DNA from: Polytrichum commune
Taxonomy: Eukaryota > Streptophyta > Polytrichopsida > Polytrichales > Polytrichaceae
Assembly: GCA_950295325.1 (NCBI GenBank)
Contig: OX485803.1
Span: 21,638,001-21,702,000 of the forward strand
Direction of reading: 5' to 3'
Length of the DNA: 64,000 bases
A model generated the notes under the pieces. It saw only the letters and a list, made by a program, of their open reading frames with translations. It did no database searches and was not told where the DNA came from. Numbering within the stretch: the stretch's first letter is position 1; each line of letters opens with the position of its first letter. The translations under genes were made by a program, and so were the position numbers. This document shows, piece by piece, positions 1-64,000 of this stretch.

Positions 1-678
1 CTCACATGCTGCCAATGACCTAGAAACCTCATATGAGAAATCCACATGTCCAGGTGTGTCAATCAAATTCAAACAGTATGCTTCCCCTGTATCATCATCC
101 ACAAACCTCATCCGGGCAGCTTGCAGCTTGATGGTGATGCCTCTCTCCCTCTCCAAATCCATGTTATCCAGAAACTGTTCCTTCATCTCCCGAGCTAACA
201 CAGTACCCGTTGTCTGTAACAACTTATCCGCCAACGTGGACTTCCCATGGTCTATGTGTGCTATGATGGAGAAATTCCGGATGTGCGAAATTGGCACTTT
301 GGCCAACCTGTCCTTGCCATTGTCAATTCCAGCTGCATTTCCTTTCACATCTCCCTTCCCATCGTCATTGCCATTATCCTTTGAGCCCTTCGCAGGTCTA
401 GCTTCCACTGCCCCTGCCGCCTGTGGACAAAGCCTCAATTTGGCTTCTCTCTCTACCCACCCCGAATTACATGAAGCTCTATCCAAAAACGGTGAAGAAA
501 TTTCGGACTCGAGTACTCTCTTGCTGCCCAATCTAGTTGAGTGGTTCCTTGGTAAGCGCAGAGAGCATCGGTTGGAGGTGGACGCGTTTTGGCGAGGAAC
601 AGAGTCGAGTAAGTGTGAGGAGATGATGGATGAGTTAGAAATTCCGGCTGCTGCACCAGACACCGTCATAGACGCCAT
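1..678 (-). CDS. LEPA: Chloroplast translation factor LepA/GUF1 (EF4), N-terminal part
   Basis: This is the first 226 codons, with no intron seen, of the LepA/EF4 GTPase; the rest lies beyond position 1. EF4 is a ribosome-bound, EF-G-like GTPase that back-translocates or remodels stalled ribosomes. Visible: a start MASMTVSG followed by a Ser/Arg-rich, acid-poor stretch typical of a plastid transit peptide (about residues 1-80), a Gly/Asp/Lys-rich linker (about 85-120), then the G domain. P-loop AHIDHGKST is at about residues 133-141, switch region [11 protein letters not shown] follows, and G3 DTPGH lies near the window edge. These motifs are diagnostic of LepA among translational GTPases. 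I chose ATG 678-676 because MAS is a common plastid leader; ATG 669-667 is an in-frame alternative. A mitochondrial GUF1 is the other possibility, but the leader favours plastid. Confidence 0.95.
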
Positions 679-3470
679 GGAGCCACGTTGTTGTTGTATT
701 TTTGTTCCCCAATTGTTGCTAAGATTGTGATGCAGCGAGGGTGAATTGTAATACGGAGAGGGAGGAGGATTGTTGAGGGGGAGTGATGGTGGCCATGGCG
801 CTTGATTCTAGGGTTGGATCGAGGATGGCGAGTGTGTGTTGATAAGGGGAGCCCATGGAGGGAGTGGTGAAGTGGCTTAGCATTCGGAGATGAATGTGTG
901 GCTGCTGCTCCTCCCCTCCTCTTCTTAACGTTATAGGGGGTGTTATTCGGTTACTTTTCTTGATGGAACACCTATGTTTGATTGATGGGTGTGTGGTTAA
1001 GTGAGGATCAAAGAACAAACACCATAAAGATACATGTTTACAAGATACACTGGACGACATCTTCAAATTTTGTATGAAGTACTCTACACTTGATAGTTAA
1101 CACAATTGAAATGAGTGGACTTGTATTAAGCTGAGGAATAATCGACAAACATACACTTCCAATAATCATAACTAAATAAGAGGAGATTTGATTTTTCCTA
1201 CGATTTTTCCTGTGATTTTTTAGCTTAGATTATTTATTGCAACACAACTTTGAAGACATGAATTGATAGAAGGTGGAGAATGAGAAAACTAAACCAGATG
1301 ACACCCACCCGCATATCTTGTTGAGATTTTTTGTAGTTGCCAAAGTGGCAATCGCAATCATATATATGAAATTTCTTGTTTGATGAGTTTACTTGAATAG
1401 GAATCCAACATTCATCCTATAATTTTTCAATAAATTAGTTTTTGGGTGAATATATCCATATTTGAATTGGAAAATTGGCAAGTAATTTTATTTTATTTAG
1501 ACAAATTTTTCATATTTTGTTTTGAGGTAGCCATTTGGTGAGACTTTTTGCCAAATTAACACATATTGTTTCAGATATCTTGCATACCTCTCATAGGTAA
1601 GGCATGTGGCACTATTGTGGACACTTTAAAGGTACTTAAAATGATCCAATTTTATATGTCGATTACCTTGTTGGATGAGTATTTCAAGGTGGGCCCTTGG
1701 ACGCCATGTAACTTGAAGATGTGTTTTCTTTACATCTGAGTTTCTTATAGAATTTCTAAGCGAGAAGATTCCATGATCCATACTAGTCAAGTTGTGGTTA
1801 GCTAGGCACATCTATTTATGTTGGTCATGCTCTAACACTGCCTTCCACATGGGATAATTTGTATCTTCAATAACTTGTTATATTGATCTTGTCTAGCACC
1901 CCATGATTGTGGGAATATGGACCATAAATTACATGTCACGCTTGCTTCAATGCCTTTGTATATAGTTTCATTGATGTGTATAATTGGCACATCCATGGCC
2001 TTGCCTACAATGAAGCCTCCACACACTTATTTATAACACAATGTGCTACAAGGTGGGCTTGTTTTGTGTGCACATATGTCATGTATGCCTCCACTCAAAC
2101 TTATTTTTATTTAATGACCATTTAAAATATGCTTCATGTCCACTATACCCTAAAATTGAGGTGCCCACAACATGTCACAAACTAAAATGAGTGCACCTAC
2201 CTTAGACATGTCATTCAAGCACCGGCCTTATTCAAACATATGTTTTTTGGATGTAAATCGGTTGGAAAATTGGTTTGATATATACTCCCATATTCTCCTC
2301 AAACAATCTTTACTAACAGTTTCAAAGGATAAATACAATGGCTCATTGGTTCAAGATAGCCAAACTTAAGTCAATGCTCACACTAACCACTTTGTGCACA
2401 CTACACACCTATGTGACCACTTAAGAAGATCACACATAGGCTCTTTGAAAATTTGTCACAGTTTGATAATTTGTCGTCTTGATCTCATTTACAGGGAATT
2501 AATTTAGTACAAGATTCGCTAATCTATTTTATTTTTACTTTTTTCTAAATTTAATCGCACATCATAATAGGCCAAACATCATAGAAATAATTGGTATAAG
2601 CTTGTTTGCATTATTTTTGTTTTTAATTCAACTCCATAAACATAATCCTTCCTTCATTTGACCAGACTCTAAGTGCATACTCTAACCTTCAAATGGGGAG
2701 ATTAGGTTGAATCTTGAACACTAATGCCCACTTTATACTTGGGGCCGGTTTGAGGGCCAACCTGAATTCTAACGATTTCAACCAATAAGATCACTCAGTT
2801 TCATTAAATCTATTCCAAGGGCTTTATACTAGGGTTGTGCCCAAACATTACTCATCCTATGTGGTGTCCTAGGTGGCAAAATTTTGGCACCAAATCTTTA
2901 AGCCAACTTGAGATAGACCATATGAGGATTAACTGTCAACATGGGCCAGGTTGGGCTCATTTGTTGGATAATGAACATTTGTACCATCGGTCCATGGAGG
3001 GTTAATTCTCTTCACAAAACTTTTTCCCTCAAGAATATCAAGACCTAAAGTTTGGCCTCAACACTTTACATGTGATAAGATTGGGCCTCAAAATTAAAGC
3101 CCAAGGGTGGATTCTTCACTGGAAACCTAATTAAATGGCATTTGTGGATCACTATGAAATTAAACCCCCTATATACAAGAATTTTATGGAGAAAAACAAG
3201 TGTATACGTACTAATGGCACTAAAGGAAATCATGTCCAAATGAATCATGTAGGATAGATCAAATTGCAATGGAAACGGTGATTGGTAGCTAGTTTGTGCA
3301 ATATCGGGTGTAGTCTTGATGGCCAAGTCAAAAGGTCGGTGTTATGGTGGTGTTCAATGTTTTAGTGATGTGAGGGTGAGTGTCTTCATTGTGGGTGATG
3401 CATACCAAATGCCAAAATACATTGATGAAGGATGGATGTATTGAGTTTGGAGTGCACCTCTCTACCCCAT
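679..3470. other. Intergenic region upstream of LEPA
   Basis: The stretch next to 678 should hold the LEPA promoter and 5' leader, but I see no convincing TATA box. The remainder is AT-rich with short scattered open frames and no protein family I recognise. No transposon ends were found here. Confidence 0.6.
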
Positions 3471-3477
3471 CATGGGC

Positions 3478-3740
3478 AGTGATTCAGGTTTACGGAGTTT
3501 ATGTATAGGTGTTGCTTGGTGGATGTTGGATAAATTGTGGGTGCTATTGGGTTGTTGTTGTGTGAGTTTTGGGTGTTGCTTGGTGGATCATAAGTGGTAC
3601 CGGGTTGTTTGTTGGGTGGTTGTTGGATGCTACTTGGTGATGTTAAATGGATTGTGGGTGTTGCCTATTTGGTATTGGTGGGTCTTGGGTGTTGCTTGGT
3701 GGATGTTGGGTACATTGTAAGTGTTGTTGAGTTGGTGTTG
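3478..3740. repeat. GT-rich degenerate minisatellite
   Basis: The plus strand is almost devoid of C and repeats variants of GGGTGTTGCTTGGTGGATG about every 80-110 bases (near 3500, 3570 and 3690), with shorter GGTGTTG pieces between. Open frames across it are rich in Gly, Val, Leu and Trp only because of this bias. Confidence 0.7.
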
Positions 3741-5757
3741 GTTGATTTGGTATTCTATGGCCTTTGGTATTCTTTGAAACCTAATATAGGTAGATCATTT
3801 CAAGGGCATTAATGCAAATGAGGCAACATGAGCCATTGTTGCATGTTGAAGGTTTTCACATGAAAATTGTCTATTTAAAATTGCATTTCTTTTTTTTCCT
3901 CTAAGAAATACCAAATCAATCACCCCAGGCCAAAATTCACAAAATTAAAGCTTTTGAGCTTCAATATATGCCTCAAACATTCAAAATTGGCACACATTTG
4001 ACATCCTATGCCTTCAAAAGACCTAAATCCACAAAAATAAGCTCTTGGGCTTCAAAATATGTATCAATGATTGAACATCAACACACATTTGACCTCCAAA
4101 ACCGAAATCTAAAGAACCAAACAAACACAAATGAAAACAAAAGATGAGAAGTCACTACTACCAAAAACACCAACAACATGTGTACCAAGGAAAGAAGGGA
4201 GGGAGGGAAAATAACAATAATAGAAGGGAGGGAGATAGATGATGGCAATGACGTTTAAGTTTTAAGGTTTAGGGTAAGGTGTTGAAGTTATTCTTAATAG
4301 GCCACACATAGGATGCTGACCTCTGCCACCAAATGAGAGACAAACGTCCACCAAAGAAAAGGTCAACAAAATCCTCAAAAGCTAACATGCAAGGGTGACA
4401 ACCATATCTAAAAATGATGGGTGACAACCCACACAAGGCAGCCACCAAGACCAACACTGTCAAGAAACCTTTTGTCTCTCTCCCAAGGGTTGGGGCCAAG
4501 TAGACATTTTCCATTAGCCACTAGGGCTAGAAGCCCCCAACACCTTCAAACCACCATAACTTCTTCCTATGATCTTTGATGCTATCAAACAACCACTCTA
4601 TCAACATCTACTCTTTGCGTAGATGCCGATGGACCCCTCAGGTAAGTTTTGAGGAAGTTATGGATGTTCACACCTTGGCAGTCTCGAGCACCACTCCCAG
4701 GTTATTGTTGTCCCAAGGCGTTGTCCCTAGGCATCGCTCCACTCAAATTGCCATATCTCCTAGCTCACACCTTCAATTAATTAAGTTGTTCATGAGCATT
4801 CTAGAATCTTGATGCCATAAGCTACTCATAGCCCATGGCCTTACCCTTGTGACTCCTAGTCTTCGTGGGTGGGAGGCGTTCCCAATGCATGGGCCCTCAC
4901 CCACTCTAGGATCACTTGGGCCCTCTCACCAATGGCGCCACAAGTCCCAGGTGTCACTCTAGGGTCCCCCTTGTGCCCATGGTGTTTCGGGCACTCCTCA
5001 TGGAGAGGTGCGTGACACCTTATTTGAAATGGTAACCACCCACAAGACTTCCACACAAATTGCTCACTTGACATTTTTCCACTCACACTCAATTATTTTC
5101 TACTACTATTATCTAAACTTCCTACTTCTCATTCTAATCACACTTTCAACAATGGTTTACCGTCACTAAATATCTTCAACCTTATCCTTATTTAGTCCCT
5201 ATTCTACTACTAACTGTTGTCCTTACCGATTGATTCGACTTCCTCGGATAATACCAAAAAGATAATTTCAACTTACCGTTAACAAGGCTTAATGCTTGAG
5301 AATCAGGCCGGTGCTCAAGCTGCCCCCATGCCGTGTATAAATTCACCCTAAGATTTCCTACATGTCACGACCCGTGGTTGTGGATCCCAAGAGAGACTAG
5401 AAAGACGTAGACTTAAGTTAAGTATACTGTAGGTTCATAGCTGGTTCGACACATGTTAGCCGAATAATTAATTAAAGCTCAAAAAGTAAGTTCGGCACCT
5501 AAAAATAATATATTCATATTTTTGGCAATATCTCTTTTAATTTTTAAAAATTCAGCCTAAATTCATTTTTAATTTTCTATTTAAGCTTATATCTTGTACA
5601 TCTCTCTTGCATTGAATGACAAGTAAGATGTGAGTGAAGAGTTGGGAATGCTCTGTGCTTTATGCAAGTAGAGTGGAGTTGTGTTCAACAATGCATATGG
5701 GATATGTAAACTTTGAGGTGAAGCACCGAGTTAGAATTCATTTTTATAACACGTATA
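3741..5757. other. Intergenic, with a weak direct repeat
   Basis: Two diverged copies of a roughly 98-base unit, each ending in CACACATTTGAC, lie at about 3935-4095. The remaining sequence shows no gene I can support. TGTCACGACCC at 5365 resembles the start of some plant LTRs, but no matching end or primer binding site was found. Confidence 0.5.
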
Positions 5758-6095
5758 ACTTTTGCATAGAGTCTTCAAATGACATAAAATTTGTTGAAGG
5801 TGAAAGATTACTTGATTTCTAAACTTTTCTTAGACCAACAAAATTCCAAAAATGTTGATCTTCTATGCACAAATGAGCTCCGAAAAACTGTTATGAACGC
5901 ATTTTAATTTTTTGATCTTTACACGGCTGCAATGTTTTGTCCATATCTTTTGCATAAAGACTTATTTTGACACAAAACTTGTTGGAGGTGGAAGAAGGAT
6001 TGATTTCTCAACTTTTGTTAGTTGGACAAAATTCTATAAAACTTCATCTTCTATGCTCAATTGGACTCCAAAAATTTGTGTACAACACATTTGAA
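5758..6095 (+). repeat. Diverged direct repeat, two units of about 150 bp
   Basis: The unit at about 5758-5911 recurs at about 5945-6095. Both contain CTTTTGCATA near the start, AAATTTGTTG or AAACTTGTTG, TTGATTTCT, CATCTTCTATGC or GATCTTCTATGC, and GACTCC or GAGCTCC before the end. Origin unknown; it may be transposon derived. Confidence 0.55.
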
Positions 6096-7980
6096 AAGCC
6101 TCACCTAGAGTCTTGCTACTTCTTAACCCATATTCTTTGTGGACTAATGTAAGTGAGCTTGATTACAAAAGGAGCACCTTCTCTCTTTCAAAATTCACAT
6201 ATGCTTCCACTTTAAGTAAAACTCTAGTGAGAAGTAAAAATTTCTTACTTTTTGGCAATTTTGAAAAATAATTAATTTTATATTCGGCAAAAATGCCAAT
6301 AATATTCCAAAAATTTCGGCATCTATTTTTAGAATTATTTTGTGCTGAACCTGCTATTAAACTACGGTAGTTGATCGTTTCTCTCTTTGATGGTTGTGAG
6401 CCCGAAAAGTCGTACTCACATGTAATTAATCCTAATATGAAGTATAGGGAAGTAAGAAACAAGCAGAAGGGGCGAACCTCACCCTTTGGATGAGAGAAAA
6501 AGCGAAAGTTAAGTGCAATTACCATGTGTCGGGAGTTGGAGTAAAAAGGGGGAGAAAAGGTCAATAAGAGGGGCCAAACCGTTTTTATCTTCAGGCCGCC
6601 CGAAGATGCCGGGTAGCGCGACAAAAAAAGGAGGAAGTTGGAGGGGTCTGTGAAGGTAGGGAAAAAAAAGGCTCATTAGGGCAAAAGAGAGAGAGGGATA
6701 GTGTGGAATGCGGAAGCCCTGTCGTGGAGGGGAGTGCAAGCATTGAGAAGCAGGAAAAAAAAGACTCATTATTCAGGAGGGGGGAGGAGCTAACAGAGCC
6801 ATGTGGAAGCCTTGAGTTAGCGCGGTGCGGAATCGGTGGTGGAAGGATTGTGACTCTCGGGTAGGGTGGAGTGCGAGGATTTAAGGTTGGTGTGGATCGA
6901 TAAGGAGTCTCGAGGCAGGGGGGATGGCAGGCCCGCTTCCAAATTTCAATGTAGTCTAGCCTCGTGACTAAGTCGAGCTTCGATTGTAATACTGCCGGGT
7001 GCATGCTAGCCAAGAAGTGCCCGTGGAAGTTATTTTTTGCATCTATTAGATCGGTTTGAAGTACCGGAATGGCGGGGAAACAGGAGACCAGCGAAGCTAT
7101 AGCCAACCAACTACAACAGAAGCGTGAGCAAAGGCATCCGAGGGCCACTGCTCCGATTGATGAATGCGAGATCCGTTGTGAGACTAGGAAAGTTCCACTG
7201 AATCAACAAGAATTGAATTGTAACTTAGGTGATGTGCATCAAGCAGTTGCTCAATGAGCTCTTCGGTTTCCCTAATTGCAATTGCGCGATGGTTGCTGTA
7301 GTAGCGAAGGGGCTAGCTGCTCAAATTTTGCTCACATGATGTCATGCAGTGTTAGATGAGAAGTCCTTTTGTTATCTTTGACTGTGGCCTGCTCTGTTGG
7401 TTTTAATTGTTCAGATTCCAATTCGGGGAGTGGCAGGAATGTATTGTGTGACACTCTAGAAATCGGGCAATGATGAAGCAGGAGGTATCGGATCGTAGAG
7501 TCACACTAGTGAGGGATTTGGGCGATGTGGGAGACGTTGACAGAACCGACTGGCAGAATGTTGCAATTGCAACTTACAAGGAGTGTGAATGAAGTAGACG
7601 CGTTGGATGTAGTTAGTTGCAACCTCGTAAGGTTCATCTTCTAGTCTTTAAAGGGGCACTTAGTATTATCAGGTCCTCCGCCATGGATCCGTAGTCGAAT
7701 TCTTGTTACTGTAAGTTACCCACAATAATCTCCAAATATCTCGGGTGCGGAGAGGAAGGTAGAGAGTTTAAGGAAGTAGCATTGAAGGGAGTACTAAATG
7801 TAGTGAGGAAAGTCCGAGTTGGCGTCGATTTTTCTCTGTCTGGCCGCATTAGCCGCATCTGCAGGGGAGACAGAGGAATTGCAAGGTGGTTGCAATTCGG
7901 TCACCTACTGGGTGTTTGGAGGATGTGAAGACACCCGTAATTGTTTACATGGTGGTTGTGGCCTAAGGGAAGTCAATTAA
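6096..7980. other. Intergenic, locally purine-rich and GC-richer
   Basis: Between about 6540 and 7260 the plus strand is strongly purine-rich (runs of GGGAAAAAAAAGG and GAGAGAGAGG), which opens long frames on the minus strand (6591-7148). A short plus frame at 7069-7257 begins MAGKQETSEA but matches nothing I know. No gene is called. Confidence 0.5.
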
Positions 7981-8499
7981 GGGGCGGTTTACACCATAGA
8001 CCATGAACTCGTCCCACGGAAGATGCCTTATTCCGCGGTATGAGTTCATGGTCTACATTTCATGGTCCGAGTTCTTAAAAATTTGATTTGCAAAGCCGTT
8101 GGGCCCTTCACTAGGTGTAAACCGAATGTGGACCAAGAGGAATGACCATGCAGCAAGAAGTGAAGGTGCTAATTTTTTTAATACATGCCCAAAAAGGGCA
8201 ATTTTGAAAAAAAAATTAAGTTTGATCATTCCTTGTCTTCTCTTGGACTTCACTTGTCTTCACTTCTTGTTAAATGTGTCGAAGATGTGGCTTGCAAATC
8301 TTCTCACAACAATTTTTTTAAATAAAATAAAATGAGCAATTTAATTTGTACATGCTCAATGTAATTTACATGTGACATGTACCTTGTGTTGTCACTACGC
8401 TAAATAGGATATTTAGTGTTTGATTATATTTAATGTTGTTACCACCCTACCTTGCTCAACACTAATTTTCAATTCTTTGATAATTAATGTTAGAAGATT

Positions 8500-8720
8500 T
8501 CCCATTGCACTTCTTTTGACTACCCTGATCTACAGTCACTAAACCACTGCAGATTTTTGTTTTTTGTTTTGCAACTGCATTTTGTAAGCATATTGGGATG
8601 TGTAATATACCGTTGGAAAGGTATTTTCAAGACCTTTCCAAAGGTATATTACAAGCCCAGAAATTCCAAACATTGCATTTGGTAGACCAAAAAAACAAAT
8701 CTGCACTTGAATTCTTGAGT
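8500..8720. mobile_element. CCGCAGCC-family fold-back MITE, degraded copy
   Basis: TTTTGACTACCCTGATCTAC at 8513 and the middle part (TGTAATATACCGTTGGAAAG and its inverted match TTTCCAAAGGTATATTAC) resemble the full copy at 38639-38912. Both outermost ends are eroded. Confidence 0.65.
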
Positions 8721-8767
8721 TCTAGATGTCCCGCATTGTTTGGTGAAACAAGTGTGAGCCGGTTTAA

Positions 8768-8784
8768 CCCCTAACTGCCCGAGC
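8768..8784 (+). repeat. piggyBac left terminal inverted repeat
   Basis: CCCCTAACTGCCCGAGC follows TTAA directly. Just inside lie CGACCATATATGGTCG (8784-8799, a perfect 16-base palindrome), CCAAAAATTTTGG and a GGGCAGTT inverted match to AACTGCCC, so the left end can fold into stacked hairpins. Confidence 0.88.
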
Positions 8785-11300
8785 GACCATATATGGTCGA
8801 CCAAAAATTTTGGCTCGTTTGTGTGTGGGCAGTTAAATTCCTTTGACCGCGAAATTTTTTTTGGCGGGCAGTTCGAAAGGGCAACTTTTGGATTGAGGCA
8901 TTTTTTACCAAAAAGATTAAATATTTGATTTTAGAGAGGGTCGCAAAGGCATATATGTCCTACTAGTAGAAAAGGGCAGCATTGGAGAACCAATGAGAAT
9001 TTCCCATCCATTGAGCGGTCAAGTAAAAAAAACATTGTGGGGGCAATGGGTTTGGCTCTTGGTAAAGTGGAAAGTAATGGGCCCTTGATTGGAGAAATGG
9101 CGCTTCGTTTGGCGCGGTAAATCATGAATTTGTAACCAATGAGATCACTCCATGCTTGCAACCTCCTAAATGAAAAAAAAATGCACTATAGCCACTGTGG
9201 CAAGGGGTGGCGGGAACCTCATCACTTCCAACCGCCTCTATTGCTTTCACAACATGAAGACATGAAAATGGCGGTGCTCACAACGGATTGAAATGAGAAA
9301 AAATGGAAAAAATTATACCAACACAACGTTGCAAAGTGGTTCAACTAACAAATCAGTAAGGAATTTCATAAAAAACACCAACATTATGCAAGATAACGGT
9401 TAGTGATGGGTTGAATGCAAAAAACGTGTATATATGTTTGAACCATTCAAATTCCAATTCACAGGTCTTCATTGTCATACAAATTTGTCACAATGGACGA
9501 CATTCCAAACCCTCCTATCTCTCTTTGCTACATCGGAGGACCAGTAGACATAGTTCGAAATTGTGTAAGGTTGCAAGGTGCAAGTGTACAACAAGAGAGA
9601 GTTATTCTAGCAGCATTGGATTCAAACTATCTTGCAAAGTTGCCCAAGCCAAAGAAGTGGCGAGAGATCGGCACTATACCAAGGAATAGAGCGTTTAGAT
9701 CTAGGTACTATCAACAAGTAGCTCACATTTTAGGGTGGAAGGAGAGACATGTGCATGGATTTTCGGAGGCCGTGAGAGACACCTTGAGGAAAGAGGTGTG
9801 GCCAGACCATGGAGAGGAACAAAGAGACATGGCAACAGATAATTCTCAAGGCATTGGAGAGAAGAGGAGCCCACACATTGGGGCTTCAATGGAGCGATCT
9901 GCAATTGCCAAGGGAGGTGAATCTAAGTCGGAAGGCGCCCAAGTTAGCAGTAAGGAGGTGCACATCAAAGATAACAACGACCACACAAGTCACATACACA
10001 AAAGGATGGTCAGAGGGAAGGAAGCGAGCGGGGGAAAGATTGAGGATTGTTGCGAAGAAGGGGAGCATCATGACGGCGGACAAGGCATCTGCACCAAGAA
10101 ACGATCAAGACCCGAAGAGGAAGGCAACGGAAGTAGTGGATTTGCAACCAAGTCCAAAGGGACAACGGGACGTGTACTCCCAAAGTGGTTTGAAAGTTTT
10201 TAGATTTACAGAGTTTGTAGTACAAGACCATGAAGTAGCAGTGAGAGTTCCAAGGTATGTTGTGAGTGAGTTAGCACAATTGGGAGATGAAGAACAAGAT
10301 TTAGAGTGGATATTAGGCGTGGTGCAAAGGAGCTACATTGAAGAGCAATCAAATGCTAGAATGTATGATGTTTTATTTACTGGTGGAATTAGAAAATGTA
10401 TTCCAAGTGGATTCATGGAGCAAATATTGAGGCATGAAAAAAATGCAATACAACCCACAAACAATGTTGAGCCAACATCTAATATTTCCAGTGACGACGA
10501 GTTGGAAGATGAGGATGGGAGTAGAGATGGAGATGACAGTTGGCCGGTAACATATGAAGATGACCTTCATGACCAAGCAGCCGAATGGGAAGCTTGGGCA
10601 CAATCGCTTGAGGCGGCCAACACGAAAGCAGATGGTCAACAAGGAATTGGATCTACAGCTGGTGTCGAGGATGTCCGAACAACAGGGAGGGTGCGGGCAG
10701 TGGCACATGCGAAAGGAGTGCAGCAGGTCAGTAGTGAGATCTTTCATTAAGATATTTATAAGTCTATCAAAGTGGTCGATTTGAATCTTTCTTTATCAGT
10801 CGCAAAAAATTGCCTAGACCTCTGATCCGTCTGTGAAAACAGAGAAGATTGAGGCATTGTATCCAACAATACAGTAATACACTATATGATGCATAGATGC
10901 CACTCTGAGAACAGACATAAGATACGAGTTCAAGTGCACACCTGCAAACTCAGCACACCTGCACCTGAAAACTCAGCCACAATGAAATCTATAAGAAGTG
11001 GATCACTGATGTGATGTTACAAGCAATTCATACATGCAAAGACCGGCCAGTGTTTGGTCGTTCAATTTCTCTGACTACTAGGCAATGTCCAGAACTCTGA
11101 AGATGAGTTAAACGAGTGAGAGGATACAATTGGACTGCGGAGCACTTCGGAGACCTGATCTCTAATCGCGATCTGTCTCTGTTCCGAAACAGATAGCAAT
11201 TTTAGAGAAAAGACCGCATGAATCGAACATACATAGATGCCACTCTAAGAACAGACATAGTGATTGACATCAACTTGCAGGAAGAATTGAAATCGCGAAG

Positions 11301-11390
11301 TCTCACATGAATCAAACACTGACCCAGTCTCACATGAAATTAAACACCGACCTAGTCTCACATGAATCAAACACCGACCCATTCTCAAAT
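11301..11390 (+). repeat. Short tandem repeat, 27-28 bp period
   Basis: Units start with TCTCACATGAA at 11301, 11328 and 11356, with a partial fourth at 11383; each contains AAACACYGACC. It lies in the presumed intron of the piggyBac transposase. CATAGATGCCACTCT with AGAACAGACATA also occurs twice nearby (10894 and 11232). Confidence 0.8.
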
Positions 11391-11730
11391 TTCTTTTATT
11401 GCACCAACTCGAAGAAGCTATCACTTACATTGGCAGATGTATTGAATTGCAGAAAACAAAAGCAGGTAGAGAGGAGTGAGACAGAAACTTACTTGCTCAT
11501 GTCGACAATGCTGGGGTTGCGAGGCGGATGGGCGAAGAAGAACAGGTGTTCCTACATTTAGGCGCTTGGGAGGAGATTTCGAAGTGTCGGAGCGCAGTGC
11601 CGCTCGGCAGCACAGCGTGTGGCCAGCAGAGCAGGCGCCCTGGCACGAAGCAGCGAGGAGCGCAGGCAACGGCTGCTGGTAAGCTTTGTTTTTTTTGTTT
11701 TTTGTTTGTTTATTTAGCCACTGAGAAGTC

Positions 11731-11943
11731 ATCCGGAAGATTTTTGGGGATAACCGGTTCAGATCCTAGTGTTTGCAAGTCCAACCTGTTACATGATCAC
11801 ATCCTCCGGTTTTCCTTTATTAAATTGGGGTACATTCTATAAATTTCCTCCAAGATGATAGTAATTTTTCTGCTAAATAGAACTTCAACCGGTTATTTCT
11901 AGAACTCAACCAGTTCATATGTAAATACCTGCCGGTTCTCCCC
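11731..11943 (-). repeat. ACCGGTT dispersed repeat, copy 1
   Basis: In reverse complement this begins GGGGAGAACCGGC and contains AACTGGTTGAGTT, AATAACCGGTTGAAGTTC and ATCTGAACCGGTTATCC. It lies inside the piggyBac element, so it either inserted there later or was carried along. Confidence 0.85.
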
Positions 11944-13139
11944 GATCATTGCATGTGAGAGGGCAGTGAGTAGGAGGACCAAATTGTGCATTTCTTTGTT
12001 ATTTTTTTTTCCAAATAAAGAGCTCTTTGGTTATCCTAAAATCATATGCTTATCATAGGGTATGTTTTTGTGGTGCTGGCAGCATGTGAAGTTGTGGGTA
12101 GAATGGAGAAGGGGCAGCTAAAATTACCAGGGATTAAAGAAATTTACAATGATGATTCGTGGCAAAAGACATTCTCCACTTTTGATCCTGCACCTGTTGC
12201 ATTTAGCGGTCCGATGCCGGGTTTGCCATACCCTTTGACCATAATGCCCACTTTATATGCATTATTCCATAAATTTTGGATTCCTCGGACTTTACGTAAG
12301 ATATGTGTGGAGACTAATAGATATGCTTCAGAGATAAACCCACGGTCCAAGTGCAACCCCAAAAAATTACGGGGTAGAGAAACGTGGTTTGCATTACATC
12401 CACCGGAGTTGAGGGCATTTTTTGCTATTTCTTTATACATGGGGATCAAAATTAAACCAAATGTGCGATGTTATTGGAAGAAATCGTGTGACTTTTTATG
12501 GTGCCCAGTTATATCTTCTATTATGACACGGAACCATTATGAGCACATTATACGATATTTACATGTGCATAATGACCATGGAGCAACCATGGACTGAACA
12601 AATGTTGAATTTGACAAGTTGGTGAAATTGAGGTGGCTATTAGATGAGATTAGGGATCGGTGCAAGAATATGTGGAATTTGGAGGACAAGGTGACCATAG
12701 ACGAAATGATGATACAATACAAGGATAAGTATTGTGGCATTCGTCAATACATGCCAAAAAAAACCAACTAAATGGGACATCAAAGTTTGGTGCCTTACGG
12801 ATTCAGAAGCGAGGTATGTGTGGACGTTTGAGGTTTATTATGGAGCTAACAAGGGGGTTCCCGGGATTAAAGGTTCCAAAAGGGGTGAGGCTAAGCGATG
12901 TGCAAATATGGTACATGGATTATTACGTGGGTTGGAAAATAGGGGCCATATAGTGGTTATGGACAAAAAAATTTCCTCTGTGTCTTTATTTATGGATCTT
13001 TTGGATAAAGACACTTATGCAACGGGTACGGTTAGGGCCGATCGCATTGGCCTCCCAACGACATTGGCCAAAAAATCACTCTATACAAAATACACTCGAG
13101 GGCATTTGGAATGGAGAATGCATAAATCCAAACAACTTA

Positions 13140-14116
13140 TGCCCCCTCCCCACCTGACTTTGGGGAGGCCGGTTTTAAGCTAAGACTCTCTTTTCATTAC
13201 CGGGCTTCTCCACCTGCTGGGGTATTAGGGGCCGAGCTGAGCTGGCAAACTCGCTAAGACCCCCTAATACTGCCGAGCCTGGGGTTGTAGTCCCGGAGCT
13301 TGCTTCCTCCGCTAAAACTGCGGAGGAATTATAGCATCGGTAACTCACACAAGCTTCGACATCCCATTGGCCACCGTGGGGTATTAGCTATTCAGCCTTA
13401 AGAAGCCATAATACCGGTAATGTTGCTACAGATGGGAGGGTTCCACTCCCCGAATCCGGCGAAGGCGTGTCTGCTGCAACGGATTTTTTTTTGTTTTACC
13501 GAAATAGCCGGCAGTGGTTGAAACGGCTTGCCGAAATAGCTGCAGTATCTGTAATTGCTCTTGTTTTGCCGAAACAATGATCGGGGAGAATCGGCACAAA
13601 TGAACCGGTTGAATTTGAGAAATTTCTGAGCTTAGCAAAGTTACATAGAATCGACCACATGGCAATCAGAACAAGTGACAATCGAGTCAAGAAGTTCGTC
13701 CCTGGTGTAGTAGAAATTTGATGTTGAGGAGGTGTAGATAAAACCTGAGGATGCTCACAACTTTGTGTCACTCGGCGGTAAAAAAAATGCCGGTAAAAAA
13801 ACTTCTATTTCTCAAGGCACATGATTTCCGGCCGAAGTGGACACTGCAGGAAAATCACCGAGCCGTTACAGACCTTCTACTGTGCAAAGCGCCTGCATAG
13901 TTAAGAAGGTTGCTTACACAACCCAATAGCACTCACCCTCCTCGGTGATTTAGCAACAAGTCAAGCAGGTTGGTAAGCAAAGGGCCCCGGGTATTAGGCC
14001 CTCATCTGTCTCCACCGCCAAACCCCATCTTAGACACTAGCACCCTAGCACCGGAAATTTAGGTGGGTTTTAGCACTAAAACCCACTCTTAGCTAATGTC
14101 AAGTGGGGAGGGGGCT
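13140..14116. mobile_element. Nested non-autonomous element with TTA duplication
   Basis: The ends are inverted: GCCCCCTCCCCACCTGAC at 13141 against GCCCCCTCCCCACTTGAC read inward from 14115. TTA flanks both sides (13137-13139 and 14117-14119). Removing the 977 bp and one TTA joins the transposase in frame, giving KQLSVIVWVDKKP, exactly what a piggyBac protein should show there. The 3-bp TWA target and G/C-rich ends suggest PIF/Harbinger. There is no coding capacity I recognise inside. Confidence 0.85.
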
Positions 14117-15627
14117 TTAGCGTCATAGTGTGGGTTGACAAAAAACCGGTTTTTGTTATGTCTACGGTGGCACCACCAATCCATGGGGTCGGTGAAGAGT
14201 GTCCAGTTGTTCAACGGCGAATGAGATATCTGCGAAAGGCGGTTGAGACATCTCCCATGCACTTCCAATATACCACGTACATGCGAGGGGTGGATGTCAT
14301 TGACCAACTTAGGGGCGAATATTCTTGCCAAGTTCGCACTCACAAGTGGTGGCATAGGCTTTTTTTTCCTCTTGGGCACCATGGTGGTGAACATGTGGAA
14401 ACTTCACTCTAAACAGTCTTTGATTCTAGGAACCAAAACCTTGAGTCAAAAATCTTTTCAACTCCATTTGGCAAAGGTTTTAGCATCACACCACCTTCGA
14501 TCTCGCAAGTACACTTCTCGTTTCAATCGCCACGAAACACTTTTATACATGCCCATGTGGAGCCACCTTCGCAAAGTATGTTGTGAGTGTCATATACGGT
14601 GCCAAACATATTACCCATGTTGCCTTGGACACCACATGCACATTGGAGAGTGTTGGAAGGCGATTCACCGTTCAATTTTTAATTGAAGGTAATATTTTTC
14701 ACATGCAAAAGTTAGAAGGATTTATAGTTATATATAATATTGTAGGGATTATAGGGTTTTTTGGGGGTTTAGAGGAATAGTGATCCTTTTTGGGGATTCT
14801 CCAATTGGAAAACGTCATACTAAAAAAAAAATTTGAAGAAGTTATGGCCTTTTGACTTATGTGGTTTTTTTTGGCAGCATCCTCCATGGCGGGGCCGGGA
14901 GGGGCGGGGTCACTTTTAGAATACCTATGCACTTCCATTAGTGGATAGGGACACTTAGGTGGCAATTAGGTGGTAAGTTGGAGAAGGTACCTTGTAAGTG
15001 GAGTGGGGTCGCACCCGTGATGTAGGGAATGGGTGGAGAAAGTGCTTTACCATTTCCCCAATGTTTTAGCTAATTGGACTATTGTACTTGTTTTTGACAT
15101 CCAAAGAGTTCCCATTATTCATTTTTTTTTAAAATGTCGTAGTGAAAAAAGTAAAAAAATTCTGTATTTTTGACCGTCGAATACTAGTATTCACAAATAC
15201 CAATGTGAAGTAATTTGCAATATGAAATCGTCAAGTGTTACAATGAAGAAAATGCATTTCAAGAATTGCAAGGAGGATTGCAAAATGATTGGGATAGCTC
15301 TATATGCATACATAGGGTCTTTGGAATCACATTTTCGCATTCTTTTACATGTTGGAGTTGTTCGTGTCACCTCAAACTCCTAAAAAACTTATGAGCAAAT
15401 CATACCAACATTGTGGGGAGGGGCGGCATACAAAAAAAAATGTATACATTTCTCTTGTTTAAATCTCACAACTCTTATGCAATCTCGGTCTCAAAATTGG
15501 TATGCATACTAATAAACAAGTTCTTTAAACATCTATACGGTTAGATTTTGGATAAAAGACAAATTCCTCCATTTGGGATTGTATTAAAGCCATGCACATA
15601 TTTCTTAGGAAAAGTGCACTCCGAAAG

Positions 15628-15644
15628 GCTTGGGCACTTAGGGG
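15628..15644 (-). repeat. piggyBac right terminal inverted repeat
   Basis: Read on the minus strand from 15644 the sequence is CCCCTAAGTGCCCAAGC, followed outward on the plus strand by TTAA. It differs from the left end at two of 17 positions. Confidence 0.88.
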
Positions 15645-15648
15645 TTAA

Positions 15649-17104
15649 GGGGTAGGGCAAGGTAGTGCTGGTATGTCTCATGGGCTATGGTATAATTAAA
15701 GCGCTTAAAAGGTAGATTCGTTAAAAATTTATTGAAATGGTATTTCTCTGACATGGGCCCTTGCCTCTCTCACCGCAAAACCCGTTGGACCATGTCAGTG
15801 CATTTATTAGGCCTTAGAAATCATATTTTAGGGACCTCGACCTCCATGGTCCCTCTGCCATTTTTTCCTCACTTAAACCGAAGTTGTCCCGGGTGAACTT
15901 CAATAGCCAATCAGCTGCCTTGCAAAGCCCTGGTCCAACTTCATGGTCCATAGTGTCAACCGCCCCTAAGTTGCTTGTGCTGATACAAGAATGAGTAAGT
16001 GGCCGGAGGTAGTCTAAAAGGCCAAGCACAACTCCAGCAACATCAACCGTGCCACTCTCGACTTGGATGCACGCGACTTGTTTAAATAAGTGCGCCAATG
16101 GATGGTGGACTAGGACTATAAAAGTTGCGTGAGATCGGCACTCTCTGTGGATGCCATCCACTTGCGACACCTAAGTGGCACAAGGATTTGGGCACGAAAA
16201 GCAGAGGTTAATGTAACATGAAGGGGGTTAGAGCTGCACGGCGATTGTACTCGGCTGTGGAAAATCGCCTGCCTTTGTCCGCTGCAATTAGGGAGAAGTG
16301 CTTAGTGAATTGACTGGGAGTTGGAGGGTGCGACGGGAAGAGTAGCACGTTTCCGACACCTCTGTGCTTTTGCTGAAGCCAGTAGGGTAAGTGCGCCATT
16401 GACCGAACGCGGCCCAAGGACCGCACAACCACCGCACAACCACCGCACAGTTTTCAATCCTGAGAACTCTCGCGGGAACTTCGGGAACGTTGAGGGAATT
16501 TCGGAGAGAACGTGAATGTACAGGTACCGCACACTGTGCGGTGAACGGCTCACTAAGCTCTTGAGATCCACCTGTGTATGTTTGGATCAATTTGTGATAG
16601 CTTTCACAAATCAAAATATCTTTCATTTTTATTTTTTTGTAAGAGAATCCTCACTTCACAATTAACAATCCTTCAAATTTTGAAACAATTTAAGCTTGTA
16701 AATTTGTACTTACAAGGATTTGAAGATTGATCGTGCGGTCATTGGCGCACTTACCTTACGCGTGCCATTGAAACTGCACAACCGCAAAGATACAAACTTA
16801 AAAATCAAGTTGTCACCGGAATTGGCATTAAGGCGAGGAACGGAGGAAGTGGTGTTTCACTCTGGGGACTGTGGACCTTTGAATTGTTGCAAGGGATTTC
16901 GTCAACTGGCTGCAATCTTCTTCGGTTGGGCACCAGCGTCACCGTACGGCTAGGGGGATTATGGGGGTGGCGACTTGGGAGTTGGGGTGAATCCACGGGG
17001 AAGTGAAGGTTGAACCTGGAGGGTTAGGGTAATTAGAGTTACGTGTGAAAGCAATTTAATGGCTTCATTGTGTATGGTGATCAAGCATTTGTTTCGGGGG
17101 GTGC
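15649..17104. other. Non-coding region right of piggyBac
   Basis: Positions 15649-15966 are the right part of the outer element. Beyond that, 16200-17040 is GC-richer than its surroundings and has CCACCGCACAA repeated in tandem at 16430-16450. No gene is supported. Confidence 0.5.
16526..16542. repeat. Perfect 17-base palindrome
   Basis: ACCGCACACTGTGCGGT has 8-base arms around a central C. The arm ACCGCACA also occurs in the short tandem run at about 16429-16450. Confidence 0.8.
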
Positions 17105-17290
17105 ATTGTACTAAACATGTACGAGTATACGTGAGTGCACAGGAGGGGTATTGATTTGGACCTTGCCGTATTACGTATACATATGGTATACATGTTATAA
17201 TTTATAGTTACGTACATATATGGAAGGCCTTTAACAAGTATACAATAATTGTACTTGTATGGTACTGTTACTATACTACATATCATAAGT
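17105..17290 (+). repeat. Dispersed repeat, GAGTATACGTGAGTGCAC family, copy 1
   Basis: GAGTATACGTGAGTGCACA at 17122 opens a stretch that matches 51555-51715 over about 165 bases, including TTGTACTTGTAT near the end. In both places a degenerate reading frame follows, which suggests part of an unrecognised transposon. Confidence 0.65.
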
Positions 17291-17301
17291 TTTCATATTG
17301 G

Positions 17302-17565
17302 ATGCGGAGGAAGTTTTGTAATCGTTGGGTGGAGTATAGGGATCCAATTGACTTGATGGACCGTCCATCAAATGTGGAGATTGGTTTATGTTGGTATCAA
17401 AAAGGGGCTAACAACAAGTAGACATATGATCTTACTGATCATTTGATGGTAGACTTAGAGACAATAATTGCATTGGCTACAATGACATATATTGGTGAAT
17501 CAAATATTTATGAGTTACATCTGGGAGATGAAAAAGTTTTCAACGACTTTGTTGATGAAAGCTAG
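17302..17565 (+). pseudogene. Unrecognised short coding remnant
   Basis: From ATG 17302 the frame reads MRRKFCNRWVEYRDPIDLMD and continues to TAG at 17563-17565, broken by one TAG at 17416-17418. The residue mix looks protein-like (YELHLGDEKVFNDFVDES at the end). I know no family for it. It follows the dispersed repeat at 17105 and may be a transposon fragment. It could also be a chance frame. Confidence 0.25.
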
Positions 17566-18036
17566 GATATTTTGTTATACATATTATGGGGGTTCATTAT
17601 TGTTCAAAAGTATATTTGTATACTTATGGTAATGACTATATATGAATGGATGTTTTTTTGTGTATACATATTGTCACTTGTATATTTATTGTTGCAATTG
17701 TATGTGTATTACTTCATTTCACAAAAAAATAACTTGTATATAGGGGGTTTTTGGAGTATGCAGTGAACGCACGTGATTCTAGGTTTTAATGAAAGGTGCA
17801 CCCCCCGAGGCATTTGTGAATGCTTGCATGATTTAATAAAAGGGTGTTAAGCACACCATTTCACTTGCAATCAAATGGAATTAAGATGCATGACTAAGTG
17901 AGGATCTAGAAATTAAAGAAGGATTCTTCCCCCCGGACTAGGATGCATTTAAGGGGGGAGTGGATTCTTGCTCATGATGGTTGAGTTTGATTTTGATTGC
18001 ATATGGAGCATCGAGTTGAACAACTACACTATATAT

Positions 18037-18365
18037 TATATTTAGTGTCATATGGTATTTTATGTCACCATGGTAAATTTTCTAATAAATAAGTTTGTAA
18101 GTATTGTCATCCCAACTTATTCTGAGTTCATTCATTTCTGGTATATTCTGCATCCTAACATCTATGTAATGAAACATTGTCATGGTTGATTAAAATTTGG
18201 AGGAAAATCACTTGGTAAGTGACAATATTTTCAACATTGCAACATGCCCAAATTTGCTCAAAAGGAATGACAAATAATGTTAGGTTTACATTTAGTGCTG
18301 GTGACATTACACGGGCGTTTGCAATTAGTGTTGAGCGGACAAATAGAAACGGTGACACTAAATAC
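18037..18365. mobile_element. MITE with TATTTAGTGTCA ends, copy 1
   Basis: The left end TATTTAGTGTCATATGG and the right end (reverse complement GTATTTAGTGTCACCG) are inverted repeats. A copy of similar length lies in opposite orientation at 41979-42312 and shares GGAATGACAAATAATGTT. Confidence 0.7.
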
Positions 18366-18529
18366 AATTTTTAGTGGAGTAGACAAAAGTATGGAGATTT
18401 TACCTTTGACATGCTATATATGTGCTTCTTGGGAAGGGAAGGGAGGGGAAAGGAAAGAAGAAGAAGATGCCAAATAGTCATACATATTTTGTAGATGCTT
18501 GGAAATTAATGGTCTGATTTTTGGGGATA

Positions 18530-18712
18530 TTCAACCGGTTGAAGTTTGAGACTTCAAGAGAATTATTGATCATTTTAGAGGAATGTATAGAATATACATC
18601 AAATGAATAAAGCAAAGTCGGAAGATGTCAACATGTAACCGGCTGGATTTAGAATCACTAGGATCTCGACTGACCATGCCTAAAAACTTCCCAGGCATTG
18701 CACTTGGTTGCG
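18530..18712 (+). repeat. ACCGGTT dispersed repeat, copy 2
   Basis: Lacks the 5' end; starts at TTCAACCGGTTGAAGTTTG and ends near ACTTCCCAGGCATTG. GATGTCAACATGTAACCGGC is conserved. Confidence 0.85.
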
Positions 18713-18718
18713 AAACTA

Positions 18719-18890
18719 CACAAATATGGTGGTTGGGGAACATGAAGTACAAACATTCGAAGTTATGTTGGTAGTGTTGTTGCTTTGCTATTGTCGTTTG
18801 ATATTTTTGTCTCCACAAGTGCACATCCCTTATTATCTTTGGACAAGCAGTTTGTCCAAATTTACTTAAAGGTCTATTTATGAGAATTTA
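18719..18890 (+). repeat. Dispersed repeat shared with 60396-60555
   Basis: CACAAATATGGTGGTTGG, then GTACAAACATTCGAAG, CACAAGTGCACATCCCTTAT and TTTGTCCAAATTTACTTAAA occur in the same order at 60396-60555. In both places the sequence is AT-rich and uninterrupted by other repeats. Confidence 0.75.
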
Positions 18891-21522
18891 CATAAAACAT
18901 GCATCAACTTAATCATTTTGATGGAAATGTAACCACTTGAAGTTGAGCAACCAAATGTAGGTCACTCATTAGGCACTTCTTGAGTCAAACTTTCTCTGAA
19001 AATTTCAACACAATATCATATGAGAACCTAAAAAAAAGATCAAAAGTGGTGTTTTAAGTATTTGTTTAGAAGGAAAAAAAAAAAAAAAAAAACAGCCCAG
19101 TTGAAACAACTCACCTCAACCCCAAGAAAACTCAAAAGTAAAACAAACTAAATGAACTTGGGCGACGTGTTTGGGAAATTGCCCAAAAGTGAACTTATTG
19201 CAATATGCTTGGCATATCATATTGAAGTGTAGGGTAAACAATGTCCAATTTCAAGCTTTAGGATTGTCGATATTTTGTTGGAGTGGGTCCAAGAGGACTT
19301 GTAGTTCTCCTCGGTCATTCATCTCCATCAAATCTACAAACAACAAGTGAGGAAATAACACAATTTCATCAAATACACATAACATCAACAATTGTGGGTC
19401 TTGGAAATATAACCACGGGATGCTTACGAGTCTTCTTGTGCAAGGTTTGTGCATCCCATGGTTATATTTTGAGGGCTCATAGAACAAGCGCATAATGCTT
19501 GGTGATATTATGTAGGGTGCCAATACCAATCAACACATTTTTGTAATTTCATTAAGCTTTAGAGCTATGACTTACACAAAATACTAAGAATAACATTTAA
19601 ACATGAAATTTAGTATGGTAATTTAAGTTTTGTCATTGTATTTTTCAATGTAATAAAATATGTTTTTTTTTTCAAAAACAAAAACAGAAACCTGTAATAT
19701 TGTCATGGGAATGACTCATTGGGGGGTTTGTATGTCCCATGCGACCGGGGAATAGATTTCTAGGGGGTATTCTAATGTAGAGGATATATTAAATAGACAA
19801 CTGCATCACGTAATTTTCTAATTAGTGATGTTTTAGAATACCATACCATTACTTAGAAATGAGGGAGGACATAATTGTACTTTATAACATTCCTTTGCTA
19901 TAATAAAATAACTTTGTGGAAGGGATAAATCAAAAGAACTTCACCACGTAAATGAAGGAAGGGAGTATTGTTGTAAGAAAGAGGGGAAGGAGCCTGAATC
20001 CCGGACTCATGTCACGCACTTGAGCAATGTGGAGGCAACATTATTTGATTTAAGAGAAAGAGGAATAAGTTGATTTTAGAAGTGCTTCTTAACAAGGATC
20101 TCAATTATATTGGCTCTTTACAAAATTCGATCAAAGTAAGGTACTCTCGCAGATCAATCATCACAAGTATAACCTTACCCAAATGACCAATCATCCCAAG
20201 TGACACAGATAGCCCTTTCCAAATGATATGGAAACATCATTGAGCAACATATGCATAACTTGTATTCACATAGTATCTATTGTTTATCCATTCATACATG
20301 GTGTACTACAAGCTGCATAATACATTCTTTATCATGAAGCATAAATTGGAATCAAAACAATGGAATTGGCCATATTATGCGACAATTCACTTATTATCAT
20401 TTATAATTCCCTACATTTAGATAATAATTTACCTCCAAGAAATTTCAAGTGTTGGTGGTTGTATTTTATCTCCTCGCAATTAAAAGTCCCTCGATTTATG
20501 TACCGATAATAATATAAATAATAAGAATAATAAGGATAGCTACAAAATTTTGAAGGATCAAAATGTACCATTGCAACCCCCGATAAAACGACCATTGAAG
20601 AAAACTTGAGGAACCGTGTGCCTCCCCGTCATTGACATCAAAGCATCTTGAATGTAATCTCCATCATCTACACTAGAAACAATCATCACCCAACAATTAT
20701 ATATAATAGTACATTAATTGAACCGGTGTGGTTTGTGTGGTGTGTTTCTCATGCATAACGCTCAACAAGTGAATCAAAAGGCTTAAGGTAGACTTTGAAG
20801 CACGAAAAGTTAGCGCACCCCTCAAATCAAGCTCCAGAACAAATGGTTGGATTGAAAACGTTGCAAAGACACCTTTTGTTTTGTTGCAAAATCTGCATTC
20901 AAGTTACACCACTTACATTTTAGATGAGAATGACCTAAACATTAGATTATACGTTTCATAGTTATTTAGGATGACCGGAGTATTTAGTTTTCATTCCAAC
21001 CTACACCGCTCAATTAGAACATGATAACATTATAACTTCAATCAATGTGTTTAATATCCTTGAATGATCATAATATTAGGTTACATTGAACTTTCATGTG
21101 CGACGTACGTACGGGCAATACGATTTGGAGAAGATCACCAAGTTGTGTTGAGTGATGATGTGCTTCACAACCTCAATGGCTTTTCTATGTTCATTGGCCT
21201 CGTTATCCTGTTATATTTGGAGGAATTTTAGGATGGTGTAACATCATCATGGATGTTGATGGGTTGGTTGTTACATCTTTTATTGCAGACAATGAAAAAT
21301 AGCATATAAATTATGCGATATCATAATTTATTAAGAAGAATGTAAAATTTGATCAAGAAAATGAATTTTCAACTCCGCCATGCAAAAAAATGCGTTCTTT
21401 TATTTTTTTGAACCTTTGAAACTCCAAATGACAATTGACAGTCATTGAAAAAGAATGGTGTAATATTTCCAAGTGTTGGAGGAAAAATGAGTTCTAATCA
21501 AATCGATATGTACATATTCTTC
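18891..21522. other. Intergenic, nothing recognised
   Basis: Contains a 19-A run (19074-19092) and an imperfect inverted repeat at 19405-19470 (ATATAACCACGGGATGC against GCATCCCATGGTTATAT). A related motif lies at 51208-51230. No gene is supported. Confidence 0.5.
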
Positions 21523-22257
21523 TTATGTCTCAATGTTCATCATGTTGAGCTTCAAACTTACCTTTGTGCCACGTGGACCTTTGAAACCTGTAGCTTTTGG
21601 CTTTATCAAATTTGCTCGTATATTTACATCTCCACTCAACCATCCATATATGAAAGTCAACACTCCTTGAACTTCCGTACCTACAATTCCAATGCTATTT
21701 ACACATGTCCTTGAATGGTGATGCAACAACGAGTCATTTCTTCCACACATTGTACCAAAACAACTCACTTTGTTCGTAAAATTTGTGTTGAACCATTTCT
21801 TGTAGCCAAAAAGTTGTTGGTGATAATCCTCAATTTTATGTGGCCTTATACATCTTGAGTCAATAGACTTAAGCAAGGGGAGATCAATCATGTTGTGGTC
21901 AACATTTGAAGGTCTCACAACTCCCTTTTGCTTGTCAACAATACACATGCTTGCAACAATCTTATCCAACTTTAAATTGGTTGAAGTATTATTCATGGAT
22001 GTGGACTCCAATTGTTGCGTTGTATTATATCCAAGTATCGCATTCGATTGTGAAGTGGCACTAACTCGTTGAAGTGAGCATTTTGTAAAGGCCATTGCAA
22101 GATAACCGTCCTTGTATTGGGACGAAAAAGCCACTTGATTTTTGCATCGATGCACATTGACATGTGCACATAAAGAATCAACGATGAATGAGGGGAAGAT
22201 GCTACAACATGTCAAGTTGGAGAACGTGAACATTGGAAGAAACCACAACTTGTGCAT
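21523..22257 (-). CDS. Unassigned open reading frame of 244 codons
   Basis: The frame runs from ATG 22257 (MHKLWFLPMFTFSN) to a stop at 21523-21525. It is long for this AT-rich sequence: at roughly 6 percent stops per codon, such a run is unlikely by chance. Residue composition is balanced, without low-complexity tracts; the C-terminus is basic (GFKGPRGTKVSLKLNMMNIE). I recognise no domain, signal peptide or membrane segment. There is no supporting promoter or intron signal, and neighbours are repeats. It may be a host gene exon, a captured fragment in a transposon, or a chance frame. Confidence 0.3.
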   Translation of the reverse strand: MHKLWFLPMFTFSNLTCCSIFPSFIVDSLCAHVNVHRCKNQVAFSSQYKDGYLAMAFTKCSLQRVSATSQSNAILGYNTTQQLESTSMNNTSTNLKLDKIVASMCIVDKQKGVVRPSNVDHNMIDLPLLKSIDSRCIRPHKIEDYHQQLFGYKKWFNTNFTNKVSCFGTMCGRNDSLLHHHSRTCVNSIGIVGTEVQGVLTFIYGWLSGDVNIRANLIKPKATGFKGPRGTKVSLKLNMMNIET

Positions 22258-24287
22258 TTAACAACTCAAGCTCAACATCCTTGCAAGTCGCTACTCATGA
22301 GATGTGTGGTTCAAATCATCTCATATTTGGATCATTGATCTACACTCACACACTACGACAATGACATTTATACAATCACAACCCAAAAAATGACAAATAC
22401 AACTTTTGTTTTGTGCAACTGCGCAATTGTAGCAACCTTGCGGTGACAACAATCATGACTTTAATCTTAACAAACTTGAAGTGTCCCTTGATATATTAGG
22501 GTTTCTCATCTCTTTCTAAGGTTACCTTGACAACATATATCCCGCTAATAAGGGGGAGTCACGTGAATGTTCAACAAACCACGCATTAATAATATGTTAT
22601 GAATATTTTTGTCATGTCATGACCATTTGCAATGAAAAAATTAATTTATGTGATCACGTAATATGTTTTTACCTAGGTCTAGTGACAACATAAAGAGAAT
22701 GTCAATTATAGCACACCACCTATATATCATGGACCCATGCTATTTCGACATGTTGCACTTGTGCATATGAAATTATGTGTTGGGTAATCCCCACATGTTA
22801 CAGTTAAGCCCTTGTTATCCACCCACCATCACAAGTGAATGTGTCAAAGCCCAAGCACCAATGATCATCACCGTCAATATTTGAAGTTTAATACCTAGTA
22901 CAATGTATTTTGAGAAAAATTAGTATCATACATATATATGAAGTAAAATAAACATGTGATGAGAAAATTGATCGGTATGCACACACAGTAATTTTCATAG
23001 ATACACAAAAATCCAGATTAAGACAACAACAAGCTTACATTTGGAGGCCATAAGCCAAATTGAGAGCACAAACCAAACACATATTCTCTCCCCACAAGAA
23101 TTCAAAACCATATAGACCCCCCCCCAACTAATCAAAGTTGCTTTATCCCAAGCTAAAAACATCTTTCAACCCTACAACATCAACATCCCCCACCCCACCC
23201 TTGTACACCCCCCCCCCTTCCCACTTGTGCCACCACACGACCCTCCACACAACCCTCCACCCCCCATTTCGCACACACACGCAAAAAATAATCAACTCAC
23301 GTATTCACTTTAGAAAATATCAATAGGGAGCTTGTGCATTAACCCAATATACTTTGAGCCAATGGCCCCCTCCCAGTGGTACCTCATGGATCCCAACCAC
23401 CACATTATTTCACCATGACAATATCTCAATGGTACAAAACCTATTACTCCTAACACAACACTTCAACCTTCATAACACCATGTACTAGAAATCCCAAAAC
23501 CACGCTCACCACCACCAACAACAATGCCTCAATAATTGGCATGTACATTCCCCTTTGTCACACCACACCACACCACACCTCACCTTAAAACCCAACAATG
23601 TAACCTCGATTGAGATATTTTTGTCTCTCACACCCACCGTACAATTAATCCCACCGTGCCCACACATACACAACCACACCGGTGAATACATCACCATCAT
23701 TTTCAATAACCATCCCCAATGGTTATGAGATAACATATTAGGAAGGGTTCCCACCCAATTCAAGCTCAAATTTGGGAATAACATTTTCATGTATCAACAA
23801 GTATCGTGGGCACACAAAGACTCATCCTCGGCCCTTCACATAGAATATATTTAAAACCACCCTTGAGACACACAATCTCAGCATGTCCACTCCTCAACTC
23901 CCATACAACCTTATATGAAAGTCCCAACACACCCAACCCTCCTTGGCATGCTGCCCGACACCTTGAAACCACTAATAAATCACCCCCCCCCCCTTAATTA
24001 ATATCCACTAAAACAAATTCTTTGCGACCATTCTTTATGAGTTCGACAAACTCTAAGAAAAAACATGCCCTTAATCACGTCGGTAGTAAAACAACCAAAG
24101 TCCATTTTATTTTATTTCATACCATTCTAAATTAGATTATGCAATGAATAGCCCTGGTGTGGGCATGGCACAACTTGCCTTATCCATTCTTGAAAGGGAT
24201 TTCACGTGGTCGGTGAGAAAGGAAACTCTTGTCCACTTCTCATCCCTTCCGTCCTCCCACGTCCATGCTAATCGGGACTCTTCTTGT
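22258..24287. other. Intergenic, C-rich
   Basis: From 23100 to 24000 the plus strand is unusually C-rich (CCACACCACACC motifs, C runs of 8-11 at about 23118, 23208 and 23983). No gene is supported. Confidence 0.5.
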
Positions 24288-25085
24288 TTCCCATCGTCTT
24301 CGCAAGTGCAGAGGTTCACGCATCTCTCTCTCCAGCTCACTGCGGATCGTCACTGTGATCTCTCACCATGTTTCAGAGCTTGAGGAAGTAAGTTGCGTCA
24401 ATATTGTTGTGCATGTTCTCTCATCAGTCGAGTAAGCAAGATTCTTACATTTTCAAGCAGAGAGGTGAATTCGTCTTTCTCTTCTCAGGATTCACCCGCA
24501 TCCTCTTCTGAGGATTCTCCGAAATTCTCCTGTCTGTCTTCCATTTTTCTTCTTCTAAATGCCGAGCATGCGCGTCTGAACATAAATAGAAACAGAAAGA
24601 AGAATGAAATCGGAGTATATGTCAATGTAAAGTAGCTTAGCTGCAGAAAAGCATGGTCTGAGTTTGAGACGTAATCGATGCTTGTAATAGTAAAATGGCA
24701 GAGCATACGTACTCCTAAACTTCAGTGCAGTTACTCTTCTTTGTTTCCTCATCGCCATCGCAAGTTCGGCGCTTCATCTCTACAGCTCAGAAAGGATCCC
24801 CACCTTGTTTCAGAGCTTTAGGAAGTAAGTTAGGGAAGTATTATTTTGCAGGCTCTCTCTGTCGCCCTGCCATCGAGTAAGTAAGGAAGGTAGTTTCAAG
24901 CATAGGCGAGTTCCTCTTTCTCTTCTCAGGATTCTTCCCATCTTGGTCCTCAGGATTCTCCTCTATTCTCCTGTATGTTTTCATGAATTTTTATGAATAC
25001 CGAGCAATCTGCGTGTCTAGTGGAAGATGAAGAGCAGCAGAAAGAAGAGCGACTGAGTGTATGTCAATGTAAAGTAGCTTATAGG
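24288..25085 (+). repeat. Tandem duplication, period about 442 bp
   Basis: The first unit (about 24288-24645) and the second (about 24750-25085) share CGCAAGT, GTTTCAGAGCTT with AGGAAGTAAGTT, CGAGTAAG, CTTTCTCTTCTCAGGATTC, AGGATTCTCC and the end TGTCAATGTAAAGTAGCTTA (24620 and 25062). Each unit contains splice-like GTAAGTT and TTCTCAG, so this could be a duplicated leader with an intron of an unrecognised gene or transposon. Confidence 0.75.
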
Positions 25086-25152
25086 CCGCCCACACATACT
25101 GGTGGTCGGCAGCAGTGAACGGGCGAACTCCGTTCACTGCCACGTGGGCCTA
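25083..25152. repeat. Imperfect hairpin
   Basis: AGTGAACGG (25112-25120) pairs with CCGTTCACT (25129-25137), and the outer GGCCGCCCAC and GTGGGCC extend the stem. It separates the tandem duplication from the next ACCGGTT repeat. Confidence 0.7.
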
Positions 25153-25158
25153 TGTTTA

Positions 25159-25418
25159 GGGAGAATTGGCTGTTCCGTACAGATGACCTAGTTCAGTTTG
25201 AGAAATAACCTAAAGTTACAAAGACGAACTAGGTGATTTTGAGAAATGACCCGGTTGAACAAGACCTCACAAAACTTATCAAGTGTTCCAGAAGAATATA
25301 GAGAATATGCCTCAAATTAATAAAGAAAAAACCGAAAGTTCACGCAACATGTAACCAATAGGACTTGGAAAGAATAGAAATATAAACGATCATACCAAAA
25401 AATCTCCATGGACAATTA
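25159..25418 (+). repeat. ACCGGTT dispersed repeat, copy 3 (diverged)
   Basis: Starts GGGAGAATTGGCTG and keeps CCTCAAATTAATAAAG and CATGTAACC, but several ACCGGTT cores are mutated, for example GACCTAGTTCAG. Confidence 0.75.
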
Positions 25419-26006
25419 GTCAGATATGATATTTAGTGTGACTTACTATTTGGATTTACACGGTGCTATATCAATTTACTAATGAAATAAGTTTTTATCA
25501 AGTAAAGTTGTCAATGTTTTATAATGTCCAAACTACCAATTTAACATTTGTTTGTACAATATGAAATGTACAGTAAATAGATATAGCATTGCGTAATTCC
25601 ACATAGTAAGCTTTGCCTAAATGTCATATTAAATGTAGTTATAAAGAAATATGAATTCGTGGCCTTTCTGTAAACTCACTCATTGCGAAAGTGAAAACGT
25701 AGTGAATTATCTCGCTTGAAACTATCCAAAAGTGCGGAATTACCGATCGCAACAACGAACGAGCGAGTGGCAAGACCGATGCAACCAGTCGATGCCACTG
25801 CTATAAAGTTAATATACAGTGCGACCCTGTTGGTGGAAGCCGGTGACTGGCCTCACCACTAGCAGGTGTGGGGAGGCTATTAGCTACAGAAAAGCGTGGT
25901 CGGAACAAACTTTGTTAGGAAAATCGTTTAGGAGAGGCAGTTTCTATTCTAGGTAGGGAAACTATTCACAGTGCATCATTATTCGTTAGAGGCGAAGTTT
26001 GAGTTT
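25419..26006. other. Intergenic, nothing recognised
   Basis: AT-rich to about 25660, then of mixed composition. The start (GATATTTAGTGTGAC at 25430) resembles one end of the TATTTAGTGTCA MITE family but no second end is seen. Confidence 0.45.
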
Positions 26007-26391
26007 CAGGGCCGCTTCACACTATGCCCGTCCAAGTTGAGAGGCCGTGGGATTGAGTGGCCACACTTTGTTGAGAGTCCAAAGAAATGAAGCCTTCGGT
26101 CGGACATAGTGTGAAGCTTCCAAAGACCAAGTCCAAAGTCCAAATTCAAAGGAGCATCCCACTTTATTCCTTGCTCAAAAGAACCCCTCCAATCTAACAA
26201 CCAAGATCTTATCAATGATTGATATTTTAATGAAAAAAAACCGAGAGCTTCTCGATTATAGTTTGGGATTTCATTCCCGTCTGACTCAAACTTCCTTTGA
26301 AAATCCGTCACGTTCTTCAAGAAATAATCATTTTAAATTGCGACGGCCTTTGCCCACCTCTCGACCTTCAGCATAGTGTAAAGCGCCCCTG
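26007..26391. mobile_element. MITE with CAGGGGCGCTTTACAC ends
   Basis: The ends CAGGGCCGCTTCACACTATG (26007) and CAGGGGCGCTTTACACTATG (inward from 26391) are inverted, with 2 mismatches, and the similarity extends past the listed bases through GAGAGG. The ends resemble those of the outer element at 7981 (GGGGCGGTTTACACCATAG). Flanks TCA and TGA could be a decayed 3-bp target duplication. Confidence 0.75.
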
Positions 26392-27440
26392 ATGGATGTG
26401 ATCCATGTGTGGAATAATAAAAAGGTAGAGCATAGTCCCAAACTTGCCTTTTCGCGCATCCGAATACCTCACAAGTTTTGTTAGGTGATCATAGCTTGAA
26501 TAGTTCAACTAGGAGGCTGAAAGATATTGCCGTTTCTTCAATTTGTGCACTTGGACAAGTGCATCTACGTTAGGTTAGGTGGTTCTGGAAAGACATCTCC
26601 CTCGTTTCTGGCTTTCTTTTTTTAAAGAATTTTCTGGAAGTGGGTCTTCAGGAGGCTAGCTAGTGGCGCTTGTATGCAAGTCACGGTGCAGTTGGACTTG
26701 TGATTCTTGAAGATTTCACAATGTAGGGAGTTTCCAGCTTCGACCACGCCTCGCACCTGTAAATGTATTGAGTTGAAAGCAAAGTGCTTGTAATGTTGTG
26801 AGTAATTCTGCTAGGTCACAATTGGAGTTGGATTTCTAGTAACCTCTGATCAAGCTCTTACAATTTACACACCTTGAACTTTCCGAGTTACATCTGAATT
26901 TTGCAACCAGGTAGGGCGAATTCAGAAGCTTGGCACCCCTGGGATCCACATCCTTCTTGCCGGACACCATTCGGCTGTAGGATGGGGGACCGCATGTATT
27001 TTATCAGTTCACAACCCTAGAAAAAGCAGGGTTAGATTTTCCTCATAGCTAGCTATTTCCTGATGACTAAGCTTTTTCCCTTATGACGAGTACTCTATTC
27101 CTTCGTTCTCACAAGTCTCATGCGAGAGCCCATGTCTTTATTGCTGTCTTATGTGCATGTGATCAGCATGTAGGGCCCAAATATGATGTTTTATGTTTCG
27201 ATGTGAAATCACACTTTCGGGTCCTTTCAGGTAGGAGATTCCCTGTTGAATCACAAGAGTATTTTGTACTTGTTGTTTCTGCTCATGTCTGCAATTGGAT
27301 TCTCTTGTTGGTTTGTGTGATCTATATATGAACTTGTAATGCGCCTCGCTCCCAGCAATTACTTTTGTAGGTGTAAATCGATTTCTTAAAACTGGCCTCA
27401 CAATTCGCAGGTTTTGCAAATGCTTTTACAGGGAGACCAG
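26392..27440. other. Upstream region of the MpaB-like gene
   Basis: No repeat end or coding region recognised. It should hold the distal promoter of the gene at 27491. Confidence 0.5.
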
Positions 27441-27448
27441 GGACGAAG

Positions 27449-27456
27449 TATATATG
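27449..27456 (+). promoter_or_regulatory. Possible TATA box of the MpaB-like gene
   Basis: GTATATATGC lies about 40 bases before ATG 27491. If used, the leader would be only about 10-15 bases, which is short, so transcription may start further upstream. Confidence 0.3.
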
Positions 27457-27490
27457 CACCGCCCATAGATAGATAGATCAGTACAAAGCC

Positions 27491-30070
27491 ATGGCAGGAA
27501 ACATGGAGGAGAGTACACTAAAATGGCTCGTGGCTGCAATCGTGGGATTGGCTATGCTATGGAAACTCATGTGCGTTTACCTTCGCAGTCGCCGAGCCCA
27601 TTTTTTGGCCTCCTTTTCACCCATGGAGGACGCCTACACAGTGCGCAAGATCACGCAGAATGTGGAGTTTCCCTACATTTCTCACATGGCCCTCGAGTTT
27701 GCGCTCTTCCGGACATACGCCATCCCCTCCATCTCCAAAGTGCTCGTAAAGGTTTTGCTCATCTACACCAGAAATGCCTTCATCTCAAGATGCAAGTGAC
27801 CAACATTTAATGTTGAGTCAGTGTTGTGGATGCATACCCTTCAAGGTTCATAAAATTTTTTCAGGGAAAACTCATAATTATGATATATTCAATGTTGATT
27901 CAACTCATAAGTCGAGCTTTTATGTATTACAACTATTAATTTGGAAGCAAAAGATTAAATTTGCAATCTTATGTTTGGTAGGCATTGATTCGATGTTGTA
28001 GTTGATGTGATTGAATCAATGTGGAAACAGTGTTGATGATATATGAATATAGATGGTTGTGATGTTCCTCCTCCCCCCTTGTTTCACAGGATTAATTGAT
28101 CCCATCATGTGATGGCGAGCCCAAGGTATCTATGTCTCTTGGGTACATGGTTGCCAACAATTGGAGATTAACTGGTTCTGTGTTTTATAAATTCAGGCTG
28201 GGAGGTTTGCAGAGAATTCAGTGAAGCGAGCAGATGACACGGAAATTCTGATCAGGGAGATGACATGTCACCATGTGGACAGTGACCGTGGTTCTACAGC
28301 ACTGCGACGCTTGAATTTCATCCATGATCAGTACCAGATTTCAAATGAGGACTACCTTTACACACTTTCATTGTTCATCTTGGAGCCACAAACATGGACA
28401 CAGAAGTGCGTCTCTCTCTACTTAACTCCCATCTCTTCTCAGTGCACTTGACTGGTTTGGAACATTGTAAAATTCAAAGTAGTATATATATGTTTCATTT
28501 GGGACATCACATATCTTGGGACTTGATTTTAAAGTAGCCCTGATGAATTGTTGTTGAGCAGCATCCCTGCATCCACATAATTCACAAATTACTTAGCATA
28601 AGTGACTTCATTTTTGTGAATAATGATAGCCGATTGCATGGACTTGTTGCTTTTCATCTAGGATCAAACTTGCGCGGTCATTCGACGTTGGTCATGGCTT
28701 GGCTCCACCCACGCTCAATATCCTCTGGAATATTTAAATTTGTCAAGTAGAAACAGGGTCAAGTATCGAGAGGAGTCACTGAAGCAATTAACAGTTGACG
28801 AACGCCATTAATTTGAATTTATTGTGAGTTATGGTTTATCTGTCATTAGGTACAGTTATTTATAGTTGAGCAGTTTGTATGAACCATCCTAAATTTATGT
28901 GGCCACATACATTGGCTTTCAGGGGCTGAAGCCTGATACTAATGTATTGAAGGTTGAGCTCTACAGGTATGGTTATAGGGTTTACACCACAGCAGAGGTT
29001 ATTGCCAATTACACCACATGGCGAGATGTTGGTGTGAGGATGGGCATTAAGGACATCCCCAATGATCTTGAGGTTCGCCTTTGAATTTATCTTGAGGATC
29101 ATTTAGTATGTCAATCCAGCTTTGGGCTTTAGGCTTAAGTACCTACGCGTGAAAACCCAAAATCAACACTATGTACCCCTGTCGTAGATTTGGGGCTTCA
29201 AATGTATAATTGTGATACCAGCACTGATTTGAAATTGATTCAATGGCATCAAACTACAACAAAATTGAATCAATGCCTACCAAACTTAGGGTTGCGATTT
29301 TAATCTTTTGTTATAATTGCAAGACCTAAATGGTTGATTATTATGAGTTGAATGAACATTGAATGAGTCATTAATAGCTAAATGTTAAGTTCGCGCTGAA
29401 ATGATACCAGACTCTGAAGGGTATGTATCAACACTACTTAGTACTGACTCAACATTAATCTCTCACCACTTGATTCTGAGATGTCAACTCTAGAATCAAA
29501 TTTTGCACACGTGAACACCGCTTCTTCCAATTACTGAACTCTAAGTTTTCATTCTTGCAGACACTCGAGAAGTTCAAAGACGAATATGAGGAAAAGCACA
29601 TGGTGTACACCAAATCCAACCGTGAGCTCGCTGACATTACATTATCATTACTGCTCAACAAGGTACCGCAATTGATGCACCCGGTAATTCGTCCATTGAT
29701 TTTTGCAATGCTGGATGAGAGGTTGAGGGTGGCCTTTGGGTACCCTGAGCAAGCGCAATGGCTACAGTCACTTGCACGATTCTTACTCAAATTTTGCTGC
29801 GGCATTTGTGTCGCGTTGTTCCACCCTCCACGCCCTTTGGCGTGGTCTGTGGACCGCATAAAAATTGACGTGAACGAGCAAGGGAGGGATTTTGCATTGG
29901 ATAAGTGTCGAGCTCTTGCCTTCAATCGCTATGGGAACTCCTACCCTAAAGGTTACAAGATTGCGGAAGTTGGGCCATTTAAACCAAACATGTTGGGAGC
30001 ACCAGCGGAGGGGGAGCTCTTGTGCCCTTTGTCGGACCGGTATTTTGAGGTTTCGTGGCCGCCAAAGTGA
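27491..30070 (+). CDS. MpaB-type (DUF2236) membrane-bound oxygenase, four exons
   Basis: I read exons 27491-27751, 28197-28405, 28967-29072 and 29561-30070, giving 361 residues. Donors are AAG/GTTTTG, GAA/GTGCGT and GAG/GTTCGC; acceptors TTCAG/G, CTACAG/G and TTGCAG/A. Splicing keeps frame throughout and joins TWTQ to KYGYRVY, as the family requires. The start has GCCATGG context. Residues 11-29 form one hydrophobic helix, so the protein is probably an ER membrane anchor with a cytosolic or lumenal domain. Family marks: DTEILI (101-106), DSDRG (115-119), HDQYQISNEDYLYTL (130-144), EPQTW (150-154), MGIKDIP (182-188), EKHM (203-206) and MLDERL. The family includes fungal MpaB, which cleaves a farnesyl chain, and bacterial latex-clearing oxygenase. 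The plant substrate is unknown. An alternative first donor is CTC/GTAAAG at 27745. Confidence 0.9.
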
Positions 30071-32229
30071 TGTATGGGCACCAAAGTTACAATTGGATTC
30101 GTAAGCTATCCTACTTGGAAGCTCGTCACTTCCTTCAGCTTTGCATAAAATTATTTCTGGGCTTCTGTTGAAGATTTGAGAGATCTCACATCAAAGATGT
30201 GTCAGTGATCTTGCCTTCCAGAGCAACATGATGTGTTCCTTGTTGGTCAAGACACATCTAAATAAACTTGGGACTTGTGACTGACTTGCAAATTGCAATG
30301 TGTTTGAAATACAGCTTCCATGTAACCTCTTGGCCCATGTTTCATTTGCAGGTAGCTGAAACACATGAAATGAATTTATGAATGAATGTGTTTTACTTTC
30401 TCCTAATTTCAAGTGCCAGCTCATAGAATGGTTCAACCGTTTATGTAAAGTAGACATACCTAAATAGAATACAACAATAATCTGGACACCTATATTGAAT
30501 GGTCTGTGGCTAGGTGTGAATCTAAGAATTGGCACCATAAAGTCGTGTGTTTAAAAGGGATTTGGACTACGTGCTCAAAATATGTTAACCATTCTAAGCT
30601 CAATAGTCAACATCATTTGGGTGACTTATATGAGCAATTAATGAGCACGAGAATTGTCACTTTGTTGATTAATAAGATATTCATATGAGCACTGAAAATC
30701 ATGAGGCAAATAGCTCTGGGAACGATTTGGATTCGCTGACTATCTTTTACTAAGTACGTGTTTCACATCCTAGGAGAAGTGGGCTCATTGGAAACAGTAA
30801 CCATTCAAGACCCATCTTCCTTAGCCAATGAATTATCAATTACATCAGGCATGCAAATTGGTGCATTTCTATGATTTGTGTTGGCGTAGAATGCTCCGTG
30901 CAAGCATTTTACAAGTACACATTGTGTTTGGTTGCTTGCGTTTCCTTAGGTCAACTCGAGATTTCAGGCCTATAAAGTTATTGTTAACATTGTGTCATAA
31001 GGAATCTGATGATGGATGTGATTTCAAATGTGCATTTAAAGAGCTACAACACCTCTGATGGTTGTTGTTATGACCACTCTAGAATTGATAGCGTTGGTTT
31101 GCAATAAGCTTTCCTTTGTCATGATCGATACACAAGATGATGGCTAATAGGCAATGATAAGTTAAACCGGTTGGAATTGTAGCCAATTATGGACCAATGA
31201 CTAGATAATCTTCAATGGCCAAATCATCAAATGGGAGCCTGAAGATTTAAGATTTAGAACTGGTTTTTTGAAGGTTTTTGAGAACATATGTGATGATTTT
31301 ATAGACTTGGAGCTCATGTTTTCTATGGGGTTCACAACTCTTAGACAGTCCCTTGATGTATCCCAGATGGATCTCATGACAAGCTCTTGGTCAGAACCCT
31401 AAGCTATCTTCCTCAACAAACAGGTGAAAAGAAGTTGAAGATGCAATCACGGGATCGGCCTAATCTCTAGGGAGAGGATCCTGGCTGATTGGGATTTTTT
31501 AAAAAATAATAAAAATTTAAATCTGCTGAGATCAGTGAAGCTCCCAGCTCCCAGCTTATCCTTTGTAATACCAAACTTTGCTTCGCCCTTTAACTCATGA
31601 GGGTTGGCATCAATGTGTGGGCCTCCAACCAATGAGTTTCAGGTATTCTTTGACTAGTGATTAAATCTTCATTTAGACAAGTTTCTCTTTACTTATCTCA
31701 CTTTGAGCACGACCATTTTCCACTTGCTTAAATTATTGAAAGTTTGAAGATTGGTTAAGCTCTCAACAATTTGAGCTTTAAACAAAAGCTTGTCGAGTAT
31801 ATCTCATGGCCCTATCATTAAGGTATGTGGGTGTTAAGTGGCTTGTTTTATGAAATCTACTACTTTTACTAACCTGATTTAAGTCCCTAAAATTGCGTTA
31901 GATTAGCAAATCTAAGTTGAATTTGAGGCAACAATTTGTTTGACTATCAAGTACTGCATGTTTTACTTACAATTTTCCAAATGAAGGGATTTCTAAAGCT
32001 TTATGTGGTTTTATAGGGGCCTTAAATACGATGACATAGTACTCTTATTGACAATATATCTTCCATGGGTGGTAGACCCAGTAATTGCTTCATGTGGCTC
32101 ATCCTCTACCTAATCCACCCAATCACCCATCCGAGACCATGATCAAAGTGCTCGTTTAAATAAGTCCCAAGTCACACTTTACTTAAGGTCCATCCCCACA
32201 TGGCTTTACCAAATAACCAAAATCTTTCC
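30071..32229. other. 3' flank of the MpaB-like gene and intergenic region
   Basis: The first few hundred bases should contain the transcript end; AATAAA occurs at 30259. No other gene or transposon end is recognised. Confidence 0.5.
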
Positions 32230-32530
32230 TTAAAACTAGGACAACTTTCTGAGTTATAACAAAGGCACCCGGCTATCCTGGTGCATGCAACTATCTTGGT
32301 GCACCTACAAGAACTTGCTCTAGAAATTTTTGAGTAGGTTCTAGTTAAGTAGCTTTCACACATGTTCATTCTTTTATCTACTGAGTAATGGCAAGTTAAA
32401 TAGTTTTTGTCTCATCCCCAAAAGTCTTAGTGCTCGACTATCTTACCATCGGTTTTTATGATGGAGCTCCTCATGCCCTCATATCTAAGACTAAAAGCAA
32501 TCAATCACAAGGGCCGGAGGCAACATGGAT
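32230..32530 (-). repeat. Dispersed repeat shared with 44735-45000, with a common frame
   Basis: Matches 44735-45000 in inverted orientation, from AACAAAGGCA through CTAGAAATTTTTGAGTAGGT and ATCTTACCATC to AAGACTAAAAGCAA. A minus-strand frame here (NMCESYLTRTYSKISR) matches a plus-strand frame at 44900 (NMCENYLTNTYSKISR). Probably a piece of an unrecognised transposon. Confidence 0.75.
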
Positions 32531-32720
32531 GTCATGTTCCACATCAAGGATGTCATGGCCACATGAAATTAAACAATTTCATCTTGTATTTCACCTTCGA
32601 GGCACAGAGATCAAGCTCAGGCTCAATGGCTCTCTGGGCGTCCTCGTACAACCAGCTGGGGTTGTCTTCATGCATCAGAGATGTGTTGTTTAGACTCTGT
32701 CTCGGATAGCATGCACCAGG

Positions 32721-33531
32721 GGGAGAACCGGCAGTTAGTTACAGATGAACCGGTTGAGTTTGAGAAATAACGAGTTGAAGTTCAAGACTGCAGGAGAATC
32801 ATCCATCACTTTAGAGGAATTTATGGAATATACCTCAAATTAATATAGAAAACACCGAAGCATGTCAACATGTAACCGGTTGGACTTGCAAACACTAGGA
32901 TCTCAACCGATGATGCCCAAAAATCACCCCCATCACTGGTTGGACTCACTTGTGCAACCGTTGGCCACCAGACACTCAACTTAATTGAAACTAACTGGGT
33001 GTGCAGCTATAATCGGGAGAACCGGCAGTTAGTTACAGATGAACCGGTTGAGTTTGAGAAATAACCCGTTGAAGTTCAAGACTACAGAGAATCGCCGATC
33101 ACTTTAGAGGAATTTGTGGAATATACCTCAAATTAATATAGAAAATACCGAAGCATGTCAACATGTAACCGGTTGGACTTGCAAACACTAGGATCTCCAC
33201 CGATTACGAATGCCCAAAAATCACCCCCATCACTGGTTGGACTCACTTGTGCAACCGTCGGCCACCAGACACTCAACTTAATTGAAACTAACTGGGTGTG
33301 CAGCTATAATCGGGAGAACCGGCAGTTAGTTACAGATGAACCGGTTGAGTTTGAGAAATAACCCGTTGAAGTTCAAGACTGCAGGAAAATCGCCGATCAC
33401 TTTAGAGGAATTTATGGAATATACCTCAAATTAATATAGAAAAAACCGAAGCATGTCAACATGTAACCGGTTGGACTTGCAAACACTAGGATCTCAACCG
33501 ATTACGAATGCCCAAAAATCTCACCGATCAC
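32721..33531 (+). repeat. ACCGGTT repeat, tandem array of 2.8 copies (copies 4-6)
   Basis: Units start GGGAGAACCGGCAGTTAGTT at 32721, 33015 and 33312 (periods 294 and 297). Each includes a 70-base spacer (GACACTCAACTTAATTG and GTGCAGCTATAATC) absent from single copies. Units are nearly identical, which points to recent amplification. Confidence 0.95.
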
Positions 33532-35688
33532 TGGTGTGCAGTGTCTCTAACTTTTGTGATTGAGGAACTCTTTGAGGTATGAATTGTTGCAATCTGAACC
33601 AAGGGCTCTTGGTTATATGGCTCAAGGAGTGGCTCAGTGATCAACACTTCGTGGGCATGTGAGGTTGTCGTGTGGCATTCTCGCCACAAAGATTGTGGTG
33701 CACCCACATTCAACAATCAACATCTTGGATAGCTTAGTAGATTCAAAGAGCACCGGAGGTAGGTTTATGGCTGCGCTGTCGAAGGTTGTAGCCTGACTTC
33801 GAATGTGGTCCATGTTGGATCTTTTATTGTCTTTATTTTGCTTCTTGGGTGGGTGGTGACAAGCAATGGTTTTTTTCCAGGCAACTGATTATTAAGGATC
33901 ACTAACTAACCACTTACATGGCAAAAACATGGGTTCGTATAAGAAATTGAGCCACTTAACATCCACATTCCTAAACGGGGCCTTAACATTGTACATTTCC
34001 ATTAAGAAATGGAATTGGGATGTTGATGTCATCAAAATCTATGGCATATATTTTACTTGAAGAATATTAATCCTAGAAAGACTTCCACCCCTATGCTTTC
34101 AACTTGGAGTATGGGTGTTACAAACTAGAAAAGTGAAGAAAGTTCAGCTATGAACCTTCGAAAATTATAGTAGTTCTCCTTGGAGAAGGTGGTAACTAGG
34201 TGATTTCAATGTTTCATTTTTTGTTTCTAAAAGGGAACACATCATGTATGGCCTTGCCACCGCTACTTGTTGGCCTTGCCAGGTTGCTAAGCACTACTAG
34301 AACATGGTTCTTTTCAGCATGACCAAAATGACCCAAACAATACTATGTCAAAAGGGATGTTTTAAAGGAACTGCATTTAGCATCAAATCAATTAAAATTT
34401 GTCGAAAATGGTCAATTTGATGCAAAATGTGACATGCCCCTTTTGACATGGTGTCATTTGGATCAGTTTGGTTCATGTTGAAAAAACCCAAATTCTTGAC
34501 GAAATTTCCGAACACTTTGTTGCGAACTAAGAAGGCCAATATATGCACTTAGATTTGTCTATAATTGTCATTTACCCACATGGAATGTTACATGAGTTTA
34601 TTTATTGAGCTTCATGTACTGACATTTTAGATCCAAAGTTTATAATTACTTGGGGCAAGGCTTGTTTATCAATAAGAATGAATGAACAATTTATGCCAAT
34701 CAAATTTTACATGCTCAAATGAAAGTCAAATTTAGGTTCACAAATAGAGAGGTGGTCAACCCTTGCCAAAACTTCAACTTCCCCTTGCAAATGTGTAAGT
34801 TGCCAATGCTTGTTCTTTGAGGAGAGATTGTGTACACTTCCATGTGGAGATGGAAGTGTGCCCTTAGAGTGAACCATGTACACCTAATAGAGTCATATCA
34901 AATAAAATATAGGAGGCATGATGTGTCGAATGGCTTGGGGGAGTTCAAGGCTCCATACACAAACTATTAATCCAACACCTACTTAACCCTGAACTCCCTA
35001 GCACCACTTTCAAACAATTAATGGAAAAACATTAGCCATATATCTATGAGATATTCAACATACCCTATTTTAAACAAACAAAAACTGGAAACACACCAAG
35101 CACCACTGAAACCCCCTTTGAAAAAGATCACCAACATCATGCCACAAACCTAGCCACACATCGTAAATCTAGCAAACAAAGTGGTCCACCTAGCACAAGT
35201 AGGCACTACATCCATGACTTGATGCCTCATTTCACATGCTACTACATATAGATGAACATGGACAAACAAGCCTCGTTCATGTCATCAACAAGATGATGTT
35301 TTCTTTCTTACTTTTGTCAAATGGTTTGGGATTGTTTACAAGGTACAACATGACAAGTGCCATGGTGTGATGCATGCTAATGATAAAGGTCGCATGAGTT
35401 TTGATCTAGGTTCATATGGGGAGTTTGTATCCCCATTTTGCGGATTGAGGTGGGTTTACACTAAGGTCTAAGGCCAAAGAAACTTCGACATCAAGAGATC
35501 CTATTGGGTGAGAGAAAAAAATTGGTACCAAGGAGTTTACACCAGGGCATGTGGTCCAAGGCATGAGAAAATGAAGTGGCCAAAAGTCACCAAAAGTGGG
35601 GACCAACACAAGTTTTTTGATGGAAGCTCTCATGTTTGCCACCTCCAACACTTGTGTCAGTCACCTAGAAGTAAAATTGGGGAAGGAA

Positions 35689-35690
<2 letters not shown>
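33532..35690. other. Intergenic, nothing recognised
   Basis: Contains an imperfect inverted pair TTTTCAGCATGACC (34311) and TTGACATGG or GTTCATGTTGAAAAAA (34471), weakly palindromic across 34310-34490. No gene is supported. Confidence 0.45.

Positions 35691-35740
<50 letters not shown>
35691..35740 (+). repeat. (TC)25 microsatellite
   Basis: Fifty bases of uninterrupted TC. A second run, (TC)11, lies at 36011-36032 on the other side of a MITE. Confidence 0.98.
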
Positions 35741-35743
<3 letters not shown>

Positions 35744-35764
35744 GGAAAACCATGCCCAAAAACA

Positions 35765-36010
35765 CCGCAACTGAAATTAGCTACAATTATTTTGACTAGC
35801 ATGATCTACAGTCGCAAAACAACAACAAATTTTTATTTTGCGATTGCAATTTTAAACATTTTGGGGCGTTTAATATACCATTGGAAGGACATATTCAATA
35901 TCTTTCCAAATATATATTAAATGCCCCCAAACTCTTCAAATTTTAGTTGCAAAACCAAAAAACAAATCTGCAGTCGTTTAGCGACCATAGATCAAGGTGG
36001 TCAATAGAAC
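35765..36010. mobile_element. CCGCAGCC-family fold-back MITE, copy between TC runs
   Basis: Left end CCGCAACTGAAATTAGC, then TTTTGACTAGCATGATCTAC; right arm CTGCAGTCGTTTAGCGACC and GATCAAGGTGGTCAA. The last 20 or so bases of the right end are replaced by the TC run at 36011. Confidence 0.8.
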
Positions 36011-36032
36011 TCTCTCTCTCTCTCTCTCTCTC

Positions 36033-37143
36033 ATGACACAATTTTTGATTTTAAACTCCTACATTAATCTACCTAGCAGTGGTCCTCTTTAATAAGTTGA
36101 GGACTATAGGCTCAGGTAATTCTAAATCTACATACACGTAAAGAAATTATACTTACCATGAATTGGATGTAATGAGGATGCAAATGAATGGAGAAAAATA
36201 ACCATAGTAACAGACGTGAACCACGTCTCTAATCCATGGTAAAAATAAGGTTTACAAGAACTTACCATAGGTAAGAACTCCAATATATACCCTTAACCCT
36301 AAAAAGAGCCTCTTTTTTTACCATTCACGCAAGTGAGAGGTGTGGCGAGCTTTGTGTATACACATTAGGGTAATAGATACGTGCTAAGAATAAGAGAAAC
36401 TAGGGATCATCACCAAGAGGAGTATTTTACTTGGAGTAACCCAATCATGGTCAAGGAACATGTTTGAACACCCATATGTTGTTTAATAATGAGTGTTGTA
36501 TGAAATACTTTGATGCATTTGAAATGGATTAAGTGTGTGCAAGGATAACAATTCGGTCCTACTGTTATTTACCTCGTGTACGTAACTAATCCTCAATTAT
36601 TTGTTGGTTGGTTGCATGAGCACAAGTGAGGCATGCCTTCACAGATTTAGTATAATGATGTATTGTGATTATGACATTCTATGCATATCTATTGGTTGAG
36701 GTTATTAGGAACATTTCCCTTGTAAGTACTCCATGCATGTGGTAGATTAAGTATGTGTACTTTGAAGTGAAACAAGGAGATAGATGTTCAAACCACAAGA
36801 TATGGGGTAGGCAGAATCGAACATTTGTTGTAGGAAGCCATGTGACAATAGAAATTCTTAATAAGGTACATTTTCTTGCAAAACAAATTAGATTATGAGA
36901 CAAGATGTCTATGTTGTACAACACACCTAGTTAGGCATGATGGCAAATATTAAGCTCTATTATGCAAAATGTTATTGTGATTCCAAATAGAAAGATGCAA
37001 AAGAGGTAGAAAGAGTCTTGTGGACATTCCCGCCCACCCACCCTTGTATTGCAAAGAAGAAGAAATTGAAGGATTTGGCCTCTGAGAAGAGGAAGTTCAA
37101 ACTTTGTAAAAGTTTTGAAAAGTCAACTCTCTCTGTCTCTCTA
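36033..37143. other. Intergenic, nothing recognised
   Basis: AT-rich non-coding sequence ending in a CTCTCTCTGTCTCTCTA tract directly before the pogo-like element. Confidence 0.5.
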
Positions 37144-38634
37144 CAGTCTAACCTTGATAATGTCACCCTTGTTAATAGAACACCTTGATATTGTCACCTA
37201 AAAGTTTGAAACCGATTTTCATAGTGTAAAACTCCCTCGTTATTATCCCTATCACCCTTGGTAATGTCACTATTTTTTTCCAAAATCCGTAGTGTAAATG
37301 TGATAATACCAAGTATGGATGGATTGTATGTGATGGTTGGATGGACAGATTGTAGTAGCCGAAAGGGTCATGCACCGCCCATGTGATAAATGCAATGTTA
37401 TTCTTGGAACTTGATCGTGCACCAACCCTGAATGGTGTTGTCTATACACGACACTCAAAGGTGTTGTCTTTTCACGGCACTGTCAAGACTTCTCGGCCTC
37501 TATGCACCCCACCTTCCGTCACATGTGTTCAATTGTGTGTCTTTTCACGGTGTTCACGCATGTGGGCACAAGAAGAAGAAGAAGAAACCAAGGAATTTTG
37601 CTTCACGGAGCTAGAATTGGGGTTTATGGAAGGCACTCACATTTGGGAAGTAGAGGGAGATCCCCAATTTTGTTTAGCAAAATCTGTAAACTAAGTTAGA
37701 GGGTTGTTTATCACTGGTTAATTAGTTTGGGCGCCCATCTGATTCGTTTCCTAGTTTTGGAGATAACCTTCTTGGCTTTGTTTCTGGCTTTCTCTCATAG
37801 ATGGGAACACAGAAATTGGGAGTGAGCAGATAGGTCTTGCGTGTGGAAGACGCCAATGCCATCACCGCCATATTGCCTACAGAGTGGAATGCAAATATCA
37901 ACAATTTTGATGAACATATGAAGTCCAAAATGGAGGAAACAACTTTGGAATTGGGCAATCTCATCGCCACATTGAATTTGGGTTTGGATGTCGAAGGCAA
38001 GCCTGTAGAAAAGCTTTGTTCTTTGGAGTACATAAACATGGAAGGTGAAGATGATTTTGAGGTGGAATATTCTACTGAGGAGCTTGTGTAATTAGTGCAA
38101 GATGGCGAACATGTTCTTGATTCCATGGAAGTAGACCCATTGATTGTTGATAGCAGTGATGATGAGTCTAAAATAGTGAAGCTAAGCGATGCACAAAAAT
38201 ATGCTAAAGATGTTTTGAATTTTATGGCTAGCCAAGGTTCTCAGATTTTCAACACTCAGGAGTTGTTAGGAATGGAAAAAATCCATGACAAACTCATTAG
38301 AATTGGTGTTGCACATTTAACATCAACAAAACAATGTGACATTAGAAGCTTCTTTGTCTCTAGTGAGAGGTCTTTGCCTGATCTCAATGACACATTATGA
38401 TGTGCTCTTGTTGTTATTCAAAATTTTGAATTAGATTTTACATTCAAAAACATTGAAGTCTTGTATTTTTATTTTTATTTTACATTGTAATTTTATTTTG
38501 ATTTTCTACCTATTTTTTTTATAATATCACATTATGCACAAATCTTTAAAATGTGACATTATCAAATATGTCACACCTTGTTTATATCACTCTTTTTGGT
38601 GAAACGGATGTGTGACATTATCAAGGTTAGACTG
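37144..38634 (+). mobile_element. pogo/Tigger-like element, 1491 bp, TA duplication
   Basis: The 23-base ends are perfect inverted repeats starting CAGTCTAACCTTGATAATGT (37144 and inward from 38634), flanked by TA at 37142-37143 and 38635-38636. TA targets and CAGT starts are typical of pogo-type Tc1/mariner elements. Related ATAATGTCAC motifs recur just inside both ends. It keeps only a C-terminal transposase-like remnant. Confidence 0.88.
37801..38400 (+). pseudogene. Remnant of a pogo-like transposase C-terminus
   Basis: One frame from ATG 37801 to TGA 38398-38400 is interrupted by TAG 37831 and TAA 38089. It reads PTEWNANINNFDEHM, an acidic stretch (EGEDDFEVEYSTEEL), then DSSDDESKIVKLSDAQKY and a helical end with IHDKLIRIGV and SDIRSFF-like CDIRSFF. 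Acidic tail plus final helices fit the end of Tigger/CENP-B-like transposases, but the DNA-binding and DDE parts are missing, so the family call rests mainly on the element ends. A similar layout is seen at 46210-46500. Confidence 0.5.
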
Positions 38635-38638
38635 TATA

Positions 38639-38912
38639 CCGCAGCCAAAATCGACTGCGGTTTTTTTGACCAGCCTGATCTGCAGTCGTTAAACGACTAC
38701 AAATTTTTGTTTTTTTATTTTGTGACTGCAATTTTAACCATTTTGGGACATGTAATATACTGTTGCAAAGGTATTTTCAAGACCTTTTCAAATATATATC
38801 ACATGCACCCAAATTCCTACAATTTTAGTTGCTAAACCAAAAAACAATATGTAGTCATTTAGCGACTGCAGATCAGGCTGGTCAAAAGAACCGTAGCCAA
38901 TTTTGGTTGCGG
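38639..38912. mobile_element. CCGCAGCC-family fold-back MITE, full copy
   Basis: The 274-bp element has ends CCGCAGCCAAAATCGACTGC (38639) and CCGCAACCAAAATTGGCTAC (inward from 38912), followed by TTTTGACCAGCCTGATCTGC on both sides, so the arms run over most of its length. It starts two bases after the TA of the pogo-like element. Confidence 0.9.
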
Positions 38913-38915
38913 CAC

Positions 38916-38980
38916 TATCTATCTATCTATCTAGATAAATAAATAAATAGATAAATAGATACACACACACACACACACAC
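38916..38980 (+). repeat. Compound microsatellite (CTAT, AAAT/AGAT, CA)
   Basis: CTAT repeats run into AAATAAAT and AGATAAAT, then (AC)10. It sits directly against the MITE end. Confidence 0.95.
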
Positions 38981-41978
38981 TTATAGTGATTTAAAAAAAA
39001 TTACACTCTAATAGTCGTGATGTAATGGTTTATCATGCCAAGTGGTTCAATGTGATACCAATGACAACATTGATATCACTTGACACATGCACACAAGTGC
39101 CTTTATAGTGGTTAAATGAAAAATACATAATACCCCCTATTTTGAACACCAAAATGTCTTATGTGGAACTTTGTGAGTGACTAATATAACATTACACAAT
39201 TTAGTTGCTCAATAGTGGAAGGCAAAATTTGGTTGTTTGGCATAGATTACATACAAATTTCACATGGTTTTCGCAACATTGCACCCCATGTTATTAGTAT
39301 TCTTTTGGTGTGTACCTTATTACTCATCAAGGGTTTATGATTTTAAAAAACCATGGAAAAAAAACTTGTCCAAAATAATAATGCATTTGAGGGTATTTTT
39401 GTGCCATCAAGACAATCACGTTGCAAATAATATCATTTGGGGAAAGATGGCCAAACAATATGAAAAAAAATCCTAATCACAGGTATTTTGAAACCCAATG
39501 TGACTAGAATTTCACTCTAGATGTGTATTTTCACAATTGACATAGTGTGCATGCAATAAAAATGTGCTACAGCAAGAGATGATGTCTATATCTAAGATTA
39601 ATATTTGTCATTTATATCATAAGGGTCCATTGATAAAAATACACATACACATGTTCATTACGTCCAAACTTCATGCATAAAACTATATTCATTTAAAACC
39701 TTGTTGAGGGCTAATACTTTGTTGTCTTTAATGTCACGGTATGCGGCGTCGACGGCCGCACCTTATCCGTTGGGTTTCATCCATCTAGATTTGGATGGAT
39801 GAATCTTAGTTGTGAAGAGGAAGGCCTCCTCCTTGGCTTGGCATTCTTGCAAAGTCAAGTCTTGTGAGTGAGTGTGTGGAGAGAGCTTGTGTGAGGTGAA
39901 GATTGCATGTGTTTGCAATAAATCTTGAGTTCTTCTCCCCTTCCCTACACTTTTGGATTCTCCCGTGGTGGAGTGAGAGATAGCTTGATTCATTGTGTGC
40001 ATTTGAAGAGAGATTAGACCTCTTATGTGTGTTTGACTCTCTTCCTTTTCTATCGAGGTGTATTGTTTATGTGTGACTTTGCTATGTTTTAGTGTTGTTT
40101 GTTAGTGGTGGTTGGTACTCGAGCTGCAGTGACACACGATCGCTATTTTACATGACATTGAACATTTTAAAGACCGTGAAGTGACAACCACAAAATTAGG
40201 CTAAAAAACAATGTTGCTACATTGAGGATTGTCTACGAGGTTGCACTGTGCATGGAACACCACTATATCTACCAAACTCCAACGAGCTTTATAAGCATAT
40301 TGAAAATATGGGTGCAAGAAAAATTGGATGTTTGGGAAGTCCAATAATTGTCCATGACATGAATCTATGTTTCATCAAAATTCTATGTGGATCATTAGTT
40401 TTTGTGCACAACCTAAAGTTATGCCGTATGCATTCCAACTATATTTTTTTAAGCAAACATGCACATAAACCATGCTTACCCTAGTCTTAACTCCCTCGAT
40501 TATATTGGTTGATCCAAATTATATATATATGAAGTTTCTACACGTGATTTTCAACTACAAACAAATGAGGAAATCGCAAGCATTCAAAAATGTGTAATAT
40601 TATCTTTTAATCCAATTCACCCAAGGGGTGGACTCTTCATAACACGAACTAACATGTATTATTTGAGGTGAATGTAGAAAGGTGTATTATTTGAGACATT
40701 AGTATACATAGCATACATAAGGGAGAAGTATTGTTTTTCTCTAGTGTTGTTCATTTTGAAAAGGCCATTAAGAATTTTGAAGTCAAGGTAGATGTACAAA
40801 AAGCAACCCTAATGATCAAAGAAAAATTTGACAATTAACATACTTATTTCACTCAATTGTGTTTACATCTATTGTTGTCAAATGGTAATAATCCCCAAAG
40901 TCTACATGGTCACTTCTTTGTTAGGGTTTGCATTTGGGTTCTAAGTTTTCCCAAACTTGAGATTCTTAGAACGCTCATTGGCTCCCTTGAGTCTTGCTCT
41001 CCAAATTATGGCTAAGTTATTGTGCTCTTGTCAAGTTTGTTTGTTTGATGCAATTTATGGGTGAAATAGTGTTCAATGACTTTCTTATTGGTCTGTAAAA
41101 GTGAGTTGTATATACAAATAAAGGCCTATTCATATCATAATTTTATTTATTGTGTGTATGTAATGGAGGCATTTATCACATAACATCGAAAAGCTAAGTA
41201 CAAGTACATGAGTCCATTTCCTCACATGTCGTCAACACGAGTACATTTGCTTTCCCTTTACAAATTTCTCGTTCTACCAAAGGGGGGTTTGACTTAACAT
41301 CGTTGCACAATTATCATGGGGTTGAAGTGAATTTTGCAGACAAGTATTTCCACAAGCAACGTTGTTTCTTTTGTTTTTCACCTTGCCTACGTAGCAAAAT
41401 TATCTTGTAAGTTATTACAAACTCCCACAACACTCAAACCATTTGGGTCCTAGGAGGCTCCTAGCCTTACAAGTTTAAGGTGCATTGTGGATATGTGATG
41501 AAGCATATGCTCACATTTGCTTAATATTATAGCACAATTTTATAAGAACGCTCACGTTTTATGTTTATATATAACATAAGTTGTGGTGGTGGTGGTGAGG
41601 TTGTTGCTCTTCCGTTTGTCCATCATTCTTGTCTAATAAAAAAAAGAAAAAGAAAAACGTTTCAAAGTAAATTGGTCACATGTCAAAGATTCCCAAGCTC
41701 CAAACAAACATGTGACATAGAAAATAATGATTCAAATGTGGGAAATGGGAGGACTACAAGTGCAAAAGGTGGGTATAGTGGGAGAAACACCTGGGAAGTG
41801 GCGGGCATGGCATGAGCACAGGGAGATGGTGGGGGGTATGCATGGGCATGGGCATAAGATTACATGAGTGTATGGGGTTGATTCACATGTGCAACGAAGC
41901 AAGATGGACATAGGATTGGTGAGACATCAATTCATATACATGTATGCAATGGGCCAGGTCCGCACGGACCCAAATTAA
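38981..41978. other. Intergenic, nothing recognised
   Basis: AT-rich, with scattered short frames. A GTGGTGGTGGTGG run at 41582 codes only for a short glycine run. No gene is supported. Confidence 0.5.
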
Positions 41979-42312
41979 GGTATTTAGTGCCACCAATTCT
42001 AATTGTCTTGCTCAATTCTAATTGTCAACCACAATATAGTGTCACCAACACTAAATGTTAACCCAACATTATTTGTCATTCCTTGAGAAATTTTTGGGGG
42101 ATCATGCATTTACAGTGTTGCAATTACTGTCACTTACCAAATGATTTTTCATCCAAATTTAATCATCCACAACAATATTTCATCACAAGTAAGGGTTTTT
42201 GCCGACGGATGAACTCATCCAACATCCATGTCAATATTTGTTCATTTTTCATAAGAAGTGTCATCCGAAGAGTTAGCATAGTGACATTAAATACCATATG
42301 ACACCAAATACC
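41979..42312. mobile_element. MITE with TATTTAGTGTCA ends, copy 2
   Basis: Left end GGTATTTAGTGCCACC; right end in reverse complement GGTATTTGGTGTCATATGG, with a second inner match GGTATTTAATGTCAC. The interior matches 18037-18365 in inverted orientation. Confidence 0.72.
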
Positions 42313-42638
42313 ATATTTATTGTAGTTTCTTTTCATGAGAAAGTATGGACAACTTTACATCCACCCATGTTTGGATGTAAAAAAAACTTCTAAGGACCCC
42401 TCGATAGATGATGTCCAAGGCCTCGACAAAGGTAGCAAGCCACATGAGTTTGGTTGGGCTTGAAATTATGACACATGGAATGAAGGCCATCTAAACGCAA
42501 CCAAGGGCATAAAGAAAGGATATCCACAACTAATGAGTCCTGGAAAATGGGCCGCCCACAACAAATTTATGTATTTATGTAATGGAGTTGCACAATCTTA
42601 TCTCATGTTGCTTACTATGGTGTCATTCTCATCCACCG

Positions 42639-42652
42639 CCCCCCCCCCCCCC
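42639..42652 (+). repeat. C14 homopolymer
   Basis: Fourteen consecutive C. Similar tracts lie at 45580-45594 (C15) and 60646-60664 (G19). Confidence 0.95.
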
Positions 42653-43310
42653 ACCTACTTCAATGAAATAGTGTACTCTAATCTCAACTAGAAATGCCTA
42701 ACTCCACACTAATTTACATAGACTAGTTTGCTAATGGCCCGGTAATTTAATGATCTTTCCAAATTTTCTTACTTGGTTTTTTCGCTAAAATCCATAATTT
42801 TGTGATGGAAAAGTGATGAGTGATATCCATTGAAGTGTCCACAAGATTTTGACCATTATAAACTATGTTCTATATCCTCTAAAATAGTAAGGACTTTGTG
42901 ATATCATAATACAATGAAGCAAGATGGTGGCACAATTTCACTCAATGTTGATTGTATCCTCTCGTCCGTCCACGTCAAAAACTTAAATCTTATAGATTTA
43001 TGGTTTACTCATCTCAAATGTGACTTGCTAGACTTATTTAGTATTGATAAGCTAATTGCAACATGAAACCAACTCTCATAAGCAACCTATAAAATAAATG
43101 AATTACTTCAACATATTATGCAATAGTCCTCCCTTGCGAAGAGTGATGACCTTTGTGCATGAGAGAAAATTTACTTCCATGATTTGCCATAAAATATAGC
43201 ATTACTCAACATGTAAACATTGAATCCGTTTTGTGCGGAGAGGAGAAATAATAATGGCAAATGCTGGCAATGCAGGGTCTGGCATTAGGCTTTATTGTAT
43301 GCCTCCAGTT

Positions 43311-44166
43311 AGAGTAGAGGTGCCCATAATTGATCACTTCAGAGGTTTTGTGCTAGATCTGGAGAAGTATAAGGTAGTGCAAAATTTTACCGTGTAGAAG
43401 ATAACAATAAGGAGGATTGCAATTTTTGTGGTTATTATATTCCTTAAATTGAAAATATTGTGAGTTTTTGAAGCCAAAAGTTGGTCCAAACATATTACCA
43501 ATGTCTAGTGTATGCCATAACTGCTCAATTCAATCGCTCATTCCTCCTCATTTTAGCACTCAAAACTAATGTGTCATGGCACTATTGGTTCCTGCTTGGT
43601 CGAAATCCAATCCCAGCTTGATCGAAAAGTTAGTCCCAATTAACTTGATCAAAATTCCAGTATCCTATAGATTGCCGATGGGGTCATGATCGGGAATAGG
43701 CGCCTGTACTATATTGATATTGGCTAGCGTGTAGCCCAAAGCCTCAAAACAGCGGTGCAAGTTGGTAGCTATAGTAGAGTGCCTATTCCCAATCATGACC
43801 ATGTCGGCAATCTATTAGGTATTGGAATTCCAATCATGCTAGGATTAAATATCATATTAGGTTGAATTTCGATAGGTCTGAAACCAAAAGTGTCATGAAA
43901 CATGTCTTGGATTTGAGTGCTAAAGTAAGGAGGAATGAGCAGTTAAGATGAGTAATTAAGATAGACTCTAGACATTGGTAACATGTTCGAGCCAATTTTT
44001 GGCTTCAAAAAATCACAATAATTTCAATTCAAAAAATAAAATTACCGAAAAAATTGCAATCCTCGTGATTTCTATCTTCCTACATGGGAAAAAATTGCAC
44101 TGCCTTATACTTCTCCAAACTTGACACAGAATCTCTGAAGTGATTGGTTATGTGCACCTCTACTCT
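43311..44166. mobile_element. 856-bp fold-back element with arms of about 400 bp
   Basis: Left arm from AGAGTAGAGGTGCCCATAA (43311) pairs with the right arm ending at 44166 (reverse complement AGAGTAGAGGTGCACATAA). Matching continues through CACTTCAGAG, GGAGAAGTATAAGG, AAGCCAAAA, CTCATTCCTCCT and up to AGATTGCCGA and GGGAATAGGC near the centre, leaving a loop of about 45 bases at 43720-43765. Arms are imperfect (roughly 80-85 percent by eye). No clear target duplication. Confidence 0.88.
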
Positions 44167-44217
44167 ACATGTCTAATGTGATTGGTAGGTAGGAACGAAG
44201 CCTCAAAGGCAATGAAA

Positions 44218-44440
44218 GGGAAGAACTGACCACTAGTTACAGATGAACCGGTTGAGTTTGAGAAATAACCGGTTCACATTCAAGATTTTTGGAAAAATTA
44301 CCAATCCATTCAAAGGTAATTTTAGAATACTCCTAATTTTCATGAAAAAAAACCGAAAGATGTCAACATACAACCGCTTGTACTTGGAAACATTAGGATA
44401 TCGACCAATTATGTCCAAAAAAATTCCCGGACACTCCTCC
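44218..44440 (+). repeat. ACCGGTT dispersed repeat, copy 7
   Basis: GGGAAGAACTGACC, then CTAGTTACAGATGAACCGGT and GAGAAATAACCGGTTCAC. It starts about 50 bases after the fold-back element. Confidence 0.88.
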
Positions 44441-44543
44441 AAGGCTCCCAGCCTTACATGTCGCTAATTAGGCAGTTGGTAGCTTTGAAACTTGGGAAGG
44501 TCGCTAATCGTCGCCGACCTTGGCCAAGTTCCACATGTCTTGT

Positions 44544-44580
44544 GCCCCCTTCCCACTTGACTTTAGCTAAGCCTAAAAGT
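44544..44580 (+). repeat. Single end related to the nested element at 13140
   Basis: GCCCCCTTCCCACTTGACTT and then TAGCTAAGCC match the right end of the 13140-14116 element, which reads GCCCCCTCCCCACTTGAC and TAGCTAAG. No partner end is seen within 1 kb. Confidence 0.65.
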
Positions 44581-44734
44581 TGGTTCTAAAAACACGGTCT
44601 CCACATCATCGACACACTCTAGTCTCGAGTCTAGTTGGCAAATGACGTGGCATGGTTAAATAGTGGAGGTTTTAAGCCTCAAGCAGTGACCCTCCCATCG
44701 GTACCTAGACATGAGGTAAGAATGTAGGACCTTT

Positions 44735-45000
44735 AAAAGTGCCGTCTCTCGCCCTTGTGATTGGTTGCTTTTAGTCTTAGCTATGAAGGCACGAGGAGCT
44801 TCATTTAACAGAAAACTGATGGTAAGATAGATGAGAGTGGTAAGGCATTTGGGGATGGGACATAAACTATCCAACATTCATTGCTTGCTAGATAAAACAA
44901 TGAACATGTGTGAAAACTACTTAACTAACACCTACTCAAAAATCTCTAGAGGAAGTTGTTGTAGGTGCATTGGGATAGCTGAATGCCTTTGCTACACCCT
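44735..45000 (+). repeat. Dispersed repeat shared with 32230-32530
   Basis: Inverted match to 32230-32530. The frame 44831-45043 contains the conserved stretch NMCENYLTNTYSKISR and a Cys cluster CCRCIGIAECLC that also appears, modified, in the other copy. Confidence 0.75.
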
Positions 45001-45206
45001 AAACTCCATAATATCAACCCCCATAATGTCACACACTCTCTAATACCCCGAAACCCTAGGGAGCATATCTTCATAGTTCAAATCTCACTCCTAATTGTCA
45101 GACTTCTCTCCCTGATATTACGAATTTTGTCATTAATTCAAACCACCAAAGAAGTCAACCCACACCCTCACATTGCGCCATGTGTCAACATGTGGAGTAT
45201 TGCCTT

Positions 45207-45237
<31 letters not shown>

Positions 45238-45484
45238 TGCCACTTGTTGAATGTTGGTGCATGTGTCCGCCACATCACCTGGGAAGGCCAAGTGAAGTGG
45301 ACCACACTAGTGTAGATGACGGGAGAACGAATTCCAACTGTCCTCACATTTTCTTTGTGTTATTCCATAATGTCACATGCTACACTAATTCTATAGCATC
45401 ACACATCCATGTTAACACTACAAAACTCCGTAATATCACGTGCACTTTGGTTGCCATAGGTGTGATACTACGGAGTTTAGAGTG
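44995..45484. mobile_element. Non-autonomous pogo-like MITE, 490 bp, TA duplication
   Basis: Ends CACCCTAAACTCCATAATAT (44995) and CACTCTAAACTCCGTAGTAT (inward from 45484) flanked by TA (44993-44994 and 45485-45486). Internal CATAATGTCACA-type motifs repeat at 45022, 45369 and 45431. No coding remnant. Its left end abuts the dispersed repeat. Confidence 0.8.
45204..45236 (+). repeat. (CTT)11 microsatellite
   Basis: Uninterrupted TTC/CTT units within the pogo-like MITE. Confidence 0.95.
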
Positions 45485-45579
45485 TATAACCGAGAGAGCT
45501 TTACCCGGTTTTTAAGAAAGACTTGGTTATTTGGTAAAGTCGGGTGGGAAGGGGGCATTGATAGTCCATCCACCTCACT

Positions 45580-45594
45580 CCCCCCCCCCCCCCC
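45580..45594 (+). repeat. C15 homopolymer
   Basis: Fifteen consecutive C between the pogo-like MITE and the next ACCGGTT repeat. Confidence 0.95.
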
Positions 45595-45720
45595 TTTTTC
45601 TTTAGGCCATGGCCGAAAATATGTAGGCCATTCTGATGTTCTTGAACAGCTGGTGGTGGATTCCCCAGTGCTGGCAATGCACTGGAAACTATTCAACTTG
45701 AGGACACAGTCCTATGTCTG

Positions 45721-45946
45721 GGGAGAACCGGCGGTTGATCAAAGATGAACCGGTGAGTTTGAGAAATAACCGGTTGGAGTTGGAGACTTGAGGAGAATTA
45801 CCGATCATTTTAGAGGAATCTATAGAGGAATATGCCTCAAATGAATGGAAGCAAAACCGGAAGATTATGTCAACATGTAACCGGCTGGATTTAGAATCAC
45901 TAGGATCTTCACCGAATATATATGCCCAAAAACTTCCCGGGCACTT
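45721..45946 (+). repeat. ACCGGTT dispersed repeat, copy 8
   Basis: GGGAGAACCGGCGGTTGATC to AACTTCCCGGGCACTTG. The TA at 45948 that begins the next pogo-like element follows directly. Confidence 0.9.
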
Positions 45947-45949
45947 GTA

Positions 45950-46740
45950 CAGTCTAGCCCCGATAATATGACACCTCCATTATATGACGCATTTTTCCTC
46001 TCTCTCAATTCGATTCTTTTATTGCTCACCATAACTTGAGGAATATGGTGCCCAATGTAAAGAAAGCTATTATGTGATGCTCTCAACTATGGAGAGAGAT
46101 GAATCCACAAAACACACGAAACAACTGGAGGATGTCCAAAATTTTACTTGCAAAACAGAGTGTTGATTTTGCCATGGATGATGAATGTGAGTAATTGAGA
46201 ATAAAAGAAGCAACAAATGAACTGACAAACCACATTTCCTCTTTGAATCCTGGAAGTGAAAAAATGTCTATTGAAGAATATGTGCAATTGGCATGAAAGG
46301 AAATTGTTGATGCTAAGTACAACATGGATGAATTGGTGGATTTGGCATGGGGTAGAGAAATTCATTTGGGTTTAGATTTGAATGAAGAGCCAATGGAGGA
46401 GAATGATGTGGATGACCATCCAACACCAATAGTCAAGCTTCCTCAAGACCATGAGTTTGCCCAATTACTATCAAATCTAAGCATCCTTCAGAGTTTTTAG
46501 TTGTAGATGTGATGAACATGCAATCTTTTATGGATAAATTAAACAAGATGTCAATTTCCAACATCGACAAACATCATCAACAAACAAATTCTTACTTTCG
46601 TAGTGTGTGATTTGATGGTGAAGACATCATCATGGAACTATCAATATATTCAAAGAAAAATATGATCATAATTTTTCTTATATCATGTGATGTTGTGAGC
46701 ATATTTCTTCAATAAAAAAATACATTATGGCTTATGTGAT
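45950..46740 (+). mobile_element. Degenerate pogo-like element, right end not found
   Basis: CAGTCTAGCCCCGATAATAT at 45950 after TA resembles the end at 37144 (CAGTCTAACCTTGATAATGT). A coding remnant follows. I could not find the inverted partner; the right limit is a guess. Confidence 0.55.
46210..46500 (+). pseudogene. Remnant of a pogo-like transposase C-terminus
   Basis: A frame with one TGA (46294-46296 region) reads ATNELTNHISSLNPGSEKMS, then SIEEYVQLA, NMDELVDLAWG, an acidic part (NEEPMEENDVDDHPTP) and HEFAQLLSNLSILQSF before a stop at 46498-46500. The acidic segment followed by helices is like the remnant at 37801-38400. The call depends largely on the adjacent TIR. Confidence 0.4.
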
Positions 46741-47630
46741 GTTGTGGCTATCACTTGCCAATTTAGAGCTAGAAGTGGCCCCTATTGGCAGGAGCCATTT
46801 GTTGGTTGCCCTATGAGTCAGCATTGTCTCGGGCAACTGTCACTCTACCTATGGAGAATTTGTCACATTTTCATCCATTGGAATGGTAACATTCATAACC
46901 ATACTTTTCTTCAGAGTTTTTTCATTTTCATTCTAACTTTATCATCTATGATATTTTCATCCATTTTCATCCAAATATTGTCATCCTTGGTTTTCTTCCT
47001 TCTTCTTTTGTGATTATATAGTTAATCCAATAATTTCATCCACACATGTATTGTGTGATCAGTTTCATCTGTTGTTATCATCCATCACTGGAATCTTAGT
47101 TGTAACAGAATAAAGTTCATGCAAGTCATATTAAAATAACTTCTCAAAAGATTATATACTTCCAATAATTGTGTAAAGGTGTTTGTGTTTTCAAGTTATT
47201 CATCATTGGTTGTTCCCTCTCTGTAATAATAAAGTCCCAAAGATAAGGGAGAACTTTTCATACATATAGAGCCTGCATTTCAAATTCCTAGAATTCTGAA
47301 AAATAGATCTAGTGGGTATGAACAAATCTGTGAAGGATAACTAGGGATTTGTTGTGTCTATGTAAACTCATCCATTCGAGAGGTGTAAATGTAGGGAACT
47401 ATTTTCTAGTTTGAACGTGACTTTTTAAAGATGAATTGAAACCAATAATAGTGACACATACCCCAAATTAGTCTTGTGGTATTCAATCGGAATGATCTAG
47501 CCCTCCACTTGTAGGGGGTTTGTTTTCACTGTAGCCCCTTCATCCACGATGGATGAGTTCACACAAATGTCACAAACCTTAAATCGTGGAGGCTGACTCA
47601 ATACGATGTCAAAATTGACACACCAACAAC
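46741..47630. other. Intergenic, nothing recognised
   Basis: TTTCATCC-like motifs recur loosely at 46870-47080. No gene is supported. Confidence 0.5.
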
Positions 47631-47639
47631 ATTGTAAAG

Positions 47640-47997
47640 GCCCCGGGCTAAATCACAATTGTGTTCGGCTCGGCCCTGCCTCTCCCACACCTCCTTTACT
47701 ACCCAGTCTTCCTGCCCACACCTGTGTGGGAACTCTTTCCCGTTGGGAGCCAATGTGACAATAACCGGTCACTTAAGCCATTAAGCTCCTTCGGCATGTG
47801 AAGGAACTCCATCAATTAACTTGGGAATAATGAAAGTGATGTCAACTTGAATATTTGTAATTTTTTACCAGGTATGGTCATATTGGTTCCCAACGAGGAA
47901 GAGATCCCACGCAGGTGCAGGCAGGAAGACCGAGCAGTGAAGGAGGCGTGGGAGGAGGATGGCCCAGCTAAACACAAATGTGATTTAACCCGAGGCA
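47640..47997. mobile_element. MULE-like MITE, long inverted ends, 9-bp duplication
   Basis: Left GCCCCGGGCTAAATCACA and right (reverse complement) GCCTCGGGTTAAATCACA open arms of about 125 bp that include TCTTCCTGCC and GTTGGGA-CCAAT. Flanks ATTGTAAAG (47631-47639) and ATTGTGAAG (47998-48006) form a 9-bp target duplication with one mismatch, as in Mutator-like elements. No coding sequence inside. Confidence 0.85.
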
Positions 47998-48006
47998 TTG
48001 TGAAGG

Positions 48007-51000
48007 ATGAAGTTTAGACTAAGCATTTCTATATAATGGTTGGGTTTCCTCCTATTATGAGTCAACTTGAGTTACCCCTCCCCCCAAACCCCCAACACCA
48101 TGGCGGATGAAGGAGCTCTAGTATAAACCTACCCTTAATAGGGTCTACGGTAAATTCATTCCAACTGGGTTTCACAAATTAACTTAGGTTTATTAAAGTC
48201 ATTTAAGAACAAAAGTTAAATAATCAAGCCACAATAAAAGTTTTTTGTGTTCTCACCCTCCAAATGATTAACTTTACCTAGTTAGGGGGCAACCTAGCTC
48301 AAAATTTCTGACATCCGTGTTAAAGACTCATGTAAATCCCACCCCCCTATAAATTTGTGGTTAATGCAGTCCAATTGAATCCCACAAAAACAAATCAAGA
48401 AAAATGTGATGTTAATTCTAGGGTCATATTAAATGGAAGCGAAATCCAAGAGATAAGTAGGTCTTAACATTTTCACTTTCAACTTACATGGGTGTCACAA
48501 AACCTTGGCCAAAGGCGTTGGCTTGGGGTTTGTGGCAACCTTGTCAAAAGGTTTAGCTACTCCCTATATGTTCAAGAGTCATTCTTTACAACTCAATCTT
48601 ACTAAACCAATTGGGAACACATGATGTGAATCCCGGGATCAAATCAATTTTTTTTTTTTAAATCCAGAATATAAGGGGATCCTGATGGTTTCACCTGCAA
48701 CTTACATGGATGCCACAAATTCTTGGCTAGGGCATGTTTCAGCAAGGAGAGGGAACTATCACATAGGAGTGTACCTCCCATCCATCCAATACGAAAACTT
48801 GACCCCCTATAGAGTTTGTGCCTTATTCATCTCAAATGACTTGGTCTAGACTAATTCATGGTCTCTGACGCTAATTCCAATATCAAACCAATTAAAAATA
48901 AATAAATAAATCCCTCTAAGTTGCATATTATTTCAAGACTTCTATGTTGGGTGAATGAGAGGTAATTATGCTAGGTATGTGATTATACACTCCCGCCAAA
49001 GTCACGGGTAGATCACTTAGTGCATTTTAAAAACAACGTGAGGCATAATATAGAGAGGATTAAAATCATTTTATATAAAAATTATAAAGGAATTCCAAAT
49101 AAGGAAGGGGCCATTAAATGTAGACAATCCCATTATAAGTAAGTTAGATGGACATAAAACGTGGGCCATTATTTTTTTGTAAAATTAATATAGGGGCTAA
49201 AGATAAGGATCCTAGAAGGTATGTTTAGTATGGTATGTAAATGGGTTTAAGACTCACATGGATTCTTTGTTTCCATGCTTTCCCAACACTCATCAATTGC
49301 GTTAGGAAGTAGATTAGCTTTTATTACTTAAAAGGAATATAGAGTACAAAAAATTTCAGTGACTTGGACAATATAAGTAATGGAAGGGTGCAAACAAATG
49401 GGCCATTTTTGAAATTTAAGTAATTATAGGGAGGCTTTAATTCAACCCTTGAAGGTAAATAGCCCCAAAACAAAAAACCCCCAGCCGCACGTGGTGCACA
49501 AAAATACCTTTCAAGTCATTGGCATATGGCACCCTTCATAAAGTTAAGTTACCTCTCCACTTGGACACGGGCTAAAATATGGATGACACCTCCTCTCTCT
49601 CTCTCTCTCTCCCTCCATAAATCAAGCTTAGCTCGTGTGGGTCCACATAAGCCCCTCCCGCCCCCGAGGAGTCTCGTTGTCCCAACTTTCAACAATGCCA
49701 AGTGGAGGTCTTCATTATCTTAAGGGATTTCATTCTTTCTTTCATTCTTTGAATTCCATTGGGATGCTCCAATCGACATTCTTGTTGTTGCAATACTATT
49801 TTTTTATTTGTGGCTATTTTTCTGGGTTTTTTGGGTTTTTTAATTAGATACATTTTTTTCATTGCATACAAAGATTCGAGAAACATAAATTATAATCCGA
49901 GGAGACCGGAATCTTAGAAAGAGCATTGATTGAAGGGGACATGGTTGGAGACCAACTGACCAAGTGTCAAGTGACCAAGAGGGCCAAGTGGGCTAAGAAA
50001 CCAATAAGATTAAACCGACAACCAAGAGATCATAGAACTTGTGAGCAAGAGGTGACTCCATCAAGGTCCACAAACCTAGAGAGCCCCAAGAGCTTGCATA
50101 TATATATACACACACACACACACACATAACAAAAACCTGCCAAAAGAGGATGGTTAACATGCTAACATTGTGAGCTCTTGTTTTTCATGACGTTTATATA
50201 ACATTTCCTGCCTACCCCATAATATTGACAAACTGCTTATGGTAACCAACTCATCCTTCATAATATGTCCTGAGCAATGTCCTTAGCAATGTCCTTATCA
50301 CAACATTTATGTAAGTCCACCACTTTGCTCAGTAAAACAAGTGCTCAAAGGATGATCATTATATTTATGACTAGAAATAAGTGAGGAAATGAGGGCCACC
50401 TTATTGAAGACAATAGAAAGTTTTCCAAACACAACTCCTCCTTTGTGTATTGAATTCTAACAGCTTTGGCATCAAGATGTGCCATTTTTTCGCATTTTAA
50501 GTTGAACTTACTTATGAGCTTGCTTCTTTGTGCCTTCTTGCACGATGCGTCTAGGATATTGCTCTAAACATCGGATGCACATTTGTCGTGTGATCTTCTA
50601 GCAATGTTGGAATAAACATCTACATTGAGGACTACTTCACACATGAGCCAATGGTTGTGATCGTGTATTTGTGAGGGCCTTTGATTCGCATCCAAAGGTT
50701 GTACCACTGACATAGTCTTATGGAATTGGCGTGCGGCCTACTTCTTGGAGGTGGATCTAATGTAAATTCATGTAGATCATAAGAATTTTTTTATAATCTA
50801 TCATGTAGGAATCCACGCACACTCTTCATCCATGATAATTTCTTTGGGTCCTTCTTCACCTTCTAGTGTGAAGTGAACTTGGATGACACTCACTGCCTCA
50901 AAAAGGGCTACATATCCCAAGCAGAATACGCCGGTATATGTGTGGCAAAGTAACCCAAGACCCAATCTGGGTGAAAGCTTTGACTGATGTAGTGAACGGT

Positions 51001-51545
51001 CATAGTTGTCGGACAACCGCCTTTTCAACCAATGAGAGAGCTTAGACTGCAATGTCACATGCCTTCACTCTCATGTGTGAAGTGGCCTTAGCACATCACA
51101 AGTGTCAGAAATGGTCTCGCCCTTAGCATATCCTACTAGTTAAATCACAGTTCCTTTAATACCAAATCAATTGAAACTACATAACATTATTGGTTTGAAT
51201 CTACAGTAGTTGTGGCATCCCATGGCTATATTCTTGGGCCCGGCCCACGTGAACAAACACACATTGCTTAATAATATTATGTACTGATGATGTTTTCCTT
51301 TCAAGAAATATGATCTAGCTAGCCAAAGCCCCTCCTGATTCAAAGATCCACTTTTGTTCAAATCCATGAAGCGATGCTTAAGACTCCTCCTACTTTTAAC
51401 ATACTTGTCATTTGAGCTTTTTTATTTTATTGTTTCAATGCACATTTTTATGTCATGTAATAAACTTTGGATTTTTCAAGTCTTTGTTTCAAGTCAAAAA
51501 ACTTGATAGTGGAAATTGAAGGCTTGTGAGCCCAAGGGGTGTGCC
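48007..51545. other. Intergenic, nothing recognised
   Basis: Includes a CT-rich run at 49591-49611 and an (AC)n run at about 50108-50126. No gene or element end is supported. Confidence 0.5.
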
Positions 51546-51715
51546 TTTCATAACACGTATGAGTATACGTGAGTGCACAAAAGGGATATTAATTTGAACT
51601 TCTTAGTACTGCGTGTACATATGCTACACAAATTATAACTCGTAATTATGTAGATGTTTAAAGGACCTTTAGAAAATATACATCAGTTGTACTTGTATAG
51701 TAGGGTCACATATTG
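51546..51715 (+). repeat. Dispersed repeat, GAGTATACGTGAGTGCAC family, copy 2
   Basis: GAGTATACGTGAGTGCACA at 51561 and the following 150 bases match 17105-17290. A degenerate acidic reading frame follows (about 51720-52010), different from the one after copy 1. Confidence 0.65.
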
Positions 51716-52264
51716 AGGCTCATTTATTTGGAAGTATGAAGGAGGATGAGGAGTGTGAGATTACAATCACACATTGATTGATGATTCTAGTGCATAAGGT
51801 GGTGACAAGGAAAATTGTAGTGTTAAAGAAGATAATTGAAAAATGTGCAAGGATATTGTCATAAAGATGGAATTGGTGCAATTGCAGGTTGGAAATGATT
51901 TAGATGAAGATGTGGAGTTGCAAAGCGAGCTTCGTTCTTGGATGTTCTAATTGATGAAATTGTTGAAATGTCCTCTCAATCTAATGTAAATTCCATTGTG
52001 GCTTGTGTAGAGGTTTGGGATATTCAAAAGTTCAATAGTTAGCCAATAGTTAGTTCAATAGTCTAGCTTTATGAAAAGATTGATTGACTCGGATTAAAGC
52101 TGACATATTATACATGAAGCCCAAACTCCTTACTGTTGCAAATTATAATACTATATTTTATTTTGGTATGATTGTGGGATGTGTTTTTTTAACACACCTG
52201 AAGGTCGAATGTCAAAAAAATGTGGTAGACCAAAACAAAATAGCTCCAAATAAGGTTTGGCTTG

Positions 52265-52497
52265 TTAAGTCATTAAGCGTCCCGTCACTCCTTTGGCATG
52301 TGAAGGAACTCCATCAATTAACTTGAGAATAATGAAAGTATGTTAACTTGAATATATGTAATTTTGACCAAGTATTGTCACATTGGTTCCCAACAAGGAA
52401 GAGTTCCCATGCAGGTGCAGGCAAGAAGACCGGGATGTGAAGGAGGTGTGGAAAGGGCGGGGCCCAGCCAAACACATATGCGATTTAGCCTAGGGCT
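52265..52497. mobile_element. Truncated copy of the 47640 MULE-like MITE
   Basis: GGCATGTGAAGGAACTCCAT, CACATTGGTTCCCAAC and GATTTAGCCTAGGGC match the right two thirds of 47640-47997. The left arm is missing. Confidence 0.8.
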
Positions 52498-55400
52498 TAA
52501 CCAAGGAAGCATGACCATGTGATTTTCTCTTTTCCTTTTCCTTTTTCCTTTCCAAGTTAGTGTGTATGAAATCTGGAATGAAGGCCGACCAACTCAACCC
52601 CAAGGGCATATTCAAGGAACTTAGGATCTCCACAAATAAGAGTCCTGGAAAATGAGCCGCCCACAACCTTAATGGTATGGAAACGTTGCACTATCTTATC
52701 TCATGCATGCTAAGGGCCTTTATTCTCATGCACGACTTCAATGTGGAAGTATTTCTTTAGATGCGCCTAATTCGGTTAACTTCTAGAATACCTTACTTGT
52801 CACAAACACCTCTCTCTCTCTCTCTTTCTATACTCTATTTTTACTTAGCCATAAATGATTTACATTGTTTTTAGCACAGAACCCCTAAGAACTATTTACT
52901 TTAGGGTTCAAAAAGGTGTGTCTAGAACACATCCACCGTAGATCCGGTTGTATGCATCTACATATAAGGATGTTTACCTAATCCTATATTAAGGGGAAGG
53001 AGACATGAGAGCTTCCTTTTCAAGGTTAAACCACAATGATTGTTTATCCTTGATAACTTCAAGGATTAGTGTGAAGGTTGGAGCTTGTGGGAAGTGCATA
53101 TATATTGCCTCACGTTTCGGACACTAAAGCTTCAAATGGCTAAGGATCAAGTAAAACACTCAATGGTAGTATTAAGTATGCTTTTATACAAAACCACATA
53201 TTAGCTTCCTATTAGATTGATTTGTAAAGTAAAGCATATGAAACCACAGGTTTGGTCCCAAACCATGAGCTCATGAGAATTAACACAAAGTCACATAGCG
53301 AGTTTTCTCAATGCTTAAAGCAGTGTACACAAAGAGTGTTGTTGGGCTATTAAAGAACGGCTTTCAAGCTTATCCTACTAAAATGAGTGGGCCAAGCTAA
53401 CCCTGCATAGGCCGATCCGGGATTCAAGACAGCGGATCCCATGCGCATACCCTATTTTAAGTCCTAAAATGCTCTCAAAGTTTTAGAGGTGGAATAAAGA
53501 AGTCCCAAACTTTTTCACCCAACTCTTAAAATAGGCTTTGGTACATGACGAGCTAGCAAGCTCTTAATAGAAAGATTTCTCAAAGACAAATCAAACCACG
53601 GTTTCATCCCTCTTTGAAAGACTTTATGGATAACTCTAACATCTTAAGTCCCTATCGAAACTTATGCTAAACATTCAACATGAAAAGATGAGTGACATAC
53701 AAATTTCAACCATAAAACGAACATTAATAATGTAGTCCAAGGGCTTGGCTTAGACCGTAACCATTGTCGAATGATACTTTTAGTTGTAGTATTTAATCTT
53801 GACAGATAATACATTTCATTTTTCTTTACAATTTTTTAATTAACAATTTTAAAATGATATAATAAATGCCAAAATTGCCATGGTTCTACGATATCATCAT
53901 CATCATCATCATCATCATATATATATATATATATATATAAAATTTTGAGACGGAAGGCCAACACGGCCAACGCCCTCATCAATCATCTCACTCTCGGATT
54001 CTTTAGCACAAAGTCATGTAGGTAAGCTCTTTATGAAACCTTGGGTCATATGTAGACCTAATAGTAGTTTAGTATTTTCCACATAACGATGATAAGGCTT
54101 GAATTGCCCACATTTATTTAGTGTCTATCCAAACACAATATTTTTATTTCCAGTTATTGCTCCTTTCCTCCTTGGGCATGAACTTAGTAGTTCCAAAAGA
54201 TAAGATAAGCGAGCCCACAGCCCTGCATACATGCTACTACTTAAATTCCTAGAAATTTGTGAGCCATAAGTTATGTGAGTGAGTGAGTGTGTATGGCATG
54301 CTTCTAAGGATAGATACAACAACATAACGACAATGATTTTTGTCGTGAGTTTTTAAATGATAACTTATACTCATAAGGGGGTGGCAACTCTTGGTTATTT
54401 CATGTCCATTCATTTATTCTAGTCTTATAAATAAGCAACTTGGCAACATATGATACGCGTGAGTTGTAGCATTGTATCACTCCATGTGACATTTGTAGCT
54501 CAATTTATATGCTCAACATGGATTTTCATGCAAAACTTAATGTTTGTGCGTAAGTTACATATCATAGTTGTGAACACAAAAGAGATTTACACAAGACACT
54601 TGATTTGGTGTGGCATTCATTATCTACTACTGATTTTCATCAAATTTTGTCACTGAAATGGGCGGGTGGCAACTACATGAGGCGGCAAATGGTGTTTGAT
54701 GGATTTCATGTCCCAACACTTATTGAGGCATGTAGTGAGAACATGCCCTACCCAACTTTATTCTTAATTCATTTCAGTTTCCAATTGGATCCCACTAGAC
54801 TATATCATGTACTCCGACCCCAAATTAGGGGTCGGTTTGGTTCAAAATAGAAAAGATTTGGGGTATGTTATGTTTCTTTATGTTTTCAATTCCCCCTCCC
54901 CCAGGTGGCATCTAAGCAATGATACCCAAATTTTAAGTCAAGTTATCAAAGATTCTCGCACCTTGACGTATCCACCAAATATCAACATTTGACTAGTATT
55001 GCAATTGTGATAACCACAAGTAGGTTCTTTGATACTGTTATTGATATTGATTATTGATAAGCATGCAATCATCTATGCACAAGACCAACATTGGTGCATC
55101 ATACCTCCCTCCACTTGGGTGTTGGCCAAACTTCGAAACATGGAGCCCATGCCACATGGCACTTCCTTGCTCGAACACAACATGGTGCATATATAAGCTT
55201 ACGTGGGACCAAGTCTATGAATGCTTCTCTATAGGTATATGTGTCCCACATTGACCCAATGGTGTTCCCAAGAGTGAAGTCTTGTTTTCCAACAAACACT
55301 CAACAAAGGGAGTTTCAATTGAATTATCTCAAGGGGATTTCCATCCGTGTGATTATTGGATGTCATTCGACTACGTTCACATAACATTCACTTACTAGGA

Positions 55401-57900
55401 ACCTTAACATAACATTACACAACTCCTTGGCTGCGTTTCGTGAAACCTTGTATCACATGAGCATAATTCTCTTTGAATTCCAGGAGTACATGTTCATGGT
55501 GAGCACTCAAGATGTGCACTATGAACTTTTTGAGAAGGAGTTGTAAATTATCATAGTATTTTAATCACAACCTCTTTCTTTGGAAAGAGACCATCATGTA
55601 TGTTTTTAAACTTGACTAGGTTCAAGTGTTTTTGAAAACTATATGTCGCCTACTTAATGCAAGATTGTTATACAATTGTGCTTATTTTTTCCATTTTTTT
55701 TTCAAACTTGTTCATGGTAAACCAATATAATTTGAAGTTTTTTTTAATTATATTTGTTATTTGTTATTTTTGGATCCATAGATGGTTGCCACCACTAGTT
55801 CTTGGTCACTGGTTAATATAATAAAAACTGTATAGAACAATTTCAATAAGATGTGACATGTTGCTACCAAAATACACTAAATTATCAAGTGGGTCGGCCA
55901 CACGATCCTTATAATGCATGCTCACATAAACCGTCATAGATGAATAGCACATCATTTGACCTTATCAAATAACAACTCAATTACTATGTTTAGTGAGGAA
56001 GTGTAATAAAATTTCCATCCATCATCTACCATAATTGTGACAAGAGAGAAGTTTTGACTCCTAAAAGTCAAAGAGAATGTTTTTGAAAATTGAGGCGCTT
56101 TGAGATGAAAGACTTTTAATGCTCAAATGTTCTTTAAATTGAAAGGGACGTTTCTACAACCACCATTTCCAAGATTATTATATCCATACGGTTTAAAGTC
56201 AAATATGAACTCTTGACATGGCGAAATGACATTTATGAGAATAAGATCATAAAAACCACAGAAAATTCATAGCAAGGTTTTATTATATGAGTACGTGTCC
56301 CAACTTGGCTCCCAAACCAACTTATTTATATCATAGTTGGAATTACACAAAAGTGCAATCTTGTGTAGCATTTGTGACCCAACTACTAGATTTTGCATAA
56401 ACTTGTATGTCGAGTTGTACAATGTGAATGGCTCTATTTACATCTTACTTTTAGATTATTTCTTCAATCATCAAACTTTATTGGAAGAGTGAAGTTATTC
56501 TAAGAGGGGTTACCTTGAAAAGACAACCAAAGATGAACTTATTGACAACAAATTTTTAAATTTCGTAACTCATGGACTAAATTAGTGCTTAGGAATCAAC
56601 TACTTCCAATTTATTTTTTGTTACCAACCACCAGTTTCCAAATGTCCTTATTTTTGCATTAAAATTTTTGAAGGAGAAATATTTGTTTGTTATCATTATA
56701 GAGAGAGCCCTCTATGTTACTCATGTTGGGGAACTTGTAAGTTTTGTTGTACGGGAGCTTGGAAAGGCCCATAATATCATAATTTGTTCAATCTAAGGGG
56801 CTAATCACACTGGTCAATTCTGGCATCATCCGTTAGCGTCTCTAGCTGTAATAGTGTGAAAAGTGGTGGGCCAAAATCTATTTCTTAACATAATTCTCAA
56901 CAATTTCACGGCTAAAACCGGACGGAAAGTTTGGTGTGATCAGGGCATGAACATGAATGTAACGATTTTCCGTTGCAAGACATGTGGCATAGAACCATTG
57001 CTTTGATTCAGATCCAACGAGTCTAATCACCTATAAACTATTTGCCTTGGTATTAGGAAGGTAGTATGTAAAAAATTCAATCACTATGATTGGTTGCACA
57101 TTGTTCATGTGTAAACAACAAAATGAACACAATCCTCTTCCTCATAACAGTACTTAGCACCCACTGTTTATTTAGTGAGCCCTTGGAATGTAACAATCCG
57201 ATGCTTGGAAAGTTGAGGGCCCATTGAACAAACAGTGGGTGTTGGGTAATGCTAGGTTGGAATGTAAGGTAGGAAAACCTAGAATGGTGAATGACCACTT
57301 CTAGTGCACTAGACTAGGGGTAGAATGATTCTTGTGTGGACCCAAAATGGCTAATTGTAAAGTAGTGGCCCGAAAAGGTTGCAATGATAGGTGGGATGCA
57401 ATGATTGGCCGGATAGGTGTTATTCCACACAACTTGCGATCACTTTTGGGTGCCATTGAGTTAACCGTTTTGTGTGTATTCATATGCAGAGTAGGATATT
57501 TTGATGCTCAGATTAGGGAGACTCTAGTATACAAATAGGGGGTTTGACTCACTTGCCTCTTTGGGGAAACGCAAGTAATTATTTACAAGGAAGGACATTA
57601 CGAAACAACTTGCATTCCGCCATCGTTTCCTCTACTCTATCTCTAGAAAATATTGCACAAATCTTCAAGCCACATGTTCTAACGGTATCAACCTATTTAC
57701 ACCATTTTCCGTATATCTAACTTACACTTGTGTTTGAGCGGTGTGTGGTTAGGTGTTCACTGTGGATATGAAAACAACACTAAACACAAGAACAACCTAA
57801 ACACTAACTTACGAGAATCGAGTGCAGAGCTTAAAGTGGCCATCCAACCTGCTTACGTTATGTATGTCTCGTTGGGGGGTTGCTATTTCATGAGCACTGT
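52498..57900. other. Long AT-rich intergenic stretch
   Basis: Holds CT run 52811-52826 and the compound (ATC)n(AT)n microsatellite at 53892-53939. Otherwise short chance frames only; no gene, RNA gene or element end is recognised. Confidence 0.5.
53892..53939 (+). repeat. (ATC)n(AT)n compound microsatellite
   Basis: About eight ATC units run into about eleven AT units. Confidence 0.95.
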
Positions 57901-57920
57901 GACATGAGCATGCTCGTGTC
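57901..57920. repeat. 20-base near-perfect palindrome
   Basis: GACATGAGCATGCTCGTGTC, symmetric except for one base pair. GCTCATGCTCGTGTTCATGTC-like words recur at 58108-58130. Confidence 0.75.
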
Positions 57921-59183
57921 AGACCCCTCAGTTATAGGGTTCATAGGGGTTATAGGGTTTTGACCCTTGATTATAGGGGCCTAAGGATCCACGGGCAGAG
58001 GTGTCCATTAAAAACAATTTAGCAATCATGAACAAAAAATATTTATACATGCAAATTTCGATGTTCAGAATTCATGGGCAGGTCCGAAAAAGTTGATGAT
58101 AGAGCTTGCTCATGCTCGTGTTCATGTCCTAGCTTCACTATGTCTCATTGTTGCGACCCATAAAACAAATCAACAATAAAACACAAACATTTTACACATG
58201 CATACAGTCAAATTTGTCAACCGTTTTGTCTAAACAGGAATGAGGCAGCATGTGTCATGACCCATGATTGACATCTAGCGTCATGCTCCGTACCAATATA
58301 TGTGCTCTTTAAACTATAATTTTTCATAGCCTAACTGTGACTTGGATTACGGCATCCAAGCAAACTGTAATATAGTTGCTTTCATATACTTAACTGACGT
58401 AGAAAGTCATGCAGCCAATCACCTTGGTCCTCTACTTACGGCGGACGCTAACCTGCCCTACGAACTTTTAGGGGCAGGTGGATAGGGGCTGGGGCCTGTG
58501 ATCGGGCGCCTCCGGGCAGCCCCATAAAAAAAATTCAACATTTCTAGATCTTGACCGAAAATTGATGCCCCTTCTGTTTCAATTTTTTTTTGTTGGTCTT
58601 GGCGTTCTTGAAGGCTGCTTATTCATATAACTCATATTGAGTGCACTTCATCCTCAAGGTTCAAAATCCAATATATATGTTCACTGATGTAATTCAGATA
58701 TGAGGAATGATGTGCTTAGTTACACTTGTTTAGACTTCATTACGCTTAATTAGGCTAAATGCACTTACTTGCACTTAATTGGGCTTAATCAGTTTGAATG
58801 TGTAGAAACCTAGGCCTTGTGCTCAATTACCTTCTAATATGGTTAAATATACTTAATTACATTCAATCACACTTTATTAGTTTGAATGTGTATAAATACT
58901 TGTGGAAATACAGGACATTAGGTAAAATAGTATAAAATAAACATACTAGAAATTTAAAAAATAGTTTTATCTTCTTTTTTGAATTGCAAAGACCTTTTCT
59001 ATGGTAAGTCTCAAAAATGATAACCTCAATGAACACAATATTCATTAAAATGAGAGTTTTCCAGTGAATTGAGAGTACATAAAGCAAATTATTAATCCAA
59101 AAATGAAATGAGAACCACTAGAAAGTTGTAGAGTACAGGTAAAAAAATAACATTTGATTTTCCGCCGTAAATTCTGCCGTAAA
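57921..59183. other. Intergenic, nothing recognised
   Basis: GTTATAGGGTT recurs at 57931-57960, and TAGTTTGAATGTGTA-type words at 58788 and 58879. No gene is supported. Confidence 0.5.
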
Positions 59184-59497
59184 TTCCATTAAAATCAGAG
59201 TATGTTAAGCTGGGAAATCGACTCATTTAGGTCAACTCAACCTAAATTGACAACATATTGTCCTCATTTAGGTCGACTCAACCTAAATTGACTAACATAA
59301 TTGTCCTCATTTAGGTCGACGCAACCTAAATTGACAACATAATGTCCTCATTTAGGTCGACTCAACCTAAATTGACAAAATATTGTTCTCATTTAGGTCG
59401 ACTCAACCTAAATTGACTAACATAATTGTCTTCATTTAGGTCGACTCAACCTAAATGAGTCGATTTCCCAGCTTAACATACTCTCATTTTAATGGAA
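59184..59497. mobile_element. Inverted-repeat element filled with a tandem hairpin array
   Basis: Arms of about 50 bases start TTCCATTAAAATCAGAGTAT (59184) and TTCCATTAAAATGAGAGTAT (inward from 59497) and go on through GTTAAGCTGGGAAATCGACT. Between them lie six ATTTAGGTCGACTCAACC units at 59225, 59266, 59309, 59350, 59391 and 59434 (spacing 41, 43, 41, 41, 43). Each unit is itself a hairpin (ATTTAGGT against ACCTAAAT), and the linkers GACAACATATTGTC are palindromic too. No target duplication seen. Confidence 0.9.
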
Positions 59498-59538
59498 ACT
59501 ACACGTCTGAAGTATAATCTAGTATTTATCAACCTAAC

Positions 59539-59871
59539 ATGACTTTTAGGTGTCCAAATGGCCAATATTATTTTGAGAGGATCCCACTCTCTCAAAATAT
59601 TGAATATCATGTTAATGCTAGTGAGGGTCTTGTAATATCTTTGACTTCCAAGTTAATTACATGCTTTATTGCCGGTTTCACTTCAAAAGTGCAATCCCAA
59701 TCAATTGCTTATTTACTCAATGGAAGTGAACATGTAAATTGGATTTTGGACCTTGAAGATGAAGTGCACTCAATATGGGTTATATGGACAAGCTGCTTTC
59801 AAAAATACGAAGATAAATTATTTTTTTCGAAGTTGGATGGAGCGGGCAACAATTTTTTGGTCGGGATCTAG
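59539..59871 (+). CDS. Unassigned open frame of 110 codons
   Basis: MTFRCPNGQYYFERIPLSQN to a stop at 59869-59871. Composition is protein-like and no low-complexity bias explains it, but I know no family and see no gene structure. It begins 42 bases after the hairpin-array element. It may be a chance frame or a transposon-derived fragment. Confidence 0.2.
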   Translation: MTFRCPNGQYYFERIPLSQNIEYHVNASEGLVISLTSKLITCFIAGFTSKVQSQSIAYLLNGSEHVNWILDLEDEVHSIWVIWTSCFQKYEDKLFFSKLDGAGNNFLVGI

Positions 59872-60395
59872 AACGCGGGACCTAGCCCCTATCCACCTCT
59901 AAGTTACTTATTAGCTTGTAGGTTTTGCAAGCCTTTGACAATTGGGTAGGCATAACGACTCAAGGGCCCAAGAGGTGCGTGCGTTGTGAGTCCTATTCGG
60001 ACCCCCAATTTAAGGTTGATGGGTCTTAAATGGCTGCTTTAATTCCAATGAGTTCGCTTCTCCTAGGATGTGAATCACGCAATTAGCGTGAGATGGTTAG
60101 CAAATCCAAATTGAGGCCGTAGCCACTTTCCTCGAGATTTTCGGAGCTCATATGAATATCAAATTTCATTGTCAAAGCGAACATTCTCAAGTTGACTAAA
60201 TGGTCATATAAGTCTCCCCCAATTATTTTCAAAGTATTGAATCTGTATTGTTTAAGCTGTGCTCCAATGATTTACACTCATGCAGATGTGGTATAAGAGG
60301 AGACCAACCAACTAGGGTTTCAGTATATTTTCATTATGCATGCATTTGGGATGATTCCAATTGCTAGTATGACATACACTAGATCACAAAACGAC
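59872..60395. other. Intergenic, nothing recognised
   Basis: AT-rich sequence without element ends or coding signals I can support. Confidence 0.5.
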
Positions 60396-60555
60396 ACAAA
60401 TATGATGGTTGGTGAACATGGAATACAAACATTTGAAGTCGTGCTTGTTGTGTTGTTGGTTTTATGCTCATTGTTTGATCTTTTTGTTCTCACAAGTGCA
60501 CATCCCTTATTGTTTTTGGATGAGTGGTTTGTCCAAATATACTTAAATGATAGTT
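60396..60555 (+). repeat. Dispersed repeat shared with 18719-18890
   Basis: CACAAATATGATGGTTGG, ATACAAACATTTGAAG, CACAAGTGCACATCCCTTAT and TTGTCCAAATATACTTAAA in the same order as at 18719. Confidence 0.75.
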
Positions 60556-60645
60556 AATAACCAAAAACTCATAGTTGTTGACATATGATCATATCCATTA
60601 GGATGCATTCGTCTCAACAAGAAGTTATCACATTCAACGCACCGT

Positions 60646-60664
60646 GGGGGGGGGGGGGGGGGGG
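60646..60664 (+). repeat. G19 homopolymer
   Basis: Nineteen consecutive G, about 40 bases before a MITE. Confidence 0.95.
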
Positions 60665-60704
60665 TTGCTTCACACACATTCAAAGTTGTTGTTTAGGAAA
60701 TAAA

Positions 60705-60998
60705 TTTGGTCGGCCAAGGTAAAACAATTTTGGCCTTGACATGTGCATAACCTTGGGGGAGCTTGAATTCAAGGTTGATCCCCTTTTTCTTGGGTAGGAA
60801 TGATTGCTTCCAACTTATCATAAATGTTGTTTTCAAATACAAAGGTTTTGTTAAGCAACAAAAAATTGCAACATCTTCGACTAGAGTTGAAATGTACATT
60901 TTTATCCAAAGAACTATGGGACCAACCTTGAAACCAAGCTCACCAAGGTTAGGCACATTTGAAGGCCAAACTCTTTAATATCCTTGATAGACACCAAA
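60705..60998. mobile_element. MITE with TTTGGTC ends and GGCCTTGACATG arms
   Basis: The left arm TTTTGGCCTTGACATGTGCA continues through TAACCTTGG and GAGCTTGAATTCAAGG; it pairs with the right arm (reverse complement TTTGGCCTTCAAATGTGCC and GAGCTTGGTTTCAAGG). The outer ends TTTGGT and ACCAAA fix the limits approximately. A second copy starts at 63926. Confidence 0.75.
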
Positions 60999-61099
60999 CT
61001 CTAGTTTTGAAAGTGTGTGTGACCCCCACACATAAACATGATGGTTCATTGAAGTTAGATTCTCCAACAATGTATATCTATAAATAGAACCATAAACAA

Positions 61100-61130
61100 T
61101 TGTAACAATGTAGATTCTACATTGTTACAA
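61100..61130. repeat. Perfect 31-base hairpin palindrome
   Basis: Arms TTGTAACAATGTAGA (61100-61114) and TCTACATTGTTACAA (61116-61130) match perfectly around one T. Confidence 0.95.
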
Positions 61131-62047
61131 CTCTCTATAAAGTTAACACCCCCATTCCACATTTCAATGGAACTTTAAAGAATGTTCCAATTGGACAAGG
61201 TCCTTGGCCTCTAGACTCACCCATCAAAGTGTGTAGGAGTGTTAGCCCTAAAATTGGTAGTTGGCTTCATTTGGGGGAGGACACTCTATTCTTTGACGCC
61301 AATGCGTGTAGGTGGGCCCCCCTACACGCATGAATTGAAGCTTATACAAAGGATAGCAAAGTCATGGGGGTCATGTTTCGGCACTTCCCCCACTTCAGAG
61401 ACTAGCATGGATAGACCTAGCGAAACCCTTTGGGCTCCTTAGCAATCTGGCACACTACTTTAAAGGGCATGTCCAAGATTTCTGGATTGAGAACCCTAAG
61501 GCTATTGAGTGGTGATGGTAGCTTGTTGGGAGTTTGAGGCATGTTTCTAGGATTGTGAGTCAAGGAAACCAAGTTTGACTTTAAACCTCGTTTGTGGAGG
61601 TATCTCGTAGTGGGGCATATGCAATGTGCTCCACATCTGGTTTATTAAGGGAAATAGAACTAGCTTGTGTGTGACCTAACTAGTGGCATCACAAATTTAT
61701 AATTTGATACCCACTTGGCGGTTGCCATTCTTACAAAATGAGCCGCCTTGTAACCGAGTGTGGATTGGATTGTGACACACAACTACAATCACACTCTACC
61801 CCATTGACCCATTACTTTGCAATTTTAGCCACCCTTGGGGTGATTGTCCACACTCATGTGGTACCACTACATTGTTTGTGGCATCTAGTGTCACGTACAA
61901 TCTTTGCAAAGGGCCTAAACTAGATGCCCAGAGGTCTCAAAGTGTCATGTCTTCTAATTGCCATAATGATGTTATTTGTCAACATACGTAAGTTTTTTAG
62001 TGAGAATTTATTTACATTATGAACATTGGGATTTTCGAGATGATAGT
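61131..62047. other. Intergenic, with one long palindrome
   Basis: At 61302-61331 ATGCGTGTAGG and CCTACACGCAT flank a GC-rich centre, giving a 30-base palindrome with one mismatched pair. No gene is supported. Confidence 0.6.
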
Positions 62048-62170
62048 TTTGCATTTTAGTATGCAAGAGGAAGACATAATCGAGCTTACTAATGGCAAAT
62101 GTCATGTGTTTGCATTTTAGTATGCAAGAGGAAGACATTCTTGAGCATACTAATGCCAAGCGTCATTTGT
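62048..62170 (+). repeat. Tandem direct repeat, period 61 bp
   Basis: TTTGCATTTTAGTATGCAAG and AGGAAGACAT occur at 62048 and again at 62109, each followed by TACTAATG and CAAATGTCAT or CAAGCGTCAT. Confidence 0.9.
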
Positions 62171-63428
62171 CATGTATACTTTAGTCAACTTGGAGACCAT
62201 TGGTGTAACATAGGCATATACCTATGACATAGCACTATCGAACATACTCGTGCTAAGATATTGGTAAGCGCACTTGAGCGCCAAGTGTCATGCACTGACA
62301 CTATTGGTGAAGTTGTTGACAATTAATGTAACCTAGCATATGTCTCAAAATAAGGTAAGTGGCATTATTACACCTAATACCATAAACGTTATAGAGAGCT
62401 TCAAAGTTAAGATCCAAGGAACAAAGAGCATAGGCCATCACTTTTGAAACACTAAAATCCAAGACTAGAAAAGGATAACAATCACTAGATCAATCTCTTC
62501 TGCAGTCCAATACCTTAAACAACAATGGACCTCAACTTAGGGTGAGTTCCCATGTAGGCCACTCGCCCACCATATTCTAGTGTGAATAAGAACAAACCCA
62601 TCCAAATGTAGAGGGCATTTGGTGGGGTAGGCTTCGTATGTGCCAACTAGCTACACTCATCTTCTCAAATCTGGACCCCACGTCCTAACCTCTTCCTCCT
62701 AAAACTAATCTCCCAAAACTTTGGTGATCGACACTTGTAAGTTAAAAATTCTTTAGTGAATACATAAAAGTCTAGTGGCCGCCATGTCCATGACCCTCCA
62801 CATTCTAACATACCATCACAATGTGGTTGGATGGCAGCTCATGCTTAAGTACATGTGGACACCTCTGACCCACTATTTTCTAGAATCTAGCGGGCGAGCG
62901 GCCTACCTTAGAAGGCCGACGCTCCGCCACAAAGAATCACACAACTAGATACAAGTGCGAATGGAGAGAACCCCGAACACGCCGCAACAGTTGTGGTTGA
63001 TTCCGGTTCGTTACCCAGAATCACAAACCTACAGAACCGCCTTTCTGAATCAGTGGAAAACATCCTTTCAGACGTAGAGTGATGAGTTGCAACAATGGAG
63101 TTGCGTTCTAAAGATAGCCCACTGCTGGAATGGGGGCGGAGAAGCAGCCTTTGAATCGGAAGCAGCTTGCAGATTGATCATGAACCTGCACCTGGCCGCA
63201 GACAACGGAAGTGGCGAATTCCAATAAGATTGCATGGTAAATTCATGTGACGACTCATGAGCACTACTAACTTATTACTGAAAATTAGGATGCAGGTCAG
63301 CGTGCATGCGGGTGAGGCGTGTGGTGACTGCCTCACGTGCGCCCTCCCTCCGGCTGTCGTCGTCCCGCGCGCCTGCCTTCCCTGGTCCCGCCTTATTAGT
63401 ATGTATCACACCTTCCGAATCAATGAAC
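62171..63428. other. Intergenic, GC-richer towards its right end
   Basis: From 62880 to 63400 the sequence is markedly GC-richer (CGTGCGCCCTCCCTCCGG near 63338), which could be a promoter or first exon of an unseen gene, but I find no protein family. Confidence 0.45.
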
Positions 63429-63650
63429 GGGGAGAAAAGACCGCTAGTTACAGATGTACCGGTTGAGTTTGAGAAATAACTGGTTGAAGTTCAAGACTTC
63501 AGGAAAATCACCCATCACTCTCGAAGAATCGGTGGGATATACCTCAAATTAGTAAGGAGAAACCGAATGATCTCAACATGTAACCAGTTGGACTTGGGGA
63601 AAAAACACTAGGATATGACCGGTTATGCCCAAAAACCTCCCTGGACACTG
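63429..63650 (+). repeat. ACCGGTT dispersed repeat, copy 9
   Basis: GGGAGAAAAGACCGCTAGTT, then GTACCGGTTGAGTTTGAG and GATATGACCGGTTATGCCC, ending CCTCCCTGGACACTG. Confidence 0.9.
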
Positions 63651-63925
63651 CTCCGAACCTTCAAAGTGCACCTCACGCAGCTCCGGAGTTACTACCCAAT
63701 CAGAAAGACAACTTGAAGCATCATCAGCAGCAGCAGCAGCTCCTCGAGTTTCGAGTCAACTGCTTGCAAGCCAGCACGAGGCTCAGAAATTAGTGGAAGC
63801 CTCACTACTAAAATATTCATTCTACCTATTCATCCGCTCGCAATCCCAGTACCTAATCCACATGTGGGGCCACCCACCTAACTTACAGCCACACGCGTTC
63901 GAAAACCCTGGTTTCGAAACGGAGT
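63651..63925. other. Intergenic, with a CAG run
   Basis: CAGCAGCAGCAGCAGC at about 63726. No gene is supported. Confidence 0.5.
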
Positions 63926-64000
63926 TCGGTAGTAAGCCAAGGTGAAAGAATTTCGGCCTTGACATGCAGTGCCTAACTTCTAGGAGCTTGGTTTCACGTT
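63926..64000 (+). mobile_element. Left arm of a second 60705-family MITE, cut by window end
   Basis: TCGGTAGTAAGCCAAGG, TTTCGGCCTTGACATGC, CTAACTTCTAGGAGCTTGG and TTTCA follow the left arm at 60705-60770 in order. Confidence 0.65.

Follow-up and report, generated by a model that had tools for sequence, protein, structure and literature searches.

Structure of the piggyBac element

The window, by which we mean the whole 64,000-nucleotide stretch of DNA analysed here, contains a piggyBac element of 6,885 bp on the forward strand (8764-15648, both TTAA included), as seen from its ends, an inverted-repeat pair and uninterrupted sites elsewhere. The termini are 17-bp inverted repeats, the left at 8768-8784 (forward strand, CCCCTAACTGCCCGAGC) and the right at 15628-15644 (reverse strand, CCCCTAAGTGCCCAAGC when reverse-complemented). 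They are identical at 15 of 17 bases, and with TTAA counted the repeat pair covers 21 nt at 90%. Target duplications of TTAA are found at 8764-8767 and 15645-15648. The original prediction of TTAA on both sides and of 17-base ends with 15 identical bases was borne out; its borders, 8768-15644, placed the ends correctly but omitted both flanking TTAA. According to a passage in PMC10045372, inverted ends of the piggyBac superfamily start with CC...GG, and the element in the window begins and ends with CCCCTAAC.../...CTTAGGGG next to a duplicated TTAA.

We searched the genome for the end pattern TTAACCCCTAACTGCCC, allowing up to two mismatches. The pattern gave 1,123 matches (554 + 569) against 31 (16 + 15) for the same pattern reversed, and the matches therefore cannot be attributed to chance. 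The expectation attached to the original prediction, that other copies share these ends, thus held (about 1,100 copies against 31 in the control). The joined flanks of the element were also compared with the host repeat in which it lies, and all 40 scored places (from 871 candidates) were uninterrupted at 97-98%, giving at least 40 uninterrupted copies. Two of these, compared base by base, have a single TTAA and no gap where the window has its left and right duplications. Such copies bear on insertion, not on excision.

Transposase of the window copy

The transposase lies in four pieces, all on the forward strand and identified from open reading frames and copy alignment, together with Pfam for the first three. 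Piece 1 (12040-12597, PF13843 positions 3-94) has a stop at its end, piece 2 (12713-13183, positions 142-260) is in a different frame, and pieces 3 (14080-14412, positions 264-338) and 4 (14225-14686) follow. Three of the four frames match PF13843 (E 2.3e-16, 2.1e-23 and 3.4e-6), and the four motifs quoted in the original prediction, TIDEMM, VVMDKK, GVDVIDQ and HKWWHR, are all found; with the matched ends and TTAA, the assignment to piggyBac stands. The predicted C-terminal Cys/His domain is visible as a pattern at about 14579-14683 in piece 4, and by eye also in the families described below, where one copy (L009) gave one Pfam hit below its cut-off. Since Pfam gave nothing for this frame of the window at E 0.1, the domain is a by-eye judgement.

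Three forward-strand Asp codons, which we take to hold the catalytic roles of the positions they align with, are retained at 12700-12702 (TIDE), 12962-12964 and 14293-14295 (GVDVIDQ). They were placed by alignment of copies and by alignment of an intact relative, L002, with Trichoplusia ni piggyBac (PDB 6x67) and piggyBat (9c0f). The second block is altered in the window copy (MDKK, where L002 has MDNF).

The window copy is damaged by a single stop, by two changes of frame and by a nested inverted-repeat element of 977 bp (13140-14116, no strand assigned). The original prediction had noted neither this damage and the nested element nor the upstream N-terminal domain described below. The nested element is flanked by TTA at 13137-13139 and 14117-14119, and its site is uninterrupted, with one TTA, in four relatives (L001, L002, L003 and L007). 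Its DNA has 51 matches in the genome, itself included. PIF/Harbinger elements duplicate a 3-bp TTA/TWA target, and the TTA on either side makes the nested element a candidate member. The window copy is dead and can no longer produce a transposase, whereas relatives L001-L005 keep an open transposase exon of 564 aa (PF13843 E 1e-78 for L002). What had been proposed as a useful representative is therefore a poor one.

N-terminal domain and gene structure

In the 408-Mb genome, 118 matches to PF13843 were found and sorted in part into five families. In all five, a domain of about 100 aa lies upstream of the transposase; in the window it is a stretch of about 108 aa and the probable exon 1 (9493-9816, forward strand), inside an open frame at 9442-10203. 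The domain had no Pfam match, and its profile gave none among PDB chains at E 10. Of 38 places with the domain, 35 are followed by a transposase match in the same orientation. A second open frame (9788-10750, forward strand), in +1 register to that of the domain, is the probable middle region of the transposase and had only a sub-cut-off Pfam hit. Sub-cut-off hits in the frames of the window were GEMIN8 (E 0.028), WXG100_2 (E 0.00077) and DUF2269 (E 0.0053). A Tudor/agenet-like domain, suspected by eye in the middle region, was rejected; nine members gave no Pfam match, and the profile drew only weak PDB hits to unrelated chains, the best at E 0.083. Single-sequence AlphaFold2 models of the N-terminal and middle proteins of the window were too poor to use (mean pLDDT 43 and 49).

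How the domain is joined to the transposase was considered in family D. All 14 of 14 copies have a splice-like donor in phase 1, taken in each to be the nearest suitable site 80 nt or more beyond the domain; two of these copies (L044 and L054) are identical. In three of three copies, an acceptor-like site in the corresponding phase lies ahead of the large exon. These sites connect the domain in frame with the transposase. The gene is thus probably spliced, with the N-terminal domain in exon 1, a middle region, and the DDD catalytic region and Cys/His tail in the last exon; for the family of the window, we infer the exon 1 join from the family D sites. Two separate genes, one for the domain, or programmed +1 frameshifting could be proposed instead of splicing. 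PIF/Harbinger elements do carry an ORF1 protein beside the transposase, the middle and N-domain frames overlap in +1 register in families A, C and E, and an ATG in the second frame shortly past the domain was seen by eye in several copies. Against this, the phase of the family D donor-like site stays constant over distances of 97 to 109 nt, and the acceptor-like sites agree with it, which makes two genes or frameshifting unlikely. Counting against the spliced reading, two of the segments scored in family A (1275-1499) fail to favour the downstream frame.

Copies, mobility and family D

Two pairs of copies on different contigs and with different flanks are nearly identical over about 6 kb (L002/L004, 99.95%; L003/L005, 99.85%), and since the flanks differ, some piggyBac families of this genome moved recently. 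Elements measure 5.6-6.9 kb in families A, C and E where large inserts are absent, and 7.5 kb or more in family D. An 833-bp MITE carries both ends of the window lineage; all 40 scored copies (from 103 candidates) are full length at 97-100%, and no transposase was found in it.

Family D raised the question of whether a transposon had become a host gene. Domestication was an early suspicion, prompted by a low dN/dS and by the failure to find a 3' inverted end close to the ORF; nearest pairs have a dS of 0.22-0.79 with a dN/dS of 0.056-0.097, and 10 of 15 domains are open. The idea was dropped after a genome-wide search with the 5' end, in which 13 of the 15 transposases proved to lie between paired inverted ends of 17 bp, each end with no more than one mismatch and the pairs spaced 7.5-33 kb. 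Moreover, a derivative of 3.9 kb that has both ends matches its apparent parent, 3.7 Mb distant, at 100% identity over 1,301 bp. We consider it quite improbable that family D has turned from a transposon into a set of domesticated genes. Genome-wide, the family D 17-mer with up to two mismatches gives 291 matches against 207 for its reverse, and the argument for a transposon therefore depends on the pairing of ends around transposases.

Host and origin of the element

The genes psaA, psaB and matK, found on contig C8 of this assembly, confirm the predicted plant host. PsaA and PsaB indicate a land plant, and most likely a moss rather than a flowering plant; the moss assignment uses what we take to be the source organisms of PDB entries. 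Those genes also argue against a contig of animal or fungal origin, the contamination that the original prediction had named as a risk. Contamination is excluded by the presence of PF13843 matches on every one of the seven large contigs (C1-C7) and by the insertion inside a repeat with uninterrupted copies on six of them (C1, C2, C3, C5, C6 and C7), and we regard its probability as negligible.

We then considered recent horizontal transfer from an animal or fungus; the original prediction had said that the element may have entered laterally. The very young copies (99.85-99.95%) would agree with such an event, as would the fact that animals are the best-known hosts of piggyBac. However, the same N-terminal domain occurs in at least five families, whose catalytic regions show 37.5-50.1% pairwise identity (eight pairs computed), whereas identity to T. 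ni piggyBac and piggyBat is 22.6-28.2%. When the family A transposase was compared with PDB by phmmer, piggyBat (9c0f) came first (E 4.5e-24), with T. ni piggyBac (6x67) matched at E 6.5e-22. A maximum-likelihood tree of 20 sequences, covering the moss families and two animal fragments as the only outside sequences, split these two from the rest with an ultrafast bootstrap of 99. On this comparison with two animal sequences, recent transfer finds no support and is very improbable; with a common domain in at least five families and the animal fragments outside all of them, the pattern would fit long residence. A pattern search of viral and prokaryotic contig collections gave no relative confirmed by tblastn, which, given the narrow patterns and the collections covered, says little about relatives.

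Discussion

Reading the sequence alone, we conclude with good confidence that the window contains a genuine cut-and-paste transposon of the piggyBac type, at home in the nuclear genome of its plant host, a bryophyte and most likely a moss. By analogy with established piggyBac biochemistry, a DDD transposase would bind the CCCCTAA... ends and excise the element via hairpin intermediates, insertion would duplicate TTAA, and excision would restore it. The window lineage provided the ends of the 833-bp MITE, which was probably moved in trans by the transposase of intact relatives.

A broader reading, which we put forward tentatively and hold to be somewhat doubtful as a whole, is that the elements form a plant-resident clade in which a previously undescribed N-terminal domain, perhaps a plant-specific DNA-binding or targeting module, is joined to the transposase via a conserved phase-1 intron. 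It would comprise at least five moss families, still mobile, with family D surviving in a dozen copies that are old relative to one another, mostly intact and bounded by conserved ends. Such persistence, if true, would imply an unusual mode, for example tight control of copy number or selection acting on the transposase, and moss piggyBacs offer a case for asking how an old transposon family remains intact. PiggyBac is a standard tool of genome engineering. Moss families with both ends and with some copies 99.9% identical may supply candidate plant-adapted transposases, and a handle on the part of the extra domain in end binding or targeting.

To our knowledge, piggyBac is common in animals and some fungi and protists, and rare or absent in flowering plants, as the original prediction also had it. 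Absence is not settled, since one review counts PiggyBac as a MITE superfamily of angiosperms (PMC10004981). A fern repeat table has 1,230 PiggyBac entries (122 kb; PMC6890710), and grass repeat data have one match of 75 bp (PMC8319324). The excerpts of these three sources describe no element complete with its ends, a transposase and an uninterrupted site, and in the literature searched the natural history of plant piggyBac is thin, consisting of general statements and repeat-library counts.

Among characterized systems, piggyBat (9c0f) has the same catalytic blocks, but catalytic identity is 23-28% and the profile of the moss N-terminal domain has no match to it at E 10. With T. ni piggyBac (6x67, 6x68), the moss elements share the TTAA target, whose mechanism is treated in part of PMC7351741, the DDD catalytic blocks and, as judged by eye, a Cys/His-rich C-terminus. 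They differ in the added N-terminal domain, in a catalytic identity of 23-27% and in length (5.6-6.9 kb in families A, C and E, at least 7.5 kb in D); the T. ni element is 2,472 bp with one ORF, as given in a passage of PMC10140906. The 833-bp element, finally, is like other MITEs, the non-autonomous derivatives of piggyBac, and is unusual only in its host.

A decayed piggyBac element in a host repeat

The element occupies 8764-15648 of the window, 6885 bp from TTAA to TTAA, as defined by the sequence and an inverted-repeat search. The TTAA on both sides and the 17-bp inverted ends, identical at 15 of 17 positions, are present as the original prediction had described them. A transposase with a C-terminal Cys/His domain had also been proposed. 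On translation, the transposase of the window copy appeared as broken pieces; three of the four scanned matched PF13843, the piggyBac transposase family, while the fourth, which carries the Cys/His tail, matched no Pfam family at E 0.1. Compared with the open transposase exon of L002, a copy elsewhere in the genome, the window copy carries one in-frame stop, two frame changes and one insertion. The codons of the three catalytic Asp residues are kept; the second catalytic block reads MDKK in the window copy and MDNF in L002. The insertion is a nested 977-bp inverted-repeat element (13140-14116) inside the transposase, with TTA on either side; L001, L002, L003 and L007 have one TTA and no interruption at this site. 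Taking into account the stop, the two frame changes and this insertion, we judge from the sequence that the window copy is dead despite the kept Asp codons. The nested element had 51 matches in the genome, one being itself and the rest partial, with identities down to 67%; by its target duplication only, it would be PIF/Harbinger-like.

The window flanks were joined with one TTAA, and the resulting 184-bp query was searched against the genome. All 40 scored places, among 871 candidates, matched at 97-98% over 182-184 bases, and the two uninterrupted places examined base by base had a single TTAA and no gap. The window element therefore landed at a TTAA within a single member of a high-copy host repeat. 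The repeat around the window copy is seen in the flanks at 8674-8763 and 15649-15738. The joined flanks of L002 had 1546 candidate places, of which 40 were scored: 38 matched in part across the junction, at 82-89%, and the remaining two were L002's own flanks. A TTAA stands at the junction in the one match that was aligned. By eye, L002 and L013, copies of different families, have similar-looking flanks, as if both lay in the same kind of repeat.

The host genome

The assembly totals 407.8 Mb over 64 contigs, and the large contigs C1-C7 measure 42-78 Mb each. We regard contig C8, which bears psaA, psaB and matK, as the plastid. Its PsaB scored best against PDB 8htu (1705 bits), 6l35 (1702) and 7ksq (1701), followed by 9lut (1667) and 7wfd (1630); PsaA scored best against 8htu (1724), then 6l35 and 7ksq (both 1704), 9lut (1698) and 7wfd (1651). 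The top three structures, which we take to be from Physcomitrium patens, are the same for both proteins; we conclude that the host is a bryophyte, most likely a moss. Partial matches to MatK_N (C1:44839401, C2:70037132, C3:48930998 and C5:20289380) and PsaA_PsaB (C4:47707642 and C5:337267) were also seen on the large contigs; with stops in several, they are probably plastid DNA in the nucleus.

Contamination of the contig from an animal or fungus had been named as a finding that would speak against the original reading. PF13843 matches are found on all of C1-C7, and uninterrupted copies of the repeat surrounding the window element on C1, C2, C3, C5, C6 and C7, which excludes contamination.

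piggyBac families

PF13843 had at least 118 matches in the genome (best E 9e-79), from part of which five groups were named. Family A (L001-L005) has an open 564-aa transposase exon, and beside it stands a lineage consisting of the window copy, L007 and L008. Family C (L012-L014) has the ends TTAACCCCTAAACGTGC and close variants, and family D (L009-L011 and others) the ends TTAACCCTTAAAAGAGG. Family E is represented by the 5744-bp L045, whose ends TTAACCCCTAAAGGACCG are identical at 14 of 14 bases past TTAA, and family F by L070 and L071, both with stops, and the N-terminal domains L052 and L058. Over about 6 kb, L002 and L004 are 99.95% identical and L003 and L005 99.85%; the four lie on different contigs with differing flanks. 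Over about 1.25 kb, identity among three family E loci (L029, L038 and L041) is 99.1-99.7%. L001 (C1:11753320-11759703) is mosaic: 2278 bp at its start are 96.7% identical to the window copy, and 2.9 kb at its end are 99% identical to family A; L006, judged from frames only, may be a second mosaic. Two piggyBac loci 421 kb apart, C6:30061720-30064990 and C6:30483065-30486335, have equal spacing and transposase scores, possibly reflecting a segmental duplication.

The search for other copies sharing the window ends was productive: with up to two mismatches, the 17-bp end had 1123 matches, while its reversed pattern had 31. The window lineage shares its ends with an 833-bp element (L015-L017), at 95% over 637 bp and 91% over 198 bp; all 40 copies of this element that were scored, from 103 candidates, were complete, with identities of 97-100%.

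In family D, ten of 15 domains are open throughout, three have one stop and two are split across two frames. Nearest pairs gave dS of 0.22-0.79 and dN/dS of 0.056-0.097. Thirteen of 15 family D transposase places are bounded by inverted ends, each with no more than one mismatch; these ends are spaced 7.5-33 kb from one another and enclose an N-terminal domain. C7:41450456-41462023 and C6:41604265-41616174 are examples of the mutually old, mostly open copies with paired ends. Genome-wide, the end 17-mer had 26 perfect sites and, with up to two mismatches, 291, little above the 207 of the reversed control; the case for these ends rests on their pairing around transposases. Across the 1301 bp compared, a 3.9-kb derivative at C6:37908946-37912869 shows 100% identity to its apparent parent, which lies 3.7 Mb from it. 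Judging from this identity, family D has moved recently, yet the copies sampled are old relative to one another and mostly intact.

A shared N-terminal domain

A 115-aa query, the domain upstream of the L002 transposase, identified 38 places in the genome at E <= 0.001. With distances of up to 26 kb allowed and 51 of the 118 transposase places taken in, 35 of the 38 were upstream of a same-strand PF13843 match, at a median distance of 3.7 kb and in 34 cases within 10 kb; one of the three unpaired places sits in a family D derivative with both ends. The family E domain, outside the 38, came from a second comparison and is 36% identical to that of family C. Seven invariant columns are common to 12 aligned sequences from families A, C, D, E and F. 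None of the 12 matched a Pfam family at E 10, nor did their profile match a PDB chain at E 10.

We interpret the domain as the transposase's first exon. In family D, taking the first site that fitted from 80 nt beyond the domain onward gave a donor-like site at 97-109 nt, in phase 1, in 14 of 14 copies (two identical), with GT in 13 and GC in one. Before the large exon, CATAG, TGCAG or CACAG followed by GTGG was seen by eye in matching phase in three of three copies. In families A, C and E the frame that follows is in +1 register to the domain frame. Codon-position divergence tracks the first frame up to about position 1050; the second is followed mostly from about 1200 in A, with windows 1275-1499 against, and in C only from about 1430-1725, varying by pair. 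Any exon-1 splice sites in A, C and E are putative.

Origin of the elements

Among the open-licence papers that searches listed, no title or abstract opening dealt with piggyBac elements in a moss, and in the relevant part of a moss genome paper the word present is 'piggybacking' (PMC10619864). Passages elsewhere state that piggyBac occurs in plants (a bee paper, PMC10140906) and place PiggyBac among angiosperm MITE superfamilies (a review, PMC10004981). A fern table contains 1230 PiggyBac entries covering 122 kb (PMC6890710), and a grass genome entry one match of 75 bp (PMC8319324). The piggyBac mechanism as used here follows part of PMC7351741.

Lateral entry had been suggested for the window element. 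A maximum-likelihood tree of 20 sequences split two animal fragments from all others with an ultrafast bootstrap of 99, and FastTree gave the same split (0.993); with two animal sequences and neither fungal nor other plant ones, the tree built against animal piggyBac is a weak test of this suggestion. In the catalytic region, eight computed pairs between families had identities of 37.5-50.1%, and identity to T. ni piggyBac (PDB 6x67) or piggyBat (PDB 9c0f) was 22.6-28.2%. Because the N-terminal domain is common to the families and their divergence is deep, we favour long residence over recent lateral entry.
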